This document shows positions 1 to 64,000 of a stretch of 64,000 bases of DNA, in pieces. The DNA lies in assembly GCA_028285415.1 (NCBI GenBank), contig JANQPF010000009.1:124001-188000 (forward strand), read 5' to 3'. Under the pieces are notes generated by a model. The model was not told where the DNA came from and made no database searches. It worked only from the letters and a program-made list of their open reading frames with translations. Positions within the stretch are counted from its first letter, which is position 1; each line of letters opens with the position of its first letter. Position numbers and translations under genes: made by a program. The DNA comes from Pseudomonadales bacterium. Lineage in GTDB: Bacteria; Pseudomonadota; Gammaproteobacteria; Pseudomonadales; Azotimanducaceae.

Positions 1-6
1 CCTCCT

Positions 7-330
7 TCAGCGCTGTGTCGTCGGGTCGGAAATCACCGCCACGACTTCATCGACGGTGCAGCCGGTTTCATCTGTCCACAACGCAACCAGTTCACGTAAG
101 AGCGACTCCCTGCGTTCGGGGTTCAGCGGTTCGTTCGAAGTGATCGAGACAACCGAGGACGTGGAAGGTTTTCCCGCGGTAAAGCCATGACCGGGTGCAA
201 CGGGTACCCAGGCGGTTTGCGCCTCCTGGCCAAACGATGCCGAGGCAAACCGGTTCAGTAAATTCAGCATCTCTCCCTTTCTGAGATCGGGTGTCTGCCC
301 TTCTTGAACGATGCATGTGCAGTTGATCAT
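7..330 (-). CDS. tautomerase-like small protein
   Basis: A 107-residue protein divergent from the HxlR regulator. The C-terminal half (about residues 70-103, an Arg-rich helix, a Trp and then a beta strand ending in VISD) resembles the second half of tautomerase/MIF-superfamily subunits. The start reads MINCTC, so residue 2 is Ile, not the catalytic Pro that becomes the N-terminus in active 4-oxalocrotonate tautomerases. If it belongs to that fold it probably has no classical Pro1 chemistry. The nested palindrome at 355-390 lies between it and the regulator, so it is the most likely target of that regulator. The family call is weak; a hypothetical protein is the safe alternative. Confidence 0.5.
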   Translation of the reverse strand: MINCTCIVQEGQTPDLRKGEMLNLLNRFASASFGQEAQTAWVPVAPGHGFTAGKPSTSSVVSITSNEPLNPERRESLLRELVALWTDETGCTVDEVVAVISDPTTQR

Positions 331-354
331 TGTGTCCGCTCCTTCAGTTGAACG

Positions 355-390
355 GTTGCATCATAAAACTTTAAAGTATCATATTGCAAC
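355..390. promoter_or_regulatory. nested palindrome, probable HxlR operator
   Basis: The perfect 10-base palindrome ACTTTAAAGT (368-377) and the outer arms GTTGCA (355-360) and TGCAAC (385-390) share one axis between bases 372 and 373. It lies in the AT-rich gap between the divergent tautomerase-like gene and the HxlR gene. HxlR proteins are dimers that bind such dyads and often repress the neighbouring divergent gene. Seen: the symmetry. Inferred: the function. Confidence 0.5.
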
Positions 391-432
391 CTATTAGTTT
401 TATATTAAAACCTTCTGGAGTAACATGCCCTC

Positions 433-885
433 ATGAAATACAAATCGTACAAAGGGATGAACTGCTCGATGGCGCAGGCGCTCGATGCAATCGGCGAACG
501 TTGGGCATTGTTGATTCTGCGCGAAGCGTTCTACGGCAAAACCCGGTTCAACCAGTTTCTGGACGAACTGGGTATCTCCAGAAACATCCTGTCGGCCAGA
601 TTGAACCACCTGGTGGCTGAAGGCATCCTCGAGAAACGGCCGGCGACTGAGACGTCGCACACCGAATACGTCCTGACTGACGCGGGCCGCGCTCTGCGGA
701 CGGTGATCATTTCGCTGATTCACTGGGGTGATGAGTTTCGGCCACACCCCAAGGGGCAGCGCTTTGATTTCATCGACGCCGAGACCGACGAACCCGTGCG
801 AAAGATGGGTATCTATACCGAGAGCGGCAAAGCCGTAAAACCAGGGCGCGTCAAAGTCATTCCGGGGCCGGGCTTCACGTCTTAG
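433..885 (+). CDS. HxlR family transcriptional regulator
   Basis: A 150-residue winged-helix DNA-binding protein. Residues 9-100 carry the HxlR signature: Cys11 near the N-terminus, IGERWALLILREA, then ISRNILSARLNHL as recognition helix, and a wing followed by YVLTDAGRAL. Cys11 is in the position used for redox or electrophile sensing in several family members such as YodB and HypR. Residues 110-150 form a short polar tail. The gene is divergent from the tautomerase-like gene, with a nested palindrome between them, and lies upstream of and parallel to a haloalkane dehalogenase. Local control of one or both neighbours is likely; the inducer is unknown. Confidence 0.9.
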   Translation: MKYKSYKGMNCSMAQALDAIGERWALLILREAFYGKTRFNQFLDELGISRNILSARLNHLVAEGILEKRPATETSHTEYVLTDAGRALRTVIISLIHWGDEFRPHPKGQRFDFIDAETDEPVRKMGIYTESGKAVKPGRVKVIPGPGFTS

Positions 886-937
886 CCGGCGCCGAGTGCG
901 CTCAGCCCGTCAGTAGCACAGCTGTCAGTCATAGAAT

Positions 938-954
938 ATAATGGAATCCATTAT
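938..954. promoter_or_regulatory. 17-base perfect palindrome upstream of dehalogenase
   Basis: ATAATGGA and TCCATTAT surround a single central A. The site ends 29 bases before the haloalkane dehalogenase ATG at 984, and its AT-rich arms could overlap a promoter. A role as repressor or activator operator is inferred from position and symmetry only. Confidence 0.45.
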
Positions 955-983
955 TTAGTGTTCAACGTTTAATGTAGCTGCTC

Positions 984-2048
984 ATGAAAATACTCCGTAC
1001 GCCTGACGAACGCTTTGCCCATCTGGCGGATTACCCATTCACCCCCAACTACACCAACATCACAACGGACGACGGCAGTGAGCTGCGTATCCATCACCTC
1101 GACGAAGGCCCGGCGGACGGCCCGTTGGTCCTGTGCATGCATGGCCAACCGGTGTGGAGCTATCTGTATCGGAAGGTGATTCCTCACCTGACCGCAGCCG
1201 GGATGCGGGTCATCGCTCCTGACCTGGTCGGCTATGGTAAATCGGATAAACCGGCCGCCCGGGAAGACTACAGCTACGAACGTCAGGTCCAGTGGATGGG
1301 CGCGTGGCTCGAAGCAAACGATTTCAGCGGCATCACGTTCTTCGGCCAGGACTGGGGCGGGCTGGTTGGCCTGCGTCTGGTGGTGAACCACGCGGCGCGC
1401 TTCGAGCGCGTGGTCATTTCCAACACCGGCCTGCCTTACAACCCCGACGTGCCGCAGGCCGTCGTCACGGAAGTCGAGAACTTCCGCGCCAACGCACCAA
1501 CGCCCAGCCTGATCGAAATGCAGCAAGCGCTCAGCAGTATGGATGGCGGCAATCCGGCCAAAAAATTCGCTTACTGGCAGAAGTGGTGCTGGGAAACCGA
1601 AGACCTGCCCATCGGCTTCATCATGTCCATGATGCTCGAGCCACCCGGGCGGGCGCTGCAGGCATTCAAATTTCTGCTGAACAAGGTAGGCGTCACGTCA
1701 CCGCTGCCCACGCCGCTCGCCAGAGCCTACGACGCGCCATTCCCGGACCCAAGCTACAAGATGGGACCTCGCGCAATGCCAAGCCAGGTGCCGACACTGC
1801 CAACCTCACCGTCCCTCGAAGCGCAGCGCCAGGCCTGGGCGTTCTTCGAAACGTTCGATAAGCCGTTCCTGTGCGCCTTTGCCGACAACGATCCGGTGAC
1901 ACGCGGGGGTGAAGCTGAGTTCAGGGAGAAAGTCCCCGGCACCCGCGGTCTGCCGCACACCACCATCAAAGGTGGCGGGCACTTCGTCCAGGAGAACGCT
2001 CCGGAGCAGGTAGCACAGGTCATCATCGAACTGATTCAGTCGACATGA
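984..2048 (+). CDS. haloalkane dehalogenase-like alpha/beta hydrolase (HLD-I type)
   Basis: A 354-residue alpha/beta hydrolase. It would hydrolyse a carbon-halogen bond to an alcohol through an aspartyl-ester intermediate in the cytoplasm. Visible: oxyanion motif H53-G54-Q55-P56, nucleophile elbow GQDWGG with Asp123 followed by halide-binding Trp124, an acid in ADNDP (Asp301 or Asp303) and catalytic His333 in GHFVQE. Overall order and the AYDAPFPDPSYK stretch match subfamily I (DhlA-like). It is about 45 residues longer than DhlA, and HGQP replaces the usual HGEP or HGNP, so substrate range or even dehalogenase activity is uncertain; an epoxide- or fluoroacetate-type hydrolase is less likely. 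It has its own palindromic upstream site and converges on a sulfatase 12 bases away. Confidence 0.85.
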   Translation: MKILRTPDERFAHLADYPFTPNYTNITTDDGSELRIHHLDEGPADGPLVLCMHGQPVWSYLYRKVIPHLTAAGMRVIAPDLVGYGKSDKPAAREDYSYERQVQWMGAWLEANDFSGITFFGQDWGGLVGLRLVVNHAARFERVVISNTGLPYNPDVPQAVVTEVENFRANAPTPSLIEMQQALSSMDGGNPAKKFAYWQKWCWETEDLPIGFIMSMMLEPPGRALQAFKFLLNKVGVTSPLPTPLARAYDAPFPDPSYKMGPRAMPSQVPTLPTSPSLEAQRQAWAFFETFDKPFLCAFADNDPVTRGGEAEFREKVPGTRGLPHTTIKGGGHFVQENAPEQVAQVIIELIQST

Positions 2049-2060
2049 TGTGCCGGGAAC

Positions 2061-3701
2061 TCAGTTACTCCAGTAGACGTAGGTATCGGTTGCCGGATCC
2101 ATTTCCTCGCGCAGGTGCTTATCGACGTTGATCGGCGAGGCGCCGATGGAGTCCCAGAGCGGCGGCACCATTTCCGAGTTGTGCGCCTCGAGCAGCGCCA
2201 TCATCTCCTCGATCACCTCCGGGTGTTGCGCCGCAAGGTTGGTGGTTTCACCAGGATCTGAAGCCAGGTCGAAGAGCCAGGTTTTCCCGATCAGCGGATC
2301 CGTAGCCATCTTCCAGTCATGGTGGCGGACCGTACGGTAGTCGCCAGCTCGCCAGAACAACGTCTCGTGCGGTCTGCTTTCAGTTTCCTCACCCCGGGCA
2401 TACGGCAGGAGGCTGACACCGTCGATCTGATGCGCAAGCGTGGCGCCCGCGGCATCCGCAGCGGTGGCGTAGATGTCAAAGTGGTGAACCGGCACGTCGA
2501 CGGTCTGACCCGGAGGGATGCTCGCCGGCCATTTGATGAAATAGGGCACATGGATACCACCCTCAAAATTGGTGATCTTCCAACCGCGAAACGGCTTGTT
2601 GAGATCAGCAATGCCCACATAGCCCGCGCCTCCGTTGTCGGAGGTGAAGATCACGATGGTGTTGTCGTTCAGGCCGTTGGCGTCGAGGGCTTCCAGCACC
2701 CGCCCCACCCCTCGATCCAGCCCGCGAATCATCCCGGCGTAGACGCGTTCCGTGTGATCGTCAATGTGAGCCAGCGCGTCATAATCCTGCCTGGCAGCCT
2801 GCAGCGGCGTATGCGGCGCCCAGTGTGCGAGATAGAGAAAGAACGGGCGGTGCCTGTTGTTGTCGATGACCTTGACCGCCTCGTCGGTGTAGTAGTCGGT
2901 CAGATAGCCACCAGGTTTGAACGCTTCGCCGCCGTTGTAACTGGCAGCAAACCTCATGCCCGCCCACAGGAAACGATCGATGGGGTCGTAAGCGAGCTTG
3001 GAATTGACCACATCCGGGTCGTCCTCCTCTGCATAAAGACCTGAGTGCATGAGGAGGCTCTGATCAAAACCCTGATCCTGCGCGGCGCTGCCGTGCGCAC
3101 GGCCGAGATGCCATTTGCCAATGTGCGCGGTGTAGTAACCCTGCGCCTTCAAGACTTCCGCAAGCGTAATCTCGCTGGCCGGCAAACCCATCTGGTCGTA
3201 CGGGATGGTACGCGGATTGTCTGCCGGTATTTGCGGCGGCTTCCGGTTGCCTCTCATCATGCCAAGCGCGGTTCCCATGCCGGACGGGGTTGGCGTGAAT
3301 TCGAAGCCAAAGCGCGAGCCGTATCGTCCGGACATCATCATTGCTCGCGACGGTGCGCAGGTGCCCTGCCCCGCGTAGCCGCTGGTGAAGTTGACGCCGG
3401 CAGCGGCAATCGAGTCGATGTGGGGGGTCGGCACCGTGCCACCCGCCACACCGCCGCCGTTGAACGTCAGATCGTTCCAGCCCAGGTCGTCCGCAACAAT
3501 GAGCACAACATTTGGCGGACGCTGCGGATTTTCAGGCGCATCAGGCCCGCGTTCCCAGCTCACTTCCTGATGCGGACCCACCGGCGTATTGCGATCGCTC
3601 ATGATCGAGAGGCCCGTCAGCATAATCTCAACCCGAAAGGCGTAGGCCAATCCTCCCAGGAGCGCAATGCAGACCAACGCGATGGTCAGAAACTTCCCCA
3701 T
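2061..3701 (-). CDS. membrane-anchored sulfatase
   Basis: A 546-residue type I sulfatase. Residues 3-21 are an uncleaved-looking hydrophobic segment, so the enzyme is probably anchored with its catalytic domain in the periplasm. The catalytic domain starts at PNVVLIVADDLGWND (metal Asp pair 71-72). The formylglycine signature is C115-APSR-119 followed by SGRYG, giving a Cys-type enzyme that needs a maturase. HIGKWHLG and FTSDNGG supply further metal and substrate residues. It would release sulfate from an ester of unknown nature. It is divergent from an anchored protein of unknown function with a 93-base gap between the two starts, which hints at a shared envelope task. Confidence 0.92.
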   Translation of the reverse strand: MGKFLTIALVCIALLGGLAYAFRVEIMLTGLSIMSDRNTPVGPHQEVSWERGPDAPENPQRPPNVVLIVADDLGWNDLTFNGGGVAGGTVPTPHIDSIAAAGVNFTSGYAGQGTCAPSRAMMMSGRYGSRFGFEFTPTPSGMGTALGMMRGNRKPPQIPADNPRTIPYDQMGLPASEITLAEVLKAQGYYTAHIGKWHLGRAHGSAAQDQGFDQSLLMHSGLYAEEDDPDVVNSKLAYDPIDRFLWAGMRFAASYNGGEAFKPGGYLTDYYTDEAVKVIDNNRHRPFFLYLAHWAPHTPLQAARQDYDALAHIDDHTERVYAGMIRGLDRGVGRVLEALDANGLNDNTIVIFTSDNGGAGYVGIADLNKPFRGWKITNFEGGIHVPYFIKWPASIPPGQTVDVPVHHFDIYATAADAAGATLAHQIDGVSLLPYARGEETESRPHETLFWRAGDYRTVRHHDWKMATDPLIGKTWLFDLASDPGETTNLAAQHPEVIEEMMALLEAHNSEMVPPLWDSIGASPINVDKHLREEMDPATDTYVYWSN

Positions 3702-3794
3702 GACTTGAACCCGAAGATATAATGAGTCACATTAAACAACATCGTACCGCGACTGCCAAAGCATTTTATTGCGGCGCAATACTGAACCTCATTC

Positions 3795-4499
3795 ATGATA
3801 AGAAAGTTGATAAAAATCATCACCTTAGCGACAACTGCTCTCGTGGTTATCGTCCTGGGTGCGTTTGCGTTCGTATTCTTTTCTCCACGCCCACCCCTGA
3901 CTATCGATCCGGCGACGCTGGCCGGCGACGGCAGCACCATCAACTACTGCGAGCTGCCAGCGCTCGACGGCAGTGGCATGGCGGCCGCAGAGATCCCCAA
4001 GGCCAACACACCAGGCTGCAGCTACGCTCACTTTCCCCTGCCGGTATTGCGTGACTGCACGGAACCATTACCCGCCGGCGCGGCAGACATTCGCGGGCTG
4101 TGGATTGGCGTCACCGGCAACGTTGGCCACGTCGAGCGCGTGGAGCAGTGCGGCGCCCGCGTGGTAGTGACGAGCAGCGGGATCATCCACGATTCCGGCC
4201 CCAACAGCACCGGCGGCTACAATTCCAACGATACGGAGGGTGGCGTGCTGTTCACCATCGGCGGCGAAGAATACTGTCCGCGGACGTCCGCCGGCATGTT
4301 CTGGAATGACGGCATCCTCGATTTTCGCGTGCTAGGCTGGGGGCCGGTCGTCGTGAGACGCTACATGGAGGGTGAGCAGCTGGTCTGGGAATACGCAGAC
4401 GGCAGCGTCACGCACATGGATCGGATCTGTGAGCTACCCCCGGGGCACAGGATTCCCGAGCCGCGCGGGCGGCGTCTGGCGATCTTTGCCGGGACGTAG
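3795..4499 (+). CDS. membrane-anchored protein of unknown function
   Basis: A 234-residue protein I do not recognise. Residues 5-29 form one strong membrane segment, followed by a soluble domain (about 35-234) with seven Cys, which suggests a periplasmic, disulfide-bearing beta-rich fold. A Gly/Asn-rich stretch near residues 130-150 resembles a loop between strands. No catalytic motif is visible. It is divergent from the anchored sulfatase and ends 24 bases upstream of the selenoprotein gene, so it could be the first gene of that transcription unit. Start ATG 3795 gives a normal anchor. Confidence 0.6.
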   Translation: MIRKLIKIITLATTALVVIVLGAFAFVFFSPRPPLTIDPATLAGDGSTINYCELPALDGSGMAAAEIPKANTPGCSYAHFPLPVLRDCTEPLPAGAADIRGLWIGVTGNVGHVERVEQCGARVVVTSSGIIHDSGPNSTGGYNSNDTEGGVLFTIGGEEYCPRTSAGMFWNDGILDFRVLGWGPVVVRRYMEGEQLVWEYADGSVTHMDRICELPPGHRIPEPRGRRLAIFAGT

Positions 4500-4523
4500 C
4501 TGAATCGAAGAGGTGACGTTGTC

Positions 4524-5732
4524 ATGGTCCGTCTGAGCGACTTACCCGAATACGAGCGCGAACACCTGATCGGCAAGGCAATGCCGCCGCTCCGCCCACC
4601 CGCCTGGACGCCGCGCGAAAAGCCCGTCGATGAGATGCGGGTTGCGCTCATCACCACCGCGGGGCTGCACTTTCGCAACGCTCCCGCGTTCAGCTTTACC
4701 GATGCCGGCTTTCGCCCGATTCCCTCCGAAGCCGATGCCAATGACCTCATCATGTCGCACAGCTCGGTCAACTTCGACCGCAGCGGGTTTACCGAGGACG
4801 TCAACCTCGTGTTTCCCATTGAGCGATTCAGAGAGCTCGAGACAGCAGGTCGGATCGGCAGCCTCGCGAGCATCCACTACAGCTTCATGGGCGCGGGCCT
4901 TCTGCCCGAGTCCTACGAAGACTCTGCCGGCCAGGTTGCGGGTCTCCTCAAAAAAGACAACGTTGATGCGGTATTCCTCACCCCCGTCTGACCCAACTGC
5001 ACCCGCGCCGTGTGCGCACTGGGTTACTTCCTGGAGCAGGCCGGTCTCATGACTACCGGCATCAGCCTGGTTCGTGAAAACGCCGCGAGCCTCGAGCCGC
5101 CGCGAACGTTATGGGTTTCGTTTCCGCTCGGACGTCCGCTTGGGGTGCCGAACGATGCCAGCTTCCAGCATCGCGTCATCAGTGCGGCCCTGGATCTTCT
5201 CGATCATGCTGAGGGCCCGGTATTGGCGGACTACCCGGAGGACGCGCCCCGGGTGGATACCGACGCTTCCCCCGCCTGCCCGGTATCGTTCGGTACGGAC
5301 GCCACCACCTGGCAAGTGCGTCTGAGCGCGGAACTCGCCAACCTCAGTCCCTGGTACCAGATTGGCCGGGACCGACGCGGCGGCAGAACCATGGTCGGAG
5401 TGTCGGCATCGAGTACCGAGGAGATCATCGAACGCATGGCCGCCGACCTGGATGCCGAGACGCTGCCTGACAATCTGAGCTGGTTCAAAGCGGCCATCGA
5501 GGACGTCAAAGCCTACTACGTGGAAGCGCTGACGGCGCAACCTGGCGCGTACGACCCGCAAGAGACATACAACACCCTGTGGCACGAGACCGAGCTCGGC
5601 GCCGCGCTTCGCTGGTTTTACGATCGATTCAGCGCACACCCACAGCTCTCCGGATTTGCACGCATTGTGCTGCCGCGCGACGCAACTGAGGGATTCAACC
5701 CCTCTGGCACCACCGAGGACACCTCCCTATGA
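4524..5732 (+). CDS. GrdB/PrdB-like reductase, selenoprotein (Sec at in-frame TGA)
   Basis: Read as one 402-residue protein with TGA 4989-4991 decoded as selenocysteine 156. Before the TGA the protein ends DAVFLTPV; after it the same frame continues PNCTRAVCALG, giving a U156-P-N-C159 redox motif followed by the helix FLEQAGLMTTGISLVREN. In the clostridial glycine/sarcosine/betaine reductase subunit B and D-proline reductase PrdB, Sec sits at this point in a UxxC motif after a DAV..L..T/V strand. A hairpin follows the TGA at once (4991-5024). Conservation continues to residue 402. A stop here would split an otherwise intact gene. Its ATGA overlap with the next gene implies coupled translation. 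Substrate is unknown; a Stickland-type role does not fit an aerobe. Confidence 0.85.
4991..5024 (+). promoter_or_regulatory. candidate bacterial SECIS hairpin
   Basis: Immediately 3' of the TGA, outer arms ACCCA (4991-4995) and TGGGT (5020-5024) pair perfectly. Inside, GCAC (4999-5002) pairs with GTGC (5012-5015), leaving a nine-base apical loop CCGCGCCGT about 12-20 bases after the TGA. Position and loop size match SelB-recognised elements inside bacterial selenoprotein genes; the internal loop is asymmetric. Fold checked by eye only. Confidence 0.6.
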
Positions 5733-6583
5733 ACGTCAAGCCAATAACCGCAAAGTTTGTCGCCGAGATCGAAGACATCGACGTGCGCAGCATCAGCGGG
5801 GATGAGTTCAACGAGCTCCATCGAGCCTGGCTCGAGTACGGCGTGCTGCGGTTGCGCAATCAGCCGCTCGACGAAGACGAGTTGCAGACATTCAGCGCAA
5901 ATTTCGGTCCGCTCGAGGAGATACCGCTCGGGCGCCTGCCCGAGGTCGTGCGCCGTAAAATCAAGAACCGTTTCGTCACCCAGCTCTCCAACATTGTCGT
6001 GGATGGCAAACCCATCGGCGGCCTGGGCAACGCAGAGGCCTCCTGGCATTCGGACATGACCTACGTGGAGACACCTCCGCCTGCCTCCGTGCTGCTGGGC
6101 GTGGAAATACCGGAAACGGGCGGTGACACTTACTTTGCCGACCAGAACGCCGCCTACGAGGCTCTGCCTGACGATCTGCGCGCGCGAGTCGCTGGGCTGA
6201 CGATCAAACACGACGCCGCGCACACCAGCATCGGCAGTCTGCGACCCGGCTTTGAGCCTTTTGACGACCCGCGGGAAGCGCCGGGCGCCGTGCATCCGAT
6301 TGTGATCACGCACCCCGAAACCGGGCAGAAAACCCTCTATCTCGGGCGGCGCGAATGGGCTTACGTGCCGGGCATGACGTTGGCGGACAGCGAGGCGCTG
6401 CTCGATGCGCTCTGGGCATACGCGGCACGCCCGGAGAACGTGTGGCGCCAGGTCTGGCAGCCTGGCGATCTCATCATCTGGGACAATCGGCGCGTGCTGC
6501 ACCGCCGCGACGATTTCGACCAGAACGCGCGACGCCTGATGAAGCGCTGCCAGGTGCTCAGCAGAGAAGCCATTACCGGCTGA
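5729..6583 (+). CDS. TauD/TfdA family Fe(II)/2-oxoglutarate dioxygenase
   Basis: A 284-residue cytoplasmic dioxygenase that would hydroxylate a substrate using O2 and 2-oxoglutarate. The facial triad is visible as H107 and D109 (WHSDMTY) and H258 (VLHRRDDF), with 2-oxoglutarate-binding Arg in NARRLMKR (R269/R273). Other family blocks are GGDTYFADQNAAYEALP and the N-terminal GVLRLRNQPL. Its ATG overlaps the stop of the selenoprotein gene (ATGA), so the two are probably translationally coupled and share a pathway. Substrate cannot be read from the sequence; taurine, 2,4-D-like and betaine-like acids are all handled by relatives. Confidence 0.92.
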   Translation: MNVKPITAKFVAEIEDIDVRSISGDEFNELHRAWLEYGVLRLRNQPLDEDELQTFSANFGPLEEIPLGRLPEVVRRKIKNRFVTQLSNIVVDGKPIGGLGNAEASWHSDMTYVETPPPASVLLGVEIPETGGDTYFADQNAAYEALPDDLRARVAGLTIKHDAAHTSIGSLRPGFEPFDDPREAPGAVHPIVITHPETGQKTLYLGRREWAYVPGMTLADSEALLDALWAYAARPENVWRQVWQPGDLIIWDNRRVLHRRDDFDQNARRLMKRCQVLSREAITG

Positions 6584-6643
6584 CCACCCGACGGTACGCG
6601 CCGGCAAACCGCCAGTTGCGTGCAAATGACCGCGCATGCGCTG

Positions 6644-6652
6644 TGCTAACAT
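6644..6652 (+). promoter_or_regulatory. possible extended -10 element
   Basis: TGCTAACAT reads as an extended -10 (TGn plus TAACAT) about 30 bases before the start of the second dioxygenase, in a 99-base gap inside an otherwise one-directional cluster. No good -35 is seen at the usual spacing. Confidence 0.25.
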
Positions 6653-6682
6653 CTCGCTCTCGTACCGAGACCGAGGGGAACC

Positions 6683-7537
6683 ATGGCTGAACCCGCAACG
6701 ATCGACGAGTCACCCTTCCCGCTGCTGCATCTGACACCCTGCATTGGCACAGAGGTGCATGGAATCGATCTGGCCCAGGACCTCGATCAAGCCGTCATCG
6801 ACTATCTGTCGAACCTGCTCGTTGAGCGCAAAGTCATTTTCTTTCGCGGCCAGCAGATCTCCAGAGAGGCACACATTGCCTTCGCCGCACGATTCGGCGA
6901 GTTGGAGGTTCATCCGTTCACAGCGAACAACGATGAGCACCCCGAGATCATTCACTTGAACAACGATGAAGCGCACCCGCCCTACATCAACATCTGGCAC
7001 TCCGACGTGACCTGGCGGGCGGAGCCCTCCCTGGGATCAATACTACGCGCCAGGGTCGTGCCGGAAGTCGGCGGGGATACGCTCTTTGCGAACATGGAAG
7101 CGGCATATGACGCGCTCGACGAAGCAACCAGGGAGGCCATCGACGGCCTCGAAGCGGTGCATGACAACGAAAGTTTTCTCAACGGCATGAGGGCAAACGG
7201 CGCGAGCGAGGAGGCAGTTGCGGCGAAACGCGCTGAATTTCCTCCCGCCACGCATCCGGTTGTGCGCACGCATCCCGTCAGCGGCCGCAAATCCCTGTAC
7301 GTCAATCGCGCTTTCACCCGCCGCATCGTCGGCATGGACACCGAGGCGTCGGACACGCTCCTGAACAAGCTCTACCTGCAAGCGTGGATTCCCGACTACC
7401 AGTGCCGGTTCCGCTGGCAGCCGGACAGCTTCGCGTTCTGGGACAACCGGGCGGCGCAACACTATGCCGCTGCAGACTACTGGCCGCACCGTCGAGAGAT
7501 GGAGCGCGTGACCATCATCGGGGATCGTCCACGCTGA
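6683..7537 (+). CDS. second TauD/TfdA family dioxygenase
   Basis: A 284-residue Fe(II)/2-oxoglutarate dioxygenase, only distantly similar to the one before it. Triad: H106 and D108 in WHSDVTW, H260 in DNRAAQHYAAADY, with 2-oxoglutarate Arg in RREMER (R271/R275). RKVIFFRGQQIS and GGDTLFANMEAAYDAL are family blocks, and the C-terminal half is closer to true TauD than the upstream paralogue. It has a good ribosome site (GAGGGGAAcc before ATG) and sits 99 bases downstream of the first dioxygenase, so the two may act in series or on related substrates. No sulfonate transporter is adjacent, so taurine is only one possibility. Confidence 0.92.
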   Translation: MAEPATIDESPFPLLHLTPCIGTEVHGIDLAQDLDQAVIDYLSNLLVERKVIFFRGQQISREAHIAFAARFGELEVHPFTANNDEHPEIIHLNNDEAHPPYINIWHSDVTWRAEPSLGSILRARVVPEVGGDTLFANMEAAYDALDEATREAIDGLEAVHDNESFLNGMRANGASEEAVAAKRAEFPPATHPVVRTHPVSGRKSLYVNRAFTRRIVGMDTEASDTLLNKLYLQAWIPDYQCRFRWQPDSFAFWDNRAAQHYAAADYWPHRREMERVTIIGDRPR

Positions 7538-7623
7538 TCGACTTCAGTCGGACGGAAAGTGCGGGCGTGTTACCAGCGCTCGGCGGGCCAACGACATTTT
7601 GAAAAACAACGTCTGGAGGGACC

Positions 7624-8445
7624 ATGCCTACACAAGCCGACAAGTGCCGCCAGTTCGCGGCACTGCACACGCAACCCGAAGCGTTCATCATTGCCAATCC
7701 CTGGGACGTCGGCTCCGCGCTGCTGCTGCAGGGTCTCGGCTTCAAGGCGCTTGCGACCACCAGCGGCGGCTTTGCCTACACGCTCGGCAAACAGGACGGC
7801 GAACCCACGCTCGAAGAGAAGCTCGAGCACTGCCGGGCCATTGCGGAGGCAACCAATGTCCCGCTGAGCGCCGACTTCGAAGACGGCTTCGCCGATGATG
7901 CCGACGGTGTCGCCGCAAACGTCGCAGCGCTCATTGAGACAGGTGCGGCGGGCTGTTCCATTGAAGACTTCGACCGCTCCGGCAAATCGCTCTATGAACT
8001 GCCGGCTGCCGTGGACCGCCTTTCCGCCGCGATTGAGGCAGCACGTAGGCAAGACTTTCCATTTGTCATTACCGCACGCGCCGAGCATCTTCTGCGCGCG
8101 GGCCGCGATCTGGACGAGGTCATTACTCGTCTCAAGGCGTTCGAGGCAGCCGGTGCGGATGTGGTCTATGCGCCGGGTATCGCCTCTCTCGATGATCTGC
8201 GCATCGTTACGCATGCGCTGGAAAAACCGTTCAACATGCTCGGCGTGAGGATACCGGACGCCACCCTGGCGGATTTCCAGGAGGCGGGTGCACAAAGGGT
8301 CAGCATCGGTGGCGCGCTGACCTACGCTGCTGCAAAACCCATCATCGACTTCGGCGAAGCGATGCTGAATGAAGGTTCGTTCACCTGGACCGCTCAGATG
8401 GCGTCGGGCAAGCGCATTGGCGAGCTCTTCGCCGCCGGGGAGTAA
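7624..8445 (+). CDS. isocitrate lyase/PEP phosphonomutase family enzyme
   Basis: A 273-residue TIM-barrel enzyme. The family pattern is clear: NPWDVGSALLLQGLGFKALATTS at the start, LSADFEDGFAD (metal-binding acidic loop, about residues 79-89) and CSIEDFD. Members cleave or form C-C or C-P bonds next to a carboxylate (oxaloacetate decarboxylase, 2-methylisocitrate lyase, phosphonopyruvate hydrolase). The KKCGH loop of true isocitrate lyase is absent, so a small 2-oxo-acid lyase or hydrolase is more likely. It lies 86 bases after the second dioxygenase and is followed after one base by a GNAT enzyme. Confidence 0.85.
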   Translation: MPTQADKCRQFAALHTQPEAFIIANPWDVGSALLLQGLGFKALATTSGGFAYTLGKQDGEPTLEEKLEHCRAIAEATNVPLSADFEDGFADDADGVAANVAALIETGAAGCSIEDFDRSGKSLYELPAAVDRLSAAIEAARRQDFPFVITARAEHLLRAGRDLDEVITRLKAFEAAGADVVYAPGIASLDDLRIVTHALEKPFNMLGVRIPDATLADFQEAGAQRVSIGGALTYAAAKPIIDFGEAMLNEGSFTWTAQMASGKRIGELFAAGE

Positions 8446-8446
8446 C

Positions 8447-9043
8447 ATGGACATACCCCAGGTCAGGCAGGCAGAACCTGCCGATCGAGCAGCCGTTCTC
8501 AGCACAATCACGCTTGCCTTCGTCGCCGATCCGGTCAATCGCTGGTACCTCAAAGACGCTGACCGGTTTCTGACCTACTTTCCCAAAGTCGTCGAGGCGT
8601 TTCTGGATCATTCGATTGAAGCGGGCACGTGTTACGTCACCGGCAGCGTCGAGGGCGCCGCAATCTGGCTGCCGCCCGGTGTCAGCGGCAACGATGCGAG
8701 CATGGAGGCGGTGCTCGCGGAAGCCGTGCCACCGGCCATCATGGCAGACCTCGGCGCGCTATTTGCACAGTTCGAAAACTATCACCCGCACGATGATGAC
8801 TGCTGGTATCTGCCGCTGATTGGCGTTGATCCAGCCCACCAGGGTAAAGGCATCGGGGCGGCGCTAATGAAACACAAAACGGCCTTGCTGGACGAGCTAG
8901 GGGCGCTCGCCTACCTCGAATCCTCCACGCCGCGAAATGTGCCCCTCTACCAGCGCTTCGGGTTCGAGATCATGGACGAGATTCCATTCGGTAACGGTGC
9001 CGGGATTGTCACGCCGATGCTTCGTCAGCGGAGAACGGCATGA
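8447..9043 (+). CDS. GNAT family N-acetyltransferase
   Basis: A 198-residue acetyl-CoA-dependent acyltransferase. I chose the ATG at 8447, two bases after the upstream stop, over an earlier in-frame start inside the lyase gene, because MDIPQVRQAEPADRAAV is the normal GNAT N-terminus. The acetyl-CoA motif is IGVDPAHQGKGIGAALMKH (Q/RxxGxG/A type), and NVPLYQRFGFE is motif B. It is tightly linked to the lyase and ends the cluster that begins with the selenoprotein. The acceptor is unknown; detoxification of an amine intermediate is a reasonable guess given the amine-reductase homologue upstream. Confidence 0.88.
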   Translation: MDIPQVRQAEPADRAAVLSTITLAFVADPVNRWYLKDADRFLTYFPKVVEAFLDHSIEAGTCYVTGSVEGAAIWLPPGVSGNDASMEAVLAEAVPPAIMADLGALFAQFENYHPHDDDCWYLPLIGVDPAHQGKGIGAALMKHKTALLDELGALAYLESSTPRNVPLYQRFGFEIMDEIPFGNGAGIVTPMLRQRRTA

Positions 9044-9068
9044 TGCAGGCAAGCCGTTCGAAAGCCAC

Positions 9069-10130
9069 TCAAGGACTAACCCGGTGCGCAAAGCGTACCA
9101 GTGAACCGAGCGTCTCGAAGTAGAGATCCGGCGCCAGATCGGGAAAGCCGAGATCTCCCGCATGCTGGGTGCCATGTACCGTGCGGGCGTTGGCGTTGAC
9201 GCCGGCCGCGTTGAGCTTGCGGTAGTATTCGAGACCTTCATCGCGCAGCGGATCAAGCTCGTTGACCGAGATGATGTGCGGCGGAAGACCCGCGAGCTCC
9301 TCCACCCCGGCGGCCAACGGCCAGGCCAGCGGATTACCGGCATGCTCACCGTCGGGATCGTAAACCCCAACCAGCGCCGCCATCTGCGGACAGCTCAATG
9401 AGTACTCGTTGTTTTCAATCAGGGAGACCAGCTCTGGCGGCGGCTCGGCATACGCGCCCGAAATGTAGGGGCAGCATGCATAAACCCCCTGGATCTGATC
9501 GAGCCAGCCCTCTTTGCTCGCCTTGAGGGTCGTTGCGATGGCAAGGTTCCCGCCGCCCGACTCCCCGGATATGACAATAGAGGTGACGCCGAGGCGCTCG
9601 CGGTTCTCGTGCACCCAGTTGACGGCACTTGCACAATCGTTGAGGCCTGCCGGAAACGGATGATTACCCAGCTTGCCACCACCGTTTCTGAACTCGACTC
9701 CCACCGTACGCAATCCCGCGTCCGCCAGGTCCGCCCGCCAGCGTCGAAACGCGGGATCCTGAGCCGTCATGAGGACCATGCCGCCGCCGTGTGTGTGCAC
9801 GACGCAGGGACCCGGTGGCGTGCCTGCCTTCGGCTGGTGGACGTACAACGCAATCTCGTTGCCATCCACGCCGGTAATGGTCTCGGTGCTGACACTCAGA
9901 TGCCCGTAGTCCGGCATGGCCTGTTCCAGCAGCGGATTCATCGCGGCAAACTGAGTTTCCATCGCGGCACAGTATTCCAGCTGTTCCGCATGGCTTGCTC
10001 CCGCCGGCGGCACGGGCAGCGGCGGCTGTATCTCCGCAGCCGCCGCCAGCGCCTGTGCCAGGCGTGGGTCGGCGCGGCGGTCGGTCATGAACGTTTCTTC
10101 GGGATTTCCCAGGCGACCGGGCTTGTACAT
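9069..10130 (-). CDS. alpha/beta hydrolase, HSL-type esterase
   Basis: A 353-residue carboxylesterase of the hormone-sensitive-lipase group. Oxyanion motif HTHGGGMV, nucleophile elbow SGESGGG, acid in NELDPLRDEG and His in TQHAGD form the complete catalytic set in the expected order. No signal peptide is seen, so it is cytoplasmic. It converges on the GNAT gene and is followed upstream (27 bases) by a CoA-transferase gene on the same strand, so both probably share a transcript starting near 11.4 kb. Likely role: opening an ester or lactone in a catabolic route. Confidence 0.92.
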   Translation of the reverse strand: MYKPGRLGNPEETFMTDRRADPRLAQALAAAAEIQPPLPVPPAGASHAEQLEYCAAMETQFAAMNPLLEQAMPDYGHLSVSTETITGVDGNEIALYVHQPKAGTPPGPCVVHTHGGGMVLMTAQDPAFRRWRADLADAGLRTVGVEFRNGGGKLGNHPFPAGLNDCASAVNWVHENRERLGVTSIVISGESGGGNLAIATTLKASKEGWLDQIQGVYACCPYISGAYAEPPPELVSLIENNEYSLSCPQMAALVGVYDPDGEHAGNPLAWPLAAGVEELAGLPPHIISVNELDPLRDEGLEYYRKLNAAGVNANARTVHGTQHAGDLGFPDLAPDLYFETLGSLVRFAHRVSP

Positions 10131-10156
10131 TGTCCTCTCCGTTGTGTTGCTTGTCG

Positions 10157-11371
10157 TCAGCTACCGTCTACTTTAGCAGGCTTCTCGATGCCAAACTCCG
10201 CCAGCACGGCATCGTTGTGCTCACCCAGCTTCGGCGGTTTCTGATACAGCGTCGTCGGCGTCTCGGTGAACTTGATAGGATTTGCCGCCAGCGTGATTGC
10301 GGGGTTGTCACCTCCGGGCTCGCAGGTTTCGAGCATCTCCCTGGCGGCAACGTGCGGATCTGCATAGATATCCGCCATGTTCTGCACGGGTCCAACCGGG
10401 ATACCGCCGTCCAGCTTCGCGAGAATCTCGGCGCGGGTCAGCTGGGTGGTCCAGGCGCAGATCTGCGCTTCCACCCAGTCTACGTGCTTCAGCCGCGCGG
10501 CGTTGCTTACACTGCGCTCATCCGTCATGAGATCCACCCGGTCCATCGCGGCGCAGAGAAGATCCCAGTGATGAGGCTGAACCGCAGCAATCGCAATACG
10601 CCCGTCTTTTGTCGGAAAGAGATCGAACGGATACAGCGTCATGGCCCGCTGCAGCCCGGCGGGATTGGGTTTACCCGTGAATCCGAACTGCGCGACCGCA
10701 CTCTTCTGAAAAGCGAGCATCGCATCGTACATGGACACATCCAGAAACTGCCCTTTGCCCGAGCTGCGCGCCTGATGAACCGCCGAGACCACGCCCAGCG
10801 CCATGAGCGTGCCGGGAAAAATGTCCGCAAGCGCCGGGGTGACGAGGTTGTCGTTGGCGTGCACCAGACCACCGAAGCTCTGGGCCGCGGCATCCAGGCA
10901 GGGCCAGTGTGCATACGGGCTCTCCCCGGTTCGAGGGTCGCCAAAACCGCGCACGCACGCGTAGACGATTCGCGGATTGCGCGCGGCAATGACCTCATAG
11001 CCGAGACCCAGATTGTCCATGACGCCCGCGCGCATGTTTTCGACCACGGCGTCCGCCTGATCGCAGAGCTCGAGAAATACCTGCTTGTCGCCCGCCTCCT
11101 TCAGATCGAGACAGACGCTGCGCTTGTTGCGATTGACCGCAGCAAACGGCGCGCCGAAGTCGGTTCCCGCCTCGCGATCATCGTACGGAGAGGCATGGTC
11201 CGGCAGAAACGGGGGTATGTTGCGATAGCCGTCCCCCTCGGGGGATTCGACTTTGATGACGTTTGCGCCGAGATCGGCCAGGAGGCTCGCGCCATAGGGA
11301 CCGGCAAGGGCTCGTGTGCAATCAATGACGGTCAGATCCTCGAGCGGACCGCGGCGGGGCGTGTCGGTCAT
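10157..11371 (-). CDS. class III CoA-transferase (CaiB/BaiF family)
   Basis: A 404-residue enzyme that moves CoA between carboxylic acids. Family blocks are LEDLTVIDCTRALAGPYGA, ADLGANVIKVESPEGD, NRNKRSVCLDLK, and Asp183 in LADIFPGT as the catalytic Asp that forms the mixed anhydride. Next come GQFLDVSMYDAM and the C-terminal LGEHNDAVLAEFG. It starts a minus-strand pair with the HSL esterase. Its promoter region is shared with the divergent COQ4-like gene and contains the long palindrome at 11451-11477. A second, distinct CoA-transferase at 29.5 kb lies beside a near-copy of that palindrome. Acid substrate unknown. Confidence 0.93.
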   Translation of the reverse strand: MTDTPRRGPLEDLTVIDCTRALAGPYGASLLADLGANVIKVESPEGDGYRNIPPFLPDHASPYDDREAGTDFGAPFAAVNRNKRSVCLDLKEAGDKQVFLELCDQADAVVENMRAGVMDNLGLGYEVIAARNPRIVYACVRGFGDPRTGESPYAHWPCLDAAAQSFGGLVHANDNLVTPALADIFPGTLMALGVVSAVHQARSSGKGQFLDVSMYDAMLAFQKSAVAQFGFTGKPNPAGLQRAMTLYPFDLFPTKDGRIAIAAVQPHHWDLLCAAMDRVDLMTDERSVSNAARLKHVDWVEAQICAWTTQLTRAEILAKLDGGIPVGPVQNMADIYADPHVAAREMLETCEPGGDNPAITLAANPIKFTETPTTLYQKPPKLGEHNDAVLAEFGIEKPAKVDGS

Positions 11372-11450
11372 GTTGGTTCAGTCCGATGCTATCAGGGCCT
11401 GCAAGTAGAGAATCGATCGGCAGCACGGGTCAAGTCCGTTCTTTGCAAAT

Positions 11451-11477
11451 TATAAATTGAACATTGTTCATTTTATA
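11451..11477. promoter_or_regulatory. 27-base palindromic operator, copy 1
   Basis: The core TGAACA-T-TGTTCA (11458-11470) is perfect. Outward, one T/T mismatch and then TATAAA/TTTATA pair on both sides. The site lies between the divergent CoA-transferase and COQ4-like genes. A near-copy is at 28979-29001. It is typical in size and symmetry for a TetR- or MarR-type dimer. Confidence 0.65.
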
Positions 11478-11517
11478 GTTAAGATGCCCGCCAATTCGAG
11501 TCAGACAGGAGAAAGCC

Positions 11518-12225
11518 ATGAACGTGATGATGCAGAACGAGCCGATCGTCGACCGCGAGTTTGTCGAACGCTTCATGTGGGCCGTCGACCGGCCCATGGC
11601 ATACGGCGTCTACTATCTATTCCACGACTGGTGGGCTGAAGCACCCCAGGACGCCATCGACGCGTACATGAAAGAGCTTCACGCCATCCCGGGAGCGGCG
11701 GAGTTTCTTGAAGCGAAAGACATCCCGGCACCCATCGAAGTGGAACGTCTGAAGTCCTGCGCGCCCGGCACGTTGGGCCGGGGCTACTACGAATTCGTCG
11801 TTGAGAATGATCTGATGGAGAAATTTGCCGTCAACTACCGCGACTTCAACGAGAAGCTCCACGCCTCGGGCAAGCTCGATCGCCTGCCCGAAGACATGAG
11901 CTACATGATGGTCAGAGGCACCCAGATTCACGACTTCCAGCACGTGCTGACCGGCTTCGACTCCACGCCGTACGGGGAGCTGAAACTGGCGGCGTTTTAT
12001 CTCGCTCAGCTGCGCTTCCCGTACCACGCCATGCGCATGGCCGTGACGTTTGCACACGCCGCTTTCGTCAATCCCGAGATCACGGTGGATGCAATGGACG
12101 CGGTGGTCGAGGGATGGAGCAAAGGCCGGGCGTCGGGCAATCTCAATTTCGCCCGCTGGGAAGATGAGCTGGATACGCCCGTCAGCGAGCTGCGGGAACG
12201 TTATTCGATCCAGGCTGCCGACTGA
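11518..12225 (+). CDS. COQ4-like protein
   Basis: A 235-residue helical protein with the COQ4 signature HDxxH-X11-E: H138-D139-F140-Q141-H142 and E154. In COQ4 this motif binds a divalent metal, and the protein takes part in the oxidative decarboxylation step of ubiquinone synthesis. Here it stands in a catabolic setting, divergent from a CoA-transferase and directly behind a long palindromic operator, so a role on a specific hydrophobic substrate is possible. AGGAGAAAgcc precedes ATG 11518. Whether it makes quinone or serves catabolism cannot be decided from the sequence. Confidence 0.82.
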   Translation: MNVMMQNEPIVDREFVERFMWAVDRPMAYGVYYLFHDWWAEAPQDAIDAYMKELHAIPGAAEFLEAKDIPAPIEVERLKSCAPGTLGRGYYEFVVENDLMEKFAVNYRDFNEKLHASGKLDRLPEDMSYMMVRGTQIHDFQHVLTGFDSTPYGELKLAAFYLAQLRFPYHAMRMAVTFAHAAFVNPEITVDAMDAVVEGWSKGRASGNLNFARWEDELDTPVSELRERYSIQAAD

Positions 12226-12246
12226 TTCTCAACGGTCGGGGCTTTA

Positions 12247-12520
12247 TCAAGCCGATGTTTCCTGCCGGTAGAGCGCCGGCAGGAAACCGGCAAGATCGCC
12301 CATCTCGTCATTGCAGGGCTTCTGCAGTCCTCACCCCGCCGCGTCGGGAATCACTGCTACGCGCCGCACCGGCGTGAGACTCTTGTCAGGATCAAAATCG
12401 ACGAGCCAGAAGTGGCTGCGCATTTCGCAGTCGTATCCGGTGTTGCGGACCTGATGTATCAGGTGGCCCATCCATAGCTCCGAGCCCAGCGGTAGTACAA
12501 TTTGACCACACGCATGCAGG
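12247..12520 (-). pseudogene. remnant of a DAPG-hydrolase-family gene
   Basis: The minus strand encodes a C-terminal fragment only. It begins near HACGQIVLPLG, continues GHLIHQVRNTGYDCEMRSHFW, meets an in-frame TGA after PDAAG, and resumes in frame as NDEMGDLAGFLPALYRQE before a final stop. Order and spacing match the end of the 2,4-diacetylphloroglucinol hydrolase (PhlG) family: HACG, MVH..RDT...E(L/M)RSR(Y/F)W and then a C-terminal FLPE/ALY motif. About the first two thirds are missing, and the fragment ends where the SDR gene begins. This explains the 300-base gap 12226-12528. Selenocysteine is unlikely because the gene is also truncated. Confidence 0.7.
12257..12287. repeat. perfect 12-base-pair hairpin
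   Basis: GTTTCCTGCCGG (12257-12268) pairs perfectly with CCGGCAGGAAAC (12276-12287) over a seven-base loop. It lies 31 bases after the COQ4-like stop and inside the gene remnant. No T-run follows on either strand, so it is not a classical terminator, although it could protect or end the COQ4-like transcript. Confidence 0.6.
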
Positions 12521-12528
12521 AGATCGGA

Positions 12529-13278
12529 ATGGCCGCAGCAATTGCTTTGATCACAGGCGCCGCACAGGGTATCGGCTACGCATCCGCTGAGGCGCTGATC
12601 AACGACGGCTTTCGGGTTGCCATCGCTGACATCAACGCTGACGCGGTGAACGAGGCGTCACTACGTCTGGGCGAAAAAGCCTTTCCGCTGGTCTGCGACG
12701 TTGCGGACCCCGAACAGATCCACGGCAGCTTCGAAGAAGTCGAAGCCGAGCTCGGCGCCGTGTCCGTGCTTGTCAACAACGCAGGCATCGCGCCCGGAGG
12801 AGACTTTCTAGAAACCTCAGCCGACGAATTCAGAACCGTGCTGGAGGTCAATCTTCTCGGTACCTTCGTGGCGACACAGCGCGCGGCCAGATCGATGATT
12901 GAAAACGGCATTCGTGGCGCCATCGTCAACATGTCGTCAATCAACGCCCAGGTGGCAATACCAACCATCCCGGCCTATTGCGCCAGCAAAGGCGGCATCA
13001 TGCAGTTAACCAAGGCGGCGGCGCTATCGCTGGCACCCCACGGGATCCGGGTAAACGCCGTTGGCCCCGGCTCTATCGACACGGCGATGATGGCCGGAGT
13101 CAACGCGGACGAGGCGGCCATGCAACGCGTCATGTCCCGCACGCCGCTGGGGCGCATCGGCGAGCCCGAGGAGATTGCCAGCATCGTGGCGTTTCTCGCT
13201 TCGGAAAAAGCCAGCTACATCACGGGAGAGACCATCTACGCGGATGGCGGGCGCCTGGCGCTCAACTACACGGTTTAG
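12529..13278 (+). CDS. short-chain dehydrogenase/reductase
   Basis: A 249-residue classical SDR, cytoplasmic and NAD(P)-dependent. Nucleotide motif TGAAQGIG (residues 9-16), acidic Asp34 in IADINAD suggesting NAD preference, NNAG at 83-86, catalytic Ser137, Tyr150 and Lys154 (YCASK), and GGR near the end are all present. I chose ATG 12529 because AGGAG lies six bases upstream and the sequence then starts MAAAIALITG; longer starts at TTG 12502 or ATG 12514 are weaker. It is followed after 57 bases by a small helical protein. It would oxidise an alcohol or reduce a ketone in a catabolic route; substrate not readable. Confidence 0.93.
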   Translation: MAAAIALITGAAQGIGYASAEALINDGFRVAIADINADAVNEASLRLGEKAFPLVCDVADPEQIHGSFEEVEAELGAVSVLVNNAGIAPGGDFLETSADEFRTVLEVNLLGTFVATQRAARSMIENGIRGAIVNMSSINAQVAIPTIPAYCASKGGIMQLTKAAALSLAPHGIRVNAVGPGSIDTAMMAGVNADEAAMQRVMSRTPLGRIGEPEEIASIVAFLASEKASYITGETIYADGGRLALNYTV

Positions 13279-13293
13279 TAACCCGCGCGCTCA

Positions 13294-13310
13294 GGCTATC
13301 ATCGATAGCC
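13294..13310 (+). repeat. 7-base-pair hairpin between SDR and next gene
   Basis: GGCTATC-ATC-GATAGCC is a perfect inverted repeat 15 bases after the SDR stop, with no T-run. It may stabilise the SDR message or lower read-through into the gene at 13336. Confidence 0.4.
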
Positions 13311-13335
13311 CTCCAGCGAGCAAGGGGAGTCGATC

Positions 13336-13800
13336 ATGGAACGCGACAGCTATATCGAAGGCATTCGCAGTGCATGGCTTGGCGAACTTTTTGGTGAGGT
13401 CTTCTTCAAAACCCTGGCGGATCGAACTGAAGACGACGTCATGCGCACCAAGTGGCAGACGCTGGCTCAGCTCGAGCACGTCACCGGCAACAGGATGGCG
13501 ACGCTGCTCGAAAGCCATGGCGAACGCGCGGTGACTCAGGATCCGATTGAGGTGAACGAAGACGTCATGACGCGCTACACCAACGCCACCCACCTCGATT
13601 CCATGCGTCATATGAGAGACGTCGTGGAGAAAGCCATCGTAAGATTCGACCAGCTGCTGGCGGTCGCTCCGGACGACGATGTCGCTGCCGTGCAATTCCT
13701 CGTTCGACACGAGGAGGCGCTCCTGACTTTTGTCGACTGTGAGATTGCCGGCGATGGCGCACACGCATTAGAGGCAGCTGAGATCCTGCTCCGGGAGTAG
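13336..13800 (+). CDS. helical protein of unknown function, ferritin-like in outline
   Basis: A 154-residue protein that I do not recognise with confidence. It reads as four to five amphipathic helices without a signal or membrane segment. Glu and His residues recur in helices (ELFGEVFF, AQLEHVTG, RHEEALL), an arrangement resembling ferritin-like di-iron or rubrerythrin-type bundles, but the paired ExxH motifs are incomplete, so metal binding is not established. It lies downstream of the SDR and converges on the TetR gene. AGGGGAG precedes the ATG. Confidence 0.55.
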   Translation: MERDSYIEGIRSAWLGELFGEVFFKTLADRTEDDVMRTKWQTLAQLEHVTGNRMATLLESHGERAVTQDPIEVNEDVMTRYTNATHLDSMRHMRDVVEKAIVRFDQLLAVAPDDDVAAVQFLVRHEEALLTFVDCEIAGDGAHALEAAEILLRE

Positions 13801-13819
13801 CGCTGGAGACCAAAGCGCG

Positions 13820-14491
13820 CTAGTCAATCAGCGTGAAGCGCTCCAACGACTCCAACAGGGCATGGCCGCTCACACGCGCCACTTCACGCTCAGCCTGAAC
13901 CGGGGTTAATCCCAGCAGGCGCAGGATGTTCTCGCAGGTGCGATTGAGCACTTCAGTCTGCGGCCCTACGCGCAGCATTCTGCGGAGCGCTGCCATCATG
14001 ACCGCAGCAATCTGCTCGAGTAAGAACGCGTCTACCTCGACGTCGAGCTCCCCCTGAGCGACAGCCCGCTCGATATCTCCCTGCATGTACCGGAACGCCG
14101 CGGCCTCTGTCGTCGGGTGACGCAGGTACTGTCCAACCAGAACGCGCGCCCAGGCATCGGCGCTGAGCGTAATTCTCAGGAAAGCCCAGGATGCAACGAC
14201 AACCCGCGAAACACCGCGGTCCAGATCGCTCATGCGCCCGTCGAGCGCTTTGGCAATTTCCAGGGCAATCGCCTCGGACGAAGCGAGCGCCAACTCGTCT
14301 TTGTCTTTGAAGTGATTGTAGAACGTGCCATTCGCGAGGCCTGCGATGGCGGTGATCTCGTGAACGCTCGCCTCTTCGATGCCTTTTTCGGAAAACACGT
14401 CGATGGCGCTGTCAATCAGCGTGCTGCGCGTGCGGTTGCGCTTGTTGGAGCCAATGGCCTGGGTGCGAAAGTAGTTTTGCATGTCGGTCAT
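13820..14491 (-). CDS. TetR family transcriptional regulator
   Basis: A 223-residue regulator counted from ATG 14491. The DNA-binding domain (about residues 20-66) shows STLIDSAIDVFSEKGIEEAS and ANGTFYNHFKDKDEL, the helix-turn-helix of the family, followed by a helical ligand domain. Earlier in-frame ATGs exist up to 14539, but ATG 14491 is preceded by AGGA at good spacing and leaves the palindrome 14506-14517 outside the gene. It is divergent from the seven-gene aromatic-catabolism operon and is the natural candidate for its repressor; the inducer would be a pathway substrate or intermediate. Confidence 0.92.
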   Translation of the reverse strand: MTDMQNYFRTQAIGSNKRNRTRSTLIDSAIDVFSEKGIEEASVHEITAIAGLANGTFYNHFKDKDELALASSEAIALEIAKALDGRMSDLDRGVSRVVVASWAFLRITLSADAWARVLVGQYLRHPTTEAAAFRYMQGDIERAVAQGELDVEVDAFLLEQIAAVMMAALRRMLRVGPQTEVLNRTCENILRLLGLTPVQAEREVARVSGHALLESLERFTLID

Positions 14492-14505
14492 CTTATCCTG
14501 GTCAT

Positions 14506-14517
14506 TTGACATGTCAA
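14506..14517. promoter_or_regulatory. 12-base perfect palindrome between TetR and monooxygenase
   Basis: TTGACATGTCAA lies between the divergent TetR gene and the FAD monooxygenase. It fits a TetR-type half-site pair and would place the operator over the promoters of both genes. Function inferred. Confidence 0.45.
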
Positions 14518-14529
14518 TCATTTTTGTAT

Positions 14530-14556
14530 TAACTCTCATTTTCGAACTAACTCTCA
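14530..14556. repeat. direct repeat in divergent promoter region
   Basis: TAACTCTCA occurs at 14530-14538 and again at 14548-14556, 18 bases apart and seven bases before the monooxygenase ATG. Such spacing places both on similar helix faces and suggests a regulator site, or chance in an AT-rich gap. Confidence 0.4.
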
Positions 14557-14562
14557 GAAAAA

Positions 14563-16209
14563 ATGATATCCACTCAGGTTCTCATCATTGGCGCCGGCCC
14601 CGTCGGCATGGTTGCCGCACTCAGCCTCGCCCGATCGGGCATACGCTGTGTTCTCGTCGACAAACGCCTCGAACGGCTGGACGCACCCAAAGCGCACGCC
14701 GTCAACGCCCGCACGCTGGAAATCTGTGAGCGTCTCGGCGTTTCCGCGGATGCCATCCGCGCGGCAGGTGCGAGCGTTGCCGACGGTGGCGAAGTCCACT
14801 TTGTCGACGTTTTGAATGGCACCTGCTTCGGCAGCCTCCCCTACGAGCGCCAGGACGACGGCGCTCTGGAATATACGCCCTGGCCGCTCGTCAACATCCC
14901 GCAGCCGAAGTTCGAAGAGTTTCTGAGCTTGCGCCTGACCCATTGCCAGGGCGTGTCGCTGTTGCGGGGTGTCAACGCCACCAGCCTCTGGGAAGTGGAT
15001 ACAGGTGTCAGAGCAAAGCTGGAGGTGGCGGGCATCGACGCGCCGCTCGACGTTCAGGCGGAATATGTCATTGCGGCAGACGGCGCCGGTTCACCAACGC
15101 GCAACCAGTTGGGTATCGGCATGACCGGACCCGAGGCGCTGCAGCACAACATGATGATTCACTTCGAAGCGGATCTGCGTGCACTGACGCGGGCACATCC
15201 GGGTCTCCTCTACTTCTGCCTCTCGCCGGATGCTCGTGGCGCCTTTATCGGCTATGAGCGTAATCGCACCTGGGTGTTCATGCAGGGGTACGATCCAGGC
15301 AGACAGACACGCGAAGATTTTGATGACAACACCTGCAAACGTCTGATCGAAGCGGCCGCCGGCAGCGTGATCGAAGACCTTGTGATCAAAAACGTCAGTC
15401 CATGGACGATGTCGGCCCAGGTCGCGGACGCCTATCGGCAGGGCCGGGTATTTCTTGCCGGGGACGCTGCCCATCGGTTTCCCCCCACGGGCGGTCTTGG
15501 TCTCAATACCGGCGTCGCCGACGCAGAAAACGTCGCCTGGAAGATCGCCCGGGTGTTGCAAGGCCGGGCGAGCCCGGACCTCCTGGACACTTACGAACCC
15601 GAGCGTCGCACGATCGCCCAGATCAACACCCAGCAGAGCCTGACCAACTCCGCGAAGATCATGCACGTGTTCGCCGCGGTCTACGGTCCCGATCCTGCCC
15701 GAACTGCAGAGCACTATGCCGCCATTTGTCAGAATTTGGACGACCCGCAACTGCGCGAGGCGGTGGAAATCCAGCGGCCACACTTCGACAGCTTCAATCT
15801 GCAGCTCGGCTACCGGTATGGCGCTTGCGTTGATCCGGAAAAGATCGACATCAGCCGATACACACCCGCCTTTGACATCGGCGATTATCTGCCGCTGGTG
15901 AAACTCGTCGACAGCCCCTGGCTGCTCGGCCGTTTGCCGAACGACGATTTTGCCCTGGTCACCGGCCCCGACGGCGCCGCGTGGGCCAATGACCAGCTGG
16001 CGGTTTTCACCGAAGGCATCAATTTTGTGCCGGAGGACTCTTTCCATGAGCGCGCGGGCTTGCAGGCAAACGGCGCGCTGCTCATCAGACCTGACGGCCA
16101 CATCTCAGCACGCTGGCAGTCTGCGCCTGAGGATCCTCAGGCGGCACTCAGGGACAGCCTGGCCAGCGCGCTTGGCGGACGTCCCGCCACCCAACTTCAG
16201 GAGATATGA
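14563..16209 (+). CDS. FAD-dependent aromatic hydroxylase (PheA/MhpA group)
   Basis: A 548-residue class A flavoprotein monooxygenase. FAD motif IIGAGPVG (residues 8-15), the DG motif around 173 (AADGAGSPTR) that also contacts NAD(P)H, and the second FAD motif GD at 300-301 followed by AAHRFPPTGGLGLNTG are intact, and a thioredoxin-like C-terminal region follows as in phenol hydroxylase and MhpA. It would add a hydroxyl to a phenolic ring. It is the first gene of an operon that also encodes an extradiol dioxygenase and an FAH-type hydrolase, which fits ring hydroxylation before meta cleavage. Control is probably by the divergent TetR protein. Confidence 0.93.
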   Translation: MISTQVLIIGAGPVGMVAALSLARSGIRCVLVDKRLERLDAPKAHAVNARTLEICERLGVSADAIRAAGASVADGGEVHFVDVLNGTCFGSLPYERQDDGALEYTPWPLVNIPQPKFEEFLSLRLTHCQGVSLLRGVNATSLWEVDTGVRAKLEVAGIDAPLDVQAEYVIAADGAGSPTRNQLGIGMTGPEALQHNMMIHFEADLRALTRAHPGLLYFCLSPDARGAFIGYERNRTWVFMQGYDPGRQTREDFDDNTCKRLIEAAAGSVIEDLVIKNVSPWTMSAQVADAYRQGRVFLAGDAAHRFPPTGGLGLNTGVADAENVAWKIARVLQGRASPDLLDTYEPERRTIAQINTQQSLTNSAKIMHVFAAVYGPDPARTAEHYAAICQNLDDPQLREAVEIQRPHFDSFNLQLGYRYGACVDPEKIDISRYTPAFDIGDYLPLVKLVDSPWLLGRLPNDDFALVTGPDGAAWANDQLAVFTEGINFVPEDSFHERAGLQANGALLIRPDGHISARWQSAPEDPQAALRDSLASALGGRPATQLQEI

Positions 16210-16210
16210 C

Positions 16211-16990
16211 ATGGACCTCGGATTAGAAGGACGAAACGCCATTGTCTGCGCCTCTTCCCGCGGCCTGGGGCGGGCGTGCGCCGCGGCGCTCGTTCGCGAA
16301 GGTTGTAACGTGGTGATCAACGGTCGCGACGAAGCGTCGCTCGCGGCAACAACGGACGCGCTGCGTGCGGCAGATGCCGCGGAAGTCACACCCGTCGCGG
16401 CCGACATAAATACCGACGCAGGCCGCCAGACGCTTCTCGAGGCATGTGCAGCGCCCGACATTCTGGTCAACAACAATGCCGGACCACCGCCGGGTGAATT
16501 CTCCAACTGGGGACCGGACGACTGGCAGAGCGCGCTCGACGCGAATCTGCTCGCGCCCACTTTCATGATTCAGGGGGTCATTGATGGCATGAAAGAACGG
16601 CGCTTCGGTCGTATCGTGAACATTACCTCCGCCATGGTGAAGTCCCCTCATCCTGCCATGGGGCTTTCGACCGCTGCGCGTAGCGGGCTGACTGCTCTGT
16701 GCAAGGGCCTTTCCAACGATTCGGTTGCCCACAACGTCACAATCAACAACCTCCTGCCGGAGCGGTTCGACACCGATCGTCAGAAATTCATGGCCAACGT
16801 CTTGATGGAACGACAGGGGCTGAACTATGAGCAGGCCCGCGAGGCAATCGCCAGCACCATCAACGCCGGACGCTTTGGCCAGCCCGAAGAGTTCGGCGAT
16901 GCGTGCGCTTACCTCTGCAGCGCTCAGGCCGGCTTCATCTCCGGACAGAACCTCCAACTGGATGGCGGCTCCTATGCGGGTCTCATCTAA
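16211..16990 (+). CDS. SDR-fold protein lacking the catalytic Tyr and Lys
   Basis: A 259-residue SDR-fold protein starting one base after the upstream stop. The cofactor region is altered but recognisable (CASSRGLGRA, residues 13-22), and the NNNAG and C-terminal GGSYAG blocks are present. At the active site the usual YxxxK is replaced: the segment reads MGLSTAARSGL, putting Met where Tyr and Thr where Lys should be. This matches a known subgroup of beta-ketoacyl-reductase-like SDR proteins with degenerate active sites. Dehydrogenase activity of the normal type is therefore doubtful; binding, isomerase or lyase roles are possible. Its end overlaps the sulfatase start by 17 bases. Confidence 0.9.
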   Translation: MDLGLEGRNAIVCASSRGLGRACAAALVREGCNVVINGRDEASLAATTDALRAADAAEVTPVAADINTDAGRQTLLEACAAPDILVNNNAGPPPGEFSNWGPDDWQSALDANLLAPTFMIQGVIDGMKERRFGRIVNITSAMVKSPHPAMGLSTAARSGLTALCKGLSNDSVAHNVTINNLLPERFDTDRQKFMANVLMERQGLNYEQAREAIASTINAGRFGQPEEFGDACAYLCSAQAGFISGQNLQLDGGSYAGLI

Positions 16991-18455
16991 GCACACCCTG
17001 ACCAAGCTGGGAGTACTGCTGGCCTGCATGCTAGGCAGCGCGTCCGCAATGGCTGCCGCGCCCAACATCGTCCTGGTACTGGCAGACGATCTGGGCTGGA
17101 ACGACGTCGGGTATCACGGCAGCGAGATTCGCACGCCCACCCTCGACAACCTGGCAGCCGACGGCGTTGTGCTGACTCAATTTCACAGCCAGCCGACGTG
17201 TACGCCAACGCGCGCGGCGTTGATGACCGGGAAATCGCCGCAGAGGATGGGCATTTATCGTCAGTTCGCCAAAATCAGTACCGCGGGACTGCCGGTGGAT
17301 GAGCAAACCATCGCCGACTACCTCAAACACGCCGGTTATCAGACCTGGCTCGTCGGTAAATGGCACTTGGGCCATGCCAGACAGGCATTTCATCCGAACG
17401 CCCGCGGCTTCGATCACTTCTACGGCCACGTGACGGGAGGCATCGGCTACTGGGACCACGTGCACGGCGGCGGTCTGGACTGGCAGCGCAACGGCACAAC
17501 CCTGCGCGAGGCAGGGTACAGCACGCACCTTCTGGCAGACGAGGCGGTGGCGCTGATCGAGGCTCGCGACCGCAACCGCCCCTTCTTTCTGTACGCCAGT
17601 TTCAACGCGCCGCACCTGCCGAACGAGGCTCCAGCTGAAACAGCTGATACCTATGCGAAAGTTGAAGACCCCAGGCGCCGCCTGCACGCCGCCATGGTGA
17701 CCGAGCTGGATACCGCAATCGGGAGCATCGTCGCTGCAATTCAACAAGCAGGCGAACTGGACAATACGCTCATCTGGTTCATGAGCGACAACGGCGGGCT
17801 GAACCGGGACGCGGGATTCGGTGGCTACCTCACCCTGGCGGAAACGCTCGACGGCTGGTTCGACGGCCCTGTGCCCATCACCATTCTCGAGTTCATTCGC
17901 ACCAACGCTCTGGATGGCGGCTCCGACAACGCGCCGCTCCGCTTCGGCAAAGGATCAGTTTACGAGGGCGGCACCAGGGTGCCCTCGTTCGTTTACTGGC
18001 CTGCCGCTCTGGCATCTCATCGCAACGGATCGATGATTACGGTCCAGGACGTGCTGCCCACGCTACTTGCAGCCACCGCGAAAGAAGCGCCTGACGGTCT
18101 GGATGGCAGGAACCAGTGGCCAACGTTAACGGGCAAGGCGGTCACGCCCCCGGCGGACTACGTCACCATCGGCCAGACCGGCGCCCAGGCTTACTATCAG
18201 TGGCCGTGGAAATTGATTGAGGGCGACGCGGCCCCCGAACTCTACAACCTCGAGCAGGATCCAACGGAAACCAGGAATCTGGCCCCCGGGCACCCCGAAC
18301 GCGTGGCCACGTTGATGACGTTGCTTGCAGACATCCCCCGGGCGGAGAACCTGCATGTGCCGCTGTATCGTGTTTTCTGGGACCCCGATTTCTTTGGTGG
18401 CGAAGAAGATCGACCGCCGTGGGCAGACATCATCAATGCGGAAGGCGGCCAGTAG
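16974..18455 (+). CDS. secreted sulfatase
   Basis: A 493-residue type I sulfatase with a cleavable-looking signal (residues 1-27, ending SASAMA). Start ATG 16974 lies inside the end of the SDR-like gene. Metal and catalytic blocks: NIVLVLADDLGWND, formylglycine motif C76-TPTR-80 with TGKSPQRMG, GKWHLGHA, and MSDNGGLN. It would cleave a sulfate ester in the periplasm. Its place between an aromatic hydroxylase and an extradiol dioxygenase suggests an aryl sulfate as substrate, with the freed phenol then imported. It differs from the anchored sulfatase at 2.0 kb in motif (CTPTR against CAPSR) and in having no anchor. Confidence 0.92.
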   Translation: MRVSSKHTLTKLGVLLACMLGSASAMAAAPNIVLVLADDLGWNDVGYHGSEIRTPTLDNLAADGVVLTQFHSQPTCTPTRAALMTGKSPQRMGIYRQFAKISTAGLPVDEQTIADYLKHAGYQTWLVGKWHLGHARQAFHPNARGFDHFYGHVTGGIGYWDHVHGGGLDWQRNGTTLREAGYSTHLLADEAVALIEARDRNRPFFLYASFNAPHLPNEAPAETADTYAKVEDPRRRLHAAMVTELDTAIGSIVAAIQQAGELDNTLIWFMSDNGGLNRDAGFGGYLTLAETLDGWFDGPVPITILEFIRTNALDGGSDNAPLRFGKGSVYEGGTRVPSFVYWPAALASHRNGSMITVQDVLPTLLAATAKEAPDGLDGRNQWPTLTGKAVTPPADYVTIGQTGAQAYYQWPWKLIEGDAAPELYNLEQDPTETRNLAPGHPERVATLMTLLADIPRAENLHVPLYRVFWDPDFFGGEEDRPPWADIINAEGGQ

Positions 18456-18483
18456 CCGCACGCCACAGACAGGGAGATTCAAC

Positions 18484-19488
18484 ATGAGCGAAGCAACCCT
18501 AAAAGCGAAGCGCCTGGCGTACGTCAGGGTCAGCGCCCCGGATCTTACGAAAGCCGAGAAGTTTCTCGACGAATTCGGACTTCAGGTGGCAGCCCGGACG
18601 GAAAATGCCGTCTACCTGCGCGGTACGGATCCTGAGCCGCCGTGTTACGTCCTGACTCAGGGTAACGGCGGTGTCACGGCCATTGCGTTCGAGGCGGACC
18701 GCATCGCCGACCTGGAAGCAATTGCGCAGATTGAAGGCGCATCCGCCATCGAGACGCTCGATGGACCTGCCGGAGGCCAGGTCGTGCGTCTGCGCGATCC
18801 GCAGGGTATGCAGGTCGAGATTGTGCACGGTCGCACGGCGCTGGATGCCCTCGAACCCGCACCCGCGCACGTGTTCAACATGAACGGACAGCAACAGCGG
18901 GAAGGAGAACTCCCGGCGATACATCGCGGACCATCCCGCGTCCGGCGCATCGGACATCTGGTGCTCGAAAGCGCCAGCCCCGGAATCGTCTACGGATGGT
19001 ACAACCGGCATCTGGGCTTGCAGACCTCGGATGCGGTGCGCCTGCCCGATGGCGAAGCCCAGATGATCTTCAGTCGCCTCGACCGCGGCCAGGAGTACGT
19101 CGATCATCATGTAGTCGGCTTCCAGTTCGCCATGGACGAAGGCGCCCGCGTCCAGCACGTCGCTTTCGAAGTCGGCAATCTGGACGATTTGATGTCCGGG
19201 CACGAGCATCTGAAAAGAAAACGACACAAGCACGTCTGGGGCATTGGCCGTCATCTGCTTGGCGGACAGATTTTCGATTACTGGAAAAGCCCGTTTGGTG
19301 TGATCCACGAGCACTGGACCGATACTGATCTGGTGAACCAGGAGCACGAGGCGCAGGAGTGCGGCGTTGCGGACGTCAACGACTATTGGGGACCCGGGCC
19401 GGGTCCCGGATTCATCGTCTCACGCTGGAACTTCAAAGTGTTCAAAAACATCGCGCGCATCCTGCGTGCGAGATCCACGGCAAGCTGA
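18484..19488 (+). CDS. extradiol ring-cleavage dioxygenase (VOC fold)
   Basis: A 334-residue two-domain vicinal-oxygen-chelate protein. The C-terminal domain carries the iron ligands His158 (RIGHLVL), His225 (VQHVAFEV) and Glu276 (IHEHWTD), in the positions typical of catechol 2,3-dioxygenases and biphenyl-diol dioxygenases. Domain 1 (residues 8-118) lacks metal ligands, as usual. It would open a catechol ring next to one hydroxyl. ATG 18484 follows AGGGAGATTCAAC, a strong ribosome site. It sits between the sulfatase and an FAH-type hydrolase and is the central enzyme of the predicted pathway. Confidence 0.93.
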   Translation: MSEATLKAKRLAYVRVSAPDLTKAEKFLDEFGLQVAARTENAVYLRGTDPEPPCYVLTQGNGGVTAIAFEADRIADLEAIAQIEGASAIETLDGPAGGQVVRLRDPQGMQVEIVHGRTALDALEPAPAHVFNMNGQQQREGELPAIHRGPSRVRRIGHLVLESASPGIVYGWYNRHLGLQTSDAVRLPDGEAQMIFSRLDRGQEYVDHHVVGFQFAMDEGARVQHVAFEVGNLDDLMSGHEHLKRKRHKHVWGIGRHLLGGQIFDYWKSPFGVIHEHWTDTDLVNQEHEAQECGVADVNDYWGPGPGPGFIVSRWNFKVFKNIARILRARSTAS

Positions 19489-19505
19489 CGCTCGGAGTAT
19501 TCGCA

Positions 19506-20459
19506 ATGGGTTTGTCTATCGTCAGGTTCGATACCAAACATTGGGGCGTCCTCGAGGGCAATGAGATTGCCGCGTTGGACACACGCTATCCATCACACCG
19601 GGAGCTGATGGACGACTACTTCGACAACCCGCAAACGTTCAAAAACCAGAGCGCCGAGCGCATTCCGCTCAGCACCGTCAGGTTGCTGGCGCCGGTCACG
19701 AGCGACATCCAGATCTTCTGCCAGGGCCTCAACTACGCCACCCATCGGGAAGAAGGCGGCGTCAAGGCTGAGAAAGGTCAGAATCTCATCTTCACCAAGC
19801 CGCCGTCGTCGATCTGTGGACCGTACGACAATATTGTCCGGCCCAAGGGATGTGAGCTGCTCGACTACGAGATCGAGCTGGCGCTGGTGCTCAAGCAGAA
19901 CCTGCCGGCGGACACGGACGTGACGGACAACAATCTGCTCGACTACGTTGGCGGCTTGACGCTGACCAACGACGTCTCCGCACGTGACTTCATGTTCGGT
20001 GCACCGATGATGCAGTGGTTCAAAGGGAAAGGGCAGCGCACGTTCTGCCCCACCGGACCGGTGCTTTACCTGATCGATCGAGAGGAGGCGAGTCTGATCG
20101 ACAACCTCCACCTCACGCTGAAGTTGAACGACGAAGTCAGGCAGGACGCGACGACCGATCAACTCATTTTCAAGCCTGCCGAAACGCTGACCGAGCTCGC
20201 CTCGTTTGCTGATGTGAACCGCGGCGACATGCTGCTGACCGGCACGCCAGGCGGTGTGATCCTGAACGCAACGCCACGGGTCGGGCTCGCCATCCTCCTG
20301 AACTTTACGGATGACGGAAAGCGCCGCGCGAAGCTGGTCAAAACCCAGAGAGCGGCCCGCTACCTGCAACCCGGCGACAGCCTCGTCCTCGAGCTCACGA
20401 GCAGGGATGGCTCAATTAGCCTCGGCAGCCAGGCGAACGGCGTCGTCGACGCGGCATAA
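19506..20459 (+). CDS. fumarylacetoacetate hydrolase family protein
   Basis: A 317-residue FAH-fold enzyme. Metal ligands are visible as E122 and E124 in DYEIELALVL and D156 in LTNDVSARD, with the TGTPGGV turn near the C-terminus. Relatives hydrolyse acylpyruvates or act as hydratase/decarboxylase on ring-cleavage products. Gene position directly after the extradiol dioxygenase (17 bases) supports a role on the meta-cleavage product. Start ATG 19506 gives the normal N-terminus MGLSIVRFDTKHWG. Confidence 0.92.
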   Translation: MGLSIVRFDTKHWGVLEGNEIAALDTRYPSHRELMDDYFDNPQTFKNQSAERIPLSTVRLLAPVTSDIQIFCQGLNYATHREEGGVKAEKGQNLIFTKPPSSICGPYDNIVRPKGCELLDYEIELALVLKQNLPADTDVTDNNLLDYVGGLTLTNDVSARDFMFGAPMMQWFKGKGQRTFCPTGPVLYLIDREEASLIDNLHLTLKLNDEVRQDATTDQLIFKPAETLTELASFADVNRGDMLLTGTPGGVILNATPRVGLAILLNFTDDGKRRAKLVKTQRAARYLQPGDSLVLELTSRDGSISLGSQANGVVDAA

Positions 20460-20552
20460 CGGAAGGCGTCCCTTTCTCTTCCCGGCGTATCCAAGCCGTG
20501 TAGATTGTCCTTAAATTCGCTACATTGGCAGACCTGGCTGAGGGGAAAACAA

Positions 20553-20945
20553 ATGAACATCACGCGCATGAACCACGCGGCGGTCAACGTGACCGGCAAA
20601 ACCGCAGAAGCTAAAGCCTTCTATGTCGACCTGCTGGGGCTGCCCCAGGTACCGATACAGCTGCCCGGGATGGAACCCATCACAGACTCCGAGTTCGGCT
20701 TCTGGGTAGAACAGGAACGCGTGCAGCTACATGTCATCGGGCGCGAGCCCATGGGTGGTACACCTGACCCGACGCAGAATCATGTCTCCTGGTACGTTGA
20801 AGACATTGATGCCGCCGTCAGCAAACTCGAAGAGCACGGCATCGAAATGCGGGTGATGGGTGAAGACCTGACCCGCATCATCTGGATACTGGACCCCTGC
20901 GGCAACATCATGGAATTTCAGCAGGATCCGGACTGCGTGGCCTGA
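20553..20945 (+). CDS. VOC family protein (glyoxalase/dioxygenase-like)
   Basis: A 130-residue single vicinal-oxygen-chelate unit with ligands His10 (RMNHAAVNV), His57-region (VQLHVIG) and Glu near the end (NIMEFQQ). Strong ribosome site GAGGGGAA before ATG 20553. Small VOC proteins in such operons act as isomerases, dioxygenase helpers or glutathione-linked enzymes; the sequence does not decide. It lies 93 bases after the FAH gene and 12 bases before the PQQ dehydrogenase gene. Confidence 0.85.
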   Translation: MNITRMNHAAVNVTGKTAEAKAFYVDLLGLPQVPIQLPGMEPITDSEFGFWVEQERVQLHVIGREPMGGTPDPTQNHVSWYVEDIDAAVSKLEEHGIEMRVMGEDLTRIIWILDPCGNIMEFQQDPDCVA

Positions 20946-20957
20946 GCGAAGCCTGAT

Positions 20958-23063
20958 TTGGACAATCCGCGCACAGCGCTGGCAGGTTTCTTTGCCGCCC
21001 TGGTCTGGTCACAGGCGGGTTACGCCGTGGAGTTCACCCTGGAACAGGCCAATCAGGGTGAGATGTTGTACCAGCAACACTGCGCAGCCTGCCACGGCGC
21101 AGATCTCGCCGGGTCAGGCATTGCGCCGCCGTTGAAAGGCAAACGCTTCGACGTCACCTGGCGCGGCAGAACCGCAGACGTTCTGGCCTTCCACATCCGG
21201 CGGATGCCGCCGGCTGCAGCTACGCTTAGCAACGCTGAATACACTAACATTCTCGCGCACACGCTTGCCGTAAACGGCTTCGACGCCGGCAGGACCGCGC
21301 TACCGAAGGACGACGCTCAGCTCGCTGAGCTGACCATTCCCGCCGTGCCCGGAGCGACAATTGATTTCACCACGCCAGTCGACAAATCTGCGGCGCAAGT
21401 TGAACTGCTCAGGAATCTCCGGCCGGTAACCCACGCCATGCTCGAGAATCCACCCGCCGAAGACTGGTTACTCTGGAGTCGGACCTACGCGGGACAGAGC
21501 TACAGCCCGCTTACGCAAATCGACATAAAGAATGTCGCACGGATGCAACCGGCCTGGCGCAGTCCGCTGCTGCACGGCTCCAGCATGCCCATGCCGCTCG
21601 TACACGACGGTGTGATGTTCCTGCAGACCTTCCCGGACACCGTGCTTGCAATCGATGCAACCAACGGCGATGTGCTGTGGCGTTACCAGCGCGAAGGTCT
21701 CGAACGCTCGCACAAGAAAATGGGCCTCTCGCTCCACGAGCAGCGGGTCTACGTGGCCACATCTGACAAGCATGTCATTGCCCTTGATGTCAGGAACGGT
21801 AACGTCGTATGGGAGCACAAGCTCTCCCTCGGCTCGGAAGAAGCCCGAACGCAGTACCAGATACGCAGCGCGCCGCTGATTGCGGGTGACGTGGTCATCC
21901 AGTCCACGCTCGCTTACCGCAACGTGCCCGAAGGCTCGTTCATCATCGGCATCGACCGGAAAACGGGCAAAGAGCGCTGGCGCTTCAACACCATTGCCAG
22001 GCCCGGACAGCCCGGCGGCCATACCTGGAACGGGCTGCCGATGGCTGAGCGCAACGGCGGGTCTGTCTGGCATCAAGGCACATATGACCCGGCATTGAAC
22101 CTCGTTTACTACGGCATAGCGCCAACGTACGACACCGCCCCGCTGCTCGTTGCTTCACAAGAGGAAGGCGTGACAAACGAGGCCATGTACACCAACTGCA
22201 CGGTTGCGCTGAACCCGGACTCCGGAGAGCTCGTCTGGTATTTCCAGCACACTCAGAACGATCAGTGGGACATGGACTGGGTGTTCGAACGGACTCTCGC
22301 AGAAGTCCCTGATGGCCGCGGCGGAACTGTCAAAGCGGTCATGAACGTTGGCAAAAATGTCATGCTCGACGCGCTGGATGCAGAGACCGGGGAGTATCTG
22401 TTTTCAGTGGACTCGGGGCTGCAGAACGTGATCATCGGGATTAACCCGATCACCGGCGCAAAGACGATCGACCCCGGCAAAATGCCGAGCCCGGAGACCT
22501 CAACGGACATTTGCCCGATTCCTTTTGGCGCCCGCTCGTGGCCGCAAACCGCCTTCAGCCCGGAAACCAATTACGTTTACGTGCCGATCACGGAGTCCTG
22601 CTTCAAAATGACCGAGACCGGCAAAGGTGGATGGCTGCTGACCACCGGGGTCAAATTCGACAGAACCGAACAACCCGCTCTCGAGGACGGCATGATGGGC
22701 CGGCTGCAGGCAATCGACGTTGCGAAGCGCAGGCTCGCCTGGAACACGGATCTGACCACGCCTCCGTCAACGGGTGTTCTGGCGACAGCCGGCGGGCTGG
22801 TATTTGCGGGGGACATCGACCCGTCATTGAAAGCGTTTGACGCGGCAACGGGTAAGCTCTTGTGGCAGACCCCGCTGGACGATACACCCAGCTCGAGCCT
22901 CATCACCTACGAAGCGGATGACAAACAGTACATCGCGGTGATCGTGGGCATGACCAACAACCATGTCCGCGACATCACAAGCTTCTACCGCAGGTGGAGC
23001 GGCACGGAGGGTGAACCCGGTGATCAGGCCGGCGCATCGATATGGGTCTTCGCGCTGCCGTGA
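20958..23063 (+). CDS. PQQ-dependent dehydrogenase with N-terminal cytochrome c domain
   Basis: A 701-residue periplasmic quinohemoprotein with likely TTG start at 20958 and signal peptide (residues 1-23). Residues 27-105 are a cytochrome c domain with heme site CAACH. The rest is an eight-bladed beta-propeller with Trp-docking repeats and the active-site region NDQWDMDW, matching the WDYD block of alcohol dehydrogenases. The vicinal Cys-Cys pair typical of methanol/ethanol dehydrogenases is absent. Heme at the N-terminus is unlike type II alcohol dehydrogenase, where it is C-terminal, and recalls polyvinyl-alcohol dehydrogenases. It ends the predicted aromatic operon; a side-chain or benzylic alcohol is a plausible substrate. 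Confidence 0.92.
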   Translation: MDNPRTALAGFFAALVWSQAGYAVEFTLEQANQGEMLYQQHCAACHGADLAGSGIAPPLKGKRFDVTWRGRTADVLAFHIRRMPPAAATLSNAEYTNILAHTLAVNGFDAGRTALPKDDAQLAELTIPAVPGATIDFTTPVDKSAAQVELLRNLRPVTHAMLENPPAEDWLLWSRTYAGQSYSPLTQIDIKNVARMQPAWRSPLLHGSSMPMPLVHDGVMFLQTFPDTVLAIDATNGDVLWRYQREGLERSHKKMGLSLHEQRVYVATSDKHVIALDVRNGNVVWEHKLSLGSEEARTQYQIRSAPLIAGDVVIQSTLAYRNVPEGSFIIGIDRKTGKERWRFNTIARPGQPGGHTWNGLPMAERNGGSVWHQGTYDPALNLVYYGIAPTYDTAPLLVASQEEGVTNEAMYTNCTVALNPDSGELVWYFQHTQNDQWDMDWVFERTLAEVPDGRGGTVKAVMNVGKNVMLDALDAETGEYLFSVDSGLQNVIIGINPITGAKTIDPGKMPSPETSTDICPIPFGARSWPQTAFSPETNYVYVPITESCFKMTETGKGGWLLTTGVKFDRTEQPALEDGMMGRLQAIDVAKRRLAWNTDLTTPPSTGVLATAGGLVFAGDIDPSLKAFDAATGKLLWQTPLDDTPSSSLITYEADDKQYIAVIVGMTNNHVRDITSFYRRWSGTEGEPGDQAGASIWVFALP

Positions 23064-23073
23064 ACGCCGACCC

Positions 23074-23481
23074 TCAGGCAGAAAAAGCGAGAAACGCCTC
23101 GGTTGTGTTCATGAAATCGCGAAACCGACTCCACTTGCCGTCACGCATCGTGATCACGTGAACAAAATCGGAAACGATGTCTCTTCCGGTGGCACGCGCT
23201 GTCAGGTGCAGGTGCCCCGTCACCACCACCTTGTCCCGATCGGCGAGAAACTCTTCCGGGGCAAATTCGTGAATGTCGACCGACGATAGGACGGTTGTAA
23301 AAAAGCGCCTGGCTTCTTCGATACCACGATACGTACCCGCGTAAGGGATGACTTCAGGCCCGTAAAACTCGATGACAATGTCGTCGTTCACATGTTCGAG
23401 GATCGCCGGAACGTTCTGTGCGCCGAACGCTTCGAACAGCTTCTGCGTGCCTGCAACGTTGGATACCTGGAGCGTCATCAC
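23074..23481 (-). CDS. SnoaL/NTF2-like protein
   Basis: A 135-residue cone-shaped alpha+beta barrel of the NTF2 superfamily: an N-terminal helix with LFEAFGAQNVPAILEHV, then strands DDIVIEFYG and a typical G(I/R)EEARRFF helix. Members act as isomerases, cyclases or hydrolases, or bind small hydrophobic ligands. It is 12 bases downstream of a P450 on the same strand and most likely acts on the P450 product or substrate. It is one of four such proteins in this window. Confidence 0.85.
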   Translation of the reverse strand: MMTLQVSNVAGTQKLFEAFGAQNVPAILEHVNDDIVIEFYGPEVIPYAGTYRGIEEARRFFTTVLSSVDIHEFAPEEFLADRDKVVVTGHLHLTARATGRDIVSDFVHVITMRDGKWSRFRDFMNTTEAFLAFSA

Positions 23482-23493
23482 CGTCCCCTCTAC

Positions 23494-24729
23494 TTAGAAA
23501 TGAAGCGTCAACTCTGCGAAACCGTGCGTGAGCAGGCTTGCCGTCTGCGGCACCGGCGCCTGGGCCCCCAGGCTCAGATCAGGGAAGCGATGAATCACTA
23601 CTTCAATCATCGCTGCCGCCTCCATCTTGGCAACAGCAAAGCCGAGGCACTGATGGAGCCCGGTACCCATGCTCAGCTGCTGACGAACGTTTTTGCGAGT
23701 CAGGTCGAACGTCTCCGGATCTGGGAACATGTCTGGATCATGATTGGCGGCTCCAAAGAAGAGCGCCACCCACTCGCCCGCCTTGATGGTTTTTCCGCCA
23801 ATCTCGACATCCTGCGTGGCAACGCGAAACAGGCGCTGCGGCGGACCGCTGTGCCGCAGCGTTTCGTTGATGAACGGCAGAATCAGATCCTTGTCCTCGC
23901 GCAGCTGCGCGGCAACCTGAGGCATCGTGGCGAGGTTGTACAACAGGTTAGTCAACAGAAATGTCGTCGTTTCAGCGCCCGCAACAACCAGCGTCAGGCA
24001 GAAACGGATGACCTCATCCAGGGTGAGACGCTCGCCGTCTACCTGAGTCGTCAGCAGCGAGCTGATGAGCCCATCACGCGCCGCTTCGCCTGCCGCAATC
24101 CGCGTATCGAGCGCAGTCACCTCAGTCGCAAAATAGTGTGCCAGTTCCTGATTGCTGGCCTCCCGCTCTTCCGGGGTCAGATCTGCCGATAGCATGAATG
24201 CGTTGGCCCAGTCGCGACAGCGGCCGGCGTCATCATCCGGCTGTCCGAGCAGGCGCATCATGACGCGAGCCGGAATGACGGACGTCAGATTGGCAACCAC
24301 TTCCACATCGCCCGCAAAGCCGGCCAACATTTCGCTGATGCGATCGGTGATCCAGGGCCTGATGTGCTCAATCTGGCGAAAGGCGAACTGATGGCTGACG
24401 TAGCTGCGCAGCCGGTCGTGCTCGGGATTGTCGTGATTTACCAGCATCAGCGAGGGCGCGCTGGACTGCTCCTGCAGCGGATCGCGCGAGCTGAACGTTG
24501 CATGATCGTGAGCGGCGGCGGCAACCTCGTCGTACTTCATGAGCACCCAGGCAGCAACCGGCTCATCCTGCCCGGGGACCGTGCCCGGCGGGTAATCTTT
24601 GTACCCGAAAATGGGAGTATCGCTGCGCAGATGACGATACAACGGGTAAGGATCGGCAATGGTCTGCGGGCTCGGCAGCGCGGCAACGAGCTCGGCTGGT
24701 GAAGTGTTGAGGTCTACGCGCATGCTCAT
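23494..24729 (-). CDS. cytochrome P450
   Basis: A 411-residue soluble bacterial P450. I-helix [11 protein letters not shown], ExxR in INETLRH, and heme-binding Cys361 in [10 protein letters not shown] are intact. The first Gly of the FGxGxHxC motif is replaced (MGTG). It needs a ferredoxin and reductase, neither of which is in the window. It is divergent from a MarR-like regulator, with palindromes at 24758-24772 and a TTGACA -35 box (24798-24803, minus strand), so expression is probably repressor-controlled. Substrate unknown; neighbours suggest terpenoid or aromatic compounds. Confidence 0.94.
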
Positions 24730-24757
24730 TCCTACTGGACTTGGGTGCAGCTATAAT

Positions 24758-24809
24758 ATTTACAGGGTAAATTATTAACACAGAAAACTGTTTACATTGT
24801 CAACTGTTT
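24758..24809. promoter_or_regulatory. P450/MarR-like divergent control region
   Basis: ATTTAC-AGG-GTAAAT (24758-24772) is a perfect dyad. The 8-base repeat AACTGTTT occurs at 24786-24793 and 24802-24809. On the minus strand TTGACA (24803-24798) followed by the extended -10-like TGTTAATAAT reads as the P450 promoter, with the dyad just downstream of it, as expected for a repressor. The regulator is presumably the adjacent MarR-like protein. Confidence 0.45.
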
Positions 24810-24827
24810 TCAGGTGTCGAGGAAACC

Positions 24828-25337
24828 ATGCCAAAAAACACCAGACGCAGCGCTCGTGTGCCTGCGGACGCCGCGCTCCAGTTCCTGGAGTTGTACTACC
24901 CCATCCATTACCAGGCGGGCATTGGCGTGGAAGACGCGCTGCGCGGCAGCGAGCTGTCCCGCCACCAGACCGCCATTCTGTGGCTGATACACTCGCAAGG
25001 CGTTGCGGGCCGGCAGATGCGACGAAAAGATATCGTGACAGCCCTGAGCAGCTGGTTCGAAATATCGAACGCGGCAATCACCAAAGCGCTGCGCGGTATG
25101 TCCGAACCACCACTACGCCTCGTGCAGCAGACCGAGGACCCGAAGTCCGGCCGCGAGAAGGTTGTGACGCTGACGCCCGACGGTGAAACGTACCTGCAGG
25201 AGATGATCGAGCGCGGTACTGCCTACGTACAACGCATCGTCGACGGGTTGAGTGACAGCCAGATCGTAAACGGCATCGACTTTTTCGAGCGTATTTCAGA
25301 AGTGGTCAACGGCTGGGACCGCAGCAACAACGACTAA
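24828..25337 (+). CDS. MarR-like winged-helix regulator
   Basis: A 169-residue regulator divergent from the P450 gene. Residues 35-120 form a winged helix: SRHQTAILWLIHSQG, DIVTALSSWFEISNAAITKALRGM as recognition helix, and a wing with KSGREKVVTLTPDG. The C-terminal helix would make the dimer. GAGGAAACC precedes the ATG. Control of the P450 and its SnoaL-like partner, and itself, is inferred from the divergent arrangement and the dyad between them. Confidence 0.85.
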   Translation: MPKNTRRSARVPADAALQFLELYYPIHYQAGIGVEDALRGSELSRHQTAILWLIHSQGVAGRQMRRKDIVTALSSWFEISNAAITKALRGMSEPPLRLVQQTEDPKSGREKVVTLTPDGETYLQEMIERGTAYVQRIVDGLSDSQIVNGIDFFERISEVVNGWDRSNND

Positions 25338-25352
25338 CGCCGTCGCCGCGCC

Positions 25353-25778
25353 TCATACGTCGCGCCAGATTTTGCCTCGCTGCTGCACTGCCTCCAGCAT
25401 CGACCAGTCGCCCTGCTCCACTTCGTAGCCTTCGGGATACGGCGGGCGCGGCTCCATCCCCAACGAGACGAGCACAGCGTCAGCACGGTAGTAGCACTGC
25501 ATGACGAGAGCGACAACGGGAGCGACGACTTCACTCATCTGCAGCGTTTCAACGTGGGCTGCCGGGTGGCCGTCCAGGCCGGCTGCATACTCGAGTGCCG
25601 CCTTGACTTCAGCCTGCTGGGCAACGGCACTTTGCAGAATGTCGGCAAAAATGGTGGGATCGTCCGCCCCCGGGACGTCGAATTCTTCACTGGCCGGTAC
25701 GATGAGGCCCGCCAGCGTGCGCAAGAGCGCCTGCTCTTCGGGGGTCAACGGGTGATCGGATGCGATGGTGTTTTGCAT
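25353..25778 (-). CDS. small subunit-like partner of GMC oxidoreductase
   Basis: A 141-residue helical protein starting ten bases after the GMC gene stop, chosen at ATG 25778 (a TTG at 25796 would overlap the upstream gene). PLTPEEQALLRTLAGLIVPASEE followed by a long helical region resembles gluconate 2-dehydrogenase subunit 3-type partners, although it lacks a Tat signal. Such subunits pair with FAD GMC subunits and aid cofactor loading or export. It converges on the MarR-like gene. Confidence 0.7.
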   Translation of the reverse strand: MQNTIASDHPLTPEEQALLRTLAGLIVPASEEFDVPGADDPTIFADILQSAVAQQAEVKAALEYAAGLDGHPAAHVETLQMSEVVAPVVALVMQCYYRADAVLVSLGMEPRPPYPEGYEVEQGDWSMLEAVQQRGKIWRDV

Positions 25779-25788
25779 ACTCGAGAAC

Positions 25789-27423
25789 TCAATCAAACAG
25801 GTTAGCCAACCGCTTTTTCATCTGGTCGGCAATGTAGAGCGCAAGCGTCTGGATGGTGCGGGTGGGGTTCACGCCAGCGCTCGTCACAAAGATACTGCCG
25901 TCGATGATGAAGAGATTTTTCACGTCATGGCTGCGGCCCCACTCGTTCACCACCGACCGTTCGGGATCAGCGCCCATCCGCGCGGTACCCATGAGGTGCC
26001 ACCCGCCGACCGAGAGGGGCGACTCGATGAGGAGATCGTAGGCGCCCGCGGCGCGTATCGCTTCGCTCGCCCGCGCCACCGAGAAGTCGAGCATCCGCTG
26101 GCTGTTGTCACTGATCGTATAGGTCATTTTCGGCGCCGGAATCCCGTGGGCATCTTTGAGATGCGGATCCAACGTCACCGTATTGTGCTCCTCCGGAAGG
26201 TCTTCGCAGATCGCGACCACGCCCGTCAGGCGGTTGTGAAGTTTTCTGAACGCAGCGTGGTGCCCGTCACCCCAGGGGATGCGCCCGGAAAACGCACCCG
26301 TCAGCGCGGTGGCGACGGGGCCGCGCCCACGATTGAACTCGTAGGTGAAGCCGCGGACAAACCCCCGGCGCTCATCGGTCTCGTAGAATTCCTGACTCCA
26401 CAGAGAATCGTGTGGACCATGGTGACCGTCGAGCGCTTCCTCGAAGAGCCCCTGGATGGAGGCATACGGATGCAGCATCAGGTTTTTGCCCACCAGACCG
26501 CTGCCGTTGGCAAGACCGTTCGGGAAGCGATCCGAGACGGAATTCAGCAGAATCCTCGGCGTACCGACACCGTTACACGCCATGATGACAATGTGCGCCG
26601 GTTGAAACTGTTCCTCGCTGTTTTCATCGAAATACACCACACCGTTGGCAAGACCGTCTTCGCCGAGGGTAATCTCCTTGACCCGGCACCAGGTGCGAAG
26701 CTCCACTCCGGCACGGATGGCTTCAGGCCAGTAGGTGATGTCCGTGCTCGCCTTGGCACCTTGCGCACAGCCGTGGATACAGTTCCCGAGGTTGATGCAT
26801 TTGTCCCGCCCGTTGTATGGCTGCGTGGCAATGGCTGAGTCCGACGGCCACCAGTGCCAGCCCATCTGATTAAAGCCCGCCGCAAGCGTCTGGCCGGACT
26901 TACCCATGGGCAGCGGCGGCATGACAGATTGCTTGGCCGGGTAAGCCGGATCGCCAGCCAGTCCCGACACGCCCGTCTGCCGGTCGTTTTCCGCGTAGTA
27001 AGGCTCCAGCATTTCGTAGTCGATGGGCCAGTCGTCTGCCACACCGTCGAGGGATTTCACTCTGAAATCCGACGGGTGGAAGCGCGGGTAGTGGCCGGCA
27101 TAAAGCACCGTTCCACCACCGACGCCGTTGTAGTTGGCAATTTTGATCGGGCAGTCGTCGTCATTGACCGGATAATCACCGCGCAGCTGCCGTCGATTGG
27201 GGTTTATGCTGAAATCCGCCTGCCCCCGCGCCTCCCAATCCCGACCCGCGGTCGGATAAGCCTGCGGATTGTTCCACCCACCCTGCTCCAGACAGACGAT
27301 ACGCATACGCGTGTCCGTGAGGCTCCAGGCAGCCGTGGCGCCGGAAGCCCCGGCGCCGATGATGAGCACGTCAGCGGGTGAAAAATCTACCGCGTCATCG
27401 CGCCCCTGCGTCGTGTTCGACAT
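25789..27423 (-). CDS. GMC family FAD oxidoreductase
   Basis: A 544-residue flavoprotein that oxidises alcohol groups. FAD-binding IIGAGASGATAAW near the N-terminus, NGVGGGTVLYAGH as GMC signature region, a Cys-rich stretch (KCINLGNCIHGCAQGA) typical of the bacterial large subunits that pair with a subunit 3, and active-site His in GGWHLMGTARMG and Asn in AGVNPTRTI. Start ATG 27423 chosen; a longer frame to 27450 adds an unlikely N-terminus. It is followed by its small partner and preceded by a GPH-type symporter 66 bases away, suggesting a sugar, polyol or glycoside-like substrate. Confidence 0.93.
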   Translation of the reverse strand: MSNTTQGRDDAVDFSPADVLIIGAGASGATAAWSLTDTRMRIVCLEQGGWNNPQAYPTAGRDWEARGQADFSINPNRRQLRGDYPVNDDDCPIKIANYNGVGGGTVLYAGHYPRFHPSDFRVKSLDGVADDWPIDYEMLEPYYAENDRQTGVSGLAGDPAYPAKQSVMPPLPMGKSGQTLAAGFNQMGWHWWPSDSAIATQPYNGRDKCINLGNCIHGCAQGAKASTDITYWPEAIRAGVELRTWCRVKEITLGEDGLANGVVYFDENSEEQFQPAHIVIMACNGVGTPRILLNSVSDRFPNGLANGSGLVGKNLMLHPYASIQGLFEEALDGHHGPHDSLWSQEFYETDERRGFVRGFTYEFNRGRGPVATALTGAFSGRIPWGDGHHAAFRKLHNRLTGVVAICEDLPEEHNTVTLDPHLKDAHGIPAPKMTYTISDNSQRMLDFSVARASEAIRAAGAYDLLIESPLSVGGWHLMGTARMGADPERSVVNEWGRSHDVKNLFIIDGSIFVTSAGVNPTRTIQTLALYIADQMKKRLANLFD

Positions 27424-27489
27424 GTAACGCTTCCCCCGAAAGAGGCACAATCATAACCAACTCACGTGCTCCAGGCGCCTCTACGGCGA

Positions 27490-28941
27490 TCAAACCTGGG
27501 AGACGGCTCGTTCGCGCAACCGCCTCTGGATCTCAGCCGTCTTTTCTCTATCGAGCCGATAGCCCAGCAGGCATAGGACGCCGGGAACCGCAACAAACGC
27601 CGCCCCCGGACCGGCAAGGAGTCCCAGCATGAGAACCGTCTGTTCCGGCAGGTCCGCAGCAGTTTTGACGCTTTCACCCGTCGGCCAGTCGATCACCGTA
27701 AGAACGAAGCCTGCAAGCAGAGAGCCCAGCGCACCGGTGCACTTTCCAGCAAACGAGGCGGCACCGAAGAGCACACCTTCCTGCCGCGCACCCGTGCGCA
27801 GATCGTTTTCGTCGGCAACATCCGCGATGGTGCTGTTGACGCCAACAATAGCCTGCGCAATCGAGGCTCCCAGCAGAGTCAAAATGACCGTTAGCGAAAT
27901 TGTGAGCACCCAGGAACCTTTCTCAGGCATCAGGTCAAGCAGATACAGCGTGACCGGCAGCGCTTGCAGCACCATCCAGGCACAGCAACCGGCAATCATC
28001 GCGTTGCGTTTATCGAGCCAGGCGAACAAACGGGAAGCCACGACGTAGCCGATGAGGCTGCCCAGCGGACCGGTGACAAACACGGTCAAAATTTGAAACC
28101 GGGTCAGCTCCCAGAAAAACGTGAACATGTAGAGCTGCGTGGCCAGCGTGAGACCAAACGCGACAATGATGATGATGTAGCCGGATATGAGCCACGCAAA
28201 AGAACGGTTACGAAACACCCCAACCGTTTCCTTGAGTATGTCCAAGAGCGCTGCACGCTCGCCACCGGTTTTCGGCTCGGGAAGATAAGGAATGCGGCTG
28301 CGCGTCCCCCAGGCGCTCCAGAAAATCGTGACAAACATGATGACCGCGAGCAGCAACGCCCACGGTGGGTAAGCGCTGCTGTTGAGCTGACCGTTTTCGA
28401 ATTCCGGGGTTGGCGCGAAGAAGACGCCAAAGCCAAGGCCGTAAACGAGCACATAACCGCTCGCCGACAGAAACTGTCTGATGGCGACCAGCGTCGTACG
28501 CTCGTCGTAGTCGCTGGAGAGCTCTGCACCAAGCGCAAGATGCGGCACGTGATACAGCGTCATGGCACCCCGATTCAGCACCGTGAACGCAAGCATCCAG
28601 GCAAACAACCACGACTGATTGTCCGAGTTGACAAATCCCGGCGGCGCGAACAGGCAGTAAAACGTAATGGCCAGCGGCAAGGCAGATGCGTACATAAACG
28701 GATGCCTGCGTCCTCGGGGACTGCGCCACCGATCCGAGATGGTGCCGGCCATCGGATCAGTGATCGCGTCGAATATCAGCGAGATGGCAATTGCCAGGCC
28801 GGCGGCGTCCGCGGAAAGACCGAGGACCTGGTTGTAATAGAAGAGCAGAAAAGCCGAGAAGCTGCTGTTCTTGATACCTTCGGCCATCTGTCCGATGCCG
28901 AAGCTGAATTTGACCGACTTCGATAACTGCGACACGTCCAC
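27490..28941 (-). CDS. MFS transporter, GPH/MelB-type symporter
   Basis: A 483-residue inner-membrane protein with about twelve membrane segments. The cation-symporter signature is clear: DAITDPMAGTISDR followed by SPRGRRHPFMY between helices 2 and 3. Family members import glycosides, pentosides or hexuronides with Na+ or H+. Start GTG 28941. Its promoter region carries copy 2 of the long palindrome and is shared with the divergent SnoaL-like/CoA-transferase module, so uptake and catabolism are probably co-regulated. The downstream GMC pair may be in the same transcript. Confidence 0.93.
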   Translation of the reverse strand: MDVSQLSKSVKFSFGIGQMAEGIKNSSFSAFLLFYYNQVLGLSADAAGLAIAISLIFDAITDPMAGTISDRWRSPRGRRHPFMYASALPLAITFYCLFAPPGFVNSDNQSWLFAWMLAFTVLNRGAMTLYHVPHLALGAELSSDYDERTTLVAIRQFLSASGYVLVYGLGFGVFFAPTPEFENGQLNSSAYPPWALLLAVIMFVTIFWSAWGTRSRIPYLPEPKTGGERAALLDILKETVGVFRNRSFAWLISGYIIIIVAFGLTLATQLYMFTFFWELTRFQILTVFVTGPLGSLIGYVVASRLFAWLDKRNAMIAGCCAWMVLQALPVTLYLLDLMPEKGSWVLTISLTVILTLLGASIAQAIVGVNSTIADVADENDLRTGARQEGVLFGAASFAGKCTGALGSLLAGFVLTVIDWPTGESVKTAADLPEQTVLMLGLLAGPGAAFVAVPGVLCLLGYRLDREKTAEIQRRLRERAVSQV

Positions 28942-28978
28942 CCCCTGTTACGAGACGCGCAGCATACAGAGAACCATT

Positions 28979-29001
28979 TAAATGAACAACGTTCAATTTA
29001 T
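28979..29001. promoter_or_regulatory. palindromic operator, copy 2
   Basis: On the minus strand this reads TATAAATTGAAC, then G, then TTGTTCATTT, identical to copy 1 (11451-11473) in 22 of 23 positions; copy 1 has A in place of the G. It lies between the symporter gene and the SnoaL-like gene at 29070. Shared sequence over this length indicates the same regulator at both places. Confidence 0.65.
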
Positions 29002-29069
29002 AGGGCCCAGCTTGAGCTCATTCCGGCGAATCGCTAAGGTCGGCTGTCCACTCGACGTTGGGGAACACT

Positions 29070-29480
29070 ATGGGTGCAGCGGCGGATGTCGTCAGGGAAG
29101 CGTGTCAGGTCATCTGGAGTGACGGCGACACGTCCAGGGTGGCGGAGTTCTATGCCGAGGACTTTACGGCCGACTATCCGATGACGGACTGGGGCCAGGG
29201 CCTGGCCGGCGTTGCCGCGCTGGCACAGAAAGTTCGCGAAGATCTGCCGGGCTACGCCGAAGAGATCGATGAGCTCATCGAAGCCGGTGACGAAGTTGTC
29301 GTACGCCTGACCATCTCGGGAAACAATCCGCACACCGGCGCGCCCGTGAGTTTCCGCGATGTGACCATGTTGACCGTCAGGGACGGCCGAATTGTGCGCC
29401 AGCGTGGTCTCAGCGATCATCTTTCGCTCTTCCTGCAACTCGGCATCGTCACACTGCCAGCTGCCGCGACGGGCGGCTGA
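29070..29480 (+). CDS. SnoaL/NTF2-like protein
   Basis: A 136-residue NTF2-superfamily protein from ATG 29070. An N-terminal helix pair, then FYAEDFTADYPMTDWGQG, EVVVRLTISGNN and a C-terminal FLQLGIV match SnoaL-like polyketide cyclase-type proteins. It is 41 bases before a CoA-transferase and directly behind operator copy 2. Ligand-binding or isomerase roles are possible; I cannot read which. Confidence 0.85.
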   Translation: MGAAADVVREACQVIWSDGDTSRVAEFYAEDFTADYPMTDWGQGLAGVAALAQKVREDLPGYAEEIDELIEAGDEVVVRLTISGNNPHTGAPVSFRDVTMLTVRDGRIVRQRGLSDHLSLFLQLGIVTLPAAATGG

Positions 29481-29521
29481 GCACTTCAACCTGCACCTGG
29501 TCTGAACCAAGAGGAATAAAA

Positions 29522-30697
29522 ATGAAGCCACTCGAGGGTATTACCATTCTGGAATTTTCCACCATGATCACCGCGTCATTCGCCGCCATGCAGATGTGTG
29601 AGCAAGGTGCCCGCGTCATCAAGGTAGAACCCCTGGATGCCGGTGATCCGCTGCGCTACATCGGCGCAGCCAAGGGTGGCATTTCATCTTTGTTCGCAAA
29701 CTGCAATCGCGGCAAAGAGGCCATACGCGTGGACATCAAGTCGGAGGCCGGGCAGGCGCTGATCAGAGACATGGTGCCCGCTGTCGACATCGTGATTCAC
29801 AACTTTCGCCCGGGCGTCATGGACAAGCTGGGGCTCGGCAGCGATGCGCTGCGTGCCCTGAATCCCCGTCTCATTTACACGGCCATTTCCGGATTCGGCA
29901 AAGAAGGCCCCAAACGCGACGCGCCGGCGTACGACCCGGTCATTCAAGCTCAGTCCGGGATTACCGCCACCCAGGGCAAAGACGAGCCGGCGTTTTTCCG
30001 CACCCTGATCTGCGACAAAATCACCGCTTACACTGCCTGCCAGGCTGTGACCAGCGCACTTTACCTTCGCGAGAAAACCGGTGAAGGCCAGCACATTGAT
30101 CTCTCCATGCTGGACGCGGGTCTTTTCTTCATTTTCCCCGACGGCTTCCAGAACCACACGCTGCTCGACGACGACATCGAACCGCAGCCCCTGCTCATAG
30201 ATATCTTGTACGACCTCACCGTCACCAAAGACGGTGCCGTCACCATCTCGGCGGGGACAGCTGATCAACAGATGCGCTCCCTCATCGCCATGGGTATGGA
30301 GCACCTGATGGTCGATGAGCGCTTCAACACTTTCGAGAAGCTCGTCGCCAACATCGATGAATTTAAAGCCCTGGTTGCGGCTGAGTACCTGAAGTACACG
30401 ACCGATGAGGTCATCGCCAAAATGACAGAAGCAGACGTGCCCTGCGCGCGCTGTCTCAACCGCGATGAAGTGCTCGCGCAGGAACAGCTGCAGGCGAACG
30501 GATCCGTGGATGTCATCGATCACCCGCTGATGGGATCGATGCGCATCGTCAAAGCGCCGCCACGCTTCGGCGGTGAGGCGCTCGAGCCGGGCGCACCGAG
30601 CCCGGACCATGGCCAGCACACGCGCAGCGTGCTCGAGTCGTTTGCCGTGGATCACAGCCGGATCGAGGCGATGTTCGGCGACGGAGTGGTCAGTTGA
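29522..30697 (+). CDS. class III CoA-transferase (CaiB/BaiF family), second
   Basis: A 391-residue CoA-transferase. LEGITILEFSTMITASFAA, GARVIKVEPLDAGDPLR, VIHNFRPGVMDKLGLG and catalytic Asp165 in ICDKITAY are in the right order; GQHIDLSMLDAG and the C-terminal region follow. Strong ribosome site AAGAGGAATAAAA. Its stop overlaps the TTG start of the DUF3604 gene, so the two are coupled. Together with the SnoaL-like gene it forms a three-gene unit under operator copy 2, a parallel to the CoA-transferase/COQ4-like pair at 11 kb. Confidence 0.93.
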   Translation: MKPLEGITILEFSTMITASFAAMQMCEQGARVIKVEPLDAGDPLRYIGAAKGGISSLFANCNRGKEAIRVDIKSEAGQALIRDMVPAVDIVIHNFRPGVMDKLGLGSDALRALNPRLIYTAISGFGKEGPKRDAPAYDPVIQAQSGITATQGKDEPAFFRTLICDKITAYTACQAVTSALYLREKTGEGQHIDLSMLDAGLFFIFPDGFQNHTLLDDDIEPQPLLIDILYDLTVTKDGAVTISAGTADQQMRSLIAMGMEHLMVDERFNTFEKLVANIDEFKALVAAEYLKYTTDEVIAKMTEADVPCARCLNRDEVLAQEQLQANGSVDVIDHPLMGSMRIVKAPPRFGGEALEPGAPSPDHGQHTRSVLESFAVDHSRIEAMFGDGVVS

Positions 30698-32583
30698 GCA
30701 AACCCTACGCGCGGAAGAAGCCCAACAGCAAACGTGCCGTGCAATGGCTGGTGTTCACCCTCGCCATCTGGGCGACACAGGCTGGCGCTCAGGACGGAGC
30801 CGACAACGTGCTCCTCTGGGGCGACACGCATCTGCACACAAACAACTCCTTCGACGCATTTCTGAACGGCAACATGTCCGTGTCACCGGAAGATGCCTAT
30901 CGTTTCGCGAAAGGCGAACCCGTCATTCATGCCTATACCCGCTCCCGCGTGCAGATCGGCACGCCGCTGGACTTTCTGGTCGTGACCGACCACGCGGAGT
31001 TTCTCGGCGGCATCAAGGACATCTACAACGAAGGGATTGGCCTGGAAGACCCGAATCTATTTGAAAGCGTGGTGTTGTGGTATCGCGAACGGCAGATCCG
31101 CGAAGCGATCGACAGCGGCAACGGTCCGGCGTTTTTTGACGGCGTGCTTCCGGCCCCTGGAGATCCCCGAGCGCTCGCGGCGCGGTGGAACGAGGAGCTG
31201 CCCGATCCCATACCGGGAGCGGACGTTTCCCAGCGAAAAGCCTGGCATCGGCTGCTGGAGACCGCGGATGAGCAGAACGATCCCGGCAACTTCACCGCGT
31301 TTGCCGGCTGGGAGTGGTCTTCGCAGCCCGGCAGCGCCAATCTCCACCGGATCGTGGCAACAAACGCAGACGCCACCACCGGGAAAACTTTTCTACCGTA
31401 CGGCTCAACCGACAGCCCGTTCCCGGAGGACCTCTGGGCCTGGCTTGCAAAAACCGAGCAGGCAAGCGGCGCCCGCTTCATCGCCGTGCCGCACAACCCC
31501 AACGTGAGCAAAGGGCTCATGTTCGACACGCGAACGCTGCGCGGCGATCCGATCAACGCGGACTACGCCAACCGCCGCCTGCGCTACGAACCCATTGTCG
31601 AGATGACCCAGATCAAAGGCGATTCCGAAACCCACCAGGATTTGTCTCCGGCGGACGAGTTCGCTGAGTTCGAAACCTACGAATATCTGTTGGCCGCCGA
31701 GAGTGACAAATACCAGCCAACAAAAGGCGACTACGTCCGTTCGGCGCTGAAGACCGGTCTGACGCTCGAGCAGGACATTGGCGTCAATCCGTTCAAGCTC
31801 GGCATGATCGGCTCAACCGACTCCCACACGGGGCTGTCGACCGCCGAGGAGCCAAACTTCTGGGGCAAGTTTTCCTACGACTCCGTTCCGGAAAACAAAA
31901 CCTCCCACGGCTTGGGCAGCGCATCCGGCTGGACCATGTCCGCATCGGGCCTGGCGGCCGTCTGGGCGACAGATAACACCCGCGACGCGATTCTGGATGC
32001 CATGTTCCGACGAGAGGTATACGCGACGACAGGCCCGCGCATTCGCGTCAGGTTCTTCGGCGGCTGGAGGTTCACGGAGGAGGACCTCGGCGCAATCGTA
32101 GAGCGCGGCTACGCCGCCGGCGTGCCCATGGGCGGCACCCTGACCAACGCCTCACCCGAAGCAGGCCCGACGTTCCTCGTGCAGGCGGATCAGGACCCAC
32201 TGAGCGAAGCCCTCGATCGCATCCAGATTGTCAAAGGCTGGGTGGATCAGGACGGCAACGCGCAGGAGCAGGTATTCAACGTCGCCTGGTCCGATGATCG
32301 AATCCTGGCGGACGACGGCTCCCTGCCCCCGACGCCCGACACGGTCGACCGCGACACTGGTGAAACCACGGGCGATCACGGCGAGCCCTCGTTGATGACC
32401 GTCTGGCGGGATCCTGCATTCAGCCCCGATCAGCCGGCTTTCTACTACGTGAGGGTGCTGCAGGTGCCGAGTGCCCGACACTCGTTGTTCGACCGGATTG
32501 CGCTGGGCGTAGAGAACGCCGAGGACCATCCTGACGTGTTGCAGGAACGTGCGTACACGTCGCCTATCTGGTACGCGCCGTAG
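30694..32583 (+). CDS. secreted DUF3604 protein (PHP-like metal hydrolase)
   Basis: A 629-residue protein with signal peptide (about residues 1-32) and probable TTG start overlapping the upstream stop. It matches DUF3604: GDTHLHTNNSFDAF at the start of the mature chain and MIGSTDSHTG later are the metal-binding His/Asp sites that resemble the PHP/polymerase-and-histidinol-phosphatase fold. VVTDHAEF supplies another ligand pair. Biochemical activity of the family is poorly defined; a periplasmic ester or phosphoester hydrolase is likely. Coupling to a CoA-transferase suggests it frees the acid that is later activated. It converges on the second symporter. Confidence 0.88.
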   Translation: MSKPYARKKPNSKRAVQWLVFTLAIWATQAGAQDGADNVLLWGDTHLHTNNSFDAFLNGNMSVSPEDAYRFAKGEPVIHAYTRSRVQIGTPLDFLVVTDHAEFLGGIKDIYNEGIGLEDPNLFESVVLWYRERQIREAIDSGNGPAFFDGVLPAPGDPRALAARWNEELPDPIPGADVSQRKAWHRLLETADEQNDPGNFTAFAGWEWSSQPGSANLHRIVATNADATTGKTFLPYGSTDSPFPEDLWAWLAKTEQASGARFIAVPHNPNVSKGLMFDTRTLRGDPINADYANRRLRYEPIVEMTQIKGDSETHQDLSPADEFAEFETYEYLLAAESDKYQPTKGDYVRSALKTGLTLEQDIGVNPFKLGMIGSTDSHTGLSTAEEPNFWGKFSYDSVPENKTSHGLGSASGWTMSASGLAAVWATDNTRDAILDAMFRREVYATTGPRIRVRFFGGWRFTEEDLGAIVERGYAAGVPMGGTLTNASPEAGPTFLVQADQDPLSEALDRIQIVKGWVDQDGNAQEQVFNVAWSDDRILADDGSLPPTPDTVDRDTGETTGDHGEPSLMTVWRDPAFSPDQPAFYYVRVLQVPSARHSLFDRIALGVENAEDHPDVLQERAYTSPIWYAP

Positions 32584-32589
32584 CCGCGC

Positions 32590-34071
32590 TCACGCAGACT
32601 GACCGGAGCCTCGCGCTTCGATTTCAGCAATGATCTCGGCATGCCGCCTGCGGTCGAGCTGGTATCTTGCATAGATAAACACCGCCACCAGCGCCGCACC
32701 GCCCATGATCGGACCGGCGGTGATGCCCAGACGTGTCAGGACATCCTGACTCACCTGGCCGGGCACGGCTTCAAACGGCAATCGCACGAAGAAATCCAGC
32801 AGGACGCCCGCAACGAAATGACCCACCGAGTAAGACGCCTTGGCAAAAAATGCCCGTGCCGAGTAAAACAAACCTTCCTCGCGCAGGCTGGTGACGAGCT
32901 CGTTTTCGTCGATCACGTCACCGATCATCGAGTAGACGGTCACCCCGCCTATTCCAACCGTGAAGAAGAAACCGGCGGCGTTTGCGAGCAGAAACGGCAG
33001 TAACCAGGGATCGCCGTTTTCCGGCAGGAAACCAAGCAGACGGAGATCGACCACCAGCTGAGCGAACAACACTGCGCCCAGAAGTGAGCCTACCAGCACG
33101 GGCTTACGGTCAAACTTTTTCATCAAATATGGTGCGGCCAGAGCACCCAGTACCGCTGACGGAGCACCAAACACACCAAACCAGCGTATCTGATTGGGTT
33201 CAAGCTCCCAGAAGTACGTGTTGATGAACACGTTCAACGTGTCATAAATACCGCTGGTGATCATGAAAAAGAAGTAGCCGCATAGCAGGATCAGGTAGTT
33301 GCGGTTCCTGAGCGTGCGCAGGAGCGTTTTGAAAAAATACACGAAGGTGAAGCTCGGCAGATCGTCCGGACGCTTCGATAACCCTCTGGCAGCCTTGGCA
33401 GTGCCCGCCGCGCAAGTCCAAATCGAGATCAGAATGACGGCGCAGACAAAGATGACCAGCGGGAGATAGGCCGCGGGATCCAGTTGCCCGGGCACCATCA
33501 CCCCATCGCTCGCGCGCTCCCGCTCACCTTGAAAAAAGGACCAGGCAAAATAAGCAAACCCGGATCCCGCCAGGTAGGTGAAAATCGTGTTGGCGCTGAA
33601 GAGCTGTGAACGTTCGTGCTGTTGCTTCGAGAGCTCACCACCCAGCGCAAGGTGTGGAACGTTGAAAAGTGTGACAAACGCCCGGGACAGTATGGTCCAG
33701 AAGGCCAGCCAGGCGAACAGCGCGTAGGTCTGACCAATAAGAGATTCGGGCGGATTGAATATGGCATAGAGCGCCACTGCCAACGGTAAGGGCGCTGCCC
33801 ACAAAAAAGGATGCCGTCGGCCACGCGGCGAGCGGTGCCGATCGGACATCATGCCGACAAGGGGATCTGTTACCGCATCAGCAATCAACGCAAGCATCAC
33901 CGCCACGCCAATCAGCGTATTCGACAGGCCAATCGCCTGGTTGTAGTAGATGGTGATGAAGGTGTTGAACATGCCGATGTAGGCAGCTTCACCGACGGCG
34001 CCGATGCCAAAAGCCAGCTTGATCCGGAATGCCAGCGGTTGATCAGCGCTCGAGCCGCTCAGTTCGGCCAC
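32590..34071 (-). CDS. MFS transporter, GPH/MelB-type symporter, second
   Basis: A 493-residue, about twelve-helix transporter with the same family marks as the one at 27.5 kb (DAVTDPLVGMMSDR, SPRGRRHPFLW), GTG start. The two are clearly related but separate lineages. A central loop of about 30 residues is rich in basic residues. It is downstream of the SsuD-like monooxygenase gene by 24 bases on the same strand, so it may import the substrate of that module rather than that of the DUF3604 gene it converges on. Confidence 0.93.
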   Translation of the reverse strand: MAELSGSSADQPLAFRIKLAFGIGAVGEAAYIGMFNTFITIYYNQAIGLSNTLIGVAVMLALIADAVTDPLVGMMSDRHRSPRGRRHPFLWAAPLPLAVALYAIFNPPESLIGQTYALFAWLAFWTILSRAFVTLFNVPHLALGGELSKQQHERSQLFSANTIFTYLAGSGFAYFAWSFFQGERERASDGVMVPGQLDPAAYLPLVIFVCAVILISIWTCAAGTAKAARGLSKRPDDLPSFTFVYFFKTLLRTLRNRNYLILLCGYFFFMITSGIYDTLNVFINTYFWELEPNQIRWFGVFGAPSAVLGALAAPYLMKKFDRKPVLVGSLLGAVLFAQLVVDLRLLGFLPENGDPWLLPFLLANAAGFFFTVGIGGVTVYSMIGDVIDENELVTSLREEGLFYSARAFFAKASYSVGHFVAGVLLDFFVRLPFEAVPGQVSQDVLTRLGITAGPIMGGAALVAVFIYARYQLDRRRHAEIIAEIEARGSGQSA

Positions 34072-34095
34072 GTAGAAGCCTCACAGCACCTGGGA

Positions 34096-35151
34096 TTATG
34101 CGAGAACGGCGTGTTCGAGCCTCGGCAGTACGTAGCGCGCAAAGAGATCACACTCCTCCTCGTGTGGATAGCCTGAAAGAATGAACGCCTCTATGCCAGA
34201 CGCCATGTAGTTTTCGAGTTTAGCCAAGACCTGATCCGGATCGCCGACAATCGCCGCGCCACAGCCGCTGCGAGCCCGACCAATACCCGTCCAGAGATTG
34301 GCTTCGGCAAAGCCGTCGGCATCTGCGCTCTCCCGCAGCATACCTTGTGCGCGAACGCCCACGGATGCGCTGTCCAGAGATTGCGCCCGGATCCGCGCGC
34401 CTTCCCCGGCATCGAGCCTGGAGATCAAGCGACGCGACGCCTCAATGGCTTCACGCTCCGTTTCTCGCACTATCACGTGCGCACGGTAACCAAACCTCAG
34501 CGACCGGTCGTGGCGTGCCGCACGGGCACGCATGTCGTCAAGGGTCGCCGTGACATCCGGCATGGTCGCAGGCCACATCAGATACACGTCCGCACATTCC
34601 GCCGCCACGTCCCGCGCGGGCTCCGACAGGCCACCAAAATAGAAGAGCGGGCATTGGCCGCTCTGCGAGCGTGCGTTGGGCGGGCTCACCTGCAGATCCA
34701 GAAATTCCCCCCGTATGTCCAACGGCTCGCCGTTGAGAAGCGTACGCAACGCAGACATCGTCTCACGAGTGCGCCGGTAGCGCGCGGCTGAATCCATGGT
34801 CTCTCCGGGGCGATCCGAGGAGATGATGTTGATGGACAACCGCCCTTCGAGCATCTGATCCAGGGTGGCGAGCTGCCTGGCAAGCTGCGGCACCCAGAGT
34901 TCACCGCAGCGCACCGCAACCAGGAGCCGAATCTGCTCGGTGATCGGTGCAATGCCACCGGCAAAGGCAACGGAGTCGATACCCAGCTCATAGCCGGACG
35001 GCAGCAGAATGCTGTCGTAGCCGAGCCGGTCTGCCTGGCGGGTTATGGCGCTGCAATGTGTCCATGAAGACTTCAGCGCCGGATCGTGAACGCCCAGGTA
35101 CCGATAATCGTCATCGCAGAGCGCCGCAAACCAACTGACCTCAACCGTCAT
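34096..35151 (-). CDS. SsuD-like LLM class flavin-dependent monooxygenase
   Basis: A 351-residue bacterial-luciferase-like enzyme using FMNH2 and O2. From ATG 35151 the sequence starts EVSWFAALCDD, with ADRLGYDSILLPSG, AVRCGELWVPQLARQLATLDQM, GRLSINIISSD and FYFGGLSEPA blocks that match alkanesulfonate monooxygenase. The longer frame upstream lies inside the preceding gene and is not used. It overlaps the Gfo/Idh gene by 11 bases. No flavin reductase is adjacent. Desulfonation or oxygenation of another substrate is possible. Confidence 0.9.
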   Translation of the reverse strand: MTVEVSWFAALCDDDYRYLGVHDPALKSSWTHCSAITRQADRLGYDSILLPSGYELGIDSVAFAGGIAPITEQIRLLVAVRCGELWVPQLARQLATLDQMLEGRLSINIISSDRPGETMDSAARYRRTRETMSALRTLLNGEPLDIRGEFLDLQVSPPNARSQSGQCPLFYFGGLSEPARDVAAECADVYLMWPATMPDVTATLDDMRARAARHDRSLRFGYRAHVIVRETEREAIEASRRLISRLDAGEGARIRAQSLDSASVGVRAQGMLRESADADGFAEANLWTGIGRARSGCGAAIVGDPDQVLAKLENYMASGIEAFILSGYPHEEECDLFARYVLPRLEHAVLA

Positions 35152-36379
35152 CGCTCTGACCCTCCCTGCCGAGGAGATGTGCATCAAAGTCGTCGGGCAG
35201 CACCTCGGCAACATCAACTGCTGCACCGCTGTGGATGGACGCTTGTGCCGCCGCTCCCGCCACAACGGACCAGAAGCCGTCAGCAATGCTCGGCCCGGAG
35301 CTCTGTCCCGTCGATAAGTCGTCGGCAAATTCGGCGTGCTCAAAAAACGTCGAGCCGTGATGCCCGGCGCGCGCTATGTAAGGCGGATAGCTGGGATGGC
35401 TGATGCTCGAAGCGCCGTTTTCTCCTCGCCATAGTTCAACCCGGTTTTCGGTTTCGCCGCCGAGAAGCGAATTTTCACAAGCCTGCAGACGCCCGACGTC
35501 ACCACAAACAATCAGCTCCTCGCGCATGCCCGGCGCAAACATGCACAAGGCGAAACCACCAATGACTCCGTTTTCATACTCGATGGTGACCTGGGCCTGG
35601 TCAATTCCGTCGGCCTGCTTGTTTTCGTATGTGAAATCCCGGAAGTTCACGGCTTGATTACCCACCGCAAACACACTGCGGGGCACGCTGCCCGCAAACA
35701 GGTTCATGAGATCAAAGTAGTGGCAGCACTTTTCAACCAGGGTGCCGCCGGTGAAGTCGCTGAACTTGTTCCATTGGCCTACCTTGTCCAGGAAGGGAAA
35801 TCGGTGCTCGAGCATGTTTACGCTATGTACCCGCCCGACAACCTTCTGATCGAGCACCGCCTGCGCCGCCTCGGCATAAATTGCCTTGTGCCGGTACTGC
35901 AACCCGAAACGAACAATCTGCCGGTGGTTCGCCGCCAACCGACAGACCTCCCAGGCGTCAGCCACCGTGGTCGCAATGGGCTTTTCGAGGAGCAGGGCCT
36001 TGCCGGTCTGGACGGCCTGCCGCATGACCTCGAGGTGGGTGAAGTTGGGCGTTGCGATGATGAGCGCGTCCGTCGCCGGGTCCGCGCACGCCTCTTCCAG
36101 GGAGGCGTAAATTCTTGGTTCACTCCGGCCGTCACGCTGCGCGATCAGCTCAGACGCATGGGCAACGCTTCTGGGGGACGGGTCATAGATGCCCGCCACG
36201 CTGGCACGACCCAGGAGCTGGGCATTGCGGATGTGCTCCTGCCCCATCATCCCGCAACCGACGATACCAAACCTGAATTCGGGCTCGGAATCGGCCGTCA
36301 GATAGCGATCTTCATCTTCCAGATAAGCCAGCGCTCGACCGCGCCGGAACATGCGGCTGTCTACCACCTGTCTATTCAC
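35141..36379 (-). CDS. Gfo/Idh/MocA family oxidoreductase
   Basis: A 412-residue NAD(P)-dependent dehydrogenase. GIVGCGMMG is the Rossmann motif, LLLEKPIAT carries the catalytic Lys region, and GGTLVEKCCHYFDLMNLFAG is the C-terminal domain signature with the catalytic His. I chose GTG 36379 because GGAGGAG (36387-36393) lies seven bases upstream; an ATG at 36409 lacks a ribosome site. It would oxidise a sugar, inositol or similar polyol. It leads the operon with the SsuD-like gene and is divergent from a LysR regulator with 90 bases between. Confidence 0.92.
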   Translation of the reverse strand: MNRQVVDSRMFRRGRALAYLEDEDRYLTADSEPEFRFGIVGCGMMGQEHIRNAQLLGRASVAGIYDPSPRSVAHASELIAQRDGRSEPRIYASLEEACADPATDALIIATPNFTHLEVMRQAVQTGKALLLEKPIATTVADAWEVCRLAANHRQIVRFGLQYRHKAIYAEAAQAVLDQKVVGRVHSVNMLEHRFPFLDKVGQWNKFSDFTGGTLVEKCCHYFDLMNLFAGSVPRSVFAVGNQAVNFRDFTYENKQADGIDQAQVTIEYENGVIGGFALCMFAPGMREELIVCGDVGRLQACENSLLGGETENRVELWRGENGASSISHPSYPPYIARAGHHGSTFFEHAEFADDLSTGQSSGPSIADGFWSVVAGAAAQASIHSGAAVDVAEVLPDDFDAHLLGREGQSDDG

Positions 36380-36386
36380 CTGGCCT

Positions 36387-36393
36387 CTCCTCC
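36387..36393 (-). promoter_or_regulatory. strong ribosome-binding site deciding a GTG start
   Basis: GGAGGAG on the minus strand, seven bases before GTG 36379 of the Gfo/Idh gene. It favours this start over the in-frame ATG at 36409, which lies upstream of it. Confidence 0.7.
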
Positions 36394-36469
36394 CGGGGAC
36401 GCAGGTCATGATAGTGAATCAGTAATCCATTATAATTTCCAAAATAGAATTAATAGCGGCGCCATCTCG

Positions 36470-37357
36470 ATGAATGATCTCCGCCTGCTCGCCAATTTTG
36501 TGGCCGTTTACCGCCATCGCAGCTTCCGGGCTGCCGCGGACGAGCTCGGGATGGGTCAGAGTTCCGTGACAAAACGGGTGCAGACGCTCGAAAACGAGCT
36601 GGGGCTGCGGCTCTTCAATCGAACCACCCGCACCGTGGAGCCCACCGACAGCGCCCGACAGCTCATCGTCGCTGCGGAAAACACCCTGCGGACGAGCGCC
36701 GCGTTCCACGAGGAGGCCAGACTGCTCGCCGGTGGCGAGATGGGTGCCATCCGCGTCGGCGCGACCGCGCTTGCAGCCGAAACGCTGGTCGTGGGCGCGC
36801 TCGCTCGCCTGGCGGCGACACATCCGAACCTGGAAGTTGAGGTGGTCGTCGGCAGTTCCGACATTTACAGAGATCTGGCTAGCGGAGAGTGTGACGTTGC
36901 GGTGGGTGACGAGGCGAACTTCGAGTCCTCCTCATATGCCAGTGCCCTGCGCATGGAACGGATTCACACGGAGACACTCGTCTACGTGCACCGCCCGGAT
37001 CACCCGGCAGCGGGGGCAGCCCGGCTCGCGAGACTGCTTGCATTTCCCCTGGCCATACCGAGTCGCTACTTCAACGAAAACAAGCTGTTCGAAACCCTGG
37101 CTACGCAGACCGATCCGCCGGCACACCCGAGCTACAGGCTGAACAGTCTGTCTGCCTGCCTCACGCTGGCTGCAATCAGCAATACAATCGCGTTAGCACC
37201 TTTGTCATTCGTTTCACGCGCCACCGATCGCACCGGGGTGGCAATCGCCAACTTCGACACGGGCATCAATGTATCGGTTGCGCTGGTTACTCTGGCAAAG
37301 AATACGCCTACCCCTGCCGTTCGCGCGTTTGGCGCGGCGCTCTCTCAAACCGGATAA
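36470..37357 (+). CDS. LysR family transcriptional regulator
   Basis: A 295-residue LysR-type regulator. The helix-turn-helix covers residues 1-60 (DLRLLANFVAVYRHRSFRAA, then MGQSSVTKRVQTLE, LFNRTTRTVEPT), and an effector-binding domain spans 90-290. Start ATG 36470 is standard; a much longer open frame upstream is antisense to the Gfo/Idh gene. Divergent from the Gfo/Idh-SsuD-like operon across a 90-base AT-rich gap, it probably activates that operon with a pathway intermediate as coinducer. Confidence 0.93.
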   Translation: MNDLRLLANFVAVYRHRSFRAAADELGMGQSSVTKRVQTLENELGLRLFNRTTRTVEPTDSARQLIVAAENTLRTSAAFHEEARLLAGGEMGAIRVGATALAAETLVVGALARLAATHPNLEVEVVVGSSDIYRDLASGECDVAVGDEANFESSSYASALRMERIHTETLVYVHRPDHPAAGAARLARLLAFPLAIPSRYFNENKLFETLATQTDPPAHPSYRLNSLSACLTLAAISNTIALAPLSFVSRATDRTGVAIANFDTGINVSVALVTLAKNTPTPAVRAFGAALSQTG

Positions 37358-37383
37358 AACTGTCGCCGTCAGCTGATGGGAGC

Positions 37384-37409
37384 GCCGGCACCCCATAGCG
37401 GATGCCGGC
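37384..37409. terminator. hairpin between convergent genes
   Basis: GCCGGCA (37384-37390) and TGCCGGC (37403-37409) pair over a 12-base loop in the gap between the LysR gene and the aldehyde dehydrogenase gene, which face each other. No T-run follows, so strength as an intrinsic terminator is doubtful. Confidence 0.4.
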
Positions 37410-37451
37410 ACCGTGAGTTGGCGGGTATGCGGACGTACGCGCCGCTGGGGC

Positions 37452-38888
37452 CTATTCGAAGCGTCCCATGATGTCAGCGCCAAACAGATCTTCATCAGCC
37501 GGGATCTCTTTCGTCACCGCCAGCGGCTTCGATACCCAGGTCTCGTTGATGAGATCACGCCAGGTGATGTTGTTGTTGGTGCCGTTGCCACCCCAGGATC
37601 CACATCCCAGTGAGAAGGTCTGGCGCATGCCATTCCACAGGTTGCCGCTGTTGGAAGCCGCCTGCGGCTGATTGACCATCACCCGTGAAGTGCGCGTACC
37701 GTTGGCAAAGGCGGCAATGTTGTCGTCGCTGTAGCTGTAGAGACCACAGGAGTGACCCTGGCCCTGATAGGCCTGGATTTCGTTGGTCGTCTTGATGGCG
37801 TCTTGCAGATCGTCCACCTTGTAAAGCGCCATTGTTACCGACAGCTTTTCGCCCGAGAACGGAAACTCTTTGCCAGCGCCGGTTTCCGGCACAATGAAGA
37901 ACTCTTTGCCCTCAGGCAGATCGATGCCCGCCATCCCGGCAATTTTCTGCGCGGGCTGCGCGACGATATCGGTGTTCAGATGACCGTCGTGCCAGATTGT
38001 GTTCTGCAGCTTCTCTTTCTCTGCCTCGTTCACGACGTAACCGCCTTCATGCTGCAGTTTGTCGAGCATGTCGTCGTAGATTTTCGAAAAGAGGAGCACC
38101 GAGTTGTCCGAAGAGCAGGACGCCGCCAGATCGAGCGTCTTGGAGATGCGAATCTTCTCTGCAGCTTCATCCAGGTCAGCGGTATCGTCCACCGTAATGA
38201 CCGCATTGCCGACGCCAACGCCGAGCGCAGGCGTGCCCGAAGAATAAGCCGCAGTCACCATGCCTGCGCCCCCCGTGGCGAGCACGCGATCGCACTGGCG
38301 CATCAGTTCGTTGGTCAGCTCCAGCGACGGCGTCTCGATGGCCATGACGAGATCCTGGGGTGCACCCATGCGTTCGAGCGCGTCGCGCATGTAGTCGCAG
38401 ATCTTTTTGTTGGTCAGCTTCGCCCGCGGGTGCGGCGCAATGATGATGGAGTTGCGGCCTTTGATGGCCGAAATCGCCTTGATGACCGGCGTTGCCTCGG
38501 GGTTTGTCGACGGCGACAGCGCGCCGATGACGCCCACCGGCTTGGCAATCTTGTAGATGTTCCGCTCCGGGTCCTCTTCGATGACGCCGACCGACTTGTC
38601 GTCGATGATGTCCATGAGGGTGGCCCGCGTTTTGCGGTGTATCTTCAGATACTTGCCGTCGTAATTGCCGAGCTCCGTCTCATCGACCGTGAACTGTGCA
38701 ATCTCTTCCGCGCGATCTTCCTTCGCGACGGCATAGACCATGGCCCGAATCAGGTTGTCCACCTGCTCCTGGGTGTAGTTCTCGATCTGCGCCTGAGCAG
38801 CCCGGGAACGGGCCATCATCTCTTCCATTTCCTGGCGAGCACGTTCTTCCGGCTCGTGAATGTCGGTAATCTGCTGGGCTTCGGACAT
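37452..38888 (-). CDS. CoA-acylating aldehyde dehydrogenase (EutE/PduP/SauS-like)
   Basis: A 478-residue aldehyde dehydrogenase of the CoA-acylating branch. The nucleophile is Cys258 in LAASCSSDNSVL; ATGGAGMV and GVGNAVITVDDTADLD are branch marks, and the glutamate base of ordinary aldehyde dehydrogenases is absent. It converts an aldehyde, CoA and NAD+ to an acyl-CoA, or the reverse. Relatives act on acetaldehyde, propionaldehyde or sulfoacetaldehyde. No microcompartment shell genes or encapsulation peptide are visible: the N-terminus is an acidic helix unlike EutE/PduP tags. It is divergent from an acyl-CoA ligase with 244 bases between. A sulfoacetaldehyde role is suggested by the taurine-type genes elsewhere, but is not shown. 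Confidence 0.9.
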   Translation of the reverse strand: MSEAQQITDIHEPEERARQEMEEMMARSRAAQAQIENYTQEQVDNLIRAMVYAVAKEDRAEEIAQFTVDETELGNYDGKYLKIHRKTRATLMDIIDDKSVGVIEEDPERNIYKIAKPVGVIGALSPSTNPEATPVIKAISAIKGRNSIIIAPHPRAKLTNKKICDYMRDALERMGAPQDLVMAIETPSLELTNELMRQCDRVLATGGAGMVTAAYSSGTPALGVGVGNAVITVDDTADLDEAAEKIRISKTLDLAASCSSDNSVLLFSKIYDDMLDKLQHEGGYVVNEAEKEKLQNTIWHDGHLNTDIVAQPAQKIAGMAGIDLPEGKEFFIVPETGAGKEFPFSGEKLSVTMALYKVDDLQDAIKTTNEIQAYQGQGHSCGLYSYSDDNIAAFANGTRTSRVMVNQPQAASNSGNLWNGMRQTFSLGCGSWGGNGTNNNITWRDLINETWVSKPLAVTKEIPADEDLFGADIMGRFE

Positions 38889-39132
38889 GGTCGTGTCTCC
38901 GCGTAGCTGGCTTGATGAAAAATTTGGCCAACCATATTACCCCAGCTGCACCTCGAGGGGACAGCTTGATGTCGGCTTTGCGTCACAGCGCCGACTGCCG
39001 CCGATTCTTCGCAGACCAACGCCAACGGGCTCGGCGACAGACAATACCCACGCTGTCCTGAAGCTTGACGACATCGATGCCGATCCGGAATATGCCGCCG
39101 AAGCACTTTCGAGGCCGACCCGAGGACCGCCC
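38889..39132. other. 244-base divergent intergenic region
   Basis: It holds the presumed promoters of the aldehyde dehydrogenase (minus) and the acyl-CoA ligase (plus). A perfect TTGGCCAA lies at 38924-38931. An open frame from 38860 continues into the ligase, but has no family match and is judged non-coding. I see no RNA gene here. Confidence 0.5.
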
Positions 39133-40680
39133 ATGATCATACATTCGAGCCCCCTTCCCGCAGTTGATATTCCGGACGTCACGATAACCGGCCACGTGCT
39201 GCGCCGCGCTGATGAGCTTGCCGGGAGGCTCGCGATCCGGGACACGGCCGGTACGAGTTCATACACCTACGCTGAGCTCAGTGAAAAGATTCACGCGCTT
39301 GCCGGCGGTCTGGCTGATCGCGGCATTGCACCCGGCAAGGTGGTTGGTCTCATGGCGCCGAACCTGCCCGAATACGCGATCGTTTTTCACGGCGTTGCGG
39401 TGGCCGGTGCCGCCGTCACGACCATCAATCCAACCTACGGCCCGCAGGAAGTCAGACACCAGCTGGCTGATGCGGGCGCGACCATCCTTTTCACCGTACC
39501 CATGTTCGCCGCGACCGCGCTCGAAGCGATTGAGGGTACCGACGTGACAGAGGTGGTGATCATTGGCGATGCCGTCGAAGGTACAACGCCGATGGCAAGC
39601 GTTTATGGAGATCCGCTCGAGCAGGTGCCGGTGGACGTTGCCACCCACACGGTTGTCCTGCCCTATTCCTCCGGCACCACCGGCCTGCCCAAGGGCGTCA
39701 TGCTTTCTCATCGTAACCTCGTCGCCAACATCGAGCAGTGCATCCACGCGATCCGCTACCAGGAATACGAAGTTGCCCTCGCGGCGCTGCCGTTTTTCCA
39801 CATCTACGGTATGCAGGTTCTGATGAACGGCCTGCTGAGCAACGGGGTCGCCACCATCACCATGCCGCGGTTCGACATGGCGGAAGCGCTGCAGGCGGTG
39901 CAGGACCTCAAGATCACCCGCTTCTTCGCCGTGCCGCCCATCGTGCTTGGCCTCGCCAACGCACCGATCGTCGATGACTACGACACGTCTTCCATCAAGC
40001 AGATCTTCTCAGGCGCTGCACCTCTGGGCGCGGAGCTGGCCGACCAGGCCTCCGCGCGTATGGGCTGTGAGGTGGTGCAGGGCTACGGCATGACCGAGCT
40101 CAGCCCGGTCAGCCACTCGACGCCGGAAGGCGACTTTCGACCCGGCACCAGCGGGGTCACCATATCCAACACCGAATGCCGCATCGTCGATCCAGAGAGC
40201 GGCGAAGATCAGCCCGTCGGCGAACGCGGCGAGCTCTGGGTACGCGGTCCACAGGTGATGACGGGTTACCTCAACAATCCCACCGCCACGGCTGAGACGA
40301 TCGACGCGGACGGTTGGCTGCACACCGGTGACATTGCCATCATCGATGAGCACGGTCACATGTCCATCGTCGATCGCATGAAAGAGCTCATCAAGTACAA
40401 AGGCTTCCAGGTGGCTCCGGCGGAGCTCGAAGCGCTGCTCATCACGCACCCGAAGATTGCCGACGTTGCCGTCATCGGTATCCCCGATGACGAAGCGGGT
40501 GAGCTGCCGAAGGCATTTGTCGCCGCGGCGCCTGGAGAAACGGTGACGCTTGACGAAGTTCAGGCGCTGGTCAGCGAAAACCTCGTCAGCTACAAGCAGA
40601 TCAGAGCGCTCGAAATACTCGACGCCATCCCGAAGAGCGCGTCGGGGAAAATCCTCCGCAAGGACCTGCGGAATCGATAG
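39133..40680 (+). CDS. acyl/aryl-CoA ligase (4-coumarate-CoA ligase-like)
   Basis: A 515-residue ANL-superfamily enzyme that activates a carboxylic acid to its CoA thioester with ATP. P-loop YSSGTTGLPKG, the GYGMTELSPV motif, GWLHTGDIA with the hinge in DRMKELIKYKG, and C-terminal catalytic Lys in PKSASGKILRKDL are intact. GAGGA precedes ATG 39133. The order FHIYGMQVLMNGLL and the overall pattern resemble 4-coumarate/medium-chain ligases. It is followed after 75 bases by a Baeyer-Villiger monooxygenase on the same strand; together they could open a cyclic ketone and activate the resulting acid. Confidence 0.94.
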   Translation: MIIHSSPLPAVDIPDVTITGHVLRRADELAGRLAIRDTAGTSSYTYAELSEKIHALAGGLADRGIAPGKVVGLMAPNLPEYAIVFHGVAVAGAAVTTINPTYGPQEVRHQLADAGATILFTVPMFAATALEAIEGTDVTEVVIIGDAVEGTTPMASVYGDPLEQVPVDVATHTVVLPYSSGTTGLPKGVMLSHRNLVANIEQCIHAIRYQEYEVALAALPFFHIYGMQVLMNGLLSNGVATITMPRFDMAEALQAVQDLKITRFFAVPPIVLGLANAPIVDDYDTSSIKQIFSGAAPLGAELADQASARMGCEVVQGYGMTELSPVSHSTPEGDFRPGTSGVTISNTECRIVDPESGEDQPVGERGELWVRGPQVMTGYLNNPTATAETIDADGWLHTGDIAIIDEHGHMSIVDRMKELIKYKGFQVAPAELEALLITHPKIADVAVIGIPDDEAGELPKAFVAAAPGETVTLDEVQALVSENLVSYKQIRALEILDAIPKSASGKILRKDLRNR

Positions 40681-40721
40681 TTCTGCCGGGGATCGGCTAG
40701 CCGTGCAGGTATCGTTACACT

Positions 40722-40751
40722 AGAGTCTCCAAATCACGGCGAAGAGACTCT
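40722..40751 (+). promoter_or_regulatory. perfect 8-base-pair stem just before a start codon
   Basis: AGAGTCTC (40722-40729) pairs with GAGACTCT (40744-40751) over a 14-base loop. The 3' arm ends four bases before the ATG at 40756 and contains the only purine-rich ribosome-site candidate (GAAGAGA). In RNA it would hide that site; as DNA it could be a regulator dyad. Confidence 0.5.
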
Positions 40752-40755
40752 GACC

Positions 40756-42597
40756 ATGACCCGAGCGGAAGACGCGTTATCACCCGAAGCCCTTGGCTTC
40801 GATCCTCAGCAGCTGTCCGAGCGCTATCGCCACGAGCGGGACAGACGGGTGCGCGACGACGCTGAATCTCAGTTTGTCGAGGTGACGAACGACTCGCCTT
40901 TCGCCAACAAATACCTTGCCGACGACCCGTACAGCGAGCCGCTGGAGCGCGCCCCGATTCATGACGAACGAGAGGTCATCATCATCGGCGGCGGCTGGGT
41001 CGGCATGATGACGGCAGCGCGCCTGATCCAGGCTGGGGTCACCGACGTGCGGATCATCGAAAGCGCGGCAGACTTCGGCGGCACCTGGTACTGGAACCGC
41101 TATCCAGGCGCCCAGTGCGACATCGAGTCCTACAGTTATCTGCCGCTTCTGGAGGAGACCGGCTACATGCCGAAGCTGCGGTATTCGTTTGCGCCGGAAA
41201 TATACGAACACGCACAGCGCATCGGTAAACACTTCGATCTCTACAAAGACGCCGTCTTTCAGACGTGGGTGACGGGCCTGCGCTGGGAGGAAGCCGACGC
41301 CCGCTGGGTCGTCTCAACCAACCGCGGCGACGAGATGAAGGCGCGATTCGTCTGTCTCGGCACAGGTCCGGCCAACCGTCCGCGACTGCCGGGTATTCCC
41401 GGCGTGGACACGTTCAAAGGGCATACGTTCCACACCTGCCGGTGGGACTACGAATACACCGGCGGCAGTCACGAAGGCAACCTCGACAAGCTTGCCGACA
41501 AAACCGTTGCCATCATCGGCACGGGTGCCACCGCGGTCCAGTGTGTGCCCGCCCTCGGCGCCAGCGCCGGTCAGCTCTACGTGTTTCAGCGGACGCCCTC
41601 GTCGGTCGATGCGCGCAACAACTCCGAGACGGATCCCGTATGGACGGCCGGTCTCAAACCGGGATGGCAGGCAGAACGGCAGAAACGGTTTGGCGAGACG
41701 CTGCTGGGCGGTCCGGTCTACCCCGAATTCGAGGACGAAGGCTGGACGCGCATGGTACGGAACCTCCAGGCGTTGGCCGCGCAGGCCGGTGACGTGCCGC
41801 CCGAGGGACTGGGCAACCTCGCACAGCTGGCGGATTTCAAAACCATGGAGCAGATCCGCAGCCGCGTGGACGAAACGATTGATGACCCTGAGCTGGCAGA
41901 CAAGCTCAAAGCTTTCTACAACCAGTTCTGTAAACGGCCGACCTTCAACGACGAGTATCTGGAGACGTTCAATCGACCCAACGTGGAGCTGGTGGATGTC
42001 AGCGATACCAAGGGCGTTGAGCGGATCACCGAGCGTGGGATTGTCGCCAACGGCAAAGAGTACGAAGTCGACTGCATCATCTACGCGAGCGGCTTCGAGA
42101 TCACCAGCAGCTACCAGCGCCGTATCGGGATCCCCATTTACGGCATCGACGGCGAGTCCATTTACGACCACTGGGAAGGCGGCACGCGGACCATGCACGG
42201 ACTCATGTCACGCGGTTTTCCGAACCTCTTCCTGTGCGGCGGCCTGTTCGTTTTTCAGCTGGGCGCCAACTACTGCTACGGCGTGGACGTCCAGGCGGAT
42301 CACGTTGCCTACACGGTGAGCGAAGTCACCCGGCGCGGCAACACGGTTGCCAACGTGTCCGCCGAAGCTGAGCAGCGCTGGATTGACGATCAGCTGAGCG
42401 CGGAATCCTCCCAGGCGCAGCTGATTCTGGGTGGCTCACCCGAAAGCTGCACGCCGGGGTATTACAATCAGGAAGGTACCCACGAACGCTACCGCGACGT
42501 CCGCCTGGAGTCCTACGGCAAAGGGTTGGGGGCTTACCGCAAGGTTCTGGACAGCTGGCGGGCAGCCGGAGAGCTCGAGGGCCTCGAGCTCTCCTGA
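40756..42597 (+). CDS. Baeyer-Villiger monooxygenase, long-N-terminus type
   Basis: A 613-residue class B flavoprotein. First Rossmann motif IIGGGWVGMMTAARL (about residues 75-90), GGTWYWNRYPGAQCD, the BVMO fingerprint FKGHTFHTCRWD and second Rossmann GTGATAVQ mark a true Baeyer-Villiger enzyme. The extra 60 or so residues before the FAD domain, with NDSPFANKYLADDPY, match the cyclopentadecanone monooxygenase group (about 600 residues). It would insert oxygen next to a cyclic or long-chain ketone, giving a lactone or ester, using FAD and NADPH. It follows an acyl-CoA ligase and converges on a TonB receptor. Confidence 0.94.
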   Translation: MTRAEDALSPEALGFDPQQLSERYRHERDRRVRDDAESQFVEVTNDSPFANKYLADDPYSEPLERAPIHDEREVIIIGGGWVGMMTAARLIQAGVTDVRIIESAADFGGTWYWNRYPGAQCDIESYSYLPLLEETGYMPKLRYSFAPEIYEHAQRIGKHFDLYKDAVFQTWVTGLRWEEADARWVVSTNRGDEMKARFVCLGTGPANRPRLPGIPGVDTFKGHTFHTCRWDYEYTGGSHEGNLDKLADKTVAIIGTGATAVQCVPALGASAGQLYVFQRTPSSVDARNNSETDPVWTAGLKPGWQAERQKRFGETLLGGPVYPEFEDEGWTRMVRNLQALAAQAGDVPPEGLGNLAQLADFKTMEQIRSRVDETIDDPELADKLKAFYNQFCKRPTFNDEYLETFNRPNVELVDVSDTKGVERITERGIVANGKEYEVDCIIYASGFEITSSYQRRIGIPIYGIDGESIYDHWEGGTRTMHGLMSRGFPNLFLCGGLFVFQLGANYCYGVDVQADHVAYTVSEVTRRGNTVANVSAEAEQRWIDDQLSAESSQAQLILGGSPESCTPGYYNQEGTHERYRDVRLESYGKGLGAYRKVLDSWRAAGELEGLELS

Positions 42598-42602
42598 TTG
42601 CG

Positions 42603-44921
42603 TCAGTTCCCGAAGTTCAGGCCAACTTCCACACCCCAGGTACGCGGTGCCCGCGGCGCCGCGTACGACCACAGCCCGGCAACGTCGAAGCCAATCTGGT
42701 AGCCGTCTTCGTCACTCAGGTTGCGCCCGAATACGCTGACGTACCATTCCTTGTATTCGTAGGTAAATGACGCGTCGATCAACGTCTGGGAATCGTTGGT
42801 CAGCTCAGGCTTGTTGGCGAAGTCGACCTCATGATCATCCAGGTAACGCAGCCCCGCCCACGCGTGCGCATATCCCGGGCCCATGGCCCAGCGATAGTCC
42901 ACGCTGGCGCCGAACGTCACATCCGGAGCACGTCGAAAGTCGAGGTTCGAGAAGTCCTGCACGTTCGGCATGCCGGGGGTGCCGATGTCAACGTCGAAGC
43001 TGTCGTACTCGGCATCCAGCAGGCCCAGATTCGCACGCAACGTCAGCCCTTCGGCAGCAAGCACCGCAATCTCGAGCTCCGCACCCTGTATGGTGGCGTC
43101 CGACGCGTTCACCACTCGGGTGACCTGCCCTGTGCCACTCGTGGCGGAGGGCTGCTGAATCTCTTCCTGTTTGTCGTCGTAGGACATGTGAAAGAGCGTG
43201 GCGTTGAAGGTGACCCTGCGATCCGCCCACTGGGACCGATACCCCACTTCAATGTTGTCCACGGTTTCCGGATCGTAAGGTGCCACGGCGGTTTCTACCG
43301 CATCAACCCGGCCGTTGAATCCGCCCGCCCGATAGCCGCGTGAGTACGAGCCGTAGAACATGTGGTCTTCGGAAGACCGGTAGGTGAGCGCCACCTTGGG
43401 AGTGAACTCGTTCCAGGTTTCAGAGTTGGCGATCGGGGTGAAGAAATTCGAACCGCATAGAGCCGGGATCCCTGCGTATTGCGACGGGAATGTCGACGGG
43501 TCCTGCCCGCACGGCACGATGCCGCGTTGGTTCGAGGTTTTCTCATCATCCGAGTAGCGCGCGCCTACGGTCAGCATCAGCTTTTCCGTCAGATCGTAGT
43601 CACCTTCGAAGAAGAGCGCCTGCGATTCACTTTCCTGACTCGTGTACTGCGGCAGCTCGAGCACAACGCCAGGCACGGCAAATCCGATCCAGCTCAAGAG
43701 GCGAATATCGTACTCCGAATCCCAGAAATAGGCGCCCACGGTGCCGCGCAGCTTGCCGCCACCGTCATAGGTGAATCTGAGCTCGTGGGTTATCTGTTCG
43801 TACTCGGCCGGGCGGTCCGTGTGAAACAAGAGCTCGGGGACGGCGTCCCAGTCCGAGATGAGATCTTCCTCCGTCTCCCAGGACGCGCCGATGTAATCGA
43901 GGCGCCAGCTGTCGTTGATGTCCCAGCGCACTTCGAGCTGATGGGTATCGGCATCAAACGACGTGTCCGAAGGTGAAAGCCCATTGTGATCGAACCCTGC
44001 GCCCGTACCACCCGGCGGCAGCGCTCCATCAAACTGCTGAGAGTTGCGATAGCGGTCGCCCGTGACCGGATCGCTGGTGCTCGGTGAACAGTAGCCGAAC
44101 CCGTCGCAGAAGAGCTGCCCGGGCTGCCCCACGTTCAGCAATATGTTTGTATCCTGCTCGGTTTCTTCGAGCACGCTGGTCCACTCCAGCTCGAGACCGT
44201 CCGCAGGCAGCCACAGGAAATTGGCGCCAAAGGAGGTGTACTCGGAGCGGCCGTCCTCGCGCCCCGTGGCGACGTTGTCAAAGAAGCCTTCGTCCTGCTC
44301 ACGAAAGGAGCCGGTGAGCTTGACGCCGAAGTTCTCGCCGTTGCCGAAGTTCACAAGGCCATCCACGAGCGTCGTGTCGTAGTCGCCAAATCCGATCCGA
44401 GCTTTGCCGCCCGTTTCCATCGTCGGTTTGGTGCGGTCGAGCTTGATGACCCCACCAATCGTATTGCGACCGAAGAGCGTACCCTGCGGGCCGCGCACGA
44501 CCTCAACGCGCTCCAGATCAATGGCTCGCGTGATGCTGCCGGACATGGTGCCCAGGAATACGCCGTCCACGACCACACCCACCGCAGGGTCGAAGTTTTT
44601 CTCGACTTCGGAGACGCCAATGCCGCGGATGTAAGCGGCCGCTACACCACCCGGACCCTGGTTCGTATCGTCGAGCACCGTGTTCGGTGACATGTGGACA
44701 AGATCGCGAAGGTCCGTGGCGAAACTTGATTCGATCTCCATCTGTCCGAGCGCACTGACCGACATCGCAAGATCCTGCAGGCTTTCTTCGCGCTTGCGTG
44801 CGGTGACCACCACTTCCTCGAGTACACCGTCCTCGGTTGCTGCCAGCGCAGCAGGTACCGGCAGCCCGACGCTCACCAAGAGCAGCCCGGCGACTGCCTT
44901 CTTACCGATCGACTTGATCAT
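42603..44921 (-). CDS. TonB-dependent outer-membrane receptor
   Basis: A 772-residue receptor from ATG 44921 with signal peptide (residues 1-26). EEVVVTARKREESLQDLAMSV is the TonB box and plug start; the plug has IRGIGVSEVEKN and VEVVRGPQGTLFGRN, followed by a 22-strand barrel with Asp/Tyr-rich loops and a C-terminal aromatic strand. Its closest general class is the large group of receptors used by marine and soil bacteria for bulky organic substrates, rather than classic siderophore receptors, but the ligand cannot be named. AGGAAA precedes the start. Divergent from a SnoaL-like gene. Confidence 0.94.
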   Translation of the reverse strand: MIKSIGKKAVAGLLLVSVGLPVPAALAATEDGVLEEVVVTARKREESLQDLAMSVSALGQMEIESSFATDLRDLVHMSPNTVLDDTNQGPGGVAAAYIRGIGVSEVEKNFDPAVGVVVDGVFLGTMSGSITRAIDLERVEVVRGPQGTLFGRNTIGGVIKLDRTKPTMETGGKARIGFGDYDTTLVDGLVNFGNGENFGVKLTGSFREQDEGFFDNVATGREDGRSEYTSFGANFLWLPADGLELEWTSVLEETEQDTNILLNVGQPGQLFCDGFGYCSPSTSDPVTGDRYRNSQQFDGALPPGGTGAGFDHNGLSPSDTSFDADTHQLEVRWDINDSWRLDYIGASWETEEDLISDWDAVPELLFHTDRPAEYEQITHELRFTYDGGGKLRGTVGAYFWDSEYDIRLLSWIGFAVPGVVLELPQYTSQESESQALFFEGDYDLTEKLMLTVGARYSDDEKTSNQRGIVPCGQDPSTFPSQYAGIPALCGSNFFTPIANSETWNEFTPKVALTYRSSEDHMFYGSYSRGYRAGGFNGRVDAVETAVAPYDPETVDNIEVGYRSQWADRRVTFNATLFHMSYDDKQEEIQQPSATSGTGQVTRVVNASDATIQGAELEIAVLAAEGLTLRANLGLLDAEYDSFDVDIGTPGMPNVQDFSNLDFRRAPDVTFGASVDYRWAMGPGYAHAWAGLRYLDDHEVDFANKPELTNDSQTLIDASFTYEYKEWYVSVFGRNLSDEDGYQIGFDVAGLWSYAAPRAPRTWGVEVGLNFGN

Positions 44922-44954
44922 CTGAATTTCCTTTTGCGTTGCACACTGGCGGGG

Positions 44955-44970
44955 GATCTCGTTAGAGATC
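44955..44970. repeat. short inverted repeat in TonB receptor upstream region
   Basis: GATCTC-GTTA-GAGATC, six-base arms with a four-base loop, 34 bases before the receptor start in the 197-base gap between divergent genes. Possibly an operator or leader hairpin; nothing else recognisable is in this gap. Confidence 0.35.
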
Positions 44971-45118
44971 ATGTTGGCAACTACGGCGAACGCCGCTCCC
45001 CAGTCGACGTCCCACGCAGCGAGTATCCCTTGCTGCAGCACCCTAAGCAAGTCGACGGATGCGGGCGAAACCCCGGCGCATAAGGTCTAGAATGGATATC
45101 TCGACTGGGAGGGGAACC

Positions 45119-45514
45119 ATGTCAGATCTCGAAAATAACAAGGCACTTGTCTGCCGTTTCTGGGAAGCGTTTTCGGCAAGTCGCTTCGATGATGCCCTGG
45201 GCCTGCTGAGCGACGATGCACGCTGGTGGGTGGCCGGCACCACGGACATTTCGGGGACCTATAGCAAACAGGAGTTCAGCGAGCTGGTGAACGGCGTGGC
45301 TGAGGGGACCGAAAACGGTGTGCAGGTGACGCCGACGTTACTCACCGCTGAGGACAATCGAGTGTCCATGGAGGCAACGTCGTACGGGCTGATGCGCGAC
45401 GGCAGAGAATACAAGAACATCTATCACTTCATGCACGAAGTCGAGGGCAACCGCATCACGGCGGTGCGTGAGTACATGGACACCGAGCACGTCACGGAAA
45501 TTTTCGGCGCTTGA
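45119..45514 (+). CDS. SnoaL/NTF2-like protein
   Basis: A 131-residue NTF2-superfamily protein with the pattern ENKALVCRFWEAFSASRFDDALGLLSDDARWWVAG, KQEFSELVNGV and HFMHEVEGNRITAVREYMDTEH, typical of ketosteroid-isomerase-like proteins. GGGAGGGGAA precedes ATG 45119. It is alone on the plus strand between the TonB receptor and the second PQQ dehydrogenase and ends in its own terminator. Confidence 0.88.
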   Translation: MSDLENNKALVCRFWEAFSASRFDDALGLLSDDARWWVAGTTDISGTYSKQEFSELVNGVAEGTENGVQVTPTLLTAEDNRVSMEATSYGLMRDGREYKNIYHFMHEVEGNRITAVREYMDTEHVTEIFGA

Positions 45515-45527
45515 GCGCCGTTCTTTT
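45505..45527 (+). terminator. intrinsic terminator overlapping a stop codon
   Basis: CGGCGC-TTGA-GCGCCG (45505-45520) followed by TTCTTTT. The loop contains the TGA stop of the SnoaL-like gene (45512-45514). This is the clearest rho-independent terminator in the window. Confidence 0.8.
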
Positions 45528-45545
45528 CCGAACGCGGCTGCCGCG

Positions 45546-47594
45546 CTACGGCAACGCAAAGACGTAAATCGCCTGTCCGTTCGCTGGCTGGTAGATGTCC
45601 GGGCTGATGACCGCGGTCAGCGCGCGGAAAACGCCCATGCCGGTCTGCACAGCCCCGTACTGCCGCCCGTCAACCTCGTAGGTGACCGGAAAACCGTGGG
45701 TTGGCGCTCCGAGCCTTGCCTGCCAGAGCACTTTCCCGGTCTTAGCATCGAATGCCTTGAACGTCCGGTCCAGATCACCCACAAAAGCCAGTCCGCCACC
45801 GGTTGTCAGCACGCCAGTCATGAACATCGCACGCTGCACGTGCACCCATTGCTCCTGCAGCGTGCCGGCGTCAATGGCAACCAGTTTGCCGAGCTGGCCG
45901 TCCGCGCCCGGCATCTCATAGCTGCGGGAATCGCCACCGTAACCCCCGCCCCCTTCTTCTCTGGCTACGGCACGACCGACCATGTCCGCACAGAGCTGGT
46001 GAAGCGGCACGACAAGCCCCTTAGTACGCGGATGAAAAGCCATGGCCTGCCAGTTGTGTCCGCCATAAATACCCGGACAGGCGCTGAACGATTCGCCGAC
46101 TTTGGCGTTCCTGATGTCCTCTCGATAGGTGACCTGGCCGGTCTTGTCGTCTATGTTCGAAAAGATGGTCTGCGGCATCGTCTCGACATGGCCAACGTAA
46201 TCCCCTTCCGCCGCCGCAAGCTGCCAGAGAATGCCGTCTTTGCCGACCGTGTAGACGTATCGCTCACCATCGACGGTTGCGACAACACGCTCAAAACCCA
46301 CTTCCATATCGATGGTCTCACCCGGAATGTGCTGGTAATACCAGACGATACGTCCGGTGGCCGGCTCCAGCGCAAGCGTCGCATTGGTATAAAGCGCCGC
46401 ATCGTCCGTGGTCATGCCGCGACTTGGCGCTACCCAGGGCTTGGCCTGCGACGTCCCGACAAAAAACAGGTTCAGCGTCTTGTCGTAACTACCCGCAATC
46501 CAGGTATCGCCCCCTGCGCGAAAGTGCATCGGGGTGTCGCCCCAGGTATCTCCCCCGGGCGTGCCCGGCAACGCGATGGTTGATGTGCGCCACAGTTCGC
46601 GACCGGTCTGCGGATCGTGCCCGGTGACAAAACAACCGCCGTCCTTATACCGTTCGCAACCGTTGATACCACTGAAAATGACGCCGTCACCGACAATCGG
46701 CCCGCTCGTGTGGGTATAACCCTCGCGCCAGTCGGCCTTGACCGTGCGCCATTGTGGCTCCCCGCTTCTGGCGTCTATCGCAACGAGCGCGGCATCGTAG
46801 GTTGCCAGAATGACTTTGTCGTCGTAGATCGCAATGTTGCGCTGTGGGCCGCCGAGCGTTTTGGATGCGGGTGGATACGGATAGGCGTACTCCCAGATGA
46901 GCTCGCCGCTCGCCCCATCCACCGCCTGCACGACGTTGTCGGGATGCGTCAGGTACATGATACCGTCGTGCACGAGCGGCGTGCCCTGGTTGCTGCCATC
47001 ACGCATGGCCAGGGACCACGCAAAGCCGAGGCGCGAAACGTTTCGTCGATTGATCTCGCTGAGAGGACTGTACCCCTGGCCGTCGAGCGTACGCCGCCAG
47101 GAAAGCCAGTCTCCCGCTGGCGGGTTATCAAGCATGGCCTGGGTCACCGGGCGGTAGTCGGAAACCTTGCGGTTGACGAACGCGCTCCGGCTCCTGGCAA
47201 TGTCGTCGATGCTCCCCGCCTCTGACCAGGAATCAAACGCCTCGGGGGTTTCGCCGGCGGTCAGGTCTGCCGCATCCATCCCGTTGGCCGCCAGCATGAA
47301 CTCGACGAGCGCCAGATGCTCAGCGTCGCTCAAAGAAGCGGCACTACCGGGCGGCATGCTCGTCTTCTGATAGGTAAATAGTGCCGCCGCACCGGCAGCG
47401 GACCACTTATCGCGAAAGGCATCTCCCACCAGCGCGTTGCCGTGGGCAGACCCGGCGAGGTCAGCGCCATGACAGTCAACGCAGTGCGCCTCGTATTGCG
47501 CTTCACCGGATTGCGAGGCGTGTGCGACGCCGGAGAAAGTAGCAGCTACGAACAGAACAACAAACGGGCCTGTTCGCTCGTGAAGCCATTTCAT
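45546..47594 (-). CDS. PQQ-dependent dehydrogenase with N-terminal cytochrome c domain, second
   Basis: A 682-residue periplasmic quinohemoprotein. From ATG 47594 it has a signal peptide (residues 1-26, ending AHAS) and a cytochrome c domain with heme site CVDCH, then a beta-propeller with repeated W-docking motifs. In the active-site region the block reads GETIDMEVGFE, so the usual WDYD Asp pair is only partly kept, and the vicinal Cys pair is absent. It shares its architecture with the enzyme at 21 kb but differs strongly in sequence. GGGAGAGG precedes the start. It would oxidise an alcohol and pass electrons through its own heme. Confidence 0.92.
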   Translation of the reverse strand: MKWLHERTGPFVVLFVAATFSGVAHASQSGEAQYEAHCVDCHGADLAGSAHGNALVGDAFRDKWSAAGAAALFTYQKTSMPPGSAASLSDAEHLALVEFMLAANGMDAADLTAGETPEAFDSWSEAGSIDDIARSRSAFVNRKVSDYRPVTQAMLDNPPAGDWLSWRRTLDGQGYSPLSEINRRNVSRLGFAWSLAMRDGSNQGTPLVHDGIMYLTHPDNVVQAVDGASGELIWEYAYPYPPASKTLGGPQRNIAIYDDKVILATYDAALVAIDARSGEPQWRTVKADWREGYTHTSGPIVGDGVIFSGINGCERYKDGGCFVTGHDPQTGRELWRTSTIALPGTPGGDTWGDTPMHFRAGGDTWIAGSYDKTLNLFFVGTSQAKPWVAPSRGMTTDDAALYTNATLALEPATGRIVWYYQHIPGETIDMEVGFERVVATVDGERYVYTVGKDGILWQLAAAEGDYVGHVETMPQTIFSNIDDKTGQVTYREDIRNAKVGESFSACPGIYGGHNWQAMAFHPRTKGLVVPLHQLCADMVGRAVAREEGGGGYGGDSRSYEMPGADGQLGKLVAIDAGTLQEQWVHVQRAMFMTGVLTTGGGLAFVGDLDRTFKAFDAKTGKVLWQARLGAPTHGFPVTYEVDGRQYGAVQTGMGVFRALTAVISPDIYQPANGQAIYVFALP

Positions 47595-47669
47595 GTACCT
47601 CTCCCTCGCGCGAAGTTGCGCATAGGCTGGCACATAATGGCTTTCTCGAAAAGCCGCGCTCTGTCGCCC

Positions 47670-48941
47670 TCAGGCAGCCTTACGTCGGCGGGGTCTACGG
47701 CGCCGACGCCGTTTTGTCCCGTTGTCGCCGCGGGTTTCCATTGACGATTGTTGTCTAGCACGAGGGATTTTTTGCCCGGACGGCGTGATGCGTTCACCGT
47801 CACCACCCGCAATCTCCATCTCGAGCTTCGCCAGCTCCATCTTTGTCAGCCGTTCAACCGCCTTGAGACGCTTGATCTCCGAGGTGTCAACCAGCGACCA
47901 GGCAACGCCGCTGGACCCGGCCCGAGCGGTGCGGCCGATCCGGTGGACGTAGCTTTCCGGCTCATGCGGCAATTCGAAGTTGATCACGTGGGAAATCCCG
48001 TCTATGTCGATACCGCGAGCTGCGATGTCAGTAGCAACGAGAACCCAGGCGTCTCCGTTCTTGAAATTATCCAACGCACGCGTCCGCGCGTTCTGTGATT
48101 TGTTGCCATGGATTGCCTCGGCAGCAATTCCCGCTTTGTCGAGCTTCTTCGCCACGCGATTGGCGCCGTGCTTCGTGCGCGTAAATACGATGGCGCGCGT
48201 GACACCAGGATCGAACAACATCTGCTGCAGCGCAGCCTGTTTTCGATCACTTGTCACCATGAGCACACCCTGCTCAATCTTGTCGACGGTAATCTGTTCC
48301 GGCGTAACTTCCACGCGCACCGGATGGTAGAGAATCTCATCTGCCAACTCCGCTACTTCGCGCGGCATGGTTGCGGAAAACAGCAGCGACTGACGCTCAA
48401 GCGGCAACAGGCGAATGATCTTCTTCACATCGCGTATGAAACCCATATCCAGCAGCCGATCCGCTTCGTCGAGTACCAGGTGAGAAATTTCGTCTAGTTC
48501 GACGTGACCGTTCTCCGCCAGATCGAGCAGGCGGCCAGGTGTCGCGACGAGGATTTCCACCCCGCGGGCAAGCGCCTTGATCTGTGGATTCTGACCCACG
48601 CCTCCGAAGATGCAGGTGTAACGGAGTTTCGTGTGCTGTGCAAAATTTCCGATCTCGTCGCGAATTTGTGCGGCAAGCTCGCGCGTCGGCGCCAGGATCA
48701 GGACCCGCGGCCTGCGAGACGCCGCCTTGATGCGGTCCGCCATCAACTGTTCGAGTATCGGCAGCGAAAACGCGGCAGTTTTGCCGGTACCCGTCTGAGC
48801 AATTCCGAGAAGATCCTCACCAGCAAGCAAATCGGGGATCGCTTGCGCTTGAATGGGCGTGGGTTGTTGGTAGCCGATATCGGCCAGGGCACGACAGAGC
48901 GCCGCACCAATCCCTAGGGATTCGAATTTTATTGTGTTCAA
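47670..48941 (-). CDS. rhlE: DEAD-box RNA helicase RhlE
   Basis: A 423-residue ATP-dependent RNA helicase of the cytoplasm. Motifs: IGYQQPTPIQAQAIP (Q motif), AQTGTGKTA (I), PTRELAAQI (Ia), LDEADRLLDMGF (II, DEAD), FSATMP (III), HRIGRTARAG (VI), and a basic C-terminal tail ending RRRRRRPRRRKAA. I chose TTG 48941 with AGGA five bases upstream; a longer frame to 48986 exists. Family members help ribosome assembly and mRNA turnover, especially in the cold. This is the first clearly housekeeping gene of the window and marks the end of the denser catabolic part. Confidence 0.93.
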   Translation of the reverse strand: MNTIKFESLGIGAALCRALADIGYQQPTPIQAQAIPDLLAGEDLLGIAQTGTGKTAAFSLPILEQLMADRIKAASRRPRVLILAPTRELAAQIRDEIGNFAQHTKLRYTCIFGGVGQNPQIKALARGVEILVATPGRLLDLAENGHVELDEISHLVLDEADRLLDMGFIRDVKKIIRLLPLERQSLLFSATMPREVAELADEILYHPVRVEVTPEQITVDKIEQGVLMVTSDRKQAALQQMLFDPGVTRAIVFTRTKHGANRVAKKLDKAGIAAEAIHGNKSQNARTRALDNFKNGDAWVLVATDIAARGIDIDGISHVINFELPHEPESYVHRIGRTARAGSSGVAWSLVDTSEIKRLKAVERLTKMELAKLEMEIAGGDGERITPSGQKIPRARQQSSMETRGDNGTKRRRRRRPRRRKAA

Positions 48942-49146
48942 AATATTCCTTTGATGCTCGCAGCGACTAGCGCCAACGTTGAGCATCTTTGCCGTGACTG
49001 CTAACGCGCTGAAGCGAAAACGGCATAACTAAGTGAGTCGAGATGGTCGCTCGAATGAGACGACCGCGCGTTCGACACGCGGGGCGCACCTTGCGGGTCT
49101 TAACAAGGAAAGTCAAGGCGCCTCTAGCCACTCCGTTCGCTGGTTC
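48942..49146. other. 205-base region upstream of rhlE
   Basis: It holds the rhlE leader and the gap behind tspO. GATGCTC (48953-48959) and GAGCATC near 48980-48986 form a 7-base inverted repeat around a short spacer in the leader. Long structured leaders are common for cold-induced helicases. No gene or RNA family recognised. Confidence 0.4.
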
Positions 49147-49638
49147 TCAAAGAAATTGAGGATTCAGCTGCCAGAGCGTGAAGTTGAGCGCAGCCGCAAA
49201 GGTCACCCAGAGTAAATACGGAATGAGCAACAAGCCGGCAAGCGGCCGCACCCGCCAGAAGAGAATCGACGTCACCAGGATCACAAGCCACAGCAGGATA
49301 ACCTCCGCAAACGCCAGCCCACCCAGGTGCCATTGGAAGAAAAGCCAGCTCCACAGACTGTTGAGAACAAGCTGCAACACGAAGAGTCCAATCTCAACCC
49401 CACGCTCGACAAATCCGCCCATACGCCACACCAGCGCAACGGACACAGCCATCAGTAAATACAGCGTGGTCCAGACCGGCCCGAACAGCCAGGGCGGCGG
49501 CGCCCAGGCAGGTTGTGCAAGCTGCGTGTAGAATTCGCTGGCATCAATGGAGGCGATGGATCCTACGGACGCGGCGGCAAATACCAGAATAAACCAGCCA
49601 ACCCAGCCAATCGCCTCACGCACGATACGGTCCGCCAT
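49147..49638 (-). CDS. TspO/MBR family membrane protein
   Basis: A 163-residue, five-helix inner-membrane protein. The family core WAPPPWLFGPVWTTLYLLMAV and the Trp-rich helices (SLWSWLFFQWHLGGLAF) are present. Family members bind tetrapyrroles and sterol-like ligands and influence porphyrin export or stress responses. It lies nine bases upstream (in transcription order after) an SRPBCC gene on the same strand, so both probably share a transcript beginning near 50.1 kb. Confidence 0.93.
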   Translation of the reverse strand: MADRIVREAIGWVGWFILVFAAASVGSIASIDASEFYTQLAQPAWAPPPWLFGPVWTTLYLLMAVSVALVWRMGGFVERGVEIGLFVLQLVLNSLWSWLFFQWHLGGLAFAEVILLWLVILVTSILFWRVRPLAGLLLIPYLLWVTFAAALNFTLWQLNPQFL

Positions 49639-49647
49639 CAGAGCACC

Positions 49648-50118
49648 TCAGTAATCGACACCCAGTTGTGCCGAAAACTGGGGCACCTCACCTTTGAGAA
49701 CGGCAACAATCCCGGTTGTCATATTGGCCAGCGCCATTTGCAATGCGCGCCCGGTCGCTTTCTCGTCGAGCGAGCCGTCCGCTGTCATGGTACCGGCCCA
49801 CCTAAGCGTGCAGCGAGCATCGTCAATCGGCGTGACTGATGCGACGACCGCATACTCCTTCATCCCGAGCGGCATGCCCCCCGTGAGGCTGTAAGAGAAG
49901 GTCCGCTGTCCTTCGTCGTACGTCTCCAACCTGTGCTGAACGTAACCCATGGTGGCGAGCTCGATATCGCGAATCATGCCGACACCCGAACCCGTGACGC
50001 TGATTGTGCTTTCTTCTCCCCGGGGAACCCAGTTGAGCACCCGGTCAAAGTGACGCACTTCCTCCCAGACCACGTCAGCCGGAAGGTCAATGTCGCGTTT
50101 GCATTCGATATTTATCAT
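49648..50118 (-). CDS. SRPBCC (START/Bet v1-like) family protein
   Basis: A 156-residue protein from ATG 50118. INIECKRDIDLPADVVWEEVRHFDRVLNWVP is the helix-grip start; the pattern GVGMIRDIELATMGYVQHRLETYDEGQRTFSYSL and the long C-terminal helix complete a ligand-binding cavity. These proteins bind or process hydrophobic molecules. It is the promoter-proximal gene of the pair with TspO, itself a ligand-binding membrane protein, and is divergent from a glutathione transferase pair across 86 bases. Confidence 0.88.
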   Translation of the reverse strand: MINIECKRDIDLPADVVWEEVRHFDRVLNWVPRGEESTISVTGSGVGMIRDIELATMGYVQHRLETYDEGQRTFSYSLTGGMPLGMKEYAVVASVTPIDDARCTLRWAGTMTADGSLDEKATGRALQMALANMTTGIVAVLKGEVPQFSAQLGVDY

Positions 50119-50204
50119 GTTTTGTCTGACTCTCCTTGAGCGCAACTCGTCCCGGCACCGACTGCAGGATACACTGCGCGCCGTTTTCTCTGGAGACTTC
50201 GTCA

Positions 50205-50981
50205 ATGGCCGTCAAGGTATACGAGCACCCGCTGTCACCGTACGCGCAGAAAGTGAAGCTCGCGCTGCTCTACAAAGGTATCGAGTTCGAAGTCGAAACA
50301 CCGATGATCGGGGCAGATGCTGACGCCTTCCTGGCGGTCAGCCCACGTGGCGAGGTACCCGTGCTACTGCACGATGATATTGCGCTGTACGACTCCGCGA
50401 TTATTGGAGCTTACATAGACGAGACCTGGCCCGAGCCGCCGCTCCTGCCATCGCAACCGCTGGCCAGGGCAGAAGTTCGAATCATCGAGGATGCCATGGA
50501 TACACACTTCGAAGGCAACACCTGGGGCCTCGGTGAAGTGAAAATCTTCGCCCGCGCCCGGGGTGAAGCCGCCCAGCGGATGTGCGCGTACGCCGAAGCG
50601 CAGATTCGGGGCTGGTATGGCTGGCTCGAAGCGCGCATCTCAAATGCGGGGTGGTTCAACGGAGACGCATACGGCTGGGCGGATATGTGCGTGGTGCCTT
50701 TTGTGAACGGTGCCGGGAGATTCGACATTGCACCTGCGGCAGGCACAAAGCTTGCGGCCTGGCTGGCTCGTGTAAACGGACGCGACGACGTGACCGAGGT
50801 TGCCGCCGCCGCAGCGGCTGCCGAGCTCGACCCGGACGCCATGCAGGCTGCGGTAGCCGCAGGCTTCAAGCGGGAATACCGCGACCACCGGCTCGAATGG
50901 ATGATCCGCGCCGGCGGCGTCGATATCGTGGCCGCGGGTGTGGCCGCCGACAATATTCGATTCAACGGGAGTTTTTCATGA
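50205..50981 (+). CDS. glutathione S-transferase family protein
   Basis: A 258-residue GST. Thioredoxin-like domain (residues 1-77) with EHPLSPYAQKVKLALLYKGIEF, the SPRGEVPVL cis-Pro loop and DSAIIGAYIDETWP; helical domain after 85 with GWADMCVVPFVNGAGRFD, a variant of the N-capping box. Start ATG 50205. Ser11 in SPYAQK may serve as the thiol-activating residue. Its stop overlaps the ATG of the next GST (ATGA), so both are coupled, as in pairs that act on one xenobiotic conjugate or in lignin-ether cleavage. Confidence 0.9.
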   Translation: MAVKVYEHPLSPYAQKVKLALLYKGIEFEVETPMIGADADAFLAVSPRGEVPVLLHDDIALYDSAIIGAYIDETWPEPPLLPSQPLARAEVRIIEDAMDTHFEGNTWGLGEVKIFARARGEAAQRMCAYAEAQIRGWYGWLEARISNAGWFNGDAYGWADMCVVPFVNGAGRFDIAPAAGTKLAAWLARVNGRDDVTEVAAAAAAAELDPDAMQAAVAAGFKREYRDHRLEWMIRAGGVDIVAAGVAADNIRFNGSFS

Positions 50982-51907
50982 ACACGCCTATCCTTCACCA
51001 CTATCCACCGAGCCTCTTTTCGGAAAAGATTCGCACGCTCTTCGGCTTTCTCGACATCGAATGGCAGTCGGTGATCATTCCACCCATCATGCCCCGCCCT
51101 CACCTGATGCCGCTTTCCGGCGGCTATCGCAAGACGCCGATCATGCAGATCGGCGCGAACGTTTACTGCGACACCGAAATCATCTGCCGCAAGCTGGCGT
51201 CCCTGGCCGGGAACACTTCACTCTACGCACCCGGCTTCGTCGCCGAACGCGTTGCGCGTTGGGCGGATACCGAGCTCTTCCGCACGACGGTGGCACTCAA
51301 TTTCCGTCCAGAAGCGCTGGCCACACAAATGAGCCAGATGTCGGAAGCCGAGATGGTCGCGTTTCAAGAGGACAGGGCTGAGCTGTCAGGCGGTGCACCC
51401 ATCGTCGCCATGGATCCCGCTGCAGCCGAGGCTGACTTTTGCGGGCTGCTCGAAAATCTCGACGCCTCCCTTTCTGATGATTACCTCTTCGGGAACACGC
51501 CCAGCGTGGCGGACTTCAGCCTGTATCACTGCTTGTGGTTCGTTGCGGGCAACGCCGCGAACGCACCGCTCTTCGAGCCCTGGGAACGGGCTCGCGCCTA
51601 TCTCGAGCGCATGCGCCGCATCGGCCACGGCTCGTTCGAGGAGATTTCCGCGGAATCTGCGCTGGCAGCAGGCGCCTCGAGCGAGCCGGAAGCGCCGGCA
51701 GACGCGCGCGTTGACGCCCATCTTGCGGCTGGTCTGAGCGCCGGTGACGCCGTCACCGTGGCGCCGAACGACTATGGCCGCATCCCCGTCGCGGGCAAGC
51801 TGATAGCCTATCGCAAGGACGAGATTGTCATCGAAAGAACCGACGACGAGGCTGGCCGGCTGATGGTGCATTTTCCGAACATCGGCTTTGAGGTTGCACC
51901 AGCCTGA
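50978..51907 (+). CDS. GST-like protein with extra C-terminal domain
   Basis: A 309-residue protein: thioredoxin-like domain with HHYPPSLFSEKIRTLFGFL and a GGYRKTPIMQIG cis-Pro loop, GST helical domain with SVADFSLYHCLWF, and then about 75 extra residues (from about 235) rich in Ala and Val with a beta-sheet look (DAVTVAPNDYGRIPVAGKL and later VHFPNIGFEV). The added domain is seen in a group of bacterial GST-like proteins; its role is not known to me. Ser near residue 13 or 16 could be catalytic. Coupled to the upstream GST by ATGA overlap. Converges on the ADP-ribosylglycohydrolase gene. Confidence 0.88.
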   Translation: MNTPILHHYPPSLFSEKIRTLFGFLDIEWQSVIIPPIMPRPHLMPLSGGYRKTPIMQIGANVYCDTEIICRKLASLAGNTSLYAPGFVAERVARWADTELFRTTVALNFRPEALATQMSQMSEAEMVAFQEDRAELSGGAPIVAMDPAAAEADFCGLLENLDASLSDDYLFGNTPSVADFSLYHCLWFVAGNAANAPLFEPWERARAYLERMRRIGHGSFEEISAESALAAGASSEPEAPADARVDAHLAAGLSAGDAVTVAPNDYGRIPVAGKLIAYRKDEIVIERTDDEAGRLMVHFPNIGFEVAPA

Positions 51908-51932
51908 CTCAGCTCCCCGCGCATCGAAACCG

Positions 51933-54008
51933 TCAGGAGGGTGTCACCCGCACGCGACGCGTTGCGGTGCTGCCTTCCTCGATCACGAGCGCCATGCCGC
52001 CGCACCCGAGCTCCGCATCAGTGGCATGCAACAGGTTATCGCCGTTGATTGATGCCTTCAGCGTGTCACCTTTGACCGCAAGCGTCAGCTCGTAGGTCTC
52101 CCCGAACTCCCAATCGAAACGACAGCGCGCGAGCACCGTCTCGCCGCCGACCACCTTTACAATCCTTGCTTCACCGTCTCGATGCAGCTGCAGCGCATAG
52201 AAGCGGCGCATACCCTGCACGCGAACGGCAACCCCGGAGGAAGTCGCCATGTGCGAGAGCACGTCGGCCGATACCGTGACATCCCGCCAATCCCGCGTGC
52301 CTTGAATCAAGAGCCCCCGGCCTTCGTTCTGCACCAGCCGATAGCCCTCCACCCAGGGCATAGCAACAAACTCGTCCACGCCGTTTACCCAGGAACGTCG
52401 CAGCATGCTTTGCGGATGTTTGCGGGGGTTGGAGCGGGCGCTGACAAAATCCGGTTCACCTTGCCAGCTCAGGGAGTCGAGGTGCAGATCCCCCGCCGTC
52501 TCTACGCCAATCTCGTAAACCGGGTGGGCCACCGCAGGTATGTCGAAGCTGACCTGACTCTGCTCGTTGACGACTACCGGATCGGAATAGGCAAAGCAGG
52601 GTTCGTCGTCCTGGTCGTAGTAGGCAACGTACAGCCGGGCTTCGGCGCCCCCACCGTCTAGCAACTGCGCACGAAGCGTTTGGCCGGGATACACCCGCGG
52701 CGAGGCAATCAGCGGATAGGGATTGTTGGGGTTTTCCGTCCACTCGGCAAACGCCTTCGATGGCGCAAATACCGGGGTGCCGAAGCGCGCGGCATCTTTC
52801 GCCCCGAGGCGCAGGCTGTGCTGCCCGGTGAGGCTCACACCCGTCACGTTCTCGATCTCACCTTCTCCACCGGTAACCGTGAAGCCCTGCCGGCTGCCGG
52901 GCATTTCGAAATGAAACTGCGCGCCGTCTTTCGGCAGCCACGGTGCTTCGCCACGCATGCGCCGCGCGGTACTTATGATTTCTTGTGACTCCAGTACGCA
53001 GTCGGAGATACCCCAGCTTGGATCCGCCGAAGGCACGTAGATTCGGTCCGCCAGCGGACCGCGCCAGTCCAGGCCTCTCTCGAGACCGGCATCTATGCCT
53101 GCCAGCCCGTTCTTGATCCCCATGAGGCAGCCGACATTGCCGGAATTGCAGTCCGTATCCCAGCCGCTGGTGTTGATGATTTTCATCGTTTCAGAAAAGT
53201 CATCGTCACCGTACAACAGCGCCAGGATGATGAGACCGTGATTCGGCACCATGTGGCAATTGCCGCCGTACTTGTCATAACCATAGCTCGCCGCAAGACG
53301 CTCACGCGCGGCGCGCCAGTCGGATTCTGCAACCCGCCAGCTCCGCAGGTCGTCGATGAGCCTGCGGATGACGGAGTCAGCCGGGATGTAACCCAGCGCC
53401 GTATCGAGCAGCCGGTGGATGTCAGACTCGACAAACGCCATTGCTTCCATCACCGCCAGCACCACCGCACCATACACGGCCTCTCCATCATGGCTGACGC
53501 TGGCCGCACGCTCGGCAAGACGGGCCGCCTGATCCGCGTTGCCCGGGGAGACCATCGCCCAACCGTCAATGAAAATCTGCGCGCCGATCTGCTCCGAGAC
53601 GATTTTGGAATTGAGGGCGGCGGAGCCGCTTGCCGGCGCTTCGATGCCTTTCTTCAACCGCAAATAAGCGGTGTGCTCGGTCGAGTTGCCGAGACCACCC
53701 CACCAGAGGATCGTCCTTTCTTCGATCAGGTAGTTGAGCCAGCTCTCGCCAATCTCTGCCGCGGAGATGTCGGGATTGTCACCGTGATCACCCATGGCGC
53801 GCGCAAAGGTAAAGGTGCCGGCAATGTCATCGTCCGTGACAAGAAGCGGGACGCCGACTTTGTCGTGTACGTAGTACTCGATGTCACCCAGCCGTTTCTG
53901 TATCAGCTCGTATGGCCAACCTTCAAACGGCCGGCCGAGATATACGCCAACCGTTTTTCCGACCACCCCCGCGTAGACGCGCTCCCCGTAATCGTCCGGC
54001 AATTCCAT
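51933..54008 (-). CDS. ADP-ribosylglycohydrolase fused to a concanavalin-like domain
   Basis: A 691-residue protein from ATG 54008 (AGGAGA upstream). Residues about 1-335 form the ARH fold with metal sites DDDIAGTF and WDTDCNSGNVG, the DDxxGxx...DTD pattern that binds two Mg2+. The remaining 350 or so residues hold a beta-sandwich region (about 375-510) and a C-terminal LamG/DUF1080-like jelly roll (DWRDVTVSADVLSH, AVRVQGMRRFYALQLHRDG). No signal peptide is seen. The ARH part may act on ADP-ribose-type or other N- or O-glycosides; the sugar-binding-like tail suggests a carbohydrate substrate instead of an ADP-ribosylated protein. Confidence 0.88.
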   Translation of the reverse strand: MELPDDYGERVYAGVVGKTVGVYLGRPFEGWPYELIQKRLGDIEYYVHDKVGVPLLVTDDDIAGTFTFARAMGDHGDNPDISAAEIGESWLNYLIEERTILWWGGLGNSTEHTAYLRLKKGIEAPASGSAALNSKIVSEQIGAQIFIDGWAMVSPGNADQAARLAERAASVSHDGEAVYGAVVLAVMEAMAFVESDIHRLLDTALGYIPADSVIRRLIDDLRSWRVAESDWRAARERLAASYGYDKYGGNCHMVPNHGLIILALLYGDDDFSETMKIINTSGWDTDCNSGNVGCLMGIKNGLAGIDAGLERGLDWRGPLADRIYVPSADPSWGISDCVLESQEIISTARRMRGEAPWLPKDGAQFHFEMPGSRQGFTVTGGEGEIENVTGVSLTGQHSLRLGAKDAARFGTPVFAPSKAFAEWTENPNNPYPLIASPRVYPGQTLRAQLLDGGGAEARLYVAYYDQDDEPCFAYSDPVVVNEQSQVSFDIPAVAHPVYEIGVETAGDLHLDSLSWQGEPDFVSARSNPRKHPQSMLRRSWVNGVDEFVAMPWVEGYRLVQNEGRGLLIQGTRDWRDVTVSADVLSHMATSSGVAVRVQGMRRFYALQLHRDGEARIVKVVGGETVLARCRFDWEFGETYELTLAVKGDTLKASINGDNLLHATDAELGCGGMALVIEEGSTATRRVRVTPS

Positions 54009-54157
54009 AGAGTCTCCTGCTCCCTTGATCCGCTCTCTGAGCCAATGGCTGAGAAAGCGAATTACCATACGCCCCGGGAGGAGACTTGGCGAGCCATGGC
54101 GATTCGAACGGCGTTCGACGATACTGTGGGCTGAACAGATGAGGAAGGCTGCACGAC

Positions 54158-55849
54158 ATGCATGATCTGGTTATCCGCAACGCACTCATTGTCGATGGCT
54201 CAGGCACTGACCGGTTCAACGGTACCGTTGCCATCGACGACGGCGTAATCTCCGCGGTCGCGCGTGAGGCAGACGCGCCCATCGGCGAAGGCCGGCGCGA
54301 GATTGACGCTGCCGGTGATCTCCTCACTCCGGGTTTCGTCGACATCCACACCCACTACGACGGTCAGGTCTGCTGGGACAAACAGGTCACGCCAAGCTCC
54401 TGGCACGGTGTCACCACCGTGGTCATGGGCAACTGTGGCGTCGGCTTTGCACCCGTGCACCCCGGTACCGAGGATGAGCTGGTGTCGCTCATGGAGAGCG
54501 TCGAGGACATTCCCGGCACCGCGCTGCACGAAGGTATTCCATGGGGCTGGAAGACATTCCCCGAGTACCTGGACGCCATCGATACACCCTACACGGTGGA
54601 TGTCGGCGCTCAGGTGCCACACGTCGCCATTCGCCACTACGTCATGGGCGATCGCTGCTACGACGATGCGACGGAGCAGGACATGGACGAGATGCGCAGC
54701 ATCACCCGTGAGGCGCTGGAAGCCGGCGCCCTGGGGTTCTCGACTTCACGCATTTATCTGCATGTCGACAAAAACGGCAACCTGGTGCCAGGCACCCGTG
54801 CCGCCGGCGAAGAAATCAAAATGATCGGCAGCGCTTTCGAAGGCCTCGATCACGGCACCATCGAGTTCGTTTCCGATCACCTCAACGACCCGGACGAACT
54901 GTCGTGGGTCGAGTACATTGCACGCACGACGGGCCGCACGGTCACCCCCCTGACCACCGCCGGTTTCGGACCGGTCTGGGACCTGGCAGAAACGCTTGCC
55001 GCCGACGGCTTCAACCTGCGCCCGCAGGTGGGTGCCCGGCCGGCATCGATACTCATGACCCTCGACGGTACCATCAATCCGATGCGCCAGTTCCCTGCTT
55101 ACCGCGAAATCATGCATCTGTCGCTCGAAGAGCAGCGCGCGAAGCTACGGGACCCGGAATTCCGGCAGCGCGTTGTCGACGAGGATCTGATGCTGCCGGG
55201 CAACAAAGATACGGCTCGCTTCCTGACGGACTACGAGCATCAGTATCTGCTGGACGAGCGCCTGACGTATGAACCCTCAGCCGAAGAGACGGTTGCCGCG
55301 GCTGCCGCCGCCTCCGGCCGCCATCCGCGCGAGGTGATCATGGACACGATGGCGGACGGCAATCCCATACTGATCCTGTTCGGCCGCTACGAGGGTGATC
55401 TCGAAGGGCAACGCGAAGTGATCGAACACCCGCTGAGCGTATTCGGACTGTCCGACGGCGGCGCACACTGCGGCGTGCTGGTGGACGCCAGCGTCCCAAC
55501 CTACATGCTGAGCTACTTCACCCGGGACCGGGAACGCGGCCCGAAAATGTCGCTGGAGTTTGTCGTGCACAAGCTGACGCGAGATTCGGCGGAAGTTTAT
55601 GGCCTCAAAGACCGCGGCCTGATTGCCCCGGGGTATAAGGCAGATCTCAACCTGATCGACTACCAAACGCTGCACCTGGACAAGCCGCGCATGGTCCACG
55701 ACCTCCCCGCGAATGGTAAACGGCTGATACAGACGGCATCAGGCTATCGCATGACCATCAAGTCGGGTGAGGTCACGTACGAGAATGGTGAGTTCACCGG
55801 CGCGCTGCCCGGCCGTCTCCTACGCGGCGGACAGAACGCCACGGTCTGA
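54158..55849 (+). CDS. N-acyl-D-amino-acid deacylase (amidohydrolase family)
   Basis: A 563-residue zinc hydrolase. The N-terminal beta domain and LTPGFVDIHTHYDGQ (metal His pair) start the barrel; SSWHGVTTVVMGNCGVGFAPV is the D-aminoacylase mark, and GLSDGGAHCG gives the catalytic Asp. The C-terminal DRGLIAPGYKADLNLID closes the beta domain. GAGGAAGG precedes ATG 54158. It would release a D-amino acid or related amine from its N-acyl form; many related proteins have unknown amide substrates. It is 30 bases before a DUF2306 membrane protein. Confidence 0.93.
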   Translation: MHDLVIRNALIVDGSGTDRFNGTVAIDDGVISAVAREADAPIGEGRREIDAAGDLLTPGFVDIHTHYDGQVCWDKQVTPSSWHGVTTVVMGNCGVGFAPVHPGTEDELVSLMESVEDIPGTALHEGIPWGWKTFPEYLDAIDTPYTVDVGAQVPHVAIRHYVMGDRCYDDATEQDMDEMRSITREALEAGALGFSTSRIYLHVDKNGNLVPGTRAAGEEIKMIGSAFEGLDHGTIEFVSDHLNDPDELSWVEYIARTTGRTVTPLTTAGFGPVWDLAETLAADGFNLRPQVGARPASILMTLDGTINPMRQFPAYREIMHLSLEEQRAKLRDPEFRQRVVDEDLMLPGNKDTARFLTDYEHQYLLDERLTYEPSAEETVAAAAAASGRHPREVIMDTMADGNPILILFGRYEGDLEGQREVIEHPLSVFGLSDGGAHCGVLVDASVPTYMLSYFTRDRERGPKMSLEFVVHKLTRDSAEVYGLKDRGLIAPGYKADLNLIDYQTLHLDKPRMVHDLPANGKRLIQTASGYRMTIKSGEVTYENGEFTGALPGRLLRGGQNATV

Positions 55850-55879
55850 GGAGCCGGGGAACAGGCGGCGGAGACAACC

Positions 55880-56623
55880 ATGGCCGAAGCTGACATTCTC
55901 AGCACTGACGCGAGCCGCGCATTCGAAGCCGATCGCAACCATCGCCTCATCCTCGAGCGGGTGGGCTGGTTCTTCGTTGCCGCGATGCTGCTCACAGGAC
56001 TGAGCTCGGTGTTTGCTCGAATGTTTTTCATGGGCGAGACTGCAGGCACACCCGCTGAAGCGCATGATCCGTTCAACGTGCGCTACGTCCTCAATCCACT
56101 CGCCACCTGGCTGCATTTGTTGCCGGCATTGTGCATCGCCGCTGCCGGTCCACTGCAGTTCATTCGCCGGGTCCGTAACAAACAGCGCAAGCTGCATCGT
56201 GTCAGCGGCCGTGTGTATCTCATCTGCGGCGTGATCGGCGCCGTCAGCGGTCTTTATCTCGGTGCTGTTCATCCGTTTTCCGGATGGAACGGCCCTGGTG
56301 CCAACGAAGGATTTGCCACCATTTTCTTCGCCTCGTTTACGCTCTTCTGTCTGGTCAAGGCGTTTACGACTGTGCGACGCCGCCAGTTTGCTGCACATCG
56401 GGAATGGGTGATCCGCTCGTGGGCGTTGATGCTCGGCATCGGCACCGAGCGTATTCTCCTCGGCGTGATGATGAACGTCACCGACATCGACCTGTCCGTC
56501 CTGTTCGGCCTGACGTTCTGGATGGCTGCTGCAATCAACATTCCCGCAGCGGAATACTGGATTCACCTGACCCGAACACCCGGCAACGGCATGAGGCACT
56601 GGAAGGATCTCGACGGGCGCTGA
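55880..56623 (+). CDS. DUF2306 membrane protein
   Basis: A 247-residue inner-membrane protein with about six to seven helices. FNVRYVLNPLATWLHLLPALCIAAAGPLQFIRRVRNKQRKLHRVSGRVY and later AHREWVIRSWALMLG match the DUF2306 family, with conserved His on the cytoplasmic side that could bind heme or metal. Function of the family is unknown. It is linked to the deacylase gene and is followed by the CYP153 gene after 97 bases. Confidence 0.85.
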   Translation: MAEADILSTDASRAFEADRNHRLILERVGWFFVAAMLLTGLSSVFARMFFMGETAGTPAEAHDPFNVRYVLNPLATWLHLLPALCIAAAGPLQFIRRVRNKQRKLHRVSGRVYLICGVIGAVSGLYLGAVHPFSGWNGPGANEGFATIFFASFTLFCLVKAFTTVRRRQFAAHREWVIRSWALMLGIGTERILLGVMMNVTDIDLSVLFGLTFWMAAAINIPAAEYWIHLTRTPGNGMRHWKDLDGR

Positions 56624-56661
56624 GTGCCTGACCGGTGACCCGCGACACTGATTACATCAGG

Positions 56662-56674
56662 TCTACAATGTAGA
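56662..56674. promoter_or_regulatory. 13-base palindrome upstream of CYP153
   Basis: TCTACA-A-TGTAGA is perfect, and TACAAT inside it (56664-56669) resembles a -10 box. It begins 59 bases before the P450 start. A regulator bound here could block the promoter. Confidence 0.4.
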
Positions 56675-56720
56675 GTATCGATTTACCCGGTTTACACCCG
56701 CAGATAGCAAGGGAACGAGA

Positions 56721-57974
56721 ATGAACGCAGCAGTAGATCAAGACATCAACGCCATCCCTATCGACAAAATCGACGTCAGCAGACCTGAGCGCTTCGAAAA
56801 CGATACATGGCAGCCGTGGTTCGCGCGTCTACGGAAAGAAACGCCCGTTCACTATCTGGCTGACAGCGTGAACGGACCATTCTGGTCAGTGACTTCTCAC
56901 AAGCTGATCAAAGAGGTGGATACCACCAACACCGTATTCTCTTCGGAAAAGGGCGGCATCGCCCTGCCGGATCCGATTGCCATCGAAGGGCAGATCCAAG
57001 GTAGAAGCTTCATCACCATGGACGAGCCCGAACATGCCAGGGTGCGCGGTGCCGTTTCCCCTACGGTTGCACCGACAAACCTCGCAGAGCTCGAGCCTTT
57101 GATTAGGGAGCGCGCGGCGGACATCCTCGACAACCTGCCGATTGGCGAGACGTTCAACTGGGTGCAGGAGGTTTCTGTCGAGCTGACGGCGAGGATGCTG
57201 GCCACGTTGTTCGACTTTCCGTACGAGGACCGCCGCAAACTCATCCACTGGTCCGACATCACCACCGCCGTTCCCGAGGTCACGGGAGACGACAGCATCG
57301 ACATGGACGAACGCTACAGCGAGCTCATGGAATGCGCCGGCGCGTTCTACCAGCTGTGGATGTCCAAGGTGGGGCAGCCACCCGCTTTCGACCTGATCTC
57401 CATGCTGCAGAACAATCCCGAAACGGCAAAGATGAACGAGGATCCGGAACTCTTCCTCGGTAACCTTTTGCTCCTGATCGTCGGCGGCAACGACACTACT
57501 CGCAACAGCATCAGCGGCGGGGTGATCGGTCTCAACAAGTATCCGGACGAATACCAGAAACTGCGCGATAACCCGGATCTCATTCCCAACATGGTTGCCG
57601 AAATTGTCCGCTGGCAGACCCCGGTGATTCACATGCGCCGCACCGCGCTCGAGGACTACGAGCTCGGCGGGCAGCGCATCAAGGCGGGTGACAAAGTAGT
57701 CATGTGGTATCTGTCCGGCAATCGTGACGAAACCGTGTTCGAGGATCCGGACAGGCTGATCATCGACCGACCGAACGCCCGCGCCCACGTCGCTTTCGGC
57801 TTCGGCGTGCACCGCTGCATGGGCAATCGCCTGGCAGAAATGCAGTTGCGCATCCTGTGGGAAGAGATCATGCAGCGATTCCACATGGTAGAAGTGGTTG
57901 GTGACGTTGAGCGTCTACCCAACAACTTCATTCGAGGCATCAAGGACGTGCCGGTCCGACTGCACCCCCACTGA
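56721..57974 (+). CDS. cyp153: cytochrome P450, CYP153 family (alkane/terminal hydroxylase)
   Basis: A 417-residue soluble P450. The N-terminal IPIDKIDVSRPERF and WFARLRKETPVHY, I-helix LLIVGGNDTTRNS, VIHMRRTALEDYELGG, the SGNRDE block, and heme motif FGFGVHRCMGNRLAEMQLRILWEE with Cys366 all match CYP153, a family that hydroxylates medium-chain alkanes, fatty acids and terpenoid side chains at the terminal carbon. CYP153 genes usually stand beside a ferredoxin and a ferredoxin reductase; neither is present here. A palindrome lies upstream. It converges on a SnoaL-like gene. Confidence 0.92.
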   Translation: MNAAVDQDINAIPIDKIDVSRPERFENDTWQPWFARLRKETPVHYLADSVNGPFWSVTSHKLIKEVDTTNTVFSSEKGGIALPDPIAIEGQIQGRSFITMDEPEHARVRGAVSPTVAPTNLAELEPLIRERAADILDNLPIGETFNWVQEVSVELTARMLATLFDFPYEDRRKLIHWSDITTAVPEVTGDDSIDMDERYSELMECAGAFYQLWMSKVGQPPAFDLISMLQNNPETAKMNEDPELFLGNLLLLIVGGNDTTRNSISGGVIGLNKYPDEYQKLRDNPDLIPNMVAEIVRWQTPVIHMRRTALEDYELGGQRIKAGDKVVMWYLSGNRDETVFEDPDRLIIDRPNARAHVAFGFGVHRCMGNRLAEMQLRILWEEIMQRFHMVEVVGDVERLPNNFIRGIKDVPVRLHPH

Positions 57975-57981
57975 GGACGCT

Positions 57982-58344
57982 TCAGCCAGCCTCGTCTGTG
58001 CCGTTCATGTAGTCGCAATAGAACGTCATCATGCCGTCGACTACCCGATAGAGACCGCAGCCTTCGATGTCACCGCGGGGCGTGTGGGCGATCCAACGCG
58101 CCCATGCCACCTCGCCGCCACCGGCGATCTCCTTGACGGTGAAGCGGGTCTCACGCGCACCCATCTCTTCGACCATCTTTGCCATGAATCCGGCAATCGC
58201 CTCCCGCCCGACGAAGCGTCCGAAGAACGGATCTTCCAACACGGCATCTTCGGCAAAAAGCGGCACAACCTGTGTGTAATCGCCGGAGTTCTGCAGCTCC
58301 CAGAAAGTCTCGATGGTTTCCAGTGCGGTTCGTGTCACATCCAT
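57982..58344 (-). CDS. SnoaL/NTF2-like protein
   Basis: A 120-residue NTF2-superfamily protein. TIETFWELQNSGDYTQVVPLFAEDAVLEDPFFGRFVGREAI, WARWIAHTP and YCDYMN form the usual cone. Strong ribosome site upstream (AGGAGGT region near 58360). It lies between two P450 genes and probably acts on a hydroxylated product or binds the substrate. Confidence 0.86.
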   Translation of the reverse strand: MDVTRTALETIETFWELQNSGDYTQVVPLFAEDAVLEDPFFGRFVGREAIAGFMAKMVEEMGARETRFTVKEIAGGGEVAWARWIAHTPRGDIEGCGLYRVVDGMMTFYCDYMNGTDEAG

Positions 58345-58490
58345 TACCTCAAATACCTCCTACCTCCAATATCCCATGAGATCAGCAGCACCAGCTGCCG
58401 GAAAGCGCTATTCTGACATGGCACTCGAAATGACTGCACGAGACGGATGGCGTATAACAATCACCTTGGCCGCAGAGCTCGATCACACCT

Positions 58491-59780
58491 ATGAGTAATT
58501 CTCCCGACCAGTTCAGCCTGCTCGAAGATGACACCCGCGAGTGTCCGTTCCCGTATTTCAAGGCCATTCGCAGGGACTCACCCGTCTACTTCATGGAGGA
58601 GATCCAGGCGTGGTATGTCAGCCGCTACGAGGACATCCGGTACGTGAAAAAGCATCCGGAGCTCTTTTCCAGCGACCTGCATACGCTCGGCTCCCGCGGC
58701 GGCGAGGCACGCAACATTGCCGAGAGCTATCGCACCGAGCACGGCTGGCAGCGGGTTTCGACGCTGCAGAGAACCGATCCGCCACTACACACCTCCTATC
58801 GCCGTTTGATCAACGGGGCGTTCACCGTAAAGCGGGTTCGCACCATGACCAACTACATAGAGACCGCGGTAAACGATCTCATAGACGCTTTCATCGACGA
58901 AGGTCATACCGACTTCGTCTGGTCCTACGCCGTGCCGCTGCCGTGCACGGTCATCGCCGATCAGCTCGGCGTGCCCCGCGATATGATATGGCGGCTCAAA
59001 GAATGGTCAGACGCCATGCTGGCGCCGGGCGGTGGTTTCATCAACGCGGACGAAGCGCTCGAATCGGCGAAGCTCGTCGTCGAGGCGCAACAGTTCTTTG
59101 CATCCGTGATTGCGGACCGGCGGGAAACGCCGCAAGACGACATCATCTCCGATCTGGCGAACACGCAAATCAAAATGCCCGATGGCACCGAACGTCCGCT
59201 CGACATGTACGAACTGCAGGACCTTCTGGACCAGCTTCTGACGGGTGGCAACGAAACCACCACCAACGCCATCGGCTCTGCGCTCATGCTGCTGTTGAAG
59301 GAACCGGAGCTGATGGAAAAACTGCGCGACAATCCAGAGGGGCTCAAGAACTTCGTCGAAGAAACGCTGCGCTTCGAGACGCCGGTCCTGCACCTCTGGC
59401 GGGTTGCCACGGAGGACACCGAGATCGCCGGCGTGCCGATACCGCAAGGGGCAAGCATTGCGCTCGGCTATGCTTCGGCGAATCGAGACGAAGCTGAGTT
59501 CGACGACGGCGAGACGTTCGACCCATTTCGCGAGAAGGCCGGCAAGCACCTGGCGTTCGGATCCGGGCCGCATCACTGCCCGGGTGCAGCGCTGTCACGG
59601 CAGGAAATTTATTCGACGTTCACGATTCTCTTGAACCGGCTGGAAAACATACGCCCCAGTGACGCCAACGAGCGTTTTCTACATGTACCCAACGTCTTTC
59701 TGCGCGGGCTTGCACACCTCGAGATCAGCTTTGACGTCCGGCATCGTGAGCGGTATCTACCCGGCGCTTCGGTCTACTAG
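58491..59780 (+). CDS. cytochrome P450, third
   Basis: A 429-residue soluble bacterial P450. I-helix LLTGGNETTTNAIG, ExxR in VEETLRF, and heme motif FGSGPHHCPG with Cys363 are complete. PFPYFKAIRRDSPVYF is the usual N-terminal block. It is divergent from the SnoaL-like gene with 146 bases between. No redox partner is adjacent. Substrate unknown; the setting beside CYP153 suggests oxidation of a lipophilic carbon skeleton. Confidence 0.94.
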   Translation: MSNSPDQFSLLEDDTRECPFPYFKAIRRDSPVYFMEEIQAWYVSRYEDIRYVKKHPELFSSDLHTLGSRGGEARNIAESYRTEHGWQRVSTLQRTDPPLHTSYRRLINGAFTVKRVRTMTNYIETAVNDLIDAFIDEGHTDFVWSYAVPLPCTVIADQLGVPRDMIWRLKEWSDAMLAPGGGFINADEALESAKLVVEAQQFFASVIADRRETPQDDIISDLANTQIKMPDGTERPLDMYELQDLLDQLLTGGNETTTNAIGSALMLLLKEPELMEKLRDNPEGLKNFVEETLRFETPVLHLWRVATEDTEIAGVPIPQGASIALGYASANRDEAEFDDGETFDPFREKAGKHLAFGSGPHHCPGAALSRQEIYSTFTILLNRLENIRPSDANERFLHVPNVFLRGLAHLEISFDVRHRERYLPGASVY

Positions 59781-59925
59781 CGATCGCAACCAGGCTTTAT
59801 CGATAGCGGCCGCAGCACAATTGTCAGACAGTACCTGCGCAATACATCGAAAGGACCGAACTTCAATTCGTTGACAGGCGATTCGCCCTTTCGGGACCAT
59901 AGACGGTTACCAAACAATTAGTTGA

Positions 59926-59938
59926 GGTCGTTGCGACC
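59926..59938 (+). promoter_or_regulatory. small hairpin at start codon
   Basis: GGTCG-TTG-CGACC ends two bases before ATG 59941 of the Rap1a-like gene. It occupies the ribosome-site position (GAGG 59924-59927) and could lower or gate translation. The rest of the gap 59781-59940 shows a TTGACA box near 59872 but no clear -10. Confidence 0.35.
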
Positions 59939-59940
59939 CG

Positions 59941-60423
59941 ATGAACCACACCGTGACCTTCGCGCGCAAACTGATCGCGCCATGCCTTGTTTTTCTGCTG
60001 GCTGCCGTCACGGCACCGTCGGCGCTGGCGGTCAAGCCGAAAACGCTGGCGGAACTCCGGTCGGACTGCAACGCGTTCAGTGTCGAACCTGAAGGCGCCG
60101 CGGCCCGGCGGTGCGTGATCTACGTCCAGGGATTCCTCGATGGTGCCGTGGCGACCGACGAGCGCGTGGCGCTGAACGTCGCGGAAGAGATCGAGCGCAC
60201 AGAAACGCTGACCGAGCGAGCCATCCGCACCCGGCTGCACACCCGCATCCAGCAGCGTGGACCGTCCTATTATGCAGAGTATTGCGTCGGCGACCCTGTC
60301 CCCATCCAGGAAGTTGTGGGCCACGTGATCGAGGAGTTCGAAGCGCTGACGGCGACCGCCGGCATGCAGGCGCGCGATATCGTCTATGCGGCGCTGCGGC
60401 GCCACTATCCGTGTACGGAGTGA
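59941..60423 (+). CDS. Rap1a/Tai-like periplasmic protein
   Basis: A 160-residue secreted protein with signal peptide (residues 1-30, ending SALA). The mature part has four Cys and the pattern CVIYVQGFLDG, long helix, CVGDPVPIQEVVGHVIEEFE, and a C-terminal RHYPC, which matches the Rap1a/Tai fold first described in type VI secretion immunity proteins. Many such proteins are not next to effectors, and no T6SS gene is here, so an immunity role is not supported. Confidence 0.7.
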   Translation: MNHTVTFARKLIAPCLVFLLAAVTAPSALAVKPKTLAELRSDCNAFSVEPEGAAARRCVIYVQGFLDGAVATDERVALNVAEEIERTETLTERAIRTRLHTRIQQRGPSYYAEYCVGDPVPIQEVVGHVIEEFEALTATAGMQARDIVYAALRRHYPCTE

Positions 60424-60576
60424 GCCTCCCGCTGATTCAGGCCAATTCCGCCTTCACAAGCCCTTGGCATCTGGCGTGTAATGCTGGATTGTTTGACACT
60501 GACGCGTTACTGGTACGCGCTAACCGTGGTGACTGATCGCCAGGTGTACCGGAAACATGGACTGGTCGGAGCCTGA
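60424..60576. other. 153-base gap before Mrp operon
   Basis: Presumed promoter and leader of the Mrp operon. TTTGACA at about 60494-60500 may be a -35 box; no convincing -10 or terminator is seen. No small gene recognised. Confidence 0.35.
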
Positions 60577-61047
60577 ATGCGGATACTGCTGACGCTGGCA
60601 CTCTGGATGATTGCCTGGCTGCTCTGGAGCGGCCTGTACAAACCCCTTCTGATCACACTGGGTGTCATCTCCTGCCTGCTCGTTCTGGTCCTCACCCGAC
60701 GCATGGGGAACGCCGGGCAGGAGTATTTCTCTCTGCGTCTGACCTTCAAACTCGTGCCGTTCTGGACCTGGCTCTTTGGTGAGCTGGTCAAGGCCAACCT
60801 GCAGGTGACGCGTATCATCCTCAGCCCCAGCCTGCCCATCAGCCCAACCGTCGTTCGTATTGATGCGCTGGAAGAAGAGATTGGTGGCCAGGCGCTGCTT
60901 GCCAACTCCATCACGCTGACGCCCGGTACCGTGACCATTGACGATCACGACGCCAGACTGTTTGTGCACTGCCTCACCCAAGAAGGCGCGGACGAAGTGC
61001 GCGAAGGCGAAATGAATCGCCGCATCGCCAGACTGAACGACCGCTGA
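60577..61047 (+). CDS. mnhE: Na+/H+ antiporter subunit E (Mrp/Mnh)
   Basis: A 156-residue membrane protein with two N-terminal helices (residues 3-40) and a cytoplasmic domain with SPSLPISPTVVRIDALEEE and LANSITLTPGTVTID, the family hallmark. It is a small subunit of the multi-protein cation/proton antiporter that uses the proton-motive force to expel Na+. First gene of an operon continuing past the window end, with one base between it and the next gene. Confidence 0.93.
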   Translation: MRILLTLALWMIAWLLWSGLYKPLLITLGVISCLLVLVLTRRMGNAGQEYFSLRLTFKLVPFWTWLFGELVKANLQVTRIILSPSLPISPTVVRIDALEEEIGGQALLANSITLTPGTVTIDDHDARLFVHCLTQEGADEVREGEMNRRIARLNDR

Positions 61048-61048
61048 C

Positions 61049-61324
61049 GTGTTTACCGCCGCATCCATCGCCATTCTCGTCACGATGATCCTGGCCATCG
61101 CCAGGGCATTGATGGGACCGAGCGTGTATGACCGGGTCCTCGCCGTGAACATGTTCGGCACCAAAACGGTGCTGCTGTTGTCGGTGATCGCGTTCCTCTA
61201 CGGACGCCCGGACTTCCTGGACCTGGCCCTCGCCTACGCCCTCATCAACTTCATCGGCGTTCTGGCCGTACTGCAGTTTTTTGAGAACCGTCGCAGCAAC
61301 ACCGACGCCAGGGAGGATGGGTGA
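61049..61324 (+). CDS. mnhF: Na+/H+ antiporter subunit F (Mrp/Mnh)
   Basis: A 91-residue protein with three membrane helices from GTG 61049. RALMGPSVYDRVLAVNMFGTKTVLLL and LDLALAYALINFIGVLAVLQF match MnhF/MrpF. The conserved Asp in the second helix region lies near the proposed ion path. Overlaps the next gene by one base. Confidence 0.93.
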   Translation: MFTAASIAILVTMILAIARALMGPSVYDRVLAVNMFGTKTVLLLSVIAFLYGRPDFLDLALAYALINFIGVLAVLQFFENRRSNTDAREDG

Positions 61325-61650
61325 TGGCCGTCACGCTCGACGTCCTGAGCTGGATACTGCTGCTCCTCGGCGGGGGGTTCGTGCTGGTGGGCGGCATTGG
61401 CGTCATCCGGATGCCCGATCTCTACACCCGCATGCATGCTGCGAGCCTGACGGATACGCTCGGCACGCTATGCATTCTCGGCGGGATAGGTCTCCAGGCC
61501 GGGCTGACGCTCGCGAGCATCAAGCTTGCAGCGATCGCAATTTTTCTGCTCCTGACCGGGCCCACGGCCACCTACGCGCTCGCCAACGCAGCGCTCATGT
61601 CCGGGGTGATGCCCCGCGACGCTGAGCTGCCGGAGGATCTCGACCCGTGA
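61324..61650 (+). CDS. mnhG: Na+/H+ antiporter subunit G (Mrp/Mnh)
   Basis: A 108-residue protein with three membrane helices. GGGFVLVGGIGVIRMPDLYTRMHAAS is the family signature. ATG 61324 overlaps the upstream stop; GTG 61321 is an alternative. Its stop overlaps the GTG start of the next gene. Confidence 0.93.
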   Translation: MAVTLDVLSWILLLLGGGFVLVGGIGVIRMPDLYTRMHAASLTDTLGTLCILGGIGLQAGLTLASIKLAAIAIFLLLTGPTATYALANAALMSGVMPRDAELPEDLDP

Positions 61651-62630
61651 CCGTGATGTTCGGGATTTTTCTACTGACGCTGCTGGTGATTACCGCCGTC
61701 GGCATCGTGCGCGCGCGCAACCTCTTCACCGCGGTGATGCTCACCGGCATCTTTTCGCTTTTGATGGCCGCCAATTTTTTCATCCTCGATGCGGCAGACG
61801 TGGCACTTACCGAGGCCGCAATCGGGGCCGGCATTTCCACGGTGCTTCTGCTGGGCGCGCTCGCGTTAACCCCGGCGCGGGAGCGACGGATAAACAGCGG
61901 GCGCTGGCTGGCACTGACGGTTGTGGCCCTGAACGCGCTCGTTGTGGTGTACGCCACGTTCGAAAAACCCCGGCTTGGAGATCCGAACGCACCCGTGCAT
62001 CAGCACGTTGCCCCGTGGTACCTCGAGGAGACCCCGAGACTCATCGACATTCCCAACGTCGTCACGGCGGTGCTGGGATCGTATCGGGCATACGACACGC
62101 TCGGCGAAGTGATTGTAGTGCTGACGGCAGGCATTGGCGTTCTGTTCCTGCTGGGGTTACCCGGCGCTGTGGGCGACCGGCGACCCGAAGATCTGGCGCA
62201 GGGTCGCACCTATCTGAGCCACCATCTGGTGCCGCAGGTGGTGGGCCGGATGGTCGTGCCGTTTATCCTCCTCTTCGCCCTGTACGTACAGTTTCATGGT
62301 GAATACGGGCCCGGCGGCGGCTTTCAAGCAGGCGCAATATTTGCCGCCGGCATCATCCTGTATGCACTCATCGAAGGAGAGCGCGAAGCGCTGACCCTCA
62401 TATCGCCACGCCTCCTGATGATCCTGATGAGCGGCGGCGCGCTTCTCTACGGCGGCGTTGGTGTCGTCAACATGCTGCTCGGCGGCAACTTCCTCGAATA
62501 TTCGGTTCTGGCCGCAGACCCGGTGAAGGGTCAGCAGTGGGGCATCATCGCAATCGAGCTTGGCGTCGGCATCACCGTCGCCGGCGTACTGCTGGCGATT
62601 TACCACGCGTTTGCGGCAAGGGGACGCTGA
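61647..62630 (+). CDS. fused MbhD(DUF4040)-MbhE-MnhB antiporter subunit
   Basis: A 327-residue membrane protein from GTG 61647 in three parts. Residues 1-75 are MbhD/DUF4040 with ADVALTEAAIGAGISTVLLLGAL. Residues about 88-170 resemble MbhE (DIPNVVTAVLGSYRAYDTLGE). Residues about 188-325 are MnhB with PQVVGRMVVPFILLFALYVQFHG and YGPGGGFQAG. In common Mrp operons the DUF4040 and MbhE-like parts are the C-terminus of the large MnhA; here no MnhA precedes. This is the Mbh-type order (EFG-DEB-C-D). Confidence 0.92.
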   Translation: MTVMFGIFLLTLLVITAVGIVRARNLFTAVMLTGIFSLLMAANFFILDAADVALTEAAIGAGISTVLLLGALALTPARERRINSGRWLALTVVALNALVVVYATFEKPRLGDPNAPVHQHVAPWYLEETPRLIDIPNVVTAVLGSYRAYDTLGEVIVVLTAGIGVLFLLGLPGAVGDRRPEDLAQGRTYLSHHLVPQVVGRMVVPFILLFALYVQFHGEYGPGGGFQAGAIFAAGIILYALIEGEREALTLISPRLLMILMSGGALLYGGVGVVNMLLGGNFLEYSVLAADPVKGQQWGIIAIELGVGITVAGVLLAIYHAFAARGR

Positions 62631-62632
62631 CG

Positions 62633-62989
62633 ATGGAGCTGCTGGGCCTATTCAACTACTGGGTTTTCGCGGTCCTTCTGATGGTCGGATTTTATGCCGT
62701 GATCGCCAAACCCAACATGATCAAGAAGCTTCTGGGCCTGGCGATTTTCCAGGCGGCGGTGTTCCTGCTCTACATCACGATGGACAAAGTTGAGGGCGGC
62801 ACGGCGCCGATCATCCAGGCGGGCGTTGATGCGATCTATTCCAATCCGTTACCGCAGGTGCTGATCCTCACGGCCATTGTCGTCGGCATTTCTACAACGG
62901 CACTGGGGCTTGCGCTTGTCGTACGCATCCATGAGGCCTACGGAACCATCGAGGAAGACGAGACCCAGCAGAAGGATCTCGAAGAGTGA
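62633..62989 (+). CDS. mnhC: Na+/H+ antiporter subunit C (Mrp/Mnh, NuoK-like)
   Basis: A 118-residue, three-helix protein homologous to NuoK. GLAIFQAAVFLLYI, then DAIYSNPLPQVLILTAIVVGISTTALGLALVVRI, is the family block with the conserved Pro-containing helix. ATG 62633 is two bases after the upstream stop; its stop overlaps the next GTG. Confidence 0.93.
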   Translation: MELLGLFNYWVFAVLLMVGFYAVIAKPNMIKKLLGLAIFQAAVFLLYITMDKVEGGTAPIIQAGVDAIYSNPLPQVLILTAIVVGISTTALGLALVVRIHEAYGTIEEDETQQKDLEE

Positions 62990-64000
62990 GCGTTACCTCC
63001 CAGCTCCCGGCGCTGCAGGTCGTGGTGCCGCTCTTGACCGCGCCCGTGCTGGTTCTGCTGCGCGGCGCCAGCCTCGCCTGGGCGGGTGCAACGGCAGCAA
63101 GCTTCATGGCATTTGCGATTGCCATAGCGCTGACACTCGAGGTCCTCGCCGGCGGCACTCAGGTGTACGAAATGGGCGCCTGGCCCGCGCCATTCGGGAT
63201 TGAGCTGCGCATCGACGCCCTGAACGCGCTTGTCCTGCTGATCACCACCGGTGCTTCCGCATTGACGCTCCTCTGCGGGCGCGAGAGTCTCGCCCGAGAC
63301 ATCGACGAAGATCGCCAGCCGCTCTTCTATGCGGCGTGGCTCGTCGCGCTGGCCGGGTTAGCAGGAATTGCGGTCACGGGTGATGCGTTCAACGTCTTCG
63401 TATTCATGGAGATATCTTCCCTCGCCACCTACATCATCATCGCAGCAGGCCCGGACCGCCGCGCGCTGACGGCAACCTTCAAGTACCTGATCATGGGCAC
63501 AATCGGCGCCACGTTCTATCTGATCGGCGTAGGGCTCGTGTACATGATGACCGGCACGTTGAATTTCGCCGACATGGAAGTCCGTATTGCCGACGTCGCA
63601 GATCAGCGGCCCATTCTGGTTGCCGCGGGATTCATCACAGTAGGCCTCGCGCTGAAAGCAGCGGTTTTCCCACTCCATGTCTGGTTGCCCAACGCGTACA
63701 CGCACGCACCGCACGTGGTCACCGCATTCATAGCTGCCTGCTCGACCAAAGTTGCCATTTACGTGCTGTTGCGCTTCGACTTCTTTGTCTTCCAGGGCAA
63801 TCTCGAAGGTCACGTCGTGCAGTTTGCCGGGTTCCTTGCGCCGCTTGCGCTACTCGGGATTGTGGTCGGCTCCGCCGTCGCCGTCGTCGAAGGCAACCTC
63901 AAGCGTCTGCTCGCCTACTCTTCCGTAGCGCAAATCGGCTACATCCTGCTCGGCGCGAGCTTTTCGAACGCCGCCGGTCTTACCGCCGGCGTTGCTCACA
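62986..64000 (+). CDS. mnhD: Na+/H+ antiporter subunit D (Mrp/Mnh), partial at window end
   Basis: The first 338 residues of a large NuoL/M/N-like proton-conducting subunit, from GTG 62986 overlapping the mnhC stop, open to the window end. About ten helices are visible. VFVFMEISSLATYIIIA carries the conserved helix-5 Glu, and ALKAAVFPLHVWLPNAYTHAPHVVTAFIAACSTKVAIY carries the helix-7 Lys and helix-8 Lys region. Full length would be about 490-500 residues. Confidence 0.92.
   Translation, partial: MSVTSQLPALQVVVPLLTAPVLVLLRGASLAWAGATAASFMAFAIAIALTLEVLAGGTQVYEMGAWPAPFGIELRIDALNALVLLITTGASALTLLCGRESLARDIDEDRQPLFYAAWLVALAGLAGIAVTGDAFNVFVFMEISSLATYIIIAAGPDRRALTATFKYLIMGTIGATFYLIGVGLVYMMTGTLNFADMEVRIADVADQRPILVAAGFITVGLALKAAVFPLHVWLPNAYTHAPHVVTAFIAACSTKVAIYVLLRFDFFVFQGNLEGHVVQFAGFLAPLALLGIVVGSAVAVVEGNLKRLLAYSSVAQIGYILLGASFSNAAGLTAGVAH

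What the first reader, a model, noticed from the sequence alone, without database searches (positions are those of the whole stretch)
4524..5732. Split GrdB/PrdB-like gene is best read as a selenoprotein with an in-frame TGA
Two same-frame segments separated only by TGA 4989-4991 join into one family-length protein. The TGA falls exactly where clostridial GrdB and PrdB carry selenocysteine, giving UPNC (Sec156, Cys159). Automatic annotation would call two hypothetical fragments. Established: the family uses UxxC. Inferred: this cell has Sec machinery (selA, selB, selC, selD), which is not in this window.
Basis: partly seen in the sequence, partly recalled or inferred. Interest (0 to 1): 0.85.

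Follow-up and report, generated by a model that had tools for sequence, protein, structure and literature searches.

The report
Selenoprotein reductase paired with a dioxygenase
A gene that looks broken by a stop signal is very probably a selenium-containing enzyme, one of six related ones in this bacterium, and it sits in a conserved pair with an oxygen-using enzyme, which hints at an undescribed two-step chemistry.

Summary
In detail: window 4524-5732 is one frame interrupted only by TGA 4989-4991. The selenocysteine reading is strongly supported. The genome has selA, selB, selC and selD; five paralogues also carry one TGA at the matching codon; TGA stands there in 41 of 41 loci checked (40 distinct genes); 15 of 17 homologues from a phylum-wide sample carry Cys there; and a SECIS-like hairpin follows (88% of pairs formed against 60% in synonymous shuffles, 0 of 1000 as high).

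(2) Its clade is tied to a TauD-family Fe(II)/2-oxoglutarate dioxygenase directly downstream: 18 of 22 other neighbourhoods, 24 of 27 close TauD homologues, one genome with both in a single frame.

The wider family was reported as abundant marine "PrdB" (PMC1088965, PMC2398784); I saw no mention of the dioxygenase link. Substrate unknown; the chemistry (selenolate cleavage of a C-X bond coupled to oxidation) is inference. Verdict: real selenoprotein, new variant of a known kind.

The parts
4524..5732 (+). PrdB-like selenoprotein gene (402 aa with Sec156; stop TGA 5730-5732)
   Evidence: one frame, TIGR04483 PrdB 7.1e-36 over residues 22-227; PF07355 2.7e-8; full-length orthologues 54-75% identical with TGA at the same codon
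4989..4991 (+). in-frame UGA codon read as selenocysteine (UPNC, Sec156/Cys159)
   Evidence: TGA in 41 of 41 loci; TGC/TGT in 15 of 17 further homologues
5003..5019 (+). SECIS-like upper stem-loop, loop with GU at 5010-5011
   Evidence: Family evidence: 88% paired vs 60% synonymous null, GU 39 of 39. In the window's own sequence 4 of the 6 pairs form and the lone MFE fold differs
5205..5729 (+). C-terminal extension (residues 228-402), mostly helical in the model, no family found
   Evidence: no consistent family; model m99315ddff004, helices between 263 and 389 (mean pLDDT 71); no PDB fold match at E 0.001
5729..6583 (+). TauD-family Fe(II)/2-oxoglutarate dioxygenase, overlaps the selenoprotein stop by 4 bases (ATGA)
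   Evidence: PF02668 7.7e-65; H107, D109 and H258 invariant among 19 aligned rows, window included, up to three gapped rows allowed; conserved neighbour

Best explanation
A genuine selenoprotein. SelB delivers Sec-tRNA to UGA 4989-4991, helped by the hairpin just downstream, giving a 402-residue PrdB-like protein with a Sec156-Cys159 pair. It is the first gene of a tight two-gene unit whose second gene is a TauD-family Fe(II)/2-oxoglutarate dioxygenase (shown: gene order, spacing, co-occurrence, one fused frame; not shown: co-transcription). Most likely chemistry (inferred, about 0.35 on its own): the dioxygenase oxidises a small organic substrate with O2 and 2-oxoglutarate, and the selenoprotein cleaves a carbon-heteroatom bond next to a carbonyl with its selenolate, Cys159 then releasing the product, as in PrdB and GrdB. 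The carbonyl made by the oxygenase would replace the pyruvoyl Schiff base that PrdA/GrdE supply in anaerobes. The stated confidence is for selenoprotein plus functional pairing, not for the substrate or the order of steps.
For: Sec: selA, selB, selC, selD (SelD keeps CGGCGAK); six family members in the genome, each with one TGA at the aligned codon; TGA in 41 of 41 loci and in 20 of 20 further loci (L119 is the same gene as L063); Cys at the same place in 15 of 17 others; hairpin beyond coding constraint; Cys homologues lose it (66% paired; GU loop in 1 of 15, read by eye); selB and family members co-occur, 69 of 83 carriers against 8 of 63 non-carriers. Pairing: TauD directly downstream in 18 of 22 other neighbourhoods; 24 of 27 TauD homologues of 64% identity or more lie beside it (from coordinates; own genome included); gap -14 to 32 nt in 17 of 19 measured (L081 gave no start, L082 -143 from a partial match); one 696-aa fused frame, L055.
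Against: No protein or activity data. Three of 27 relatives' copies carry further stops (G006, G027, G033). 14 of 83 carrier genomes lack a detected selB; G009, G029, G031, G055, G057, G079 and G080 of these are listed at 90% or more complete. Four of 22 neighbourhoods have no TauD homologue beside the gene (L066, L083, L084, L085), nor does L088, a 48% relative outside the clade with room for one (L089 and L090 end too soon to tell). In G035, G055 and G090 the TauD homologue is not adjacent. The fusion is one MAG and could be a base or assembly error. The window's own lone minimum-energy fold is not the consensus hairpin. The SelD's best NCBIfam score is to TIGR04369 'fusion_not_SelD' (454 bits, below its cut-off of 700), though it passes selD TIGR00476 (268 against 125). 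The absence of a pyruvoyl partner had no positive control.
Confidence: 0.85

Rival explanations
1. Pseudogene or sequencing error: the TGA is a nonsense mutation or base-call error and the downstream half is decaying.
For: Standard ORF calling gives two fragments; three of 27 relatives' copies have further stops.
Against: TGA at the same codon in 41 of 41 loci, including SAR116 and Chloroflexota records; both halves under constraint; Cys homologues; sel genes present.
Confidence: 0.01
2. A true D-proline (or glycine/betaine) reductase subunit, as the marine metagenome papers named the family.
For: Best NCBIfam match is PrdB, 7.1e-36; UxxC motif.
Against: 123.8 bits against the equivalog cut-off of 300; extra C-terminal domain; no PrdA/GrdE-like gene recognised by eye among the gene clusters shared by four or more of 23 loci (not searched there by profile); no PF09338 match in the genome (no positive control rang); the partner belongs to an O2-dependent family (recalled).
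Confidence: 0.04
3. The selenoprotein is a general thiol-redox protein (peroxide or disulfide reductase) that protects or reactivates the dioxygenase, for instance by keeping its iron reduced.
For: UxxC resembles thioredoxin-type motifs (recalled); TauD-type enzymes can lose activity by iron oxidation (recalled); gene pair and fused frame.
Against: No thioredoxin family among its matches; relatives act on substrates (D-proline ring cleavage, PMC13188914; proposed C-F cleavage, PMC10838667; passages); the UPLD sister clade lacks the resolving Cys, odd for a disulfide reductase; in the sister long clade no neighbour family is shared by more than 4 of 12 loci.
Confidence: 0.2
4. The two genes merely share a regulated catabolic cassette and act on different steps of a pathway without touching the same intermediate.
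For: A TetR-type regulator gene is near the pair in 10 of 23 loci (3 of the 10 tested, two over the Pfam cut-off and one just below); acyl-CoA enzymes and hydrolases nearby in 4 loci (recognised by eye).
Against: Flanking genes change while the pair stays; one fused frame.
Confidence: 0.3

Closest known systems
PrdB, selenoprotein subunit of D-proline reductase (TIGR04483)
   Same: Homologous over residues 22-227; UxxC motif as listed for PrdB in PMC13188914 (passages)
   Different: 123.8 bits against a cut-off of 300; 175 extra C-terminal residues; no PrdA-type neighbour recognised; dioxygenase partner
GrdB/GrdF/GrdH, selenoprotein B of glycine, sarcosine and betaine reductase (PF07355, TIGR01918)
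   Same: PF07355 above its cut-off (34 against 22 bits); UxxC
   Different: Below the NCBIfam subfamily cut-off (42.7 against 65.45); matches only the C-terminal half of the GrdB-type models; no GrdE-type (PF09338) match in the genome, without a positive control; GrdA was not searched
Marine 'proline reductase PrdB' selenoproteins of the Sargasso Sea and GOS surveys (PMC1088965: 42; PMC2398784: 235 Sec and 110 Cys)
   Same: Probably the same broad family (inferred; their sequences were not compared): marine, UxxC, with Cys homologues
   Different: Named there by homology; the passages I saw give no operon partner, no subfamilies and no fusion for PrdB; PMC2398784 holds neither 'dioxygenase', 'PrdA' nor 'operon' in its main text
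FarB, GrdB-like selenoprotein for monofluoroacetate in Synergistota (PMC10838667)
   Same: A GrdB-family Sec proposed to attack a carbon-heteroatom bond outside amino-acid reduction (passages)
   Different: Anaerobe, comes with a GrdE-like partner (FarE), an antiporter and a radical-SAM protein; no dioxygenase in the operon
TauD/TfdA/RdpA Fe(II)/2-oxoglutarate dioxygenases
   Same: The partner gene is one: PF02668 7.7e-65, HxD...H kept; best PDB match 6d1o, 1.9e-36
   Different: Below the taurine dioxygenase cut-off (159.6 against 313); about equally far from taurine, 2,4-D and phenoxypropionate enzymes (122-129 bits), so the substrate is open

Membership tests
Bacterial selenoprotein | In-frame UGA conserved, with Cys in homologues | tested here: met
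   41 of 41 TGA; 15 of 17 Cys
Bacterial selenoprotein | SECIS hairpin just downstream of the UGA | tested here: met
   for the family; the window itself forms 4 of 6 upper pairs and its lone MFE differs
Bacterial selenoprotein | selA, selB, selC, selD in the genome | tested here: met
Bacterial selenoprotein | Sec found in the protein | not testable with these tools
   Needs mass spectrometry or 75Se labelling
PF07355 (GRDB) | Score over the curated cut-off | tested here: met
   34 against 22 bits, residues 80-153
PrdB equivalog TIGR04483 | Score over 300 bits | tested here: not met
   123.8 bits
PrdB / GrdB enzyme complexes | Pyruvoyl partner (PrdA/GrdE, PF09338) | tested here: inconclusive
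   No match in the genome or in 369 genomes of the class, but no control rang
GrdB-type subfamily TIGR01918 | Score over 65.45 bits | tested here: not met
   42.7 bits
TauD/TfdA dioxygenase (partner gene) | PF02668 over cut-off and HxD...H iron ligands | tested here: met
   219.9 against 27 bits; H107, D109, H258 invariant
Taurine dioxygenase equivalog NF007104 (partner gene) | Score over 313 bits | tested here: not met
   159.6 bits

The most novel reading that the evidence does not exclude
The pair is a dedicated oxygenase-selenoenzyme system: a dioxygenase builds the electron sink that anaerobic relatives take from a pyruvoyl cofactor, and the selenoprotein then breaks a carbon-heteroatom bond. 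That would put Stickland-type selenolate chemistry into aerobic catabolism, and explain at least part of the abundant marine 'PrdB' selenoproteins whose function is only inferred by homology.
Probability: 0.3. Interest if true: 0.78.

Novelty: new variant of a known kind. Interest (0 to 1): 0.52.

Why it matters
Marine surveys count 'proline reductase PrdB' among the most abundant selenoprotein families (PMC1088965, PMC2398784; passages), yet the name rests on homology to an enzyme of anaerobes. Here the family splits into clades with different active-site motifs. One clade is tied to a TauD-family dioxygenase, which makes the function testable with two purified proteins. One genome holds six such genes, each of which a standard gene caller would cut in two.

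Tried and rejected
Pseudogene and sequencing error: rejected. Membership of the PrdB equivalog and the GrdB subfamily: rejected by score. Rfam at gathering score found nothing in the window. Sequence search of the PDB with the selenoprotein: nothing at E 0.01. AlphaFold2 from 7 sequences: mean pLDDT 71; Foldseek against PDB gave nothing at 0.001 (best 0.010, photocobilins), so no fold claim is made. Pfam at E up to 1 on the seven A1 proteins: beyond GRDB only scattered hits, FUSC in 2 of 7. A crude codon-score scan for other genes with an in-frame TGA flagged only 1 of the 6 known family genes (the one in L029), so its other hits are not used. Conserved neighbours of the sister long clade: none in more than 4 of 12 loci.

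Choices and rows dropped before counts. Neighbourhoods: 20 of the relatives' orthologue loci with most contig around them were fetched, plus L085 and L087; L086 (same contig as G025) was left out; L088-L090 are outside the clade and told apart. TauD co-occurrence: the cut at 64% identity was set by me after seeing the list; four homologues at 51-53% (G045, G046, G070, G078) were set aside; selenoprotein orthologues were taken at 54% or more, G005 counted from two fragments. Hairpin test: L086 left out and L049 dropped for an N, so 39 of 40. Tree: L086 and the partial L060-L062 left out; L063 and L119, one gene, both in; treekit warns of long branches for L006, L008, L009, L010. UPLD loci were picked by frame length and identity.

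Papers: PMC1088965, PMC2398784, PMC13188914, PMC9312934, PMC1794560, PMC9402790 and PMC10838667 were seen as search listings and found passages only; no paper was read whole. The searches that showed no selenoprotein-dioxygenase pair are listings, partly capped: 15 of 1,275 shown; 10 of 18; 12 of 14; 2 of 2; 10 of 21. Three further searches were for background.

Full report
OBSERVATION. Window 4524-5729 is one frame with a single internal TGA at 4989-4991 and a TGA stop at 5730-5732. Read through, it gives 402 residues with UPNC at 156-159. PF07355 (GRDB) matches residues 80-153 at 2.7e-8; the match ends at profile position 345 of 347, just before the Sec. The best NCBIfam match is PrdB, TIGR04483, 7.1e-36 over residues 22-227, but 123.8 bits against a cut-off of 300. 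Residues 228-402 match no family consistently. So this is a PrdB-like core with an extra C-terminal part, not a family-length GrdB or PrdB.

SELENOCYSTEINE MACHINERY. The genome (G000, 5.97 Mb, 34 contigs, 99% complete, 3.19% contamination) has tRNA-Sec with anticodon TCA (73.6 bits), selB (408.8 bits) and selA (523.7 bits) side by side on contig C4, which also holds citrate synthase and succinate dehydrogenase genes. Contig C4 is short (14,452 bases); its G+C of 0.591 is near the window's 0.605. SelD is fused to an oxidoreductase domain and keeps CGGCGAK, like the Ndh-SelD fusions with CxxC described for marine bacteria in PMC2398784 (passages). It passes the selD model (268 against 125 bits); its top score is to TIGR04369 'fusion_not_SelD' but below that cut-off (454 against 700).

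FAMILY EVIDENCE. The genome holds six family members, each with one in-frame TGA at the aligned codon: UPNC (window), UPLC, UPLD and three UPVC. Of 146 genomes (own included), 83 have members. Of the 27 relatives' orthologous rows listed first there, 24 have only the one TGA; G006, G027 and G033 have further stops. At the aligned codon 41 of 41 loci carry TGA, including SAR116 and Chloroflexota records; these are 40 distinct genes. A further 20 of 20 loci do (one repeats L063). In an even draw of 398 genomes of the phylum, 16 have matches, own included; of the 17 homologues there outside the own genome, 15 carry TGC or TGT and 2 TGA. This Sec/Cys exchange at one codon is the classical sign of a selenoprotein (recalled). 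69 of 83 carriers have selB against 8 of 63 non-carriers (Fisher p 2e-18; relatedness not corrected). Within family f1 alone it is 68 of 82 against 3 of 9 (p 0.003). The 14 carriers without a detected selB are partly incomplete genomes, but seven are listed at 90% complete or more.

SECIS. A stem-loop lies at bases 15-31 counted from the U of UGA, with a loop holding GU. In 39 of 40 sequences, 88% of pair cells form, against 60% (sd 2.3) in 1000 synonymous-codon shuffles, none as high; mean fold energy is -11.7 against -8.5 (sd 0.4, 100 shuffles). The outermost pair (15-31) forms in under half. Sliding the partner by 1-3 bases gives 14.5-69%. The lower stem pairs in 77% of orthologue cells but only 52% in the other clades. 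GU stands in the loop in 39 of 39, though a conserved Val codon also fixes it. Cys homologues have 66% pairing and GU in 1 of 15 (read by eye), against 100% and 2 of 2 for the Sec rows in the same call. Their mean fold energy is not weaker (-14.2), so it is the hairpin at that place that is lost, not folding in general. In the window itself 4 of 6 upper pairs form and the lone fold differs.

PARTNER. The next gene (5729-6583) overlaps the stop by four bases and is a TauD-family dioxygenase (PF02668, 7.7e-65) with HxD at 107-109 and H258 kept in orthologues. A close homologue lies directly downstream in 18 of 22 other neighbourhoods; L066, L083, L084 and L085 lack it, and so does L088, a 48% relative outside the clade. 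From coordinates, 24 of 27 TauD homologues of 64% identity or more (own included) sit beside the selenoprotein; those of G035, G055 and G090 do not. 25 of 146 genomes have both, 2 only the TauD and 4 only the selenoprotein (Fisher p 8e-22, relatedness not corrected, cut-offs chosen after seeing the lists). The gap is -14 to 32 nt in 17 of 19 measured. In G030 both form one 696-residue frame (L055) matching both families. In G033 the TauD itself appears frame-shifted (two overlapping pieces). A TetR-type regulator gene is nearby in 10 of 23 loci (3 checked, 2 over cut-off). The sister long clade shows no neighbour shared by more than 4 of 12 loci.

TREE. In a tree of 74 rows the UPNC group (27 rows) is one clade (100/99), and so is UPLD (10 rows, 100/100). 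Cys rows fall among the short UPVC forms. Several rows are long branches, so deep order is unsure.

MECHANISM. Shown: gene order, motif, conservation, machinery. Inferred: Sec translation in the cell; selenolate attack as in PrdB/GrdB; Cys159 as resolving thiol; the dioxygenase making or using the same compound. Without a detected pyruvoyl partner the carbonyl would have to come from the substrate, possibly made by the dioxygenase; the partner's absence is not proven. The nearest solved dioxygenases act on phenoxypropionate, 2,4-D and taurine with similar scores, so the substrate cannot be named.

PRIOR KNOWLEDGE. PMC1088965 reports 42 Sec-type PrdB genes in the Sargasso Sea and PMC2398784 235 Sec and 110 Cys forms in GOS (passages). 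The fusions named in the passages of PMC2398784 and PMC9402790 do not include PrdB. Five searches, partly capped listings, showed no selenoprotein-dioxygenase pair; the library lacks most subscription journals.

ORGANISM. Unnamed.

Noticed in passing
L007 (G000:C15:269529-270164) and L108-L116: A sister clade keeps Sec but has Asp in place of the resolving Cys (UPLDHQ) in 10 of 10 members read, so this chemistry may not need the UxxC pair.
   Followed up: partly
L055 (G030:C231:4325-6412): Selenoprotein and TauD dioxygenase run as one 696-residue frame; a single MAG, so a base error is possible.
   Followed up: partly
L033 (G000:C21:106114-107010): SelD is fused to an oxidoreductase domain with a CxxC active site, the Ndh-SelD form.
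   Followed up: partly
L103 and L104: CaiB-type CoA-transferase genes lie near two short family members, one Cys and one Sec.
   Followed up: no
L030 8516-10974: One UPVC paralogue is followed, with an overlap of 4 bases, by an M81 metallopeptidase (MlrC-type) gene.
   Followed up: no
window 6683-7537: A second, different TauD-family gene follows the pair, nearer to taurine dioxygenase (281.8 bits against a cut-off of 313), then a PEP mutase-type gene at 7624-8445.
   Followed up: no
window 984-2048: Haloalkane dehalogenase-type hydrolase (NF002043, 394.1 bits against 265), with close homologues near the pair in L067 and L070.
   Followed up: no
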